Notes under the pieces: model-generated
What the model was told of the DNA's origin: nothing
The model's input: the letters and a program-made list of their open reading frames with translations, nothing else
The model's database searches: none
Translations under genes and position numbers: made by a program
NCBI GenBank assembly: GCA_023476565.1
Contig: JAMCVZ010000002.1
Location: 1-45,680 of the forward strand
DNA from: Nitrospirota bacterium
Lineage (GTDB): Bacteria > Nitrospirota > Thermodesulfovibrionia > Thermodesulfovibrionales > Dissulfurispiraceae
Length of the DNA stretch: 45,680 nt
Direction: 5' to 3'
In this document: in pieces, positions 1 through 45,680 of the stretch
How the letters are laid out: every line of letters starts with the position of its first letter
Numbering within the stretch: position 1 is the first letter of the stretch

Positions 1-50
1 TGATATAATTATTATACCTTTTTTATACCTAATGTCAAATGTTTTGAATT

Positions 51-335
51 TTAATGGAAGTCGTAAAATGACTGAAAGATCATGTTAATCAACTCGAATG
101 TGAAGAGTGTGCTGACTCCATTCAAAGGTCCCTCAACCGACATTCTCCTCAAACCATACACCTCCTCAAAGCGATTTGAACCTATAGCAGAACAGACCGG
201 CGGATATCTACTTTTGTACTTGAGGGCAGCGTGCACGTCACCTGATCGAATTTCGACTGTCTTTTGTCCATTTCGCCTCGCGGGGTCAACATAGGTTGTC
301 TTGAAATACTCCCTTCCCTCATCTGCCAGACTCAT
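51..335 (-). CDS. conserved-looking hypothetical protein
   Basis: A protein of about 94 residues with no function I can name. It looks genuinely coding: it has balanced composition and a mix of charged and aromatic residues, with segments such as VEIRSGDVH, YPPVCSAIGSNRFEE and LRRMSVEGP that read like a compact globular domain. The chosen start is the ATG at 335, 14 nt after the stop of the upstream synthetase gene on the same strand. A TTG at 353 overlapping that stop is an alternative and would add six residues. It is probably co-transcribed with the PatZ-like gene. No signal peptide or membrane segment is visible. Confidence 0.6.
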   Translation of the reverse strand: MSLADEGREYFKTTYVDPARRNGQKTVEIRSGDVHAALKYKSRYPPVCSAIGSNRFEEVYGLRRMSVEGPLNGVSTLFTFELINMIFQSFYDFH

Positions 336-349
336 TATCGAAGAGATGC

Positions 350-3058
350 TCAAGCCCGCCCCGCCTCAATGAGCGAGAGCTCCCTTTCCACCTTCACCAT
401 ATCCTCATCAGCATAGACCTGTGTAAACCCGCTCGTGCGCGCGAGATGCAGCATCCTTGCATTGTTTCTCAGTATCTCCATCCAGAGCGTTTTTATGCCT
501 ATTCCCTCCGCGATCCTGATACAATAATCCAGGAGCATGGTGCCGATGCCGTGGCCCTGCCACTCATCTGCGACCAGGATCGCCAGTTCGGCGGTCTCGA
601 TGTCCGGCTGCCTGATTACCCTTACATCCGCAATGATCCTGTCCTGCCCTGAACCCTCCCCGAGGACCGCGATAAACGCCAGCTCCCTGTCGTAATCTAT
701 CTGGCAATACCGCACCAGCCTCTCATGCGGCATATCGGTAAGAACCTGGCCGAATCTGAATTTGATGGTCTCATCAGACAGGCCCTTGAAAAGATCGTAG
801 ATGAGCGGTTCGTCTTCCGGGCGGATGGGCCTCACTACGGCATCCATTCCGTCCACAGCGATTTCCCTTACATACTTGAACGGATAGGGGCAGATAGAAA
901 GATGGGACGGGCAGAGCTCCTCCCTGGTGCTCTCAAAGGTCTGCACCATGCCCCTGTCGAGCACAATACCCGCATCCAGGGCAAACCCCTCTTTTTCAGT
1001 AACCAGGAAGGGGTTGATATCGATCTCCCTGATGCAGGAGAAATCGCTTATCAACTGGGAGAACCTCACCAGCATCTCCTCCAGCAGCCTCAGGGTGTTT
1101 GCATAGGATTTCCGGGAATGGAGGTACTTATAAATCCTAGTCTCTTCCATCATGCGCCGCGCCAGCGTCTGGTTGAGCGGCGGCAATCCTACTGCATAAT
1201 CTCCAAGGGCCTCGAGGAGCTCCCCTCCGGCGCCGAAGACGATCACCGACCCGAAAGTAGGATCTTTCTTTGCTCCGATAGCCAGCTCCAGGCCGTGCTT
1301 TACGATCATCGGCTGTATCAGGACATGCGCTTCGGGGTCTCCGTGTGAAACGGCTATTTCCTTAAGTCTCCTGAAGGCCCCCCTGACCGCATCCTGACCG
1401 CTGATATTGAGGAGCACTCCCCCTGCCCTTAATTTATGAAAAATCTTTTGCGAATCGATCTTCAGGGCCACCGGATAACCAATCTCACCGGACATGCGCA
1501 CGGCTTCATCCTCGCTCCGGGTTTTGCGTGTTGTGATGACCGGAATGCCGTAGGCCTGGAGCATCTCTTTGACTTCGTTCAGATTCAGCACCAGCCTGCC
1601 TTCTTCCGCAGCCTTTGTGCATATCTCCCATGCACTCCTCATGTCGGGTGCGAAGTCTTTAAGAATAGCCTCCGGGGTCTCCCGCAGGAGTTGCAAATTG
1701 TAATCATAACTATGCAGGTAGAGGAAACTCCTCACCGCCTGCTCCGGCGTAACGAATGTAGGTATTCCCTTTTCATTTAAGAAATCCCTGGCTGACACTA
1801 CCTGTCCGCCGCCCATCCAGACGGTAAATACCGGAACAAGGGAATTGCTCTTTGCTGCGGAGACCACTGCTTCGGCGGTCTCTCCGGGCCGCGTGCCGAA
1901 AAAGGGGATATGCATGACAAGGAGCCCGTCCACACCCTTGTCCTGTAAGCAAGTCCTGGCGGCTATTTCATAATCGGCAGGGGAGGCATTGGTAAGAAGA
2001 TTGACCGGGTTCTGTATCTGTCTTATCGAAGGGAAGCGTTGACGAAGACTTGCCAGGGTCTCCTGCCCCAAGCTTGCCAGCTCACCATCCAGTTTCAGGA
2101 GGGCATCGACCGCCAGTATGGAAGGGGCGCCCGCATTGGTGACAATGGCAAGCCGCTTGCCTCTGGGGCGCCTTTGTTTGGCAAGGGTTTCGGCCATGTA
2201 AAAGAGATCGAGTATTTCATCTATCCTGACCGCGCCGGCCCTCTTGAAAGCCGCATCATAAACTTTGTCCTCGCCGGCGAGGAATCCGGAATGGGTAAGC
2301 GCCACCCGCGCCGAGATATCGAATTTGCCCGATTTTACCACGACTATGGGCTTGCTGCTCGCAAAGCTGCGGACCGCGGTTACGAACTTTCTCCCCCGCT
2401 TGATGTGCTCAATATAGAGAATTATGGCCTTTGTCTCAGGATCGACACCGAGGTAATCGATGAGATCTGAAAACCCGAGATCAAGCTTCGCTCCTAATGA
2501 AACTATGTAGCTGAACCCGACATTCTTTTCTATGGCCCTGTCCAGAAGGGCTGTAGAGAGCGTAGCGCTCTTTGAGATGAAAGCGATGCTGCCTGGTGCG
2601 GGCATTTCCGGAAAGAGGCTGGCATTGAGGTTCGCTCCGGGCCTTATAAAGCCCGCGGAATTCGGCCCGAGGACCCTGAACCCGTACTTTGACGAAAGCT
2701 GCCTGATCCGGTCCTCCAGGAGCTGATAGTCCTTTACGCGGTTCTCGAAATCAGGGTAGAGGATAGTTACCCCTTTAACGCGCTTGTGCCCGCACTCCTC
2801 AAGCGCAGCAACCATGTGTTCGCCGGGCACAGCCAGTATGGCCAGCTCAATATCATGCGGAATGGCGGATATGCTCCTGAACGCCTCTACCCCCTGAATG
2901 GCTTCGGCTGAAGGGTGGACAGGGTGCACGACGCCCCTGAAGCCCTTGCCGATCATGTTCCTGAATATAAAATACCCTATGGAATTGGGGTCTTCGCTGG
3001 CGCCTATGACGGCTATTCTCCGGGGATTGAAAAACGCCCCGATGTTTTTAATCGGCAT
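350..3058 (-). CDS. ADP-forming acyl-CoA synthetase fused to GNAT acetyltransferase (PatZ/Pat-like)
   Basis: A 902-residue cytoplasmic protein. Domains in order are a CoA-binding Rossmann domain (about 5-130), a succinyl-CoA-ligase-like flavodoxin domain (about 150-460), an ATP-grasp domain (about 480-700) and a C-terminal GNAT domain (about 735-895) with the acetyl-CoA loop QGHGIG. This is the architecture of Pat/PatZ protein lysine acetyltransferases, which acetylate and silence acetyl-CoA synthetase. In those enzymes, as I recall, the synthetase part has lost its phospho-histidine. Here a His (residue 256, in ALTHSGFLAG) stands where active ADP-forming acetyl-CoA synthetases carry theirs, so the synthetase half may still work. 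This protein may therefore make acyl-CoA with ATP as well as, or instead of, acetylating proteins. The length is close to E. coli PatZ. Confidence 0.85.
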   Translation of the reverse strand: MPIKNIGAFFNPRRIAVIGASEDPNSIGYFIFRNMIGKGFRGVVHPVHPSAEAIQGVEAFRSISAIPHDIELAILAVPGEHMVAALEECGHKRVKGVTILYPDFENRVKDYQLLEDRIRQLSSKYGFRVLGPNSAGFIRPGANLNASLFPEMPAPGSIAFISKSATLSTALLDRAIEKNVGFSYIVSLGAKLDLGFSDLIDYLGVDPETKAIILYIEHIKRGRKFVTAVRSFASSKPIVVVKSGKFDISARVALTHSGFLAGEDKVYDAAFKRAGAVRIDEILDLFYMAETLAKQRRPRGKRLAIVTNAGAPSILAVDALLKLDGELASLGQETLASLRQRFPSIRQIQNPVNLLTNASPADYEIAARTCLQDKGVDGLLVMHIPFFGTRPGETAEAVVSAAKSNSLVPVFTVWMGGGQVVSARDFLNEKGIPTFVTPEQAVRSFLYLHSYDYNLQLLRETPEAILKDFAPDMRSAWEICTKAAEEGRLVLNLNEVKEMLQAYGIPVITTRKTRSEDEAVRMSGEIGYPVALKIDSQKIFHKLRAGGVLLNISGQDAVRGAFRRLKEIAVSHGDPEAHVLIQPMIVKHGLELAIGAKKDPTFGSVIVFGAGGELLEALGDYAVGLPPLNQTLARRMMEETRIYKYLHSRKSYANTLRLLEEMLVRFSQLISDFSCIREIDINPFLVTEKEGFALDAGIVLDRGMVQTFESTREELCPSHLSICPYPFKYVREIAVDGMDAVVRPIRPEDEPLIYDLFKGLSDETIKFRFGQVLTDMPHERLVRYCQIDYDRELAFIAVLGEGSGQDRIIADVRVIRQPDIETAELAILVADEWQGHGIGTMLLDYCIRIAEGIGIKTLWMEILRNNARMLHLARTSGFTQVYADEDMVKVERELSLIEAGRA

Positions 3059-3144
3059 GACGGCCCCCTCAAGAAATTGATGATTGCAGTTTTATGATTG
3101 AATTTGAACTTCAATGCTTTTCGTAAGCGATGAAATCTCTCTCT

Positions 3145-3681
3145 TTAAATTGTAGCAGAGGTGAGGATTTTAAAAAACTCGGCCAGCATATCGCTTCTGA
3201 GGTCCATGACTTCCTCGAAGCGTTTGACAAACGCCCGGTACGGCTTTGCAGGGCCTTCTTCTATATGTTTAAGCAGGGCATTGCAGAAGTGCCAGTTGCA
3301 CCGGAAAGGTCTTACTGACCGCTCTATGGTGCAGCCGCGCCCGGATATGAACTGGCAGGGGTCGGTATCAAGCACGCCCTCTTTGTAGCGCGGCGGCCCG
3401 GCGCCGAGACTGAATATATATATCAGGTCCTCGTAATCATAATAGCCGTGCTTGTTGATGCAGCATACGTTCTCGCAGTACGGGCATACTACTGCCGTAT
3501 TCCGCTGGAAGAACATATCGACTTCATCAATGCCGTACTTTACTATCCGCGCCTTATCTTTAACCGGAGCGAGGTCCTCCCGGTGCTCCTCGAAGAACCG
3601 CCCCATAAGGCATATGGCCGCATTCCACCTCTCCCTGTCGTGCCATGAGAGATCGTAATTCAGCAAATTTAACAGCATCAT
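3145..3681 (-). CDS. YkgJ-type cysteine-cluster protein
   Basis: A 178-residue protein with a CPYCENVCC cluster (about residues 70-78) followed by more spaced cysteines, including GRGCTIERSVRPFRC and HFC. This pattern is typical of the YkgJ/UPF0153 zinc- or iron-binding family, whose reaction is unknown. The start is ATG 3681, directly followed by a second ATG at 3678. It lies 86 nt upstream of the PatZ-like gene on the same strand and diverges from the small zinc-ribbon gene starting at 3742. A second cysteine-cluster gene lies just beyond that on the plus strand, so three Cys-rich genes cluster here. No membrane segment is visible. Confidence 0.7.
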   Translation of the reverse strand: MMLLNLLNYDLSWHDRERWNAAICLMGRFFEEHREDLAPVKDKARIVKYGIDEVDMFFQRNTAVVCPYCENVCCINKHGYYDYEDLIYIFSLGAGPPRYKEGVLDTDPCQFISGRGCTIERSVRPFRCNWHFCNALLKHIEEGPAKPYRAFVKRFEEVMDLRSDMLAEFFKILTSATI

Positions 3682-3741
3682 GTAAGTATGTTATATTAAA
3701 GCATTCTGTTTCGCCAATATCCTGAAGAACGGGACCTGCTC

Positions 3742-3909
3742 ATGAAATGCAAGGTTTGTAAGGGAGAGATCAAGCTGATCGTCGGTTGAAAGTCGGTAAC
3801 GCTGTGCTGCAAGGAATGCGGCAGGAATTTCAGGCTTTCCGATTACCTCGACGACATCGATAACGATATGTGGAACCAGATATCGCAAAGGCCCAGTAAT
3901 CGCGTGTAA
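3742..3909 (+). CDS. small dual-CxxC zinc-ribbon protein with in-frame UGA (possible selenoprotein)
   Basis: A 55-codon frame from ATG 3742 to TAA 3907-3909, interrupted by one TGA at 3787-3789 (codon 16). Codons 1-15 read MKCKVCKGEIKLIVG. After the TGA come KSVTLCCKECGRNF and an acidic helix, RLSDYLDDIDNDMW. Two CxxC pairs (C3/C6 and C23/C26) bracket the TGA exactly as in one zinc ribbon, so both halves clearly belong to one gene. UGA could be read as selenocysteine, could be a nonsense mutation (for example Gly GGA to TGA), or could be a sequencing error. I recall a family of small dual-CxxC proteins with selenocysteine members, but cannot align it here. No selenocysteine genes are in the window. 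The ribosome-binding site is weak. Confidence 0.6.
3805..3823 (+). other. hairpin just downstream of the in-frame UGA (SECIS-like position)
   Basis: TGCTGC and GCGGCA can form a six-pair stem (one G-U) closing a seven-base loop, AAGGAAT. It begins 15 nt after the TGA at 3787-3789, inside the coding sequence, where bacterial SECIS elements lie. It lacks a convincing match to the E. coli loop and bulged U, and it overlaps the second CxxC codons, so chance complementarity is quite possible. Confidence 0.2.
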
Positions 3910-3938
3910 TCAGCCCTCTATGCAGGGCGGGAGAAAAG

Positions 3939-4547
3939 ATGGACAGGCATTTACAAAGGATAGGGGAGATATTCAGGGCGATTGACAGCATGTACACTGC
4001 TGCCCTGAATCATTACAGCTTCAGTTGCGAAGGGTGTTCCGATAATTGCTGCGTGACAAGATTCCAACACCATACGATCATAGAGGAATTATATCTTGCC
4101 GAAGGCGTCAAGAGACTTGATGAGGATAAAAAGAAAGCCGTTGCAGGCCGTGCAGAGGAAGTGGTGAAAATCCATAATTCATCCCCTGACGATATGCGGG
4201 TGATGTGCCCGCTTAATGAGGATGGATTGTGTATTCTCTATGAACACCGCCCCATGATATGCAGAATCCACGGCGTGCCGTACGAACTGCATAAAAGGGA
4301 CATGTCCATCGAATACGGCGTCGGGTGCCACCGGTTCATGGCCGAGAAGGTGACTGAGGGATTGAAATATTTCCCTCTGAACAGGACCATGTTCTACATT
4401 GAGCTGGCGAAGCTTGAAAAAGAGGTCAGGGGGCATCTGAATTTTACGGGAGCCTACGGCAAGACCACCGCTGAGATGGTTCTGAGTATCTTGAGGAAAG
4501 ATCAAGGTACGCTTGAAAGAGCTTGCCGTAAAGGGCGAATAATTTAA
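3939..4547 (+). CDS. YkgJ-like cysteine-cluster protein
   Basis: A 202-residue protein with the cluster CEGCSDNCC near residue 30, then CPLNEDGLCILYEHRPMIC and a further Cys in GVGCHRF. The layout (CxxCxxxCC, then Cys residues around a YEHRPxxCRxHG motif) is that of YkgJ/UPF0153-type metal-binding proteins of unknown function. It starts 29 nt after the small zinc-ribbon gene and probably shares its transcript. Its TAA at 4545-4547 is in the same frame as the next gene, so no in-frame start exists for that gene before 4578. The function is not known; a role in metal handling or Fe-S protein maturation would be a guess. Confidence 0.7.
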   Translation: MDRHLQRIGEIFRAIDSMYTAALNHYSFSCEGCSDNCCVTRFQHHTIIEELYLAEGVKRLDEDKKKAVAGRAEEVVKIHNSSPDDMRVMCPLNEDGLCILYEHRPMICRIHGVPYELHKRDMSIEYGVGCHRFMAEKVTEGLKYFPLNRTMFYIELAKLEKEVRGHLNFTGAYGKTTAEMVLSILRKDQGTLERACRKGRII

Positions 4548-4577
4548 AGTGAAGCGCTATGCTTTCAGGAGGCGGCC

Positions 4578-5099
4578 ATTTCCCATATCATAATCGACGG
4601 GTATAATGTCATCGGAATACACCACCGGGACATGGAAAAAACGCGGGACGAATTTACAAGCCTCCTGGTGAGCTATAAAAAGATAAAGGCCCACGATATA
4701 ACCGTTGTCTTTGACGGCCACAAAAACGGCACGGGAACGGAGAATACAGAGGTGCGCGGCGGGATAAAGGTCATCTACTCACGTCTCGGGGAATGCGCCG
4801 ACGAGGTCATCAAGAGGATCATTTCAAAAGAAAGAAGGGAATGGATCGTGGTGAGCTCGGACAGGCATATCGTCAACCATGCATGGGCCGTAAGCTCGAT
4901 CCCGGTCCCATCCGGCAGATTTTTTGAAGCCGTTTCAAAGCAGGTACGGACAGGGGCGCATCCGGAAAACCCTGAACCGGCAGGAGAAGACGATAAAGAT
5001 GCTTGTGATGCCGATGCTTTCAAAAGCCACCGGAAAGGGACCCCCCGCCAGCTCTCCAAAAAAGAGCGGGCCGTCAGAAAGGCTTTGAGCAAGCTTTAA
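4578..5099 (+). CDS. yacP: YacP/NYN-domain ribonuclease-like protein, probable AUU start
   Basis: The conserved YacP/NYN (PIN-like nuclease) opening, IIIDGYNVIG, is encoded from 4587, upstream of the first ATG in frame (4632). Between the preceding stop (4545) and 4632 there is no ATG, GTG or TTG in frame. A strong AGGAGG at 4567-4572 sits 5 nt before ATT at 4578, so an AUU start is the best reading and gives about 173 residues. Acidic residues in VVFDGH and the SSDRH motif fit the metal-dependent nuclease fold. The last 50 residues are charged and probably flexible. YacP relatives act in RNA turnover or maturation. Starting at 4632 would delete the first catalytic Asp. Confidence 0.75.
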   Translation: MSHIIIDGYNVIGIHHRDMEKTRDEFTSLLVSYKKIKAHDITVVFDGHKNGTGTENTEVRGGIKVIYSRLGECADEVIKRIISKERREWIVVSSDRHIVNHAWAVSSIPVPSGRFFEAVSKQVRTGAHPENPEPAGEDDKDACDADAFKSHRKGTPRQLSKKERAVRKALSKL

Positions 5100-5190
5100 G
5101 CATTAAATTTTTATTTATCAATTGGGTATGTATATTTTTCTATAAATTCTTTATAATTTAAGGAGTAACAATTCGTAAAGATGAGCCGTT

Positions 5191-5280
5191 ATGGAAGTTA
5201 TTACCGCTGAGGCTGAAGATTTTATGGATTTTATTATCAATGATTATAAGGAGCGGACTGCACTTGAGAAAAGAGTTTAA
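5191..5280 (+). CDS. very small ORF, possibly the front half of a frameshifted peptide
   Basis: A 29-codon frame from ATG 5191 beginning MEVITAEAEDFMDF, in the 216-nt gap between the NYN gene and the PAP2 gene. After its TAA, another frame continues with RLIKHLTFLESENTV and ends in the PAP2 start region, so the two may be halves of one broken short helical protein. There is an AAGGAG at 5159-5164 but it is far from this ATG. The rest of the gap is AT-rich. I see no family match and regard this as uncertain. Confidence 0.25.
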   Translation: MEVITAEAEDFMDFIINDYKERTALEKRV

Positions 5281-5315
5281 AGTCAGGCTCATCAAGCATT
5301 TAACTTTCCTGGAAA

Positions 5316-6221
5316 GTGAAAATACTGTTTAGACCCGCAGACACTCTTACCATCGCCTTCAGCCTTTTTCTTTTTGCCCTCACCCTGTTTTTTTCAGGAA
5401 AGATCCCGCACGCGGGCATGCTTCTGCTCATCTATGCGTCAGTGGTCCTCTTCCAGTCGATGCTTGTTCCTTTAAGCAGGATGAACTCCTTCCTCAGCCT
5501 GACGCGCGACATCATCTTTCCGGTTATCAGTGTCCTCGTGATCTTCGACAGCCTCGGACCGGTCGTACACAGCGTAAATCCGCAGGATATGGACTATCTC
5601 CTCATAAGGCTTGATTACCTGATCTTCGGGGGTTACCCCACCATCTTTATGGAAAAGGTGATGCACCCGCTGCTGACTGATATCCTGCAACTCGCGTATT
5701 CAACCTACTACTTTCTGCCTGTCGCCCTGGGGATCGTTTTAAAGTTCGGCGATAAAAAGGCGGATTTTGAAAAAGCGCTGTTCCTTATACTCCTCTGCTT
5801 TTATCTCTCCTATGTCGGATACATCCTTGTGCCCGCCCTCGGTCCGAGGTACGCGATGGAGCATCTCCAGGAAAAAGAGCTGGGGGGCTTCCTGGTGTCA
5901 AAACCGGTGCAGGACCTGCTGAACCTGCTCGAAGGCGTCAAAAGGGACGCATTTCCGAGCGGGCATACGGGCATTGCCCTTACGGTGCTGTTTCTATCTT
6001 ACCGGTACGCCCGAAATCTTTTCCGGTGGATAGCGATACCGGTGCTCTTATTGATTGTCGCAACCGTTTATTGCAGGTACCATTATGCTGTCGATGTCAT
6101 CGGAGGGGTTCTTCTGACAGTTGTAACAATAGCTTCGGGTGAGTTATATTATAAGTTCCGGGAGAGAAAAAATGGACATCCCTTATTCCAGGGCAAAGGA
6201 TGGTATAATTATCGAAGTTAA
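5316..6221 (+). CDS. PAP2-family membrane phosphatase
   Basis: A 301-residue integral membrane protein with about six hydrophobic segments, of the PAP2 lipid phosphatase/inositolphosphotransferase type. The second and third PAP2 motifs are visible: FPSGHTG (about residue 215) and CRYHYAVDVIGG (about 248-259), which supply the catalytic His-Ser and His-Asp residues. The first motif is weak (GPRYAME). The substrate is not predictable; lipid phosphates such as undecaprenyl or phosphatidyl compounds are usual. It starts at GTG 5316 and overlaps the next gene by about 50 nt, suggesting translational coupling at the head of a long plus-strand cluster. Confidence 0.8.
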   Translation: MKILFRPADTLTIAFSLFLFALTLFFSGKIPHAGMLLLIYASVVLFQSMLVPLSRMNSFLSLTRDIIFPVISVLVIFDSLGPVVHSVNPQDMDYLLIRLDYLIFGGYPTIFMEKVMHPLLTDILQLAYSTYYFLPVALGIVLKFGDKKADFEKALFLILLCFYLSYVGYILVPALGPRYAMEHLQEKELGGFLVSKPVQDLLNLLEGVKRDAFPSGHTGIALTVLFLSYRYARNLFRWIAIPVLLLIVATVYCRYHYAVDVIGGVLLTVVTIASGELYYKFRERKNGHPLFQGKGWYNYRS

Positions 6222-6435
6222 AGTCATCCCCCGCTCATCGAAAAGAGAGATCGCCGGAGTTGTTGATAATATTGTAAAAGTCAAGCTCACGGCGCCCCCG
6301 GTGGAAGGCGCCGCCAATGAACAGCTTATAGAGCTCCTGGCTGAAAAGTTCGGCGTAAAGAAGAGCAGCGTCGTTATCATAAAAGGCGGGTCGTCCAAAT
6401 TGAAAACCATAAAAATCACAGGAGTTGAACTTTGA
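6172..6435 (+). CDS. yggU: DUF167/YggU family protein
   Basis: An 87-residue protein of the YggU/UPF0235 family (structure known, function unknown). Family hallmarks are visible: VKVIPRSSKREI, VKVKLTAPPVEGAANEQ and the glycine-rich VIIKGGSSKLKTIKI. The start is ATG 6172, preceded by GGGAGAG. An upstream start at 6139 would lie deeper inside the PAP2 gene and adds a non-conserved tail. It overlaps PAP2 at its front and YicC at its end. In many bacteria it sits beside wall or growth genes, but no mechanism is established. Confidence 0.85.
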   Translation: MDIPYSRAKDGIIIEVKVIPRSSKREIAGVVDNIVKVKLTAPPVEGAANEQLIELLAEKFGVKKSSVVIIKGGSSKLKTIKITGVEL

Positions 6436-7280
6436 TACAGAGCATGACAGGGTATGGGGCATCAGAGGTGGACGGACTCAAGGTCGAAGTGCGTTCTTTG
6501 AACCATAAGTATATTGATATTTCGGTCAGGATGCCGTCCGTACTGATGGAGCACGAAATACCCATCAGGAATATAGTTAAAGAAAAGTTTGCACGGGGGA
6601 AATTGGATGTCACCGTGTCCCTGTCCGAAAAGCGGCAGTTGAAAGTCCGTGTAAACAAGGAGCTCGCTCAAGGGATTTACGATACGCTCGCGGACCTCCA
6701 GAAGGAACTGTCCCTGCCCGGCTCGCTGGACATCGACTTTTTCTCGCAGTACCGGGAGCTTATAATGACCGAAGAGCCGGAATACAGCGCCGAGGCCCTA
6801 TACAACGCCCTCAGGGACGCCGTCTCCCGCGTTGAGACGATGAGGAAGAGCGAGGGGGAAATCCTCATGAAAGAGCTGAAGCTCCACGCCGCAAAGCTGG
6901 AGGAGCTGCGTGCAGAGGTAGAGCGCTTGTCAAAAGGCATGGCCCAGCAGTATAAAGAGGCGCTTTCCCGGAAAGTGGCCGAACTTATCTCGGATGCCCT
7001 TTTTGACGAGACCCGGCTTGCGCAGGAAGTGGCGCTGCTGGCCCAGAGAAGCGATATCACTGAAGAGCTGGCAAGACTCGGAAGCCACATTCAGCAGCTC
7101 TATTCCTTCCTGTCGGACGGTAATGCTATCGGGAGAAAGCTCGATTTTCTTATGCAGGAGCTGCACAGAGAGGCAAACACGATAACGTCAAAAGTGGATG
7201 ATGTAAAGATTATAAACCTGGCAATCGGGATGAAGACCGAGATAGAAAAGCTCAGGGAGCAGGTCCAGAATATCCAGTAA
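6432..7280 (+). CDS. yicC: YicC family endoribonuclease
   Basis: A 282-residue protein opening MIQSMTGYG and ending with the helical domain that contains [15 protein letters not shown] and [16 protein letters not shown], the hallmark of YicC. E. coli YicC is reported to be an endoribonuclease involved in small-RNA decay. The start is TTG 6432, overlapping the previous stop as TTGA, which fits the conserved beginning of the family better than any later start. It precedes remA and gmk, a common bacterial order (yicC-remA-gmk-rpoZ-coaBC), so the whole string is probably one operon. Confidence 0.9.
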
Positions 7281-7320
7281 AAACCGATTAACCGGCAGCA
7301 GGAGGTCAGCGGGAACAGCA

Positions 7321-7596
7321 ATGAAAGGATCCCTTATACACATAGGATTCGGCAATGTTATTTACGCCCCCCGGGTAGTGGCCATAGTCAACCCCGGGTC
7401 ATCTCCGATCAAGAAATTAAAGGATGAGGCCAAAGAGAACGGCAAGCTCATCGACGCTACCGAGGGGAGAAAAACCCGTTCGATAATAATAACCGACAGC
7501 GACCACGTTATCCTGTCCGCCATCCAGGTGGAAACCATAGCGCAGAGGGTTGCCGGGTTAAAAGAGAGCGGGGATCTCGCGCATGAGGCGGAATAG
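7321..7596 (+). CDS. remA: RemA/DUF370 family DNA-binding regulator
   Basis: A 91-residue RemA-like protein with a [15 protein letters not shown] front and the signature [18 protein letters not shown]. In Bacillus, RemA activates biofilm matrix genes as a ring-forming DNA-binding protein. In Gram-negative genomes the homologue usually sits between yicC and gmk with no known target. The start ATG 7321 follows a 40-nt gap with AGGAGG at 7301-7306, rather far upstream. The end overlaps gmk by 14 nt, so the two are translationally linked. Confidence 0.85.
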
Positions 7597-8203
7597 GGGC
7601 AACCTGTTTGTAATATCAGCCCCGTCGGGCGCCGGAAAGACCACCCTCTGCGCTATGCTCTGCGAGACGTTCCCGAATGTCAGGCACTCTGTATCGTATA
7701 CGACCAGGGCGCCGAGGCCGGGAGAAACAAACGACGTGCACTACACCTTTGTATACGCGGATGAATTCCGCACAATGATCGGCAAGGGCGAATTCATCGA
7801 GTGGGCCGAGGTGCACGGCAATTTCTACGGGACCTCGCGGAAGCGCATCGAGGAAATGATGCATGCGGGACTGGATGTTATCCTGGATATCGATGTCCAG
7901 GGCGCGAAACAGATGAGGGAAAAGGTCCCCGACAGCACATTCGTCTTTATCCTGCCCCCTTCTATGGATGTACTCAGGGAAAGGCTTACCGGCAGGATGA
8001 GCGACTCCGATGAGGTGATACGGAGAAGGCTGAAAAACGCCGGGGACGAGATCAGGGAGTATAAAAATTACAATTATGTTATAGTAAACGATACCCTTGA
8101 AGCTGCCCTGAAAGAACTCATATCGATAATCATTGCCGAAAGGGTCAAAATTTCAAAAGTAGACCGGGATTGGATAGAGAGAAACTTTTTAAAGGAGGAA
8201 TAA
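7583..8203 (+). CDS. gmk: guanylate kinase
   Basis: A 206-residue enzyme converting GMP and ATP to GDP and ADP in the cytoplasm. The P-loop APSGAGKTT lies at residues 13-21, followed by the GMP-binding [11 protein letters not shown] and the [15 protein letters not shown] segment, all typical. The length matches the family. It overlaps remA and ends 4 nt before rpoZ, whose start follows an AGGAGG. The pairing with rpoZ is the common spoT-region type of order, though no spoT is seen here. Confidence 0.95.
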
Positions 8204-8207
8204 AATC

Positions 8208-8600
8208 ATGGATATAATATCGCTTCCCATCGAGTATGACAAAAAGAAGATAGATAGCAGATACAGGCTTGTTGTCATAGCTTCACAGAGGGCCAGGGAG
8301 CTTTCCCTGGGAACCAGCCCGAAGATCCAGACAAAGGCGAAAAAGGTGACCACCACCTCGCTCCTGGAAACCATCACCGACAAAATAGAGTTTCTCACCG
8401 GCGCTGATGCGCTCGTCGCAAAAGAGAAATCCGAGAGGATCGATTACAAGAAACTGATCGAGGAAAAGAGGAGACCTATCGAAGACCTGTCGGAACTGGA
8501 GAAGGACCTCAAGGTATACCTCCATGAAAAGGGAGCTCCTGAGAAGGCTCTGGAGGAGCTGTTCAGCGAGAGCGAGGAAACCGAAGAAAGCGAAGAGTAA
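8208..8600 (+). CDS. rpoZ: RNA polymerase omega subunit, C-terminally extended
   Basis: A 130-residue protein. The N-terminal half shows the omega pattern IDSRYRLVVIASQRARELS, which wraps the beta-prime C terminus and helps polymerase assembly. Typical omegas have 70-90 residues. Here about 50 more follow, acidic and probably helical (EDLSELEKDLKVYLHE, ending in a Glu-rich tail). The start ATG 8208 follows AAAGGAGGA. Position between gmk and coaBC supports the call. What the tail does is unknown. Confidence 0.85.
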   Translation: MDIISLPIEYDKKKIDSRYRLVVIASQRARELSLGTSPKIQTKAKKVTTTSLLETITDKIEFLTGADALVAKEKSERIDYKKLIEEKRRPIEDLSELEKDLKVYLHEKGAPEKALEELFSESEETEESEE

Positions 8601-8633
8601 TCGCCATGTCCTCTATTCTTTCCAAATGGGGGG

Positions 8634-8670
8634 CCCCGGAAAATTTCTCAAAGAAAATTTCTCCGGGAAT
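8634..8670 (+). other. hairpin in the leader of coaBC
   Basis: CCCGGA and TCCGGG flank an imperfect AT-rich stem in the 76-nt stretch between the rpoZ stop and the proposed coaBC start. It lies just before the GTG and could affect translation of coaBC, or it could be part of the coding sequence if the ATG at 8626 is the start. There is no T-run, so it is not an obvious terminator. Confidence 0.3.
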
Positions 8671-8676
8671 ATAACG

Positions 8677-9858
8677 GTGCTTAAAGGCAAGTCGATACTT
8701 TTAGGTATAACAGGAAGTGTAGCCGCTTACAAATCCATCGAGCTTATAAAGAGATTACGAGAAGAAGAGGCCTCGGTCAGGGTTATTATGACCGGGGCCT
8801 CAAAGCGTTTTATTACGCCCCTTTCCATAGAACTGGCGGCGGGTGACAGGGTTTATTCCGATATGTTCGAAACCCCCCTTTCCCACATAAGCCTGCCGGC
8901 GGATTCCGACCTTTTTGTTATCGCACCCGCAACAGCGAATATCATAGGCAAATACGCTAACGGCATTGCCGACGACCTCCTCAGCACAGCGTTGCTGGCG
9001 TACAACGGCACGGTCATTATCGCACCTGCCATGAACTGGCGGATGTACGAGAACCGCGCGTTCCAGAAGGGCCTGAACTACCTTTCGTCCATCGGGGTAA
9101 AGACGGTCGGCCCTGAACAGGGGAACCTCGCCTGCGGCGAGGAGGGAGTGGGCAGAATGGCCGATGTCGAAAGGATTATGGAGTCGATAATAACCGCCCT
9201 TACAAAACAGGACCTTGCCGGAGAGCAGGTCCTCGTTACCGCGGGCCCGACGAGGGAATACATAGACCCCATACGCTACCTATCCAACCGGTCGTCAGGC
9301 AAGATGGGCTGCGCCCTCGCAAAAATAGCCGGGCGCAGGGGAGCGGAAGTAACGCTTATCTGCGGTCCCCTGTCTGTTGCGCCTCCCGATAACATCGATA
9401 ATGTCATAACCGTAGAGACCGCCGACAGTATGTATGCGGCGGTGATGGAAAACCTTCCGATGTCTTCCATATTCATAATGTCCGCCGCGGTTGCGGATTT
9501 CATGCCTGTCGAAACAAAAGAGAGCAAGATCGAAAAAAAGGATAAACTGCAACTGAACCTTGTAAAGACCAGGGATATCCTTGAGTCGGTCGGCAGGCTT
9601 AAGAACAAGCCCTTTACCGTGGGGTTTGCCGCTGAAACGGGCTACAGGCCCGACAGGGCGCGAAAAAAGCTCCTCGGCAAGGATATAGATATGATTGTCT
9701 TTAACGATGTGTCCCAAAAAGACGCGGGCTTCGATACGGACACCAATGAGGTCGTCATTATAGACAGGGACAGGGAAAAAAAGCTCCCCCTGATGTCGAA
9801 AAAAGATGTTTCCATGGCTATATTTGACAGGATCCTCGAATTAAAAGACAATAGATAA
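8677..9858 (+). CDS. coaBC: bifunctional phosphopantothenoylcysteine decarboxylase / synthetase
   Basis: It makes 4-phosphopantetheine in coenzyme A synthesis in two steps: ligation of cysteine to phosphopantothenate (CoaB) and decarboxylation (CoaC). About 393 residues from GTG 8677. The CoaC half begins KSILLGITGSVAAYKS and contains the PAMNWRMYEN active-site motif. The CoaB half carries TAGPTREYIDPIR, SNRSSGKMG, the SAAVADF motif and KTRDIL. The open frame continues upstream into rpoZ; ATG 8626 is an alternative start, but the family begins at about the GTG. It closes the remA-gmk-rpoZ-coaBC string. Confidence 0.93.
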   Translation: MLKGKSILLGITGSVAAYKSIELIKRLREEEASVRVIMTGASKRFITPLSIELAAGDRVYSDMFETPLSHISLPADSDLFVIAPATANIIGKYANGIADDLLSTALLAYNGTVIIAPAMNWRMYENRAFQKGLNYLSSIGVKTVGPEQGNLACGEEGVGRMADVERIMESIITALTKQDLAGEQVLVTAGPTREYIDPIRYLSNRSSGKMGCALAKIAGRRGAEVTLICGPLSVAPPDNIDNVITVETADSMYAAVMENLPMSSIFIMSAAVADFMPVETKESKIEKKDKLQLNLVKTRDILESVGRLKNKPFTVGFAAETGYRPDRARKKLLGKDIDMIVFNDVSQKDAGFDTDTNEVVIIDRDREKKLPLMSKKDVSMAIFDRILELKDNR

Positions 9859-9898
9859 TAGATTCTCAGTCCGGGGATTTCGGGGAAAAGAGATACTA

Positions 9899-10837
9899 AT
9901 GAGCATGGATGACGGCACTTATATAAAAAGGCTTAAAGAGAGAATAAGGCAGAAGCCTGATTCACGGGTCTTTTTGTCCCTTGCAGAGGAACTCAGGAAG
10001 CATGACAGGATCGACGATGCCATCGCTATTCTCATTGACGGCATCAAGAAAAACCCTGAGTATACGGCCGCCCGCCTCACACTCGGAAGATGGTATCTTG
10101 CAAACTCCATGTTCATGGAAGCGGAAAAGGAATTTTTGGAGATAATCGCAAAGACCCCCGGTAATATCTTTGCCCGTAAAGGGCTCGCAGAGGCATATAG
10201 AAATCTGGGGCTTCCTGACAGCGCCGCTGAAGAATACGGAAGGGTCCTGGAGATCGACCCTCTTGACGATGATGCCGTATCTTATCTTGAGTCGATGCCG
10301 GAGGTGGAGAGCCTCGAGCCGGATACAGGAGAAACCGTTCCGGACGAAAGCGCCCGGGAGCTCTTGTCACCTCCGTCCGGAGAGGTATCCGAAATAATGA
10401 TCCCGGAAATGGAGAGCATGGAAGAGGAACCTAGTGCGGAAGAACGGAAAGAAGGGCCTTCCGGTCTTTCGGCCTTCCGGGCTTCAGAACTTCCGCACTT
10501 CCGCGATAGTAAGGCTTCCGACCTTTTGGCTGAAGCCGAAAGTTTTATAGCAGGCGGGCATTATGGAAAAGCGCTGGACATCTACAACACCATCCTGTCA
10601 AACAGGCAGAATGACATGAAGGTGCTGCAGATGAAGAAGGAACTGATAGCGCTTATCGAACTCACCGGACAGGACAAGGAGATCATTATCTCCCGCTTGA
10701 ACAGATTCTCGCATCTCCTAAGGGACAGGTTTGCAGCCAGACGCGAGGACAACAAGAAAGCCGCTGTAGACCGCCTGTGCAGGCTTTTGGATACAATAAA
10801 ACAAAAGTATACACATGGTCTTCCTGAAAATTTTTGA
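9899..10837 (+). CDS. TPR-repeat protein
   Basis: A 312-residue soluble protein. Tetratricopeptide repeats fill about residues 15-120 (SRVFLSLAEELRKHDRIDDA, YTAARLTLGRWYLANS, FARKGLAEAYRNLG). An acidic linker (about 125-205) follows, then a short C-terminal helical region with another TPR-like unit (GHYGKALDIYNTILS). The linker contains sequence encoded by an inverted 8-nt-period repeat at 10434-10506. The function cannot be inferred; it is probably a scaffold. No signal peptide is seen. A strong hairpin overlaps the stop codon. Confidence 0.75.
   Translation: MSMDDGTYIKRLKERIRQKPDSRVFLSLAEELRKHDRIDDAIAILIDGIKKNPEYTAARLTLGRWYLANSMFMEAEKEFLEIIAKTPGNIFARKGLAEAYRNLGLPDSAAEEYGRVLEIDPLDDDAVSYLESMPEVESLEPDTGETVPDESARELLSPPSGEVSEIMIPEMESMEEEPSAEERKEGPSGLSAFRASELPHFRDSKASDLLAEAESFIAGGHYGKALDIYNTILSNRQNDMKVLQMKKELIALIELTGQDKEIIISRLNRFSHLLRDRFAARREDNKKAAVDRLCRLLDTIKQKYTHGLPENF
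10434..10506 (+). repeat. inverted repeat with 8-nt periodic arms, inside the TPR gene
   Basis: The right arm (10459-10506) repeats TTCCGNNN/TTTCGNNN six times at exactly 8-nt steps. The left arm (10434-10457) carries the complementary pattern GTGCGGAA, GAACGGAA. The arms can fold back on each other. It is read in frame as part of the linker (for example GPSGLSAFRASELPHF). It resembles, in design, the 7-nt-period elements elsewhere in the window. Confidence 0.6.
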
Positions 10838-10873
10838 ATAAAAACTTTCCGGAAGACCATGCTTAATTTTTTA
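10814..10873 (+). terminator. probable intrinsic terminator after the TPR gene
   Basis: CATGGTCTTCC...GGAAGACCATG forms a near-perfect 15-16 bp stem at 10814-10861 whose loop holds the TPR stop codon. It is followed by CTTAATTTTTT. The stem overlaps the last codons, an arrangement that fits transcription termination before pepP. Confidence 0.65.
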
Positions 10874-10886
10874 TGACGGGACCCTT

Positions 10887-11963
10887 ATGATACATTTCGG
10901 TATGCGAGTAAAAAGCGTTCAAAAAATCATCGGATCAAGGAAGTTAGACGCCATCTATATCGCCGCTGACAGGAATGTGCGCTACCTGACCGGATTTACC
11001 GGCTCCTCGGGCTTTGTCCTGATTACAAAAGATTCCTGTCTGTTTTCTACCGATTTCCGCTATAAAGAACAGGCCGGGCATGAGGTCAGGGGATGCGAGA
11101 TCGTCATAGAGAAAGGGAAGCGGATAGAGGTCCTGCGCACCCTCGCAAAAAAACGGGGAATCAAAAAGCTCGGATTTGAAACAACCGTTCCGTACGGGTT
11201 TTATGAGCTTCTGAGAGGGCTTCCGGTAACTTTGTCTCCTCAATCGGATATCGTCGAAAACTTAAGGAAGGTCAAGGATAAAGGGGAGATCGCCAACATA
11301 AAAGAGGCTGCAGAGCGGGCGGAAAAGGCATTTTTAACCATCAAACCGAAAATACGGGTCGGTGCGCGTGAACGGGAGATTGCGCTGAGGCTGGAGGAGC
11401 AGTTGAAAAAGGGAGGATGTAAAAGCATCCCATTTGATATAATAGTAGCTTCTGGGAAAAATTCGGCCATGCCCCATGCGCAACCAACTGAAAGGAAGAT
11501 AGAAAAAGGAGATTTTGTTATAATTGACTGGGGCGGGGAGGCGAACGGATATTATTCCGACATGACAAGAACTCTCCTTATGGCCGGTCGAGATCTTTCA
11601 GAAAAAATAAAAATATATAAAGTGGTTAATAACGCCCGGAAGCTGGCGATAGATGCTGCGGGGAAAGGGACAGGGACCCGGGAGATCGACCGTACGGCAA
11701 GGGACACGATCAGCAAAGCCGGATACGGAGACTTTTTCGGCCACGGCACAGGGCATGGGGTGGGCCTCGACGTTCACGAGAACCCGCGCGTATCATGGAT
11801 GAAAAATGAACGGGTCCGCAGCGGCATGGTCTTTACCATCGAGCCGGGAATATACATTCCCGACCTGGGCGGAGTAAGAATAGAAGATATGGTAGCCGTC
11901 AACGAGAACGGAACGGTTCTCCTAACGACTCTCAGCAGAGAGCTCGAGATAATCAAGGCGTGA
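10887..11963 (+). CDS. pepP: Xaa-Pro aminopeptidase (M24 family)
   Basis: A 358-residue peptidase that removes N-terminal residues preceding proline. The creatinase-like N-terminal domain (IAADRNVRYLTGFTGSSG) precedes the pita-bread M24 domain. Metal ligands are visible in VIIDWGGEANGYYSDMTRT (two Asp), GTGHGVGLDVHE (His) and TIEPGIY and RIEDMV (two Glu). Its place directly before efp, accB and accC is a widespread conserved order. The start ATG 10887 has only a weak Shine-Dalgarno sequence (GGGAC). Confidence 0.92.
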   Translation: MIHFGMRVKSVQKIIGSRKLDAIYIAADRNVRYLTGFTGSSGFVLITKDSCLFSTDFRYKEQAGHEVRGCEIVIEKGKRIEVLRTLAKKRGIKKLGFETTVPYGFYELLRGLPVTLSPQSDIVENLRKVKDKGEIANIKEAAERAEKAFLTIKPKIRVGAREREIALRLEEQLKKGGCKSIPFDIIVASGKNSAMPHAQPTERKIEKGDFVIIDWGGEANGYYSDMTRTLLMAGRDLSEKIKIYKVVNNARKLAIDAAGKGTGTREIDRTARDTISKAGYGDFFGHGTGHGVGLDVHENPRVSWMKNERVRSGMVFTIEPGIYIPDLGGVRIEDMVAVNENGTVLLTTLSRELEIIKA

Positions 11964-12041
11964 AGCGTTGTAGCGGATAGCGTTACAGCGTGAGAGAAAT
12001 ATCAACTATAACTCAATAACGCTTTACGCTATAACGTTAAT
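11962..12041 (+). repeat. 7-nt-period inverted repeat between pepP and efp (TAGCG type)
   Basis: The left arm (11962-11992) has TAGCG/CAGCG units every 7 nt. The right arm (about 12014-12041) has the complementary AACGC, ACGCT and AACG units at the same step. It fills the gap between pepP and efp and ends just before the efp Shine-Dalgarno sequence. The same motif type recurs at 20485-20569 and 43046-43127. Confidence 0.65.
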
Positions 12042-12056
12042 ACAGGAGGTATGCAA

Positions 12057-12617
12057 TTGATTGCAACGAGTGATTTCAGAAAAGGAGCAAAGATAGAATA
12101 CAAGGGAGAGCCTTGTGAGATTGTCGATTTCCAGCACGTTAAGATGGGAAGGGGCGGCGCTGTTATCAGGACGAAGTTGAAAAGCCTCAAGACAGGCAAT
12201 GTCCTCGAAGATACCTTCCGGTCAGGGGAAAAGTTTGAATCTCCCCAGCTTGAGGAAAAAGATATGCAGTATCTCTATGCCGAAGGCGATTTCCATTATT
12301 TTATGGATACGGAAACATATGAGCAGATCCCGCTGACAGCCGCTCAGCTCGGTGATGCGAAAAAGGTCATCAAAGAGAATATGGTCGTAAAAATCCTTTA
12401 TTATAGAGGGGACCCCATGGCTGTTGCGCCGCCCATGTTCGTTGAGCTCGCGGTGGCTGATACAGAGCCCGCATTCAGGGGTGATACGGCGTCCGGAAGC
12501 ACCAAGCCGGCAAAACTGGAAACAGGGATAACGGTAAAAGTACCCTTCCACATAAGCATTGGGGATGTGCTGAAGATCGATACGAGGACGCTGGAATATA
12601 TTGAGAAAGTAAAATAG
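12057..12617 (+). CDS. efp: translation elongation factor P
   Basis: EF-P relieves ribosome stalling at polyproline. It has the family length (about 187 residues) and three beta-barrel domains ending VPFHISIGDVLKIDTRT. The start is most likely TTG 12057: AGGAGGT at 12044-12050 is 6 nt before it but touches the ATG at 12051, and the family begins near ATSDFRKG. With this start, Arg stands at position 32 (KMGRGGA), the tip residue that reaches the peptidyl-transferase centre. Lys there is modified by EpmA; Arg there is rhamnosylated by EarP in some bacteria. Neither enzyme is in the window. Confidence 0.93.
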   Translation: MIATSDFRKGAKIEYKGEPCEIVDFQHVKMGRGGAVIRTKLKSLKTGNVLEDTFRSGEKFESPQLEEKDMQYLYAEGDFHYFMDTETYEQIPLTAAQLGDAKKVIKENMVVKILYYRGDPMAVAPPMFVELAVADTEPAFRGDTASGSTKPAKLETGITVKVPFHISIGDVLKIDTRTLEYIEKVK

Positions 12618-12691
12618 TGACGGGTGACGGGCAAAAAATTATTGGATTTATTCTCTTTCAACTCGCTACTTGTTACTGGTAACTCGTTACT
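12617..12691 (+). repeat. 7-nt-period inverted repeat between efp and accB (GTRACGN type)
   Basis: The left arm has GTGACGG twice in tandem (12617-12630). The right arm has CTCGCTA, CTTGTTA, CTGGTAA and CTCGTTA in a row (12662-12689), the reverse-strand version of the unit. It fills the gap before accB. Confidence 0.7.
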
Positions 12692-12709
12692 ATATTTATG
12701 GAGGCCATG

Positions 12710-13144
12710 ATGGAACTTGAAGATTTGAAAGAATTGATAGGTCTTTTAAAAGACACGGATATTACCGAGGTGCAGATAGAGAAAGACGGGATCAAGGTCA
12801 AGGTTAAACGGGATAAGTTTTTCGGCCATCTCGAGGTCCAGCAACATGCCCTCCCGGAAAAGAAGGATTTAAGGAAAGAGGAGGAGATCGAGACAGAAGG
12901 GAGACTTCTGACCGTCACCTCACCCATTGTAGGGACCTTTTACAGGTCGCCGTCGCCTGATGCGGAGCCCTTTGTGGAAATAGGCGCACGGGTAAAAAAG
13001 GGACAGGTCCTCTGCATAATAGAAGCCATGAAATTGATGAACGAGATAGAGAGCGAGATTGACGGAGTGATTGTAAGGATACTTGTGGAAAACGGCCATC
13101 CCGTCGAATACGGGGAGCCGCTTTTCATGATAGACCCGATATGA
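12710..13144 (+). CDS. accB: biotin carboxyl carrier protein of acetyl-CoA carboxylase
   Basis: It carries biotin between the carboxylase and transferase sites in malonyl-CoA synthesis. The biotinylation motif [10 protein letters not shown] near the C terminus, followed by [14 protein letters not shown], is intact, as is the [21 protein letters not shown] start of the biotinyl domain. About 144 residues. GGAGG at 12700-12704 places the start at ATG 12710 (or 12707); an ATG at 12698 precedes the Shine-Dalgarno sequence. The accC gene follows after a repeat-filled gap. No accA or accD is present in the window. Confidence 0.94.
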
Positions 13145-13149
13145 AGACA

Positions 13150-13221
13150 GTGACAAGTAACGGGTTAAAGAGTAAAAAAGAATCCTAAGACTTGTCACTC
13201 GTCACTCATAACTCGTTACTT
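13150..13221 (+). repeat. 7-nt-period inverted repeat between accB and accC (GTRACGN type)
   Basis: The left arm reads GTGACAA, GTAACGG (13150-13163). The right arm reads CTTGTCA, CTCGTCA, CTCATAA, CTCGTTA (13191-13218). It is the same unit family as at 12617-12691 and inside kdsB, and is probably transcribed within the accBC mRNA. Confidence 0.7.
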
Positions 13222-13238
13222 TTATCAGAAGGTGGATA

Positions 13239-14633
13239 ATGAAACTTTTCAAGAAAATACTTGTAGCAAACCGCGGCGAGATAGCCATAAGGGTAATCCG
13301 TGCATGCAAAGAGCTCGGCATCAAAACAGTTGCCATATTTTCCGATATAGAGAGGGAGGCGCTCCACGTGAGGCTTGCCGATGAATCGGTGTGTATCGGC
13401 CCTGCGAGCGCGGCCCAAAGCTACCTGAACATCCCTGCGATACTGAGCGCCGCGGAGCTTACCGATTCGGAGGCGATCCATCCGGGTTACGGCTTTCTGT
13501 CCGAAAACCCGCAATTTGCCGAGGCGTGCGCCACATCGGGCATTACCTTCATAGGTCCTACCCCTGATAATTTGAGGATGGGCGGAGATAAGGCAAAAGC
13601 CCGGCAGGTATTGAAAAGACGGGGCATTCCCGTTGTTCCTGGCAGTGATGGACCTGTGGCCTCGGAAGAAATAGCGATGAAAACGGCAAGGAAGATCGGC
13701 TTCCCCGTGATAATAAAAGCCTCAGCCGGAGGAGGCGGCCGCGGTATGAGAATAGTCAGGGAGGAAGAGGAGCTCTCCCCGGCTTTCCACATGGCCCAGA
13801 GAGAGTCCCTTGCAGCTTTCGGCAGCAGCGAGTTATACATGGAAAGATACCTGCCGTCCATAAGGCACATCGAGGTGCAGATAATTGCCGACGGCAAGGG
13901 AAACGTTATACACCTCGGAGAGCGTGACTGCTCCGTGCAGCGGAGGCATCAGAAACTTATAGAGGAAGCGCCGTCCCCTATCGCGACAGAGAAGTTCCGC
14001 AAAAAAATAGGTGAGTTCGCCGTCCGGGCAGCCAAGGCCATGAAATACAAAAACGTCGGGACCATAGAATTCATCGTCGATCAGGACCAGAATATCTATT
14101 TTATGGAGATAAACACCAGGGTACAGGTGGAGCATCCAGTTACCGAAGAACTGACGGGCGTGGATATAATAAAAGAGCAGATAAAAATAGCCGCCGGGTT
14201 TCCCTTGTCCTACAAGCAAAACCAGATAAAGCCTTCAGGACACGCTATAGAATGCAGAATAAATGCTGAAGACCCTGAAAGATTTATCCCGTCCCCGGGC
14301 AAGATCACGTTTCTCCTTCCTCCGGGGGGACCGGGCGTAAGGGTCGACTCCGCCGCATATACGGGATGGGTCGTGCCGCCGCAGTATGATTCCCTGATAG
14401 CGAAGCTCATAGTTCACGGCAAGAACAGGGAGGACGCTGTTGCGCGGATGAAAAGGGCCCTGGACGAATTTATAATCGAAGGGATCAAGACAACAATCCC
14501 CTTCCATAAAAAAGTGTTCAACCACCCTGAGTTTCTCAAAGGCAATTTCAATACCGATTTCATCGAAAAAATGGCCGAGTCAGGGAATAACGGGAACAAA
14601 ACAACAGAGGCCGCAAGCAATCAGGATGAATAA
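13239..14633 (+). CDS. accC: biotin carboxylase subunit of acetyl-CoA carboxylase
   Basis: A 464-residue ATP-grasp enzyme that carboxylates biotin on AccB with bicarbonate and ATP. It opens KILVANRGEIAIRVIRAC and contains HPGYGFLSEN, the glycine-rich ATP loop KASAGGGGRGMR, and the catalytic FMEINTRVQVEHPVTE. The start ATG 13239 follows AGGTGG. The last 20 residues are hydrophilic and not conserved. It overlaps thiE by 8 nt. Confidence 0.97.
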   Translation: MKLFKKILVANRGEIAIRVIRACKELGIKTVAIFSDIEREALHVRLADESVCIGPASAAQSYLNIPAILSAAELTDSEAIHPGYGFLSENPQFAEACATSGITFIGPTPDNLRMGGDKAKARQVLKRRGIPVVPGSDGPVASEEIAMKTARKIGFPVIIKASAGGGGRGMRIVREEEELSPAFHMAQRESLAAFGSSELYMERYLPSIRHIEVQIIADGKGNVIHLGERDCSVQRRHQKLIEEAPSPIATEKFRKKIGEFAVRAAKAMKYKNVGTIEFIVDQDQNIYFMEINTRVQVEHPVTEELTGVDIIKEQIKIAAGFPLSYKQNQIKPSGHAIECRINAEDPERFIPSPGKITFLLPPGGPGVRVDSAAYTGWVVPPQYDSLIAKLIVHGKNREDAVARMKRALDEFIIEGIKTTIPFHKKVFNHPEFLKGNFNTDFIEKMAESGNNGNKTTEAASNQDE

Positions 14634-15255
14634 GGCGCACCACCGGTTCAGCCCGATATGTTTTATAACAGGAGCATCCCCTGCCTGCAATCTTGAGAGC
14701 GCCGTCTCCATACTTTTGGAATCGGGCATTCGGTGGATCCAGTACCGCGAGAAAAATAAAACAAAGAGAGATCTGTTTTATGAGGCGCTCAAGCTCAGGG
14801 AAATTACCAGAAAATACAATGCCTGTTTTATCGTGAACGACCATGCCGATATCGCCCTTGCCGTCGATGCCGACGGGGTCCATCTGGGACAGGACGATCT
14901 CCCCCTGGCTGAAGCGCGGAAGATCATGGGCGACAGAATCGTGGGCATATCAACTCACGCTTTGCAAGAGGCCCTGAGCGCTGAAACAGGGGGCGCCGAT
15001 TATATAGGATTCGGTCCCGTCTTCCATACGGCAACAAAGGACGCCGGTGAACCAAAAGGGGTAGATATCCTCAAACACATAAGGGCTTCCGTAAAAATTC
15101 CCGTGATAGCGATAGGCGGGATAAAGGCGGATACTATACAATCTGTCCTTGGCGCCGGGGGTAGCGGCGTTGCTGTATCATCAGGGCTTTTGCAGGGGGA
15201 TATGAAAGAGAATGCACAGAGGTTTTTATCGATGGCGGCATCGGTACTACCATAA
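14626..15255 (+). CDS. thiE: thiamine-phosphate synthase
   Basis: A 209-residue TIM-barrel enzyme joining HMP-PP and the thiazole phosphate to form thiamine phosphate. Signature segments are WIQYREKNK, FIVNDHADIALAVDADGVHLGQDDLP, GFGPVFHTATK and IPVIAIGGI. The start ATG 14626 overlaps the end of accC. No other thiamine genes are adjacent, so its link to the acc operon is positional only. Confidence 0.92.
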   Translation: MNKAHHRFSPICFITGASPACNLESAVSILLESGIRWIQYREKNKTKRDLFYEALKLREITRKYNACFIVNDHADIALAVDADGVHLGQDDLPLAEARKIMGDRIVGISTHALQEALSAETGGADYIGFGPVFHTATKDAGEPKGVDILKHIRASVKIPVIAIGGIKADTIQSVLGAGGSGVAVSSGLLQGDMKENAQRFLSMAASVLP

Positions 15256-15275
15256 GAATTAAGGGAGGTCCAGGG

Positions 15276-16391
15276 ATGAGGCGGTTGACTGTTTTGTTAA
15301 TGGCAACTTTTTGTGCGGCGGTCCTTGCATCGGGCTGCACAAAAAAGGAAAATGTGATTAAAGTAGCTGTTGTAGCCCAGATGACCGGGGCTGAAGCGAA
15401 GATGGGCAATGATTTCAAAAACGGCGTCAGCATTGCGGTTGATGAGTGGAACAGCAAGGGCGGCGTCCTCGGGAAAAAAATAGAGGTCCTCACCGGAGAC
15501 GACCAGGCTGATCCGAAGCAGGCGGTTTCGGTTGCCAATAAAATGGTGAACGAAGGCGCTGCCGGGATAATCGGGCACTTCAATTCCAGTTGCTCGATAC
15601 CGGCATCCGATGTCTATACCCGGGCCAACATTCCCATGATTACGCCCGCTTCGACAAATCCCCTGCTTACCGAGCGCGGCTACAAGGGCGTATTCAGGGT
15701 ATGCGGGACGGACGATCAGCAGGGCAAGGTTGCCGCTGACTTTGCAAAAAGCAAACTCAATGTAAAGAAAGTTGCTATCCTCCATGATAAGACCACCTAC
15801 GGACAGGGCTTCGCCGATCTGTTCAAAAAACACCTCGGTGCCGCGGTCGAGGTCGTGTACTACGGCGGCATCACCAAGGGCGACAAGGATTTCAAGCCCG
15901 TGCTGACTTCCATAAAGGAAAAGAAGCCCGACCTGATCTTTTTCGGGGGCATTTATCCTGAGACCGGGTTGCTGGTGAAACAGGCACGCGAGGTAAACAT
16001 AACAGCCCCGTTCCTCAGCGGGGATGGCAGCATTGATCCCAAATTTGTAGAGATCGCCGGTGACAAGGCAGCGGAGGGCACCTATCTGACCTTCAGCCCT
16101 GATCCCGACAACATCCCCGCTGCAAAAGATTTCATTGGGAAATACCGTTCAAAGTTCGGCGAACTGGGACCGTATTCCATTTATGCATATGATGCGGTGA
16201 ATATCCTTCTTGCCGCCATAAAAGAGGCGGGGACGACCGACGGCAAGACCGTTGCAGAAAAGCTGCATTCGATGGAATTTTCAGGGGCGCTCGGCAAAAT
16301 GAGATTTACGGAAAAGGGAGACGTCTCCCAATCACCGTACGTTGTCTGGGTCACCAGGAACGGCAAGTTTGAGGAGTACTGGAAACCTTAG
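15276..16391 (+). CDS. Leu/Ile/Val-type ABC transporter substrate-binding lipoprotein
   Basis: A 371-residue periplasmic binding protein of the branched-chain amino acid (LivJ) class. The N-terminal signal peptide ends in the lipobox LASGC (Cys about 21), so it should be lipid-anchored. The mature part begins VIKVAVVAQMTGAEAKMG and has GVSIAVDEWNSKGGVLGKK and GIIGHFNSSCSIPASD, the usual ligand-binding regions. Family members bind amino acids, amides or aromatic acids; the ligand cannot be told. No permease or ATPase genes (livHMGF) are in the window, so it is an orphan here. AGGGAGG precedes ATG 15276. Confidence 0.88.
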   Translation: MRRLTVLLMATFCAAVLASGCTKKENVIKVAVVAQMTGAEAKMGNDFKNGVSIAVDEWNSKGGVLGKKIEVLTGDDQADPKQAVSVANKMVNEGAAGIIGHFNSSCSIPASDVYTRANIPMITPASTNPLLTERGYKGVFRVCGTDDQQGKVAADFAKSKLNVKKVAILHDKTTYGQGFADLFKKHLGAAVEVVYYGGITKGDKDFKPVLTSIKEKKPDLIFFGGIYPETGLLVKQAREVNITAPFLSGDGSIDPKFVEIAGDKAAEGTYLTFSPDPDNIPAAKDFIGKYRSKFGELGPYSIYAYDAVNILLAAIKEAGTTDGKTVAEKLHSMEFSGALGKMRFTEKGDVSQSPYVVWVTRNGKFEEYWKP

Positions 16392-16453
16392 ATACTGACT
16401 GCCGAGCCTGACCACGACATATGCATCATCAAACGGTATCGAGCGAGGCGGCC

Positions 16454-17536
16454 ATGATCAACGAAGAGGCTTTGAGAGTCTATCTTAAAAAAGAGTTCAG
16501 CGATGTGACGGATATCGACATCAGAAAGCTCGGTTCCGGTGTCCAGGGATCGGGATTCCTTGTTGAGCTGAAAACCGCTGAGGGGATCAAATCTTATGTT
16601 ATCAAGACCCTCCTGCCCACAGGACTCGGGCACGATTATCCCTCCGACAGGGCTGCCGTATTTCTCCTGGACCTCGACGAGTATGAAAAACTGCCAGGAC
16701 ATGTAAAAGCAATCGATGTCCTCGCAGAGAAAGAGGACGGATCAATAAAATCCGTCGGCGGGGGGAAAGAATATTATTTGCTGATGGAAAGAGGGAGCGG
16801 TACGGATTACTTTCACGATCTGGAGGAGTTTTCCAGGAAACCGCGGCTCGATCCGACGGACATCACAAAAATCAAGGCGATGGCCGCGTATCTTGCGGAT
16901 ATTCATTCGGTGAAAACCGAGTCCCGTGCCCTTTACTGGAGAAAGGTAAGGGACACCATAGGGCATGGAGAATGCCTGATGGGAGTTTTTGATACCTATC
17001 CCGACGGCACCCTGAGCTACGGGGAAATGGCCGGGATAGAGAAGATGTGCGTTGACTGGAGGGCGCGGCTGAAGCCGAAGACCCACCGGCTGGCGCAGAT
17101 CCACGGAGATTTCCATCCCGGCAACATATGGTTCAAAAATAGTGTGGACTTTATCCTCCTCGACAGGAGCCGCGGTCCCTGGGGCGATCCCGCAGATGAT
17201 GTAACGGCGCTCGCTATCAATTACATCTTTTTTTCCGTAAAGCACCATGGATCGGTTACCGGGCCATATCTCGAGGGGCTGAATCTCTTTTTCGAAGAAT
17301 ACATCAAATTATCCGGAGACCGGGAATTGCCTGAAGTGCTTGCGCCGTTTTTTGCATTCAGGGGGGCAGTCGTCGCCAACCCGGTCTTTTATCCCGATTT
17401 AAGTACCGATGCGCGAAATAAAATATTTACCTTCGTGAGAAACGTCCTTTCAGCAGAAAGGTTTGAGCCCGGCAAAGCCAATGAATATTTAGAGGACCGC
17501 CATGGAAAAAATGCTCCGCAAGATATCACTCGATGA
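16454..17536 (+). CDS. aminoglycoside-phosphotransferase-fold kinase
   Basis: About 360 residues with the protein-kinase-like APH fold. The catalytic loop HGDFHPGN (about residue 218) and the metal-binding ILLDRSRGPWGDPADD segment are clear. The front has LGSGVQGSGFLVE, a nucleotide-loop equivalent. Such enzymes phosphorylate small molecules (choline, sugars, homoserine, antibiotics); nothing here points to one. The start ATG 16454 is preceded by GAGG; the frame is open back to 16421. It overlaps the HDOD gene by 35 nt. Confidence 0.8.
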   Translation: MINEEALRVYLKKEFSDVTDIDIRKLGSGVQGSGFLVELKTAEGIKSYVIKTLLPTGLGHDYPSDRAAVFLLDLDEYEKLPGHVKAIDVLAEKEDGSIKSVGGGKEYYLLMERGSGTDYFHDLEEFSRKPRLDPTDITKIKAMAAYLADIHSVKTESRALYWRKVRDTIGHGECLMGVFDTYPDGTLSYGEMAGIEKMCVDWRARLKPKTHRLAQIHGDFHPGNIWFKNSVDFILLDRSRGPWGDPADDVTALAINYIFFSVKHHGSVTGPYLEGLNLFFEEYIKLSGDRELPEVLAPFFAFRGAVVANPVFYPDLSTDARNKIFTFVRNVLSAERFEPGKANEYLEDRHGKNAPQDITR

Positions 17537-18320
17537 TATAGAGATCCCGAACATCCCCGATATCGCCGTGAGGGTACTGGCCCTCCTTGAGGATGAGTAC
17601 TGCCCTTTGAAAAGGCTGGAGGAATTTATCCTTGAGGACCAGGCATTGACAGCCTACATCTTAAGGATAGCGAACGCGCCGTTTTACAAGTCAGGCAAAT
17701 CCATAAATACTCTGACAGACGCGATTATGACCATCGGAATGCACAATATAGTGGCGCTTGTCTCCGTCATCTCCCTGATAAGCCAGGCCGCCACCGAGGG
17801 CCAGGATACCGATCTGATGCGCCACGCCATAGCTGTTTCGACGGCATCTGCGCTGCTTGCGCGACATGCAAAGGTTGTAACCGAAGATGAGGCCCTTATT
17901 GCCGGCTTGCTCCACGATATAGGCAAACTCGTTCTCTTTGCAAACGCCCCGTCGCACTATAAGGCAGCAAAAGAGAAGGTAAAAAAAGAAAAAAGACCTT
18001 TTGCAGAGATCGAAAACGAGCTGTTCGGTTTTGACCACTGCGACATTGGGTGCATGGTGGCCCGGAAATGGAGGCTGCCCGGGCTTTACGAGAACACCAT
18101 AAGACATCACCACGATGAGGAGATTAAAAATTTTACAGACTCTCAAACGATAGGGTATGATGACCTCCTCTGCTCCATCGTCCGCCTTGCAGATAAAGTG
18201 GTGCTGGATGCCGGGGCCGGCAGCGGGAAGTCCACGGAAAAGAATCCCCAAGCGCTCCTGGATCTGTTGAAAATCGGTGAATCGGTTTATATAGAGATCG
18301 CCAAAAAGATAGGCGGCTAA
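17502..18320 (+). CDS. HDOD domain signalling protein
   Basis: A 272-residue protein almost entirely made of an HDOD domain. It opens with LDDIEIPNIPDIAVRVLALL and continues with EDQALTAYILRIANAPFY and the HD-like LLHDIGKL motif (about residue 145), then HHHDEE. HDOD proteins act in two-component, chemotaxis or c-di-GMP linked signalling, usually without phosphodiesterase activity. There is no receiver or GGDEF partner nearby. It ends about 30 nt from the convergently transcribed exonuclease gene. Confidence 0.85.
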   Translation: MEKMLRKISLDDIEIPNIPDIAVRVLALLEDEYCPLKRLEEFILEDQALTAYILRIANAPFYKSGKSINTLTDAIMTIGMHNIVALVSVISLISQAATEGQDTDLMRHAIAVSTASALLARHAKVVTEDEALIAGLLHDIGKLVLFANAPSHYKAAKEKVKKEKRPFAEIENELFGFDHCDIGCMVARKWRLPGLYENTIRHHHDEEIKNFTDSQTIGYDDLLCSIVRLADKVVLDAGAGSGKSTEKNPQALLDLLKIGESVYIEIAKKIGG

Positions 18321-18352
18321 AAATGAATTGCCGGCAGCGTTTTATGACTGCA

Positions 18353-19027
18353 TTATTTCGAAAACTTTATGTGGCTCTCCCAGATCAGAAACAATTCCCT
18401 GGTCGCCCGCAGGTCGCCCGCACAGTACCGCGCAATATCGACATGTCGCTTTGCGCGGAAGAGGTCCCCTACTTCGTAACCGGTAATGCCGTCAGCTTTC
18501 GGGCTTTTTATGTTGAAGGTTTTGCACCACATATCAAGGCTGAAACGCCTCTTCGTGGCGCCGTAGAACGTCAGCTGGTCCAGAATATCTATATGTGCGC
18601 CGTTGTACCTGTTGGGCATCAGGTCCCTCGTTGACTTTACCTTGTTTACCGCGGACCGGATTATGATGAACGGGCAATCAAAACTCCTTCCGTTAAAGGT
18701 GATAAAACTGTCATACGCCTTTATGGTGTTCCAGAATTTTTCGAGCACCTCTTTCTCTGTGCCGCATTCGAATCTGATCCCGTCTTCCTCAAAAGGCAGG
18801 AGCGGATCGCCCGGAGCCTGAAAGTAAACGGCGCCCTTGTTGGTATCGGGATTCAGCATGCCGATGGAAATAATTTCGCCGGTGAGCGGATAAAAGGAGA
18901 GGCTCTCTTTGACCTTTTGTTCATCCTCATCGGTCTCAGCCCATTTGAGGAGATATTCCTGAGTGGAAGGATCAAGAGAGTCGAAATCCTTTCCTACGGT
19001 CTCTATATCGAATATGACGCGACTCAT
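18353..19027 (-). CDS. predicted DEDDy 3'-5' exonuclease (PolB-exonuclease related)
   Basis: A 224-residue RNase-H-fold exonuclease. Motifs are FDIETVG (ExoI, residues 5-11), FITFNGRSFDCPFI (ExoII) and YCAGDLRATREL (YxxxD form of ExoIII), giving the DEDDy set of acidic residues. It resembles stand-alone relatives of the DNA polymerase B proofreading domain. The start is set at ATG 19027; the frame stays open to 19099 but only by running through the adjacent repeat, so the longer form is unlikely. It is the last gene of the minus-strand tkt-fts-env-ctp series. Confidence 0.82.
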   Translation of the reverse strand: MSRVIFDIETVGKDFDSLDPSTQEYLLKWAETDEDEQKVKESLSFYPLTGEIISIGMLNPDTNKGAVYFQAPGDPLLPFEEDGIRFECGTEKEVLEKFWNTIKAYDSFITFNGRSFDCPFIIIRSAVNKVKSTRDLMPNRYNGAHIDILDQLTFYGATKRRFSLDMWCKTFNIKSPKADGITGYEVGDLFRAKRHVDIARYCAGDLRATRELFLIWESHIKFSK

Positions 19028-19033
19028 AAAATA

Positions 19034-19153
19034 CCGTGATGCGTAATCCGTAACGCGTAATGAGTAAAAGAAACCATCGGATAAGACCGTAAAACGCAAC
19101 GAGTTCTTCTGTTTTTGCCGTTACTCATCACGCATTACGCATCACGGATTACA
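19034..19153 (-). repeat. 7-nt-period inverted repeat between ctpA and the exonuclease gene
   Basis: The left arm runs GTGATGC, GTAATCC, GTAACGC, GTAATGA (19036-19063). The right arm runs ATCACGC, ATTACGC, ATCACGG (19127-19147). The arms are complementary over about 30 nt with a spacer of about 55 nt. It spans the entire gap between the two genes and creates a spurious extension of the exonuclease frame. Confidence 0.75.
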
Positions 19154-19158
19154 GTCGT

Positions 19159-20469
19159 TTACGCTGCCTTGTTCAGCATCTTCTCAAAGACTTTCCATGT
19201 CTTAAGAGTATCGACAGCCCTCTGCAACTGCATATCATCTTTTTCCTCTACTTCTATGGGTGCTGTCTCTTTTGCCTCGGGATCCTCTTTCAACTGATCA
19301 TCTATTTTCTCGTTCTTGAGATGCCTTTCGAGGTCTTTTTCCCTTACGACAGGATGGCTGCTTTTGCCGTCCTTTGTTTCAAGCTTAACCACTATATCAG
19401 GAGAGATCCCGACGCTCTGTATGCTTGTCCCTTTCGGTGTGTAGTACTTCGCGGTGGTAAGGCGCAGCCCTGATCCGTCACTGAGCGGGATGAGGCTCTG
19501 CACCGAGCCTTTGCCGAAAGTCTGCATGCCGATTATTATCGCCCTGTTCCAATCCTTCAGTGCGCCGGCGACTATCTCGGAGGCGCTTGCGCTGCCCTGG
19601 TTTACAAGGACAACCATCGGGATATCCGTATAGGACGGCTTTCCCCCTTCGGTCATGTATTCAATTTTCTCGCCGCTTCTGCCTTTTATATAGACCACCA
19701 GTTTTTTGGACGGGATGAACTGGTCTGTAACCTCAACAGCGCTGTTGAGCAGACCGCCCGGGTTGTTCCTGAGGTCAAGGATCAGGGACGCCATCCCCTC
19801 TTTTTTAAGGGCCTTCAATGCATTCGCCAGATCAGAGGCGGACGACTCCTGGAACTGGGTGAGCTTTATATACCCGATACTGCCGTCGATTATTTTGGAT
19901 TTAACGCTCTTTATTTTTATAATATCCCTGACGATTGTAAAATCCTTGGGCTCTTTGAGGCCGTCTCTGAAAATGGTCAATGTAATGGGTGAGCCTTTGG
20001 GTCCCCTCATCTTTGCGACCGCATCGGTTATGCTCATGTTTTTTGTGACCTCACCCGCAATCTTGATGATCCTGTCGCCGGCCTTGACTCCGGCCCTGAA
20101 TGCAGGGGTATCTTCAATGGGAGCGATTACCGTAAGCAGCCCGTCCTTAACCCCTATCTGAATGCCGAGGCCCCCGAACTCGCCTTTTGTCTCAACCTGA
20201 AGCTCCTTGAACGCATCCACAGTCATAAATCCTGAATGGGGATCGAGGGACGCCACCATACCTTTTATAGCTCCGAGTATGAGATCCTTTGTCTTGACGT
20301 CATCGACATAATTTTTCTTTATTATGGTCAGGACCTCGGTAAATGTTTTCAATTCCTCATAACTGTTTTCCGCGCTTACCGTTGTAACAGTCCATCTGCC
20401 GACCAGAACACCCATAATGGCGATTGCCAAAATTATGGGCGTCAGTAAAAACCTTTTCCTTTGAAACAT
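19159..20469 (-). CDS. ctpA: C-terminal processing peptidase (S41)
   Basis: A 436-residue periplasmic protease with an N-terminal hydrophobic signal anchor (ILAIAIMGVLVGRW), a PDZ domain (about 95-180, GLGIQIGVKDGLLTVIAP) and an S41 core. The catalytic Ser lies in GSASASEIVAGALKD and the Lys in TFGKGSVQ. Ctp proteases often trim or degrade murein hydrolases and lipoproteins; here it follows envC and ftsEX, suggesting control of septal hydrolase activity. It is followed by an acidic Lys/Glu tail of about 60 residues. Confidence 0.93.
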   Translation of the reverse strand: MFQRKRFLLTPIILAIAIMGVLVGRWTVTTVSAENSYEELKTFTEVLTIIKKNYVDDVKTKDLILGAIKGMVASLDPHSGFMTVDAFKELQVETKGEFGGLGIQIGVKDGLLTVIAPIEDTPAFRAGVKAGDRIIKIAGEVTKNMSITDAVAKMRGPKGSPITLTIFRDGLKEPKDFTIVRDIIKIKSVKSKIIDGSIGYIKLTQFQESSASDLANALKALKKEGMASLILDLRNNPGGLLNSAVEVTDQFIPSKKLVVYIKGRSGEKIEYMTEGGKPSYTDIPMVVLVNQGSASASEIVAGALKDWNRAIIIGMQTFGKGSVQSLIPLSDGSGLRLTTAKYYTPKGTSIQSVGISPDIVVKLETKDGKSSHPVVREKDLERHLKNEKIDDQLKEDPEAKETAPIEVEEKDDMQLQRAVDTLKTWKVFEKMLNKAA

Positions 20470-20484
20470 TTCTTATCCTCCGTA

Positions 20485-20569
20485 TTTCGCGTTTATCGCG
20501 TACAGCGTTAAGCGTTATAGAGGAATTGTGACTCTATAACACCATAACGCCACAACGCTGTACCGCTAC
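20485..20569 (-). repeat. 7-nt-period inverted repeat between envC and ctpA (TAGCG type)
   Basis: One arm has CGTTTATCG, CGTACAG, CGTTAAG, CGTTATA steps (20488-20519). The other has CTATAAC, ACCATAA, CGCCACA, ACGCTGT, ACCGCTA (20534-20568). It fills the envC-ctpA gap and reaches into the envC stop codon. Confidence 0.65.
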
Positions 20570-21819
20570 CTTCTCGTCAGCCATTGCTGGGGATCGAGGG
20601 GTTTGCCTTTATACCTGATCTCAAAATACAGGCCGCTTGTTCCCAAAGTACTGGATTCCCCGACCTCCCCGATGGTTTGATTCTCCTTTATTATAGCTCC
20701 ATTTTTTGAAAAAATCTTTGCCAGGTTTCCGTAAAGCGTATGGTACCCGCTTCCGTGACTTACGATTACCAACTGCCCGTATCCCTTAAAATCATCGGCA
20801 AAAACAACCTTGCCGCTGTACACCGCCTTCACGGCAGACCCGTTTTCCGTCTTGATGTGGATACCGCTTCTGAAGACGGGCAGGTTGAACAGGGGATCGA
20901 CCTGGGTCCCATACTGTATGGCTACGTTCCCGTTTACAGGCCAGCGGAGCCTTCCTTTCAGGCGCAGGAAATCGCTGTCCTCCTGCGGTTCTTCCTTTGT
21001 CCCGGGCTTCGTTTTCGCGCTCCTTTTCTTCCTCAATGCCTTCTCGCGCTTTTCGGACTCCCGTATTATGCTCAGCAGCCTGTTGGACGCATCTTTCAGT
21101 TCCTTTATCATGCCCTCGTATACGCTCTTTTCCTTCCTGACATTGGCGAGAAGCACTTCCCGCTCCTGCTTCTTTTCCTTGAGGTCTGCTTCCAGTTTCG
21201 CGAGCTTTTTCTCTTCAGTCTTGAGCTCTCCGTGCAGTTTCCTGAGCCCTGACTCCTTTTCCGCCAGAACCCGCAGGTCCTCCTTGTATCGCTTTATGAG
21301 CTCGTAATCGTGGGCCGAGATATCCCTGAGATAGCGCACTGCCCTCAGGGACTGGGAGATGTCATCCCCGCTCAGGAGTATCATGACGGCATCCTTCTCA
21401 ACATTGAACATCAGGAGCGCCCGCAGCCGCTTTCTCAAACTGCCTTTATGCGTCTGCAGCGCCGCGCTGTCGGACTTTATCTCTTCCTGCAGGGAGGCTA
21501 TGTTCTGCTGCATTCTTTTTATTCTTTCCCTTTGCCGGGATAGCTGCTTTTCAATAGTGTTCAGTTCGGCTGTTGTTTTTCTCAGGTCCCCAAGCACGGA
21601 CCGCTCTACCTTTTTAACCGATTCGAGCTTCTTTTTGTGTGACTTCAGAGTTTTCTGTATGCGGCTGTATTCGTCCCGCGGCTTTTCGGCAAAGACATGG
21701 GAAAACGCAAAAGGTAAAATGCACAGTGCAAAAAGCAGACTGAAAAGCGGGAGAGGGGCGGCGGGAGCTTTAAATTTCTCTAAGTTCACATTTTGATTTT
21801 TGCATTTTGATTTTTGCAT
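20566..21819 (-). CDS. envC: EnvC-like murein hydrolase activator (LytM domain)
   Basis: A 417-residue exported protein: signal peptide (about 24-45, PLFSLLFALCILPFAFS), long coiled coil (about 50-265, rich in Lys/Glu/Leu) and a C-terminal LytM/M23 domain (about 300-417). The LytM domain seems catalytically dead: the metal-site His of HxFE is replaced in GLYFEIR, and the first ligand site reads GIHIKTE. EnvC of E. coli is likewise inactive and activates amidases when FtsEX moves it. It follows ftsX by 4 nt, supporting that role. The first 45 codons coincide with a 7-nt-period inverted repeat. Confidence 0.87.
   Translation of the reverse strand: MQKSKCKNQNVNLEKFKAPAAPLPLFSLLFALCILPFAFSHVFAEKPRDEYSRIQKTLKSHKKKLESVKKVERSVLGDLRKTTAELNTIEKQLSRQRERIKRMQQNIASLQEEIKSDSAALQTHKGSLRKRLRALLMFNVEKDAVMILLSGDDISQSLRAVRYLRDISAHDYELIKRYKEDLRVLAEKESGLRKLHGELKTEEKKLAKLEADLKEKKQEREVLLANVRKEKSVYEGMIKELKDASNRLLSIIRESEKREKALRKKRSAKTKPGTKEEPQEDSDFLRLKGRLRWPVNGNVAIQYGTQVDPLFNLPVFRSGIHIKTENGSAVKAVYSGKVVFADDFKGYGQLVIVSHGSGYHTLYGNLAKIFSKNGAIIKENQTIGEVGESSTLGTSGLYFEIRYKGKPLDPQQWLTRR
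21700..21819 (-). repeat. 7-nt-period inverted repeat at the start of envC
   Basis: Arm one, at 21789-21816, is CATTTTG and ATTTTTG alternating four times, the last one touching the envC start codon. Arm two, at 21700-21734, is GGAAAAC, GCAAAAG, GTAAAAT, GCACAGT, GCAAAAA. Arm two encodes the hydrophobic part of the signal peptide. A third sequence variant of the same 7-nt design. Confidence 0.6.
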
Positions 21820-21823
21820 CGTA

Positions 21824-22699
21824 TCAAAGTCTCAGCCTCCCTATGGCGATAGCGGAGCCTATGATGCCGAGTATTATTCCGATTACCGGCAGCGCTATGA
21901 GAATTTCCAGAGGGAATACCAGAGTTTTCAGTACGGGAATGACCATGCTCAGCCTGTAGGTAACGGCAATATAGAAAATAAAGGCGCCTACTATTCCCAG
22001 CGCCCCGCCCATAAGCCCTATAATGCCGCCTTCTATAAGGAAGGGCATTCTTATAAAGCTGCCGGTGGCGCCGAGGAGCTTCAGTATCTCTATCTCCTCA
22101 TTTTTCCTGTAAAACAGTATCTTGACGGTGCTGTACGTGACAAAGATGACCCCGAGAGAGATTGTCAGGAAGATGATAAGGCTGATGTTCTCCACCGAGC
22201 GCTTCAGCAGGTGTATCGCCTCGGCTATCTTTTCTCCATAAAAAACGCTGTCGATTCCCGGTATCTTCTTGACCTCCTCGGCAATCCTCGCCGCTGTGGC
22301 CCCGGTAACAAAATCTTTTTTCAATCTCAATTCAATGGAAGACGCAAGGGGGTTGTCGTCCAGCCCTTCAAGAATGTAATTCGTATCCTTGAGCGTCTGC
22401 TTCAGTTCTTTCAGGGCATCGCTTTTGGATATGTATCTCACTTTGGAAACATCCGCCCTCTTCTGGAGCATGTTGATTACATTTTGCGTATCCTCCCGGG
22501 GGAGGTTGTCCTTGAGATAGATCATCATCGAAAACCGCTCCGGAAGATGGCTGGTAACAAGCTCGACATTGTACAGGAAAAATACGGTAAGCGTTACTAT
22601 CAGAAGGCTTGAGGCAACGGTGAATATGGAAAGTATGTTGATCCATTTTTCCCTGCACAGGCTCTGGAGCGCGGATTTGAAGGAATACGGCATGGCCAT
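21824..22699 (-). CDS. ftsX: cell-division protein FtsX
   Basis: A 291-residue inner-membrane protein with the FtsX layout: short cytoplasmic N terminus, one membrane segment (about 25-45), a periplasmic loop (about 50-165) that would contact EnvC, then three membrane segments (about 170-285). It lacks ABC motor motifs; FtsE supplies them. It overlaps the ftsE stop and is followed 4 nt later by envC. ATG 22693 is an alternative start. Confidence 0.93.
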   Translation of the reverse strand: MAMPYSFKSALQSLCREKWINILSIFTVASSLLIVTLTVFFLYNVELVTSHLPERFSMMIYLKDNLPREDTQNVINMLQKRADVSKVRYISKSDALKELKQTLKDTNYILEGLDDNPLASSIELRLKKDFVTGATAARIAEEVKKIPGIDSVFYGEKIAEAIHLLKRSVENISLIIFLTISLGVIFVTYSTVKILFYRKNEEIEILKLLGATGSFIRMPFLIEGGIIGLMGGALGIVGAFIFYIAVTYRLSMVIPVLKTLVFPLEILIALPVIGIILGIIGSAIAIGRLRL

Positions 22700-23361
22700 C
22701 AGCCCACCTCCTCGCCTGACAGTGTGCCGCCGTCCAGTTTAAAAACCCTCTTCCCCGTACCCCTGAACAATTCCCTGTTGTGGGTTGCGATAAGAACCGT
22801 TGTGCCCTGGAGGTTCAGGTCCCGGAACAATTTTATGATGTCCAGTGCGGTACCCGGGTCGAGGTTGCCGGTCGGCTCATCGGCGAGGATGACGAGCGGG
22901 TCCGCAACGATGGCGCGCGCGATCGCTACCCTCTGCTGCTCTCCACCCGAAAGGCTCTGGGGATAGCTGTCGGCGAGATGGCGCAGGTTGACCTTTTTCA
23001 AAGCCTCGGAAGTGAGATTCCGGGCCTCCCGCTCAACCACGCCCCTTATCCTCAACGCCAGAGCGACGTTATTAAAGACATTCAGGTTCTTTATCAGTTT
23101 GAAGTCCTGGAATACAACGCCTATGCTCCGCCTGAGGAAGGGAATCCGGGACATCTTCAGGGACGCGAGGTCCAGGTCCTCGATAATGATATTCCCTTCA
23201 TCGGCGAGCTCGGCCATATACATGAGTCTAAGGAGGGTGGATTTTCCGGCGCCGCTGGGGCCGGTCAAAAAAGCCATCTCACCTTTCTGTATGGTGATAT
23301 TTATATTCCTGAGGACTGTATGGAGATCGTAGTATTTTGAAACGTTTTGGAATGCTATCAT
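22699..23361 (-). CDS. ftsE: cell-division ATP-binding protein FtsE
   Basis: A 220-residue ABC ATPase driving FtsX. Walker A GPSGAGKST (about 35-43), the Q-loop region FQDFKLI, signature LSGGEQQR, Walker B VILADEPTGNLD and the H-loop IATHNREL are all present. It cycles ATP to switch on periplasmic amidases through FtsX and EnvC at the septum. It overlaps the transketolase C-half stop by 4 nt, so metabolic and division genes share one transcript. Confidence 0.95.
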   Translation of the reverse strand: MIAFQNVSKYYDLHTVLRNINITIQKGEMAFLTGPSGAGKSTLLRLMYMAELADEGNIIIEDLDLASLKMSRIPFLRRSIGVVFQDFKLIKNLNVFNNVALALRIRGVVEREARNLTSEALKKVNLRHLADSYPQSLSGGEQQRVAIARAIVADPLVILADEPTGNLDPGTALDIIKLFRDLNLQGTTVLIATHNRELFRGTGKRVFKLDGGTLSGEEVG

Positions 23362-24383
23362 TGTGATGCAAAATTCTTGTAAGCAAGGCTTTCAGTGCGT
23401 TCCTGAAAGAAACCTTTTACCGCTTTTGTAATATCTTCTGCGGTAAGCCCGAAGAGTTTTAATAATTCACCGGGCGCCCCCGAGCATCCGAAGACATCCT
23501 CTGTCCCTATCCTTCTTACGGGGACAGGGTGGGCCTCTGACAGGAATTCGGCGATTGCGCCGCCGAGCCCGCCGATTATTGAATGCTCTTCAGCGGTGAT
23601 GATGAGCTTTGCCTTCCGGGCTGCTTCGAGCACTGCATCCGTATCAAGAGGTTTTATCGTTGCCATATTGATCACCCCTGCGTCTATTCCCTCCCTGAGC
23701 AGGATGTCCCGTGCCTTCAATGCCTCGGAAACCATTACGCCCGTTGCGATGATGTTCACATCAATGCCGAGATTGAAGGTATGCGCCTTGCCGATCTGAA
23801 ATTTATAGTCAGGCGGCATGACCGCCGGGACCTTTGCCCTTCCGAGCCTTACATAAACGGGATGCCCGTAGTCAGCTACCTTATCGATAACCTGCTGCGT
23901 CTCAAACCCGTCTGCGGGCACGATTACCGTCATGTTGGGGATGACCCGCATGAGTGCGATATCCTCAAGCGCCTGATGGGACGCGCCGTCCTCTCCTACG
24001 GTAATGCCTGCGTGGGTGGCGACCAGTTTCACATTGAGATCAGAGTAACACAGCGTCTGCCTTACCTGCTCCCATGCCCTCCCTGTTTCGAATACCGCGA
24101 AGGTCGATGCAAACGGTATCTTGCCGGTCAGGGCCAGCCCGCCTGCAGTACCGACGAGGTCCTGTTCAGCTATCCCCATATTAAAAAATCTCTTGGGGAA
24201 CGCCTTTGCAAATTTCGCGGTTTTTGTCGAGCCGGACAGGTCTGCGTCAAGTACGACTACCCGCTCGTTTCTCCTGCCCAGTTCGAGAAGCGCGGTTCCG
24301 TAAGCGTCTCTTGTTGCAACAGCCTGCCCTGAAAAATCAGTGCCCCGGGATTTGTTATCCGTGTTTTGCTCTCTACTCCCCAT
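23358..24383 (-). CDS. transketolase, C-terminal half (pyrimidine and C domains)
   Basis: About 341 residues holding the transketolase pyrimidine-binding domain and the C-terminal domain. Motifs include VVVLDADLSGSTKTAKFAK, FFNMGIAEQDLVGTAGGLA (the Glu that activates thiamine diphosphate) and GEDGASHQALEDIALMR. With the partner gene it forms the split, two-subunit transketolase seen in archaea and many anaerobes, which exchanges two-carbon units in the pentose phosphate pathway. The start ATG 24383 is preceded by GGGAG and overlaps the N-half gene by 11 nt. The longer frame to 24419 lacks support. Confidence 0.92.
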   Translation of the reverse strand: MGSREQNTDNKSRGTDFSGQAVATRDAYGTALLELGRRNERVVVLDADLSGSTKTAKFAKAFPKRFFNMGIAEQDLVGTAGGLALTGKIPFASTFAVFETGRAWEQVRQTLCYSDLNVKLVATHAGITVGEDGASHQALEDIALMRVIPNMTVIVPADGFETQQVIDKVADYGHPVYVRLGRAKVPAVMPPDYKFQIGKAHTFNLGIDVNIIATGVMVSEALKARDILLREGIDAGVINMATIKPLDTDAVLEAARKAKLIITAEEHSIIGGLGGAIAEFLSEAHPVPVRRIGTEDVFGCSGAPGELLKLFGLTAEDITKAVKGFFQERTESLAYKNFASQ

Positions 24384-25215
24384 GGACTCCCAGCTCCTCA
24401 AGCGCTTTTTCGAGCTCATCCTTCGTGGGAGTAATTCCGTGGTATTCCGCTTTCCCCTCGAAGAACGATACCCCTTTGCTCTTAACCGTTTTTGCGAGTA
24501 TAAGCGACGGTTTCCCCTTCAGCTTTTCAGCCTCGTCAAGGACATTTACTATCTCTTCCATATTATGCCCGTCTATCTCGAACACATGCCAGTTGAACGC
24601 CTTCCATTTCCCGGCAATCGGCTCTATCTTCATGACATCGGCGCACCTGCCGTCAATCTGGAGCTCGTTGGCATCGACAATGGCGCATAAATTATCGAGC
24701 ATATAATGCCCGGCCGACATTGCGGCCTCCCAGACCTGCCCCTCCTGGGTTTCCCCGTCGCCCAACAGGCAGTATACCCGTGCGGGATTCTTGTCGAGCT
24801 TCAGTCCCAGCGCAATGCCATTCGCAATGGAAAGTCCCTGACCGAGGGAGCCGGTGGATACCTCTACGCCCTGCAGCAGTTTTGATGAAGGGTGTCCCTG
24901 CAAGGGGCATCCTATCTTTCTCAAGCCGGTGAGCAGTGACTCGTTGAAATATCCTGTCAGCGCGAGGATTGTATAAAGGAGAGGGGCCGCATGGCCCTTT
25001 GATAAGATAAATCTGTCCCTTTCAGGCCATTCCGGTTCCCGGGGTCTGTGTTTCATCTTGTAGAAATAGAGCGCGGTGGCAATGTCAACTGCTGAAAGCG
25101 AGCCCCCTGTGTGGCCTGAGCCCGCCTCAGTAAGCATTTTTAAAATCTCTACTCTTACTCTTTTCGCCTGCTGGGTTAAGAAATCAATGCTACGGGATTG
25201 CGTTACTGCAGCCAT
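24373..25215 (-). CDS. transketolase, N-terminal half (thiamine diphosphate domain)
   Basis: About 280 residues with the thiamine diphosphate motif GDGETQEGQVWEA ending in DANELQIDG, and substrate-site histidines in GSGHTGGSLSAVD and LSKGHAAP. It pairs with the downstream gene to make a complete transketolase. The start ATG 25215 follows AAAGGA; TTG 25233 is possible. A TATAAT (25248-25253, minus strand) about 33 nt upstream may be its promoter and thus drive the whole tkt-ftsE-ftsX-envC-ctpA series. Confidence 0.92.
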   Translation of the reverse strand: MAAVTQSRSIDFLTQQAKRVRVEILKMLTEAGSGHTGGSLSAVDIATALYFYKMKHRPREPEWPERDRFILSKGHAAPLLYTILALTGYFNESLLTGLRKIGCPLQGHPSSKLLQGVEVSTGSLGQGLSIANGIALGLKLDKNPARVYCLLGDGETQEGQVWEAAMSAGHYMLDNLCAIVDANELQIDGRCADVMKIEPIAGKWKAFNWHVFEIDGHNMEEIVNVLDEAEKLKGKPSLILAKTVKSKGVSFFEGKAEYHGITPTKDELEKALEELGVHGE

Positions 25216-25299
25216 CTTGTTTTCCTTTGCCAAATAAAAGTATGACTATTATATAACAAGTCGAATAAAAAATGTAATCGCATCATTTTATGCTTTAGG

Positions 25300-25330
25300 G
25301 TATCCGACCGGATACGGGGATCTTGTCCCC
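25300..25330 (-). other. two adjacent small hairpins after the lipoprotein gene
   Basis: GTATCCG and CGGATAC (7 bp, 2-nt loop) at 25300-25315, and GGGGA and TCCCC (5 bp) at 25316-25330, lie immediately downstream of the lipoprotein stop. There is no T-run on the minus strand, so this may be an RNA-stability or pause structure rather than a true terminator. Confidence 0.4.
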
Positions 25331-25705
25331 TCAACACGCCAGATAGTTTATATCATACCCGTGCTTCTGGAAGGTGAGGCGCAAATCCCTCCTCTGTTCC
25401 GGTTTAAGGGAAACATAAATCTCCTTCACTTTATCTTTTGAGCGTTCTGATAGAACACAATTGTATTTGTAAAGATTGTCCTTGATGTCCGGGGGCAACT
25501 GAGTATCATTGAGTATTTTGAGCAAATCTCCTGATTCGCACATCATTTTGTACAGGCCTTCGGATTTGCTCCCGAAAAAGTACCCCCTGCCGTCTTTGGT
25601 CACGACAAAGGTTGAGGCGCAGCCGGCTATGATCACCGGAATGCATAAAGCAAGCGCTGTAATCAGCAGCGCGCTGCTCCGCGTTTCTTTTTTAGAGCGC
25701 CTCAT
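25331..25705 (-). CDS. small lipoprotein of unknown function
   Basis: A 124-residue protein with a Lys/Arg start, hydrophobic signal (ALLITALALCIPVI) and lipobox IIAGC, so it is probably an outer- or inner-membrane lipoprotein. The mature part has three further cysteines (CESGD, YNCVLS, and the C-terminal Cys) and a basic helical segment. No family recognised. It overlaps the end of the TlpA gene by 4 nt (ATGA), implying coupled translation and perhaps a substrate or partner relationship with the thioredoxin. Confidence 0.65.
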   Translation of the reverse strand: MRRSKKETRSSALLITALALCIPVIIAGCASTFVVTKDGRGYFFGSKSEGLYKMMCESGDLLKILNDTQLPPDIKDNLYKYNCVLSERSKDKVKEIYVSLKPEQRRDLRLTFQKHGYDINYLAC

Positions 25706-26217
25706 GGTTTACCTCCCAAAAGCCTGAGTATTTTCTCTTTCATCTGCGGCGAATCCCATACATTCTCGCCCATGATCTTTTCAACGATACCCCCGCTTTT
25801 ATCAATGATAAAGGTTGTCGGGAGCCCCACGACGGCATAGCTGTCGAAATAGATTTCCTTATTCTTGTCCATCAGTACAGGCAGGGCCAGTTTTTTTTCT
25901 GATATAAAAGATTTCACAGGTTTTTCAGATGTGTCTACAGAAATCGCCAGGACAACCAGACCTTTGTCTTTAAGGGCGAGATAAAGACTATTGAGCGAGG
26001 GCATCTCCGCTTTACAGGGGCCGCACCACGTTGCCCAGAAATTGAGGAGCACCACCCTGCCCCTGAACTCGGAAAGAGCCACCTTTTTGCCGTTTACATC
26101 ATTGAGCGTAAAATCAGGCGCGGGGGAACCCTGCGCCGCTGCGCATGTATAAGCTGTATTGCCAAAGATGACCGACAGAAGGATAAAAATTGTAAAACAA
26201 AATCGAAATCGCCTCAT
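25702..26217 (-). CDS. TlpA/ResA-like periplasmic thioredoxin
   Basis: About 171 residues: N-terminal signal peptide (FTIFILLSVIFGNTAYTCA) then an AhpC/TSA-redoxin fold with the active site WATWCGPCK and cis-Pro segment VVGLPTTFIID. It should reduce disulfides outside the cytoplasm, for example in cytochrome c maturation. The start ATG 26217 follows AAGGAGAGG; the longer frame to 26241 adds an unlikely tail. The next gene encodes a Cys-containing lipoprotein. Confidence 0.88.
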   Translation of the reverse strand: MRRFRFCFTIFILLSVIFGNTAYTCAAAQGSPAPDFTLNDVNGKKVALSEFRGRVVLLNFWATWCGPCKAEMPSLNSLYLALKDKGLVVLAISVDTSEKPVKSFISEKKLALPVLMDKNKEIYFDSYAVVGLPTTFIIDKSGGIVEKIMGENVWDSPQMKEKILRLLGGKP

Positions 26218-26424
26218 GTTTCCTCTCCTTATTGTGCACAAGGGTGTAAGAGTATCAGAGCCTCCAGGAGTTTTTCAGCCGGTACGCTGCCGGAATGCCT
26301 TGTTGTCGCAATTTTTTGAGGTGGTTGTAGAGGATACAATGCATCCGGTTCAGCAAGGGAAAAAATCAGGCATGACCGACAAAACAACATCACCACCAAG
26401 CATGCGCCCATGCCGGGCGCACAG

Positions 26425-26454
26425 AAAACGGGAAGGGGCAAAAGCCCCTTCCCG
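26425..26454 (-). terminator. intrinsic terminator of the porin gene
   Basis: A perfect stem, CGGGAAGGGGC with GCCCCTTCCCG, and a four-base loop (26429-26454) lies 8 nt beyond the porin stop codon. On the minus strand it is followed by TTTT. The gap from here to 26217 (about 210 nt) holds no convincing gene. Confidence 0.85.
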
Positions 26455-26461
26455 AGGAGGG

Positions 26462-28021
26462 TTAAAATAATACATCAAATGTCAAATAGATATCGTTTGC
26501 CTTCTTGAGTGGTGCAAACATTTGTGGCGTAGCAAAAGAAGTTGACAAATCCGATATTTTATAAGGAGCGCCTATCCAGTTGTTGCTGCCGGTGTATTTG
26601 AAGTCATAGTACTGGTAGCCGAGCCTGAAGAAGGCATTTCCCCTCTTTGCAATGGGCTTCTTGTTCAGCTCCTGGATTACATATGCCTCGTACACATTGC
26701 CTCTTGTCCCGAGCTTGCCGGTCCAGAGGTCATCCGCTGCCGGGGCAAAAGTGATCCAGTTCTTTGAGCCGTGATTGTACTCCAAGCCGAGCTTTGTCCC
26801 GGTCTTCTTGACATCATACCTTCCGCCGAGATAGAGTGCATAGCCTGTGCGGGACTTCTTCGCTGTCCCGGGATCCCAGAGCAGGCCATAATTACCCGGC
26901 ATCAGGGCCATAGCATTATTGTTAGGATGGGTTTTGCTCCAGCCGGGGGAAAGGAAGAGATTCAGATCACCTATCCCAAGGTTGTTAATCTTGCCTGAGA
27001 TTACAACGCCAAGCTGGTCTATGTCGCCTACATTTGTGTTATTGACTCCACTAAAGACATTGCTTTCAGGGAACGCGAATATATCCAGCGCCCTGCTATA
27101 TTGAATTTCTGTATGGAAGTTATCGGTATCATAAGGAGTTACATTGAACCCTGCGAACCAAACATCATTCAATTTAGAGTTCGTACCGCTATTGTTGGAG
27201 CCTAATCTGAACCCGCTGTCAAAGCCCTTTCCGAAACAGAATTTTGCATACGAGCCGGGGAGGGCATCGATATCTGGAGCAAACCCGATCGTGCCGCCGT
27301 CGAAAGCATAGTCGATCAGCAGGCCTGGTGTTCCGGCAGTGCCAACTTTTTCAGTATTCTGCCTGATATTGGTCGGAACACCGCCGGTAGACGGTCTTCT
27401 GCCAACAGAAAACCATAGAGGCACGCCGCCTATATTGCTCCATGTGGCATAGGCCTGATCAACCCTTAAGGCGTTGTCCTTTGGTATGTGGCCGATATTG
27501 CCGTCAAAATTAAAAAACCTGTCAGCAAAGAATGCATTTCCGCCGGCATTACTGCCGGCAGCAACAGGCGCTTCGCTCTCATGGCCCCAGATCTTATACA
27601 TCAGGAGTCTTGCCTTAACGGTAACATCTTCAGTTGCTTTTGCCTGGAGGTTCAGACCGAATCTGTTGGTCAACAGAGTATCATTTGCAACATCCTTCCC
27701 TCGCGGATCAATTCCAAACATCACCTTGCCGGCGCCTATATCCACTGATTTGGCATGCAGGGAATCAAACCTCGTCCTGAAATCTCCACCGATTGTCAGC
27801 CATGAAGGCTCTGCGGCCGCCTCCGCCTTTTTCTCAACTGTTGTAATTCTCTGCTCCTTTACATCATCCTTTTTCTGCATCTCCTGCATCTGCTGCTTCA
27901 GATGATCAAGCTCTTTCGAAAGAGCATCGATCTTCTGAAGAAGGTCTCCCCGGTCAGCTGCGAATGCATTGAGAGGAAGGAGAAAGGAAAGAGTAAGGAG
28001 TACTGCTGTAAACTTCCTCAT
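26462..28021 (-). CDS. outer-membrane porin (DUF3373-like)
   Basis: A 519-residue beta-barrel protein: cleavable signal peptide (about 1-21, LNAFAA), a short coiled coil (about 25-70, KIDALSKELDHLKQQMQEM), then many alternating strands and a C-terminal aromatic end (DIYLTFDVLF) suited to outer-membrane insertion. The composition and coiled-coil start fit the DUF3373 porin group common in Nitrospirota and deltaproteobacteria. What it transports is unknown. A clean promoter and terminator flank it, so it is a single-gene unit and probably abundant. Confidence 0.82.
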   Translation of the reverse strand: MRKFTAVLLTLSFLLPLNAFAADRGDLLQKIDALSKELDHLKQQMQEMQKKDDVKEQRITTVEKKAEAAAEPSWLTIGGDFRTRFDSLHAKSVDIGAGKVMFGIDPRGKDVANDTLLTNRFGLNLQAKATEDVTVKARLLMYKIWGHESEAPVAAGSNAGGNAFFADRFFNFDGNIGHIPKDNALRVDQAYATWSNIGGVPLWFSVGRRPSTGGVPTNIRQNTEKVGTAGTPGLLIDYAFDGGTIGFAPDIDALPGSYAKFCFGKGFDSGFRLGSNNSGTNSKLNDVWFAGFNVTPYDTDNFHTEIQYSRALDIFAFPESNVFSGVNNTNVGDIDQLGVVISGKINNLGIGDLNLFLSPGWSKTHPNNNAMALMPGNYGLLWDPGTAKKSRTGYALYLGGRYDVKKTGTKLGLEYNHGSKNWITFAPAADDLWTGKLGTRGNVYEAYVIQELNKKPIAKRGNAFFRLGYQYYDFKYTGSNNWIGAPYKISDLSTSFATPQMFAPLKKANDIYLTFDVLF

Positions 28022-28050
28022 AAAACACCCCCTGATAAATTTTCGATTAC

Positions 28051-28078
28051 ATTATAATAGAGGGAATAAAGAAGTCAA
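28051..28078 (-). promoter_or_regulatory. sigma-70 promoter of the porin gene
   Basis: On the minus strand TTGACT (28073-28078) and TATAAT (28051-28056) are 16 nt apart. The leader to the ATG at 28021 is short and contains AGGGGGTG, a good Shine-Dalgarno sequence. Confidence 0.75.
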
Positions 28079-28123
28079 GAACTTTTTTAGTTTATACATT
28101 TCGAAACTGTTTGCTGCCCGGTT

Positions 28124-28151
28124 TTGACTTTTCACCTGATAATGGTATAAT
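28124..28151 (+). promoter_or_regulatory. sigma-70 promoter for the gene at 28158
   Basis: TTGACT (28124-28129) and TATAAT (28146-28151) are 16 nt apart. The expected start site is about 28158, the A of the ATG, implying a leaderless message. It diverges from the porin promoter. Confidence 0.65.
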
Positions 28152-28157
28152 GGACAA

Positions 28158-28640
28158 ATGGAACTTTACAGGGAAATAAGAGCTTTCTTCGTAAAACTGC
28201 CGTATTCGTATAAGGAAATTAACCAGGAAATCGTCGACAGCCTCTGGAACCTTTCAAGGGATATCTCGATCAGCGCTATCGACATAAACAAAAACGGTGA
28301 GGTCCTGATACATTCGGAAATAGAATTCTCACTGGAGAGCTGGGATGACGTCATAAGTTATGTGCGTTCCGTAATCTCCCTCCTGCACGTAAAAAACGGT
28401 TTCATCGCGATAAGAAAAGTAATCGCTTCGCCTAATGCCGTAAAAACGGAGATAGAGGGATATAAAGTCACCAAAAGAGGGGTGTACAATTCGGAACTGC
28501 CCGAGGCCCCTGATTTTATCGAGGACATTATAAAACTCTCCGGCAGGAACAAAAGACTGCAGCAGTTGAGCTCGATGGAAAAGCTTTTCAGGTTCATCGA
28601 GGAGCAGGAAAAAGACAATAACGAAGACGAAGGGCTTTAA
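28158..28640 (+). CDS. hypothetical cytoplasmic protein
   Basis: A 160-residue protein with a well-mixed, probably folded alpha/beta sequence (ISISAIDINKNGEVLIHSEIEF, then helices) and a charged helical tail ending EDEGL. No family recognised and no membrane segment. The ATG lies 6 nt after a TATAAT, so no Shine-Dalgarno sequence exists. It is the first gene of a plus-strand run leading to udg, pbp1A, parA and parB. Confidence 0.7.
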   Translation: MELYREIRAFFVKLPYSYKEINQEIVDSLWNLSRDISISAIDINKNGEVLIHSEIEFSLESWDDVISYVRSVISLLHVKNGFIAIRKVIASPNAVKTEIEGYKVTKRGVYNSELPEAPDFIEDIIKLSGRNKRLQQLSSMEKLFRFIEEQEKDNNEDEGL

Positions 28641-28739
28641 TCCCCGGTCCCCGATATAATCCCTGCCTGCCGGCATGCATGGGCTTGAAGTCTTTATCAT
28701 AATAAACTGTTTAAAAATTGTATCCCCCCCGGTCATCTT

Positions 28740-29309
28740 ATGAATAAACAGACTGAACTCTCAAAAATAGCCGAAGAGATCGAACGGTGCGAGTTATGTA
28801 AAACATGGGGGATCGGAAAAGCGGTCCCCGGCGAAGGCAACCCTGATGCAGAGATCATGTTCATAGGGGAAGCACCCGGAAAGGATGAGGCCAAGACAGG
28901 CCGACCCTTTATCGGGAGGTCGGGGAAATTTCTGAGGGCCGTGATAAGGGAGATATGCCTGAACGAAGAGGATGTCTATATAACCAGCCCGGTCAAGTAT
29001 CTTCCCCAAAAGGGCACGCCAATACGGGAGAATATTGTCCACAGCCGCATCCACCTCTCCAAACAGCTTTCGGTTATTGATCCTAAGATTCTTGTCCTTT
29101 TGGGAAGCGTCGCCTGTATTGCCGTGCTTGACCAGGCGTTCCCCATTACAAAAGAGCATGGAAAAGTCATAAACAGAGATGGGAAAATATATCTCATCAC
29201 CTACCACCCGGCCGCCGGGCTCCGCTTCCCTGAAACAAAAGAGAGATTCATCGATGATTTCAAAAAGCTGAAAAAACTGATCCGGTCGCAATCGGCCGCT
29301 TCCCGATGA
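28740..29309 (+). CDS. uracil-DNA glycosylase, family-4-like, with only two of four Fe-S cysteines
   Basis: A 189-residue glycosylase that should remove uracil from DNA. Motif 1 [17 protein letters not shown] and the C-terminal motif [10 protein letters not shown] are intact. The N-terminal pair C17-x2-C20 is present, but the other two usual cluster ligands are replaced: Tyr87 (SPVKY) and Ser102 (HSRIHL). A standard 4Fe-4S cluster is therefore unlikely; the fold may be stabilised otherwise. ATG 28740 has a weak Shine-Dalgarno sequence. Confidence 0.88.
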
Positions 29310-29385
29310 ATTTTTCCGCTGAGGTACAGACAAAAGGCTTCCCCACGGCTTTTCAAGATATCGCTCATTGTTGTTATAATAGCTC

Positions 29386-31167
29386 ATGTCTTTGCCGAAC
29401 TGGTCGCGTTTTATAGTAGTACCCCTCCTTGCAATGTGCGTCGGGGCTCTCGGAGGACTTCTTTACTGGAGCCTTTCCGATCTCCCCGAAGTCAATTCCC
29501 TCGAAAGCTATACACCCCTGGAATCCTCGTTCGTTTATTCATCGGATGGCCAGGTCCTTGCAGAGCTCTATCTGGAAAGAAGGAATTTCATACACCATTA
29601 CAATATCCCCGACCACATCAAGAAAGCTTTCATCGCCATCGAGGACCAGCGGTTTTATTCCCACCCCGGAGTGGACCTTATAGGAATACTGCGGGCGCTT
29701 TACAAAGATATCATAGCCCAAAGCATCGTGGAGGGCGGGAGCACCATCACACAGCAGTTGACCAAGATGCTCTTCCTCAAGCCCGAAAAAAGCGTTTCCC
29801 GGAAGATAAAAGAGGCCGTTATTTCCGTGCAGATAGAAAAGAAATATACGAAAGATGAGATACTGGGCATGTATCTGAACAAGGCGTATTTCGGTGCGCG
29901 GGCGTACGGTATCGAGGCGGCGGCCCAGACATATTTCGGAAAGTCCGTAAATGAATTGACCCTGGCCGAGGCTGCCATGCTTGCAGGGCTGCAAAAAGCC
30001 CCCACCATGTATTCACCGTTCAAGAACGCGGACAAGACCTGGATACGGAGGCAAGTGGTCCTCAAGAAGATGCTTGCAAACGGCTTCATATCGGAAGGAG
30101 ATTATGAAAGGGCAAATGCAGAGCCCTTGCCTGCCGCCCCGCATAACAGAAAGTACGAGGCCCCTTATTTCATTGAGTTCCTGAGACAGCAGCTTGAATC
30201 CCAGTACGGCGACAAGATATACACCTCGGGTTTCAAAATATATTCCACGATTGACTACACAATGCAAAAGATCGCCGAAAAAGCCATACAGAATGGAATA
30301 AAAGCGATTGAGAAACGTGTAAAACCCGGGGTCCAGGCTGCATTGATCGCGATGGACCCGAGGACCGGGCATATTAAGGCGCTGGTCGGCGGAAACGACT
30401 TCTGGGAAACGCAGTTCAACAGGGCAACCCAGGCCCTGAGGCAGCCAGGCTCAGCATTCAAGCCGTTCGTTTATGCCACCGCACTCGAAAGCGGGATGAC
30501 CGCTGATGATGAAATACTCGATGAGCCCATATCCTTTCCAGGATCAAGGCCCGGTCTTATGTGGTCTCCTAAAAATTACGACGGCAAATACCGCGGGCTT
30601 GTCTCTCTTAAAACAGCTCTTGCCCTTTCTATAAATACCGCCACTGTCCGTCTGGCCCATGATGTAGGGCTTCAGGATATAATTGAACTTACTAAAAAGT
30701 GCGGAATAAAGAGTACCCTCCAGCCCTACCTGCCGCTTGCCCTCGGCGCTTCGGATGTCACCTTGCTGGAGCTGACGACAGCATACGGGGCGTTCGCTGT
30801 CGGCAGGAGGGTCGAGCCGCTAACCTATGAGAGAATTCTCAACAGAGAGGGCATTCCTATCGAGGAAACCCTGTCAAAATCAGAAGAGGTGCTGTCGCAG
30901 GAGACTGTGGATAAAATGAAAGAGCTTTTGAGGGCCGTTGTCGAGTCGGGCACTGCCCAGAGGGCCAGGGAAATAACCAGCAGGCTTGTCTACGGCAAGA
31001 CAGGTACGACGAACATTTTTTCAGATGCATGGTTTATGGGGTTCGACGACAGGCTGGTTGTGGGCGTATGGGTCGGGCGGGATAATCACAAGCCCATAGG
31101 GCCGAAAGAGGCGGGTGCACAGGCGGCGCTGCCTATCTGGATAGAATTTATGAAGAATATACCTTGA
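29386..31167 (+). CDS. penicillin-binding protein 1A (bifunctional transglycosylase-transpeptidase)
   Basis: A 593-residue inner-membrane enzyme making peptidoglycan. N-terminal anchor (about 10-30), GT51 domain with catalytic Glu86 in IEDQRFYSHPG and GGSTITQQLTKMLF, then the transpeptidase with Ser-x-x-Lys in GSAFKPF, SINTATV and KTGTT. It is shorter than proteobacterial PBP1a and lacks a long linker. TATAAT at 29375-29380 lies only 5 nt before the ATG, so the message may be nearly leaderless. It is followed by parA after 24 nt. Confidence 0.94.
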   Translation: MSLPNWSRFIVVPLLAMCVGALGGLLYWSLSDLPEVNSLESYTPLESSFVYSSDGQVLAELYLERRNFIHHYNIPDHIKKAFIAIEDQRFYSHPGVDLIGILRALYKDIIAQSIVEGGSTITQQLTKMLFLKPEKSVSRKIKEAVISVQIEKKYTKDEILGMYLNKAYFGARAYGIEAAAQTYFGKSVNELTLAEAAMLAGLQKAPTMYSPFKNADKTWIRRQVVLKKMLANGFISEGDYERANAEPLPAAPHNRKYEAPYFIEFLRQQLESQYGDKIYTSGFKIYSTIDYTMQKIAEKAIQNGIKAIEKRVKPGVQAALIAMDPRTGHIKALVGGNDFWETQFNRATQALRQPGSAFKPFVYATALESGMTADDEILDEPISFPGSRPGLMWSPKNYDGKYRGLVSLKTALALSINTATVRLAHDVGLQDIIELTKKCGIKSTLQPYLPLALGASDVTLLELTTAYGAFAVGRRVEPLTYERILNREGIPIEETLSKSEEVLSQETVDKMKELLRAVVESGTAQRAREITSRLVYGKTGTTNIFSDAWFMGFDDRLVVGVWVGRDNHKPIGPKEAGAQAALPIWIEFMKNIP

Positions 31168-31191
31168 GAAAAATGATAGAATAAGAACTCT

Positions 31192-31971
31192 ATGGGCAAG
31201 ACGATAGTTATAGCCAACCAGAAGGGTGGGGTTGGGAAGACAACGACAACGGTAAACCTTTCGGCCTCTCTGGCTCTTGCTGAAAAAGATATTCTCGTTA
31301 TAGATACGGACCCCCAGGGCAATCTCACCAGCGGCCTCGGTATAGACAGGGACAGCGTCCTCAAAAGCCTCTACGATGTCTATACAGGCAGACACCCGAT
31401 CGAAGAGGTGATCCTCGAGACAGCGGTCCCCCACCTCTATATCGTACCTTCGACTATCGACCTCCTCGGTGTCGAGGTGGAACTGGTGCAGAGGGATGGC
31501 AGGGAAAAAATCCTGCTGAACGAAACAGCAAAAATAAAAGATAAATACCGTTATATATTCATCGACTGTCCGCCATCACTCGGGCTGCTCACCCTGAACG
31601 GCCTTGTTGCCGCTGATTCCGTGATCGTTCCGGTCCAGTGCGAGTATTACTCCCTGGAAGGGCTCGGGCTTTTATCGAGGACCCTTAAACTCGTCAGGGG
31701 CTCTTTTAACCCGACCCTGGACATCGAGGGAATACTGCTGACCATGTTTGATGCCAGAAACACGCTCGCGCGGCAGGTCGTGGAGGAGGTCAAGAAGTTC
31801 TTCAAGGAAAAGGTTTACCAGACCATGATACCGAGAAACGTATCCCTGGGGGAGGCCCCCAGCCACGGCAAGCCCGCGATCCTCTATGATGCCCGCTCAA
31901 AAGGCGCCCAGAGTTATTTATCCCTTGCAAAGGAGATTTTGAATGAAAACGGCATTAGGCAAAGGGCTTGA
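31192..31971 (+). CDS. parA: chromosome-partitioning ATPase ParA
   Basis: A 259-residue deviant-Walker ATPase: IANQKGGVGKTTTTVNLS (residues 7-24), DTDPQGNLT and FIDCPPSLGLLT. It drives origin segregation with ParB. The stop lies within parB (29-nt overlap). No canonical parS was spotted in the window, though imperfect sites could be missed. Its distance of about 9 kb to dnaA fits the usual origin-proximal placement. Confidence 0.95.
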   Translation: MGKTIVIANQKGGVGKTTTTVNLSASLALAEKDILVIDTDPQGNLTSGLGIDRDSVLKSLYDVYTGRHPIEEVILETAVPHLYIVPSTIDLLGVEVELVQRDGREKILLNETAKIKDKYRYIFIDCPPSLGLLTLNGLVAADSVIVPVQCEYYSLEGLGLLSRTLKLVRGSFNPTLDIEGILLTMFDARNTLARQVVEEVKKFFKEKVYQTMIPRNVSLGEAPSHGKPAILYDARSKGAQSYLSLAKEILNENGIRQRA

Positions 31972-32776
31972 GGCCCTGCTCCCCGAAAGAGGGGATGAGG
32001 TCATTAAAATCGATATCGGGAAAGTCCTTCCCAACGAGCATCAGCCAAGAAAAATCTTTAATGATGAGGCGCTCAAGGACCTTGCCGATTCCATAAAAGA
32101 AAAAGGTGTACTCCAGCCGATAATCGTATCGCGGGTCGGGGACGGCACCTTCAGGCTTATTGCCGGCGAGCGGCGCTGGAGGGCATCTCATATCGCGGGC
32201 CTGACAAAGATACCCGCTCTTATCAAGGATGTCTCCTCCCAGGATGCTATCGAAATAGCGCTTATAGAAAATATCCAGCGGGAAGAGCTCAACCCGATAG
32301 AAACCGCCGAGGCCCTGAACAGACTGCTTAAAGAGTTCAATCTCACACAGGAGGCCCTGTCACAGCGGGTAAGCAAGGACAGGGCGACCATAGCAAATTA
32401 TCTGCGCGTACTTAAGCTGCCTGACGAAATCAAATCCCTCATCAACACCAGCAGCCTGTCGATGGGGCATGCAAAGGCCCTGCTTTCGATTGAATCCAGG
32501 CAGAAACAGATAGAGGCGGCAAAAGAGATCATCAGGAGGGGGCTCAGCGTGCGCGAGGCAGAGGCCCTGAGCAAGAGATTCTCCGCGTCTCCCCAGGCCA
32601 AGGTCAAAAAGAAAAAAGAGAAGCTTCCGGAAGTGGCAGACCTCGAAGACAAGCTCACGCGCTCTCTGGGGACAAGGGTCAAAATTCAGCACAAAGACAA
32701 AAAAGGGAAGATCGAGATCGAATACTACTCCCTCGATGAGTTGGACCGGCTGCTGGAGATTTTAATGCAGGAGTAA
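31943..32776 (+). CDS. parB: chromosome-partitioning protein ParB
   Basis: A 277-residue ParB: N-terminal peptide GKGLEALLPE, the CTPase/ParB core with IVSRVGDGTFRLIAGERRWRA and IALIENIQREELNPIE, a helix-turn-helix (LTQEALSQRVSKDRATIANY) and a C-terminal dimer domain after a Lys-rich linker. It loads on parS and slides as a clamp. The end of the gene marks the border to an accessory patch. Confidence 0.95.
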   Translation: MKTALGKGLEALLPERGDEVIKIDIGKVLPNEHQPRKIFNDEALKDLADSIKEKGVLQPIIVSRVGDGTFRLIAGERRWRASHIAGLTKIPALIKDVSSQDAIEIALIENIQREELNPIETAEALNRLLKEFNLTQEALSQRVSKDRATIANYLRVLKLPDEIKSLINTSSLSMGHAKALLSIESRQKQIEAAKEIIRRGLSVREAEALSKRFSASPQAKVKKKKEKLPEVADLEDKLTRSLGTRVKIQHKDKKGKIEIEYYSLDELDRLLEILMQE

Positions 32777-32856
32777 CCTTTTCTCGCCTTTCTCATTGTT
32801 TTTCGTTCGCAGGCGAACAGACGGTTATGGAAGAAATGCAACCGTTGTCCCCTTCT

Positions 32857-33010
32857 CTATAGATATCTTTCGTTCTCTTCTGGTGATTTAGGCACCTCCC
32901 GAAACTCCCTCGTGAACTTCCCTTTCGGAATCCTCTCTACAGCCATTTGAACACCTCCGTATCGGTCTATAGTTTACCCTAACTTTGGTGTCCGGTTTTT
33001 CCATCTTACC
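32857..33010 (-). mobile_element. remnant of an insertion-sequence end with a truncated transposase start
   Basis: On the minus strand, a 29-codon frame from ATG 32946 to TAG 32857 begins MAVERIPKGKFTREFRE, like the start of orfA-type transposases of IS3-like elements, then breaks into unrelated residues. It has a strong Shine-Dalgarno sequence (GGAGGTG), and GGACACCAAAGTTAGGG upstream resembles an element end. No second end or remaining transposase is visible. The rest of the gap 32777-33232 shows small hairpins (CGTTCGC with GCGAACA at about 32808-32822; CGTTGT with ACAACG near 33144-33161) but no gene. Confidence 0.4.
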
Positions 33011-33232
33011 TCACTTCATTTTTTATGATATTATTGAGCAAAAGTATATTCGTTTATTTTGGTAAATTTTATATTCGCCTGCGGGCTTGATTTTATGCAT
33101 TTAGAGGAAAGACGGTCAGGTTTATTTTCTTAGCATACAGCCGTTGTAGGAGAACAACGTTGCTGGCGGTTTTTGATGAATCGGTATTTATGATATGATA
33201 GGAACATAACAGTTAAGAGGAGCGCGTAGCTT

Positions 33233-33547
33233 ATGGGAAAGGCTCACATCGAACTGCCAAAAGACAAATTAGATGTTTTCTGCCAAAAATGGAAAGTAAG
33301 AGAACTTTCTTTATTTGGTTCGGTTCTTCGCGGTGACTTCAATGCCGAAAGCGATATTGACGTGCTGGTAACATTCAGTAATGATGCCGATCGTACATTG
33401 TTTGACCTTGTCCGCATGGAGAACGAACTTAAAGAGATTTTTGGCCGGCCAGTGGACCTGGTAAGCCGCAGAGGCATCGAAATGAGCAGGAATTATATCC
33501 GCAGGAAAGCTATTTTGGGTTCTGCAGAGACCGTATATGCAGCGTGA
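33233..33547 (+). CDS. MNT-type nucleotidyltransferase (MntA antitoxin-like)
   Basis: A 104-residue minimal nucleotidyltransferase. The signature GSVLRGDFNAESDID fits GSx10DxD exactly, followed by VLVTF. In MntA-HepT toxin-antitoxin pairs this enzyme AMPylates and silences the HEPN toxin encoded next to it. The HEPN gene overlaps it by 11 nt. GAGGAG at 33216-33221 is its Shine-Dalgarno sequence. The pair sits in AT-richer DNA beside an IS remnant, consistent with horizontal gain. Confidence 0.85.
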   Translation: MGKAHIELPKDKLDVFCQKWKVRELSLFGSVLRGDFNAESDIDVLVTFSNDADRTLFDLVRMENELKEIFGRPVDLVSRRGIEMSRNYIRRKAILGSAETVYAA

Positions 33548-33929
33548 TAGAGAATACCTGCTCGATATTCTTACCTCCGCTAAGCTTGCCGTCCAATATA
33601 TAGCCGGTAAAACAGAACATAAATTTATGGAGGATACACAAAGCCAGGATGCTGTAATCAGAAGATTCGAGGTAATCGGAGAGGCATCACGCCGCATCTC
33701 CGATGAAACACAGTCACGTTATCCCGACCTGCCGTGGATGGAAATGATCGGTATGCGCAATATCATGATCCACGAGAATGATGATATTGACTTGCATATT
33801 GTCTGGAACACGGTGAGAAATCATCTTCCTAATCAAGGTGTTGCCAGGCAAATAGAGTGCCCTATGAATACGATGTTTTTCATTGCTTTCTGTCCCCCTA
33901 CTCTACACAAAGTTGCATCGTTTTTTTAA
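33537..33929 (+). CDS. HEPN ribonuclease toxin-like protein (HepT/DUF86), variant
   Basis: A 130-residue HEPN protein. The RNase motif Rx4H is present (RNIMIH). HepT toxins normally continue H-x-Tyr, and that Tyr is the AMPylation site; here the sequence is HEND, with Asn in its place. The front (REYLLDILTSAKLAVQYI, FEVIGEASRRIS) is typical. After VRNHLPN the usual ending is replaced by about 30 odd residues (hydrophobic MFFIAFCPP), suggesting a frameshift or recombination near 33830. It may be degraded or differently controlled. Confidence 0.8.
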   Translation: MQRDREYLLDILTSAKLAVQYIAGKTEHKFMEDTQSQDAVIRRFEVIGEASRRISDETQSRYPDLPWMEMIGMRNIMIHENDDIDLHIVWNTVRNHLPNQGVARQIECPMNTMFFIAFCPPTLHKVASFF

Positions 33930-34003
33930 AGATGTATAATTAAATTAAGCATGCATTTCACAACATCTTCTAATCATACTATATACTACTCCCGGAGCAT
34001 ATA

Positions 34004-34540
34004 ATGGCTAATTTTCAATACCGCATTGTCCGCGCCGCACAACTAAAGGCTGATGTCTATGAGGAGGTCGAGGCCGATAAAGGGGCCATGGGCCAGGCCG
34101 TGCTGGTGGTCATCCTTTCGAGCGTGGCCGCCGGCATCGGCAGTTTTGGACGCGGGGGGATTTCCGGTATCCTGGCGGGGACCATCATATCCCTTGCCGG
34201 CTGGGTTGTCTGGGCATATCTCACGTTTCTCATCGGCACAAAACTGCTTCCTCAGCCGCAGACTAATTCAAACATGGGCGAACTCATGCGGACCATCGGC
34301 TTTTCGAGCTCGCCCGGACTTATCCGGGTGCTGGGCATCATCCCCGGATTAACAGGATTGGTCTTCTTCATTGCTTCGGTCTGGATGTTCGCAGCCATGA
34401 TAATCGGAGTCAGACAGGCCCTTGATTACACAAGCACCCTGCGTGCTGTAGGGGTCTGCTTTATAGGCTGGCTCATCCAGGTGGTGCTTATAGCGCTGTT
34501 CTTCTCCATCATGGGCGGAACTCCCCCAAAAATTATCTGA
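34004..34540 (+). CDS. YIP1-family membrane protein
   Basis: A 178-residue protein with four to five membrane segments after a short polar N terminus (about 30-55, 60-85, 105-135, 145-170). Pattern and length fit the bacterial YIP1 domain group, whose role is unknown. It is separated from the HEPN gene by 74 AT-rich nt and followed by a gene remnant. Substrate or partner not predictable. Confidence 0.65.
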   Translation: MANFQYRIVRAAQLKADVYEEVEADKGAMGQAVLVVILSSVAAGIGSFGRGGISGILAGTIISLAGWVVWAYLTFLIGTKLLPQPQTNSNMGELMRTIGFSSSPGLIRVLGIIPGLTGLVFFIASVWMFAAMIIGVRQALDYTSTLRAVGVCFIGWLIQVVLIALFFSIMGGTPPKII

Positions 34541-34565
34541 TCCAATACCTGATACAATACCGGCC

Positions 34566-34658
34566 ATGAATATCCTTATCATAAGCACCAATCGCACTAC
34601 GCTCCCAGCGCCGGCCTCTCCGCCCACGCCTATCTGCTGCGGAAAAAATAATTACTGA
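34566..34658 (+). pseudogene. truncated start of a probable B12-binding radical SAM gene
   Basis: A 30-codon frame beginning MNILIISTNRTTLPAP, much like the opening of cobalamin-dependent radical SAM proteins, that then runs into an unrelated, Pro-rich tail and stops. No further domain follows. It seems to be a decayed or deleted gene. The call rests only on the first 16 residues. Confidence 0.35.
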
Positions 34659-34715
34659 GGGGACACCTCTTCTTGGTGACGGCCATCACAATATGTTTAA
34701 TTGTTTAGAAATCTA

Positions 34716-34850
34716 TTGACAATGATACTCCTGCTATGCAAAAATGTCATAAAAGGTTCCAATGATCTGAAAGGCGCCAAACCCGGCTGCTAAGTAGGAT
34801 TAGTACCCTCCTCCCCAAAGCCCTGTGGCCCCCCCGCAGGGCGTTTTTTA
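34716..34850 (+). ncRNA. possible small transcript ending in an intrinsic terminator
   Basis: A TTGACA (34716-34721) with a poorly spaced -10 (TATGCA, 13 nt) is followed about 100 nt later by a strong terminator. The body contains CCTCCTCCCC, which could pair with Shine-Dalgarno sequences, and no ORF. No known RNA family was recognised. The gap 34659-34932 otherwise holds only this and an AT-rich repeat. Confidence 0.25.
34820..34850 (+). terminator. intrinsic terminator
   Basis: GCCCTGTG pairs with CGCAGGGC (one G-U) around a C-rich loop at 34820-34842, followed by GTTTTTT. It is about 280 nt after the nearest complete plus-strand gene, so something else is probably transcribed into it. Confidence 0.75.
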
Positions 34851-34854
34851 TATT

Positions 34855-34930
34855 AAAGATCAAAAGGAAAAATTAAAAAATGTGGAATATCCCTTAATTT
34901 CAAATTTTTCTCTTTTATCTTTTATTTTGA
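34855..34930 (+). repeat. AT-rich 7-nt-period inverted repeat next to pyrG
   Basis: The left arm AAAGATC, AAAAGGA, AAAATTA, AAAAATG (34855-34882) faces a right arm with TTTTATC steps (about 34890-34930). It fits the 7-nt design of the other elements but is so AT-rich that chance is a real concern. Confidence 0.4.
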
Positions 34931-34932
34931 GC

Positions 34933-37370
<2,438 letters not shown>

Positions 37371-37465
37371 AACTTTTTTATGATAACTATGATAACATAA
37401 TTTAATTGTCCGCTGTTGGTTTATAGACTTGATAATTTTCACTTATAAGGAACTCTGAAAAAATA

Positions 37466-39073
37466 ATGCATTTAGTAAAGACACTCGTAAAAAAGGGCTA
37501 CGGATACGCGTTCCTGTCGGGACTCATGCTGGTGCTGTCCTTCCCGAAGATAAACCTGTATCCGCTGGCATGGATCGCCCTAGTACCCTTTCTGATTTTT
37601 CTCAACGACACCGACCGGCAGACAGCGTTCAAGACAGGCCTTTTTTTGGGAATTATCTATTTCTTCGGCACGGTTTACTGGATCTACCACTCCATAAATA
37701 AATACGGCTCCATACCCTTTATTCCGAGTCTTTTAATCGTCATGCTCCTGTGCCTGTATCTCAGCCTGTATACCGCTTTTTTCTCATACCTCTATGCATC
37801 ATACACCAGAAAAACGGACCTGCCCTCGCTGTTTGTAGCTCCTGTCTTATGGACGACCCTCGAGTTCATACGCTCTTATGCGTTTACCGGTTTCCCCTGG
37901 TCGACGCTCGGGTACAGCCAATATAAATTTCTGCCGCTCATACAGGTCGCCGATTTAACAGGTGTTTACGGGATATCCTTTCTTATCGTGGCTGTCAACG
38001 GTGCCCTTGCCGATGTCCTTTTACTCAAACGCAGGCAGACCGAGCGGCCCCTTGCCTCGGTTCTGCCCACCTTAAGCGGCTTCGTCATCCTCTGTCTCGC
38101 CATTGTGATGACCTTTGCCTATGGCTTTTACCGGCTCTACCAATCCAGGCCCGGCCACTCTATCAGAATTGCCGTGGTACAGGGGAACATCGAGCAGGAC
38201 AAGAAGTGGGACCCGGCATATCAGCAGGCGGTTATCACCACTTACAAGGATTTGTCGTTTGCAGCGGCTCAGTCGAGGCCTGACCTCATGATCTGGCCGG
38301 AAACAGCATTGCCCTTCTTTTTCGGCAGGAACAAAGAACTGACCGACCAACTCACCGGCTTTCAGAAACAGCTTAATTCCTACCTGCTTTTCGGGAGCGT
38401 GCTGGTCAAACAGCAGAAGTATAAGGAACCCCAGCCAAAAAACGGCAAGAGGCCCGATATGAAGAGCCACACGCCCTTCCTCCGGGTAGCTGACATCGGA
38501 TACGCCAACGGCGCAGTACTCCTTGATAAAAATGGAAATGTTACTTATATATATGATAAAATACATCTAGTCCCGTTTGGAGAATATGTTCCCCTGAAAC
38601 GCTTATTATTCTTTGTGAACAAGCTGACTGTCGGCACAGGGGACTATATTCCCGGTGACAGCCATATCAAGGCAGTAGCCCCTTTCGGAAGTTTCGGCAC
38701 TCTTATTTGCTACGAGATAGTATTCCCAGGGCTTGTGAGGAAATTTTATGTCAAGGGCGGGGACTTTATCGTAAACATAACGAACGATGCGTGGTTCGGG
38801 AGAACGCACGGCCCCTACCAGCACTTCAGTATGGCGGTATTCAGGGCAATAGAGAACAGAAAACCGGTCATCAGGGCCGCCAACACCGGTATATCGGGGT
38901 TCATCGACAGCAGCGGAAGGATACTGGGTAAAACGGAATTGTTCAGAAGAACTTTTCTTGTAAAGGACATCAAGACAGACGGGACTTTGGCTCCGTACAC
39001 CAAATACGGAGATATATTTTCTTATTTGTGTATAGTATGTACCTTGCTTTTACTGATAATGAAAAAAAGATAA
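37466..39073 (+). CDS. lnt: apolipoprotein N-acyltransferase
   Basis: A 535-residue inner-membrane enzyme that adds the third acyl chain to lipoproteins. About six to eight N-terminal membrane segments (to about 215), then a nitrilase-fold domain with Glu in WPETALPFFF, Lys in DKIHLVPFGEYVP and Cys in TLICYEIVFPG. A last membrane segment lies near the C terminus. It diverges from kdsB. prfB follows after 23 nt. Confidence 0.94.
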   Translation: MHLVKTLVKKGYGYAFLSGLMLVLSFPKINLYPLAWIALVPFLIFLNDTDRQTAFKTGLFLGIIYFFGTVYWIYHSINKYGSIPFIPSLLIVMLLCLYLSLYTAFFSYLYASYTRKTDLPSLFVAPVLWTTLEFIRSYAFTGFPWSTLGYSQYKFLPLIQVADLTGVYGISFLIVAVNGALADVLLLKRRQTERPLASVLPTLSGFVILCLAIVMTFAYGFYRLYQSRPGHSIRIAVVQGNIEQDKKWDPAYQQAVITTYKDLSFAAAQSRPDLMIWPETALPFFFGRNKELTDQLTGFQKQLNSYLLFGSVLVKQQKYKEPQPKNGKRPDMKSHTPFLRVADIGYANGAVLLDKNGNVTYIYDKIHLVPFGEYVPLKRLLFFVNKLTVGTGDYIPGDSHIKAVAPFGSFGTLICYEIVFPGLVRKFYVKGGDFIVNITNDAWFGRTHGPYQHFSMAVFRAIENRKPVIRAANTGISGFIDSSGRILGKTELFRRTFLVKDIKTDGTLAPYTKYGDIFSYLCIVCTLLLLIMKKR

Positions 39074-39096
39074 ATTGCAGGTGAGGAGGACAAGAA

Positions 39097-40201
39097 ATGT
39101 TATTGCAGAGCGAGATTAAAGAGGATATAGCGCGACTGAAAGAGAAGGTGATTTCCTTAAGAGGTTATCTTTGATGTCGATAAGCTGAAGGCCGGATTAT
39201 CAGAGATTGAAAGAGACTTGGCCTCCGAGGATATATGGGCCGCTCCTGAAAAAATAAGAGAACTGCAGAAAACTAAATCGGAAATCCTCGAAACCATCCA
39301 ACCCGTAGAAAACGCTTTCAACAAAATCCTTTACCTTGAAGAGTCTATCGGCATTCTGAGTGAGGATGAAGGTGATATATTCTTCGAGGACATCAAGCAG
39401 GAAATAGGGAATTTAAAAAAGGAATGTGAAGATATAGAATTGCGGACGCTCCTTTCAGGGGAGGTTGATAAGAATAATGCCATTGTATCCATACATCCGG
39501 GAGCAGGGGGTACGGAGAGCCAGGACTGGGCCCAGATGCTTATGCGCATGTACCTCAGGTGGGTTGAACGGCATGGTTTTAAAGCTGAAATCGTTGATCT
39601 GCAACCAGGCGATGAGGCGGGGATCAAGGGAGTAACCTTTACGGTCGAGGGTCCCTATGCCTACGGGTATCTGAAAGCAGAGGCCGGGATACACCGTCTT
39701 GTAAGGATATCCCCTTTTGATGCGAATAAGAGAAGACATACCTCCTTTTCCGCAGTTATCGTCTATCCCGAGATAGAAGGTGATGTAGACCTCGAGATTA
39801 AAGATGATGATCTGAAGATGGATACCTTCAGGGCCTCGGGCGCCGGAGGACAGCATGTGAACAAAGTTTCCTCGGCAGTAAGGCTTACCCATGTCCCCAC
39901 GGGAATAATCGTCTCTTGCCAGAGTGAGCGCTCCCAGTACAGGAACAGGGAGCTGGCAATGAAGATATTGAAGTCGAGGCTTTACGATGTTCTTTCCAGA
40001 GAGAGGGAAAAAAAGCTGGATGATATTGTAGGGGACAAAAAAGGGATATCATGGGGCAACCAGATAAGGTCTTATGTCCTTCAGCCTTATCGCCTTGTCA
40101 AAGACCACAGGACGAACATAGAGGTTGGAAACGTAGATTCTGTTCTCGATGGGGATATTGATGTCTTCATTAAAGGGTTTTTGAATCTACATATCCCTTA
40201 G
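39097..40201 (+). CDS. prfB: peptide chain release factor 2, programmed +1 frameshift
   Basis: RF2 ends translation at UGA and UAA. The zero frame starts at ATG 39097 (AGGAGG upstream) and stops at TGA 39172-39174 after ISLRGYL. Skipping T39172 continues with [15 protein letters not shown] and the rest of RF2 to TAG 40199-40201. The GGQ motif lies in [20 protein letters not shown]. Frame 39218-40201 alone would lack the N-terminal domain. Total about 367 residues. Confidence 0.96.
39157..39175 (+). promoter_or_regulatory. RF2 frameshift site
   Basis: TTA AGA GGT TAT CTT TGA T: the slippery CUU UGA is the classic RF2 autoregulatory site. The upstream AAGAGGT is a weaker anti-Shine-Dalgarno match than the E. 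coli AGGGGG. Low RF2 lets the ribosome slip +1 and make more RF2. Confidence 0.95.
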
Positions 40202-40550
40202 TCCTGATGATGGTTTTTAGCAATATTCTCCGGGTGTACTACTATTATATTTATATAAATAAAAGATAGTAGTAGTATTAGGCGCTGTTTAAAAGTTGAA
40301 AGTGCAAATAAAATATTGTCATACAATATTTTACAAAATTTATAAGTGCGCCTTGTTTTCAGATTTATAAGCATTTTGAAAAGAGGTTTTTTTGTTAACA
40401 CTGGAGCTAACAATTTATTGCCCTTGTTTTAACAGATAGGATATAATGAGCATGCAAAAAGAATGAAGTTATTAACAATTGTTGAAATCTTGTTAATAAA
40501 CTGATGATATAAATAAGGGATTTTCACCAAGGGAGATTAAAACAGCAGTT
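40202..40550 (+). other. probable replication origin (oriC) and dnaA promoter region
   Basis: A 349-nt gene-free, AT-rich stretch directly before dnaA. It holds an exact inverted pair TTATTAACA (40469-40477) and TGTTAATAA (40491-40499), each one mismatch from the DnaA box TTATNCACA, and related TTGTTAACA (40392-40400). It also has an inverted pair TACTACTAT (40237-40245) with ATAGTAGTA (40266-40274), the latter extended by TAG triplets like DnaA-trios, and a perfect 10-bp dyad AAAATATTGT-CAT-ACAATATTTT (40310-40332). TATAAT at 40442-40447 is a likely dnaA -10. No perfect DnaA box was found. Confidence 0.6.
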
Positions 40551-41885
40551 ATGAGCACAGAAGAAACCTGGAATAAAGGACTTTCGATAATAGCCCAAAA
40601 AATCGGCGGAAGCTTGTTCGAGCTATGGTTTAAACCTATGAAACTCCTTCAGATTAAAGATAAAAATGCTGTTATTGAGATTCCCAACAGGTTTTTCAGG
40701 GAGTGGATTGAGGACTATTACCCTACGGTTATTTTAGAGGTTATGGAAGGAATACTCGGCTACCCGATAACTGTAAAATACAAAACAGCGGAGAAAGAAG
40801 ATGCGGCCCTGCGCAAGATGGATACAAAGCTCGAAAACAGGAGAACCAAGCTGGCGAGCAGAGGTATCTACCTGAATCCCAAGTATACTTTCGATACTTT
40901 TGTGGTAGGTCCTTCCAACCAGTTCGCCCATGCCGCAGCCAAACGGGTCGGTGAGAACCCCGGGTTCTCTTATAACCCGTTGTTCATATATGGGGGCGTT
41001 GGCCTCGGCAAAACCCATCTTATCAATGCGATGGGCAATTATATTGTCGATAAAAACCCGGGGATAACGGTTTATTACGTATCGGCAGAGCAGTTCACGA
41101 ACGAAGTGATATCCGCGCTCAGACACGAAAAGATGGGGGATTTCAAAGAGAAATACAGGAATGTGGATGTCCTGCTCATCGATGATATCCAGTTCATAGC
41201 AGGCAAGACCACGACCCAGGAGGAGTTCTTCCATACCTTCAACTCCCTGTATGAGAAGCAGAGACAGATTGTGATATCCAGCGACAGGGCCCCTATGGAA
41301 ATATCCGATATCACGGACAGGCTCAGGTCGAGGTTCAGCATGGGGCTTATAGCCGATATACAGGCCCCTGAAATAGAAACAAAGATGGCTATCATCTACA
41401 AGAAGGCCGCGCTCGAAAAGATGGTCATGCCCGATGATGTGGTTTACTTCCTGGCAACGAAAGTGAAGTCGAACATCAGGGAACTGGAAGGGTGCCTTAT
41501 AAAAATCGGCGCGCACGCATCTCTGACCGGAATGCCCATAGATACGGTGATGGCGAAGAAGGTCCTCAAGGATTTGATAGCAGAGGATGACAGGCCGGTG
41601 ACTGTTGAGGCGATACAGAAAACAGTGTGCGAGTATTTCGGGATCAAGCTGCAGGACTTAAAGGCCAAAAAGAGGACAAAAGAAATAGCGAACGCACGGC
41701 AGATAGCGATGTATGTAACGAAACAGCAGACGTCGCTCTCCCTGAGCGAAATAGGCAAGTATTTCGGGGGAAAGGACCACGCTACTGTCATCTATGCCTG
41801 CAAGCAGATGGAGGAAAGGCGCGGCAAGGACGAGAACCTCAACAAGAGCATAGAAAACATTGTCAGAAGGGTGACCGGCATATAA
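40551..41885 (+). CDS. dnaA: chromosomal replication initiator DnaA
   Basis: A 444-residue initiator. Domain I (about 1-80) with LFELWFKPMKLLQ; AAA+ domain with Walker A GGVGLGKTHLINAM, Walker B VLLIDDIQFI and GLIADIQAPEIETK; domain IV with the DNA-binding signature FGGKDHATVIYACKQ. ATG 40551 is preceded by GGGAG at a loose distance. dnaN follows after 55 nt. Confidence 0.98.
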   Translation: MSTEETWNKGLSIIAQKIGGSLFELWFKPMKLLQIKDKNAVIEIPNRFFREWIEDYYPTVILEVMEGILGYPITVKYKTAEKEDAALRKMDTKLENRRTKLASRGIYLNPKYTFDTFVVGPSNQFAHAAAKRVGENPGFSYNPLFIYGGVGLGKTHLINAMGNYIVDKNPGITVYYVSAEQFTNEVISALRHEKMGDFKEKYRNVDVLLIDDIQFIAGKTTTQEEFFHTFNSLYEKQRQIVISSDRAPMEISDITDRLRSRFSMGLIADIQAPEIETKMAIIYKKAALEKMVMPDDVVYFLATKVKSNIRELEGCLIKIGAHASLTGMPIDTVMAKKVLKDLIAEDDRPVTVEAIQKTVCEYFGIKLQDLKAKKRTKEIANARQIAMYVTKQQTSLSLSEIGKYFGGKDHATVIYACKQMEERRGKDENLNKSIENIVRRVTGI

Positions 41886-41940
41886 TGAGCATGAAGTTGT
41901 TTACAATAAATTCTCACAGGGCTGATGAAAGGGAGGAAAA

Positions 41941-43044
41941 ATGAAGGTAACAGTAGAAAAAGATGAATTGCAAAGGAAACTTTCCGATATTCAGAACATA
42001 GTCGAAAAGAAGAATACGATGCCGATATTGAGTCATTTCCTTCTCACCGCGGAAAAAGAGGAGCAGTATATCACCGCCACCGACCTCGAAACAGCGTTCA
42101 AGGAGCCTATCGCGCTCAATGTAATAGAAGAAGGCCGGATGTGCATCCCTGCAAAAAAGCTGTTCGAGATCGTACGGGAGATGGATGGAGAGATTACGCT
42201 CGAATCAGCGGACGTCAAGTGGCTGAAGGTCAAGTGCGGCAAGAGCCATTTCAGGCTGGTATGCCTTTCCCATGAGGAGTTCCCGGTCTGGCCCGCCCTG
42301 TCGGGAGATGCCGAGCAACTCGAACTCGACTCCCTTTTGCTCCTGGAGATGATAGACAAGACCCTTTATGCAGCAGGAGAATCGGATACGCGCTATGTAT
42401 TGAACGGGTTGCTCTTTAATATAAAGCCCGACGGCACTTTGATCGTAGTCGGAACAGACGGCCACAGGCTGGCGCTTTCCAAAAAGGCGGTCGGTCTTAA
42501 TACAAAAGAGGAGAAAAGGGTGATCTTCTCAAGAAAGTCCCTGTCCGAACTCAGGCGGTTCCTGAACAACGAAGCAAAGCCGGTGAAGATATCCATAGGA
42601 AAAAACCACATCCTCTTCGGGCTGGATTCCATAAAGTTCCTGACGAGACTGATCGAAGGCACCTACCCGAACTATGAGCAGGTAATCCCGTCCTCGAGCG
42701 AAAAGGCCATGCTTATAGACAGGAATACCCTGATGAAGTCGCTGAGGAGAGTATCCATTATGAGCAAGGAGAGGAGCAGTGCGGTAAAGGTGGATATCGA
42801 CTCAAAAAGCATGGGGATCTCCGCCTCGAATCCCGATCTCGGCGAGGCGAAAGATGAGCTTGCAGTGGATTATTCGGGAGATCCGATTACCCTGGCCTTC
42901 AACGCGCGGTATATACTCGATGCGCTGAGCGTTATGGATTCAGAGAAAATTGTCCTCAAAATGAACGAGCCGCTGAGTCCTACGCTGATTATGGAGGACG
43001 GCAGGGATGATTATAAATATGTATTAATGCCGATGCGTTTGTAG
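41941..43044 (+). CDS. dnaN: DNA polymerase III beta sliding clamp
   Basis: A 367-residue clamp of three similar domains. Family features are NIVEKKNTMPILSHFLL near the start, ATDLETAFKEP, YVLNGLLF, VGTDGHRLALSK, and the C-terminal SPTLIMEDGRDDYKYVLMPMRL. AGGGAGG precedes ATG 41941. There is no recF after it; gyrB follows directly after a repeat-containing gap. Confidence 0.97.
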   Translation: MKVTVEKDELQRKLSDIQNIVEKKNTMPILSHFLLTAEKEEQYITATDLETAFKEPIALNVIEEGRMCIPAKKLFEIVREMDGEITLESADVKWLKVKCGKSHFRLVCLSHEEFPVWPALSGDAEQLELDSLLLLEMIDKTLYAAGESDTRYVLNGLLFNIKPDGTLIVVGTDGHRLALSKKAVGLNTKEEKRVIFSRKSLSELRRFLNNEAKPVKISIGKNHILFGLDSIKFLTRLIEGTYPNYEQVIPSSSEKAMLIDRNTLMKSLRRVSIMSKERSSAVKVDIDSKSMGISASNPDLGEAKDELAVDYSGDPITLAFNARYILDALSVMDSEKIVLKMNEPLSPTLIMEDGRDDYKYVLMPMRL

Positions 43045-43045
43045 A

Positions 43046-43127
43046 GGTGTAGCGGTATGACACACAGTGCTGATTGTTCTTAAATTCCAGAGCGCTGTAA
43101 CGCGATAAACGCTTCACGCTATAACAC
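43046..43127 (+). repeat. 7-nt-period inverted repeat between dnaN and gyrB (TAGCG type)
   Basis: The right arm shows AGCGCTG, TAACGCG, ATAAACG, CTTCACG, CTATAAC (43091-43125). The left arm is a shorter GTAGAGG, TGTAGCG, GTATGAC (43042-43062). Same family as the pepP-efp and envC-ctpA elements; the left arm is more decayed. Confidence 0.5.
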
Positions 43128-43136
43128 GTCGCATAA

Positions 43137-45557
<2,421 letters not shown>

Positions 45558-45680
45558 GATTCTGTATGTGTTGTCGGTTAACCCATCTTCCGCAGTTAGT
45601 CTTCCCATTTGACCAGTGGAAGGGGATGACTGATCAACTATTCATTGATTGCAAAATGCATATATTTATTATACCAATTC

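Follow-up and report, generated by a model that had tools for sequence, protein, structure and literature searches.

A small dual-CxxC gene in a Nitrospirota genome is very probably a selenoprotein gene of the known NF041197 / OS_HP3 family

UGA can encode selenocysteine (Sec) when a SECIS element follows it, and in FdhA and SelD, two classic bacterial selenoproteins, the codon is followed by a hairpin that lies within the gene. The closest described relative of the gene treated here is a protein family, NCBIfam NF041197 (CxxC_Se_CxxC; "dual CXXC motif small (seleno)protein"), which corresponds to the entry "Dual CXXC motif small protein (hypothetical protein OS_HP3)" in a 2026 review (PMC13188914). 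That review credits OS_HP3 to Zhang and Gladyshev 2007. The protein also appears in PMC9312934 and is named in PMC12013277, and no function for OS_HP3 / NF041197 is given in the available text of these three sources.

The window analyzed here is a stretch of 45,680 nucleotides from a Nitrospirota bacterium. An earlier note, made from its letters alone, had described a dual-CxxC gene of 55 codons in a single frame interrupted by one TGA, and had proposed it as a selenoprotein with a new Sec site. Translation confirmed the gene as described (MKCKVCKGEIKLIVGUKSVTLCCKECGRNFRLSDYLDDIDNDMWNQISQRPSNRV*, with TGA read as U), and its features are collected in Table 1. The novelty did not hold, since the TGA sits at the known site of NF041197 / OS_HP3, and the list of known Sec sites is therefore not extended. 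With Cys at residue 16, the protein scored 54.7 bits against NF041197 (cut-off, 40), covering profile positions 1 to 53 of 53, whereas with X at that residue it scored 46.2 bits, a difference of 8.5 bits in favor of Cys. The full-length match, the two CxxC pairs, the Sec site aligned to the TGA, the existence of Cys forms elsewhere and the length of ∼53 to 55 residues are all shared with the family. Thus, as judged from its sequence, the protein is a member of a named family whose Sec site was already known.

The differences observed are not essential ones. The motif given for OS_HP3 in the review is RxU, whereas it is VGU in this protein and xGU in most of its Nitrospirota relatives, and residue 52, a Cys in most members, is Ser here. 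As for FdhA and SelD, they resemble the present gene in having the UGA and the downstream hairpin in the gene, and both kinds of selenoprotein gene occur in the same genome; unlike the NF041197 member, however, they have other folds and known activities. What the present analysis adds to the description of the family is modest, namely, its distribution and its locus context in Nitrospirota.

Table 1. Features in and around the putative selenoprotein gene (positions in the window; neighbor conservation refers to clustering across 45 loci)
Feature	Position	Strand	Remarks
Divergent Cys-rich ORF, no confident family	3145..3681	-	Upstream; kept in 11/45 loci
Possible sigma-70-like promoter, TTAACA-17-TATATT	3669..3697	+	Consensus scan, 10/12 positions; weak
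Putative selenoprotein gene	3742..3909	+	55 codons plus TAA, ATG start; NF041197 / OS_HP3
First CxxC (C3, C6)	3748..3759	+	Translation; alignment
In-frame TGA, codon 16, predicted selenocysteine	3787..3789	+	Sole TGA in frame; between the two CxxC pairs
Predicted bacterial SECIS hairpin	3806..3822	+	Stem GCTGCA/TGCGGC (3806-3811 with 3817-3822), loop AGGAA; RNAalifold consensus
Second CxxC (C23, C26)	3808..3819	+	Overlaps SECIS stem
CxxCxxCC (PF03692) putative zinc/iron-chelating protein	3939..4547	+	Next downstream; Pfam 23.8 bits, cut-off 23; kept in 10/45 loci
YacP-like NYN-domain protein	4569..5099	+	PF05991, E 1.4e-21; same strand downstream in 17/45 loci

Among 40 aligned sequences, C6, C23 and C26 were invariant and C3 was nearly so. 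The other invariant or near-invariant residues of this alignment were Y35, E38 (Asp in this protein), I39, D40, W44, R50 and R54. In the candidate promoter, a TG precedes the second hexamer, and the number of promoter-like sites found around the gene in a consensus scan of the region was not above that found in shuffled sequences.

Matches at an E value of ≤0.01 were obtained in 45 of the 60 genomes of the order (the genome of origin included), and the 46 matches found in these 45 genomes contained, without exception, exactly one internal TGA. The TGA fell on codon 16, with no gap in the alignment, at all of the 45 loci examined, that is, the window plus 44 order-level relatives. In the phylum sample the family was present in 152 of 396 genomes, mostly with one TGA, and the scan of named genomes placed it in Nitrospirota metagenome-assembled genomes (MAGs), those of Thermodesulfovibrionales among them; all these counts overstate the number of events, given that the genomes are related and not independent. 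Six full-length members lacking an internal stop carried Cys at codon 16 in every case (encoded four times by TGT and twice by TGC), three of them from a single genus, so that they are not independent either, and a seventh Cys form was found in a Thermodesulfovibrio MAG (L130). The earlier note had suggested that Cys or Sec at this position in homologues would speak for selenocysteine, and Gly or Glu for mutation. No residue other than Sec or Cys occupied it among the aligned homologues examined, which favors selenocysteine. A lone R counted at residue 16 came from a contig-end fragment (L105) whose register is off by one in that count, and its TGA is correctly placed. A Bacteroidetes match (L136) was excluded because its alignment was partial, and a search of IMG/VR rendered one weak partial match. 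One genome contained, in addition to the usual copy, a second one that is divergent (26% identity) and carries its TGA at the corresponding site, VIGUARV (L086:6001-6150; G020:C157).

A six-pair hairpin starting 15 nt past the TGA had also been claimed, and it was recovered as the conserved core of a local fold of seven pairs, which starts at 3805, 15 nt past the TGA, and includes a possible extra U-A pair (3805/3823). RNAalifold yielded one consensus hairpin for 45 sequences; Rfam gave no SECIS match at positions 3700 to 3950. Since the hairpin overlaps the conserved Cys codons, it was compared with a synonymous-codon null, consisting of 1000 randomizations in which each protein and the codon usage of each locus were kept. 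None of the 1000 matched the observed values of consensus energy, mean energy, intact stems or wobble C/G counts. All five pairs tested were intact in 36 of the 45 loci compared with 7.9 expected, the mean hairpin energy was -9.9 kcal/mol compared with -4.8 under randomization, and 16 of 21 non-Met loop codons ended in G compared with 6.1 expected. Changes on both sides of the stem were found at two of the six base pairs in 43 sequences (GC to UA, CG or UG, and CG to UA). The covariation score for these sequences exceeded those of all 500 shuffles, but related sequences may beat such shuffles without any structure, and the codon test is therefore the main evidence for the hairpin. Among the Cys forms, six were folded (the contig-end fragment L105 was excluded from these hairpin counts); their hairpin was weaker on average than that of the others (-4.3 versus -10.0 kcal/mol), and a tested pair was lost in five of the six. 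On this comparative evidence, the hairpin is under selection at the RNA level.

The codons that follow the TGA were also conserved as protein. In comparisons of the gene with four relatives, codons 17 to 54 showed dN values of 0.14 to 0.22, well below the dS values of 0.60 to 1.28. On this comparison, the part of the gene downstream of the TGA is under purifying selection and thus does not behave like a pseudogene.

The exchange between Sec and Cys at codon 16, the selection on the hairpin, the purifying selection past the TGA and the presence of other selenoprotein genes in the genome (see below) strongly support the claim of selenocysteine. On these grounds, the product is very probably a selenoprotein of 55 residues that belongs to NF041197 / OS_HP3, with the UGA decoded as Sec by means of a SECIS located inside the gene. 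In the proposed mechanism, the hairpin, lying within the coding sequence, would recruit SelB with Sec-tRNA, and the ribosome would insert selenocysteine at the UGA, while scarcity of selenium would lead to termination after 15 residues. ORF calling with table 11 cuts the gene at codon 16, yet this is very probably a real selenoprotein gene, kept across the order.

A structure model of moderate confidence built with the 40 aligned sequences (pLDDT, 72.5; pTM, 0.46) showed short strands and, after them, a helix at the C terminus, a predicted fold that is compatible with a small zinc ribbon. A structure search of the PDB returned no significant match, the top one being Thermus ZifS (E value, 0.16), and a sequence search of the PDB returned nothing informative on function. 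Trm112, the zinc domain of HypA and ZifS resemble the protein in their short CxxC pairs and in a similar small predicted fold, whereas sequence similarity to them lies under every cut-off. Membership in Trm112 or HypA was accordingly rejected (12.7 bits against a cut-off of 77 and 13.4 against 125; Trm112p, 9.9 against 22), and we know of no Sec site in any of these three proteins.

What the protein may do can be proposed with less assurance than how its UGA would be read. The four Cys residues might form a small zinc-ribbon-like fold in which Sec occupies the turn that separates one CxxC pair from the other, and Sec, as a redox-active selenol, might attack a disulfide, a peroxide or a metal or metalloid substrate and then be resolved by a Cys. 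Such a selenol on a ribbon-like fold, proposed from the model, the conserved residues and the neighboring genes, is our preferred reading of the function, but a tentative one that we would not call probable. Somewhat less likely is that Sec acts not as a redox catalyst but as a metal ligand or a metal-delivery residue, perhaps together with the neighboring CxxCxxCC protein. This role would agree with the four Cys at ribbon-like spacing plus Sec, with the putative zinc/iron-chelating gene directly downstream and with the subthreshold sequence match to HypA, a nickel chaperone that contains a zinc ribbon. However, the neighborhood is kept in only a minority of the loci, the similarity to HypA is far under the cut-off, and Sec is mostly redox-active in the well-studied bacterial families. 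A more speculative version, which we consider improbable, is a selenol-gated ribbon in which Sec would form part of a metal site or switch it, sensing redox conditions or carrying a metal or metalloid with the CxxCxxCC neighbor, and in which the stop after residue 15 would be a selenium-dependent off state. Together, the Sec and Cys forms make up a compact set with a clear SECIS, which should be useful for work on the function of NF041197.

Further downstream, the window contains at 4569 to 9858 a run formed by yacP, PAP2, yggU, yicC, remA, gmk, rpoZ and coaBC, which is conserved downstream of the gene at roughly one locus in three. The linkage to yacP/yicC-remA-gmk-rpoZ-coaBC was discarded as a functional clue, as it has the appearance of general housekeeping linkage.

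A check of the genome for selA, selB, selC and selD, which the earlier note had proposed, gave a divided answer. On the positive side, SelA was intact (614 bits) and SelD was present (355.5 bits), with its UGA in the motif CAGU. Two formate dehydrogenases contained a UGA at CARVUH and CARLUH, each followed by a hairpin; VUH/LUH is the classic Sec site of this enzyme. Upstream of selD, a DsrE-like ORF (L040:328-678; PF02635, E value of 3.9e-12 when the TGA is read as Cys) had an in-frame TGA in VDIUTGCMKTRG with a hairpin after it, and is probably a further small selenoprotein gene. On the negative side, a frameshift in a stretch of ten C's (G000:C47 near 56,040; L035, about 6034-6050) divides selB into two overlapping frames, a base error, a recent mutation and slippage being the candidate causes, and tRNA-Sec (selC) was not found in the 73-contig assembly either with the Rfam model or with the tRNA-Sec of the sister genome as the query, the best Rfam matches being tRNA-Ser. 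Clear tRNA-Sec genes, scoring at least 65 bits, were present in 49 of the 60 genomes searched; the raw Rfam tally of 60/60 was unusable because the 14 control genomes were all positive as well. Tracing the DNA that flanks selC in the sister genome did not reveal a gap in this assembly; its sole match starts 1.5 kb from the beginning of the query and lies 3.6 kb inside contig C38.

These two defects are probably faults of the assembly, the frameshift being a spurious indel in a homopolymer and selC lying in a piece that is missing. The absence of selC had been named beforehand as evidence against selenocysteine, and nominally selC is absent; given the rest of the evidence, we judge an assembly gap to be the likelier explanation. 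Since selB is frameshifted and selC was not found in the assembly, decoding of the UGA in this very strain is something that we infer from sequence.

For this strain, the main rival is a recent and real loss of Sec decoding, by which the gene would be a selenoprotein gene by descent, now dead, with selB broken, selC lost and the UGA turned into a stop. Such a loss would account for the frameshift at the C10 run and for the missing tRNA-Sec. Nevertheless, the genome still has at least four other UGA genes of selenoprotein type (SelD, the two formate dehydrogenases and the DsrE-like ORF), both halves of selB are well conserved, with 85% and 78% identity to the intact SelB of the sister genome, and a C10 run is a typical spot for a false indel, in an assembly that is 96% complete and divided into 73 contigs. 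We therefore regard this loss as very unlikely.

The two readings that deny the gene any selenoprotein descent fare far worse than selenocysteine. The earlier note's own alternatives, a Gly (GGA) to TGA nonsense mutation or a base error, would make this an ordinary zinc-ribbon gene. They are refuted for the family, since dozens of separate genomes have the TGA at the aligned position, and they retain practically no probability. Such events do occur, and selB provides at least one homopolymer frameshift in this very assembly, but the TGA is found at every order-level locus examined, in separate assemblies, the remaining homologues carry Cys rather than Gly at the codon, and purifying selection extends past it. 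Reassignment of UGA to an ordinary amino acid in this genome, of the kind known from codes 4 and 25, would also have the in-frame UGA read through, but it is just as hard to credit with UGA at one conserved codon accompanied by a SECIS hairpin and Cys replacements, with neighborhood genes that are intact families under table 11, and with the UGA of SelD and FdhA at known Sec sites.

Within the order, co-occurrence of the gene with the Sec machinery is uninformative, as SelB exceeded the cut-off in 56 of the 60 genomes. Among the six genomes with Cys forms, SelB above the cut-off was absent from three, one of which had SelB fragments only, and present in the other three; loss of Sec and loss of the machinery are thus not tightly coupled in this group. 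The fragmented selB of the Cys-form relative G261 (G261:C97:8709-9711) looks like an ongoing loss of Sec decoding. Finally, TIGR01591 (formate dehydrogenase alpha) has two more matches in the genome of origin, G000:C47:72606-73559 and G000:C18:30667-31107, each with one internal TGA and a score below the family cut-off; they are possibly additional selenoproteins.
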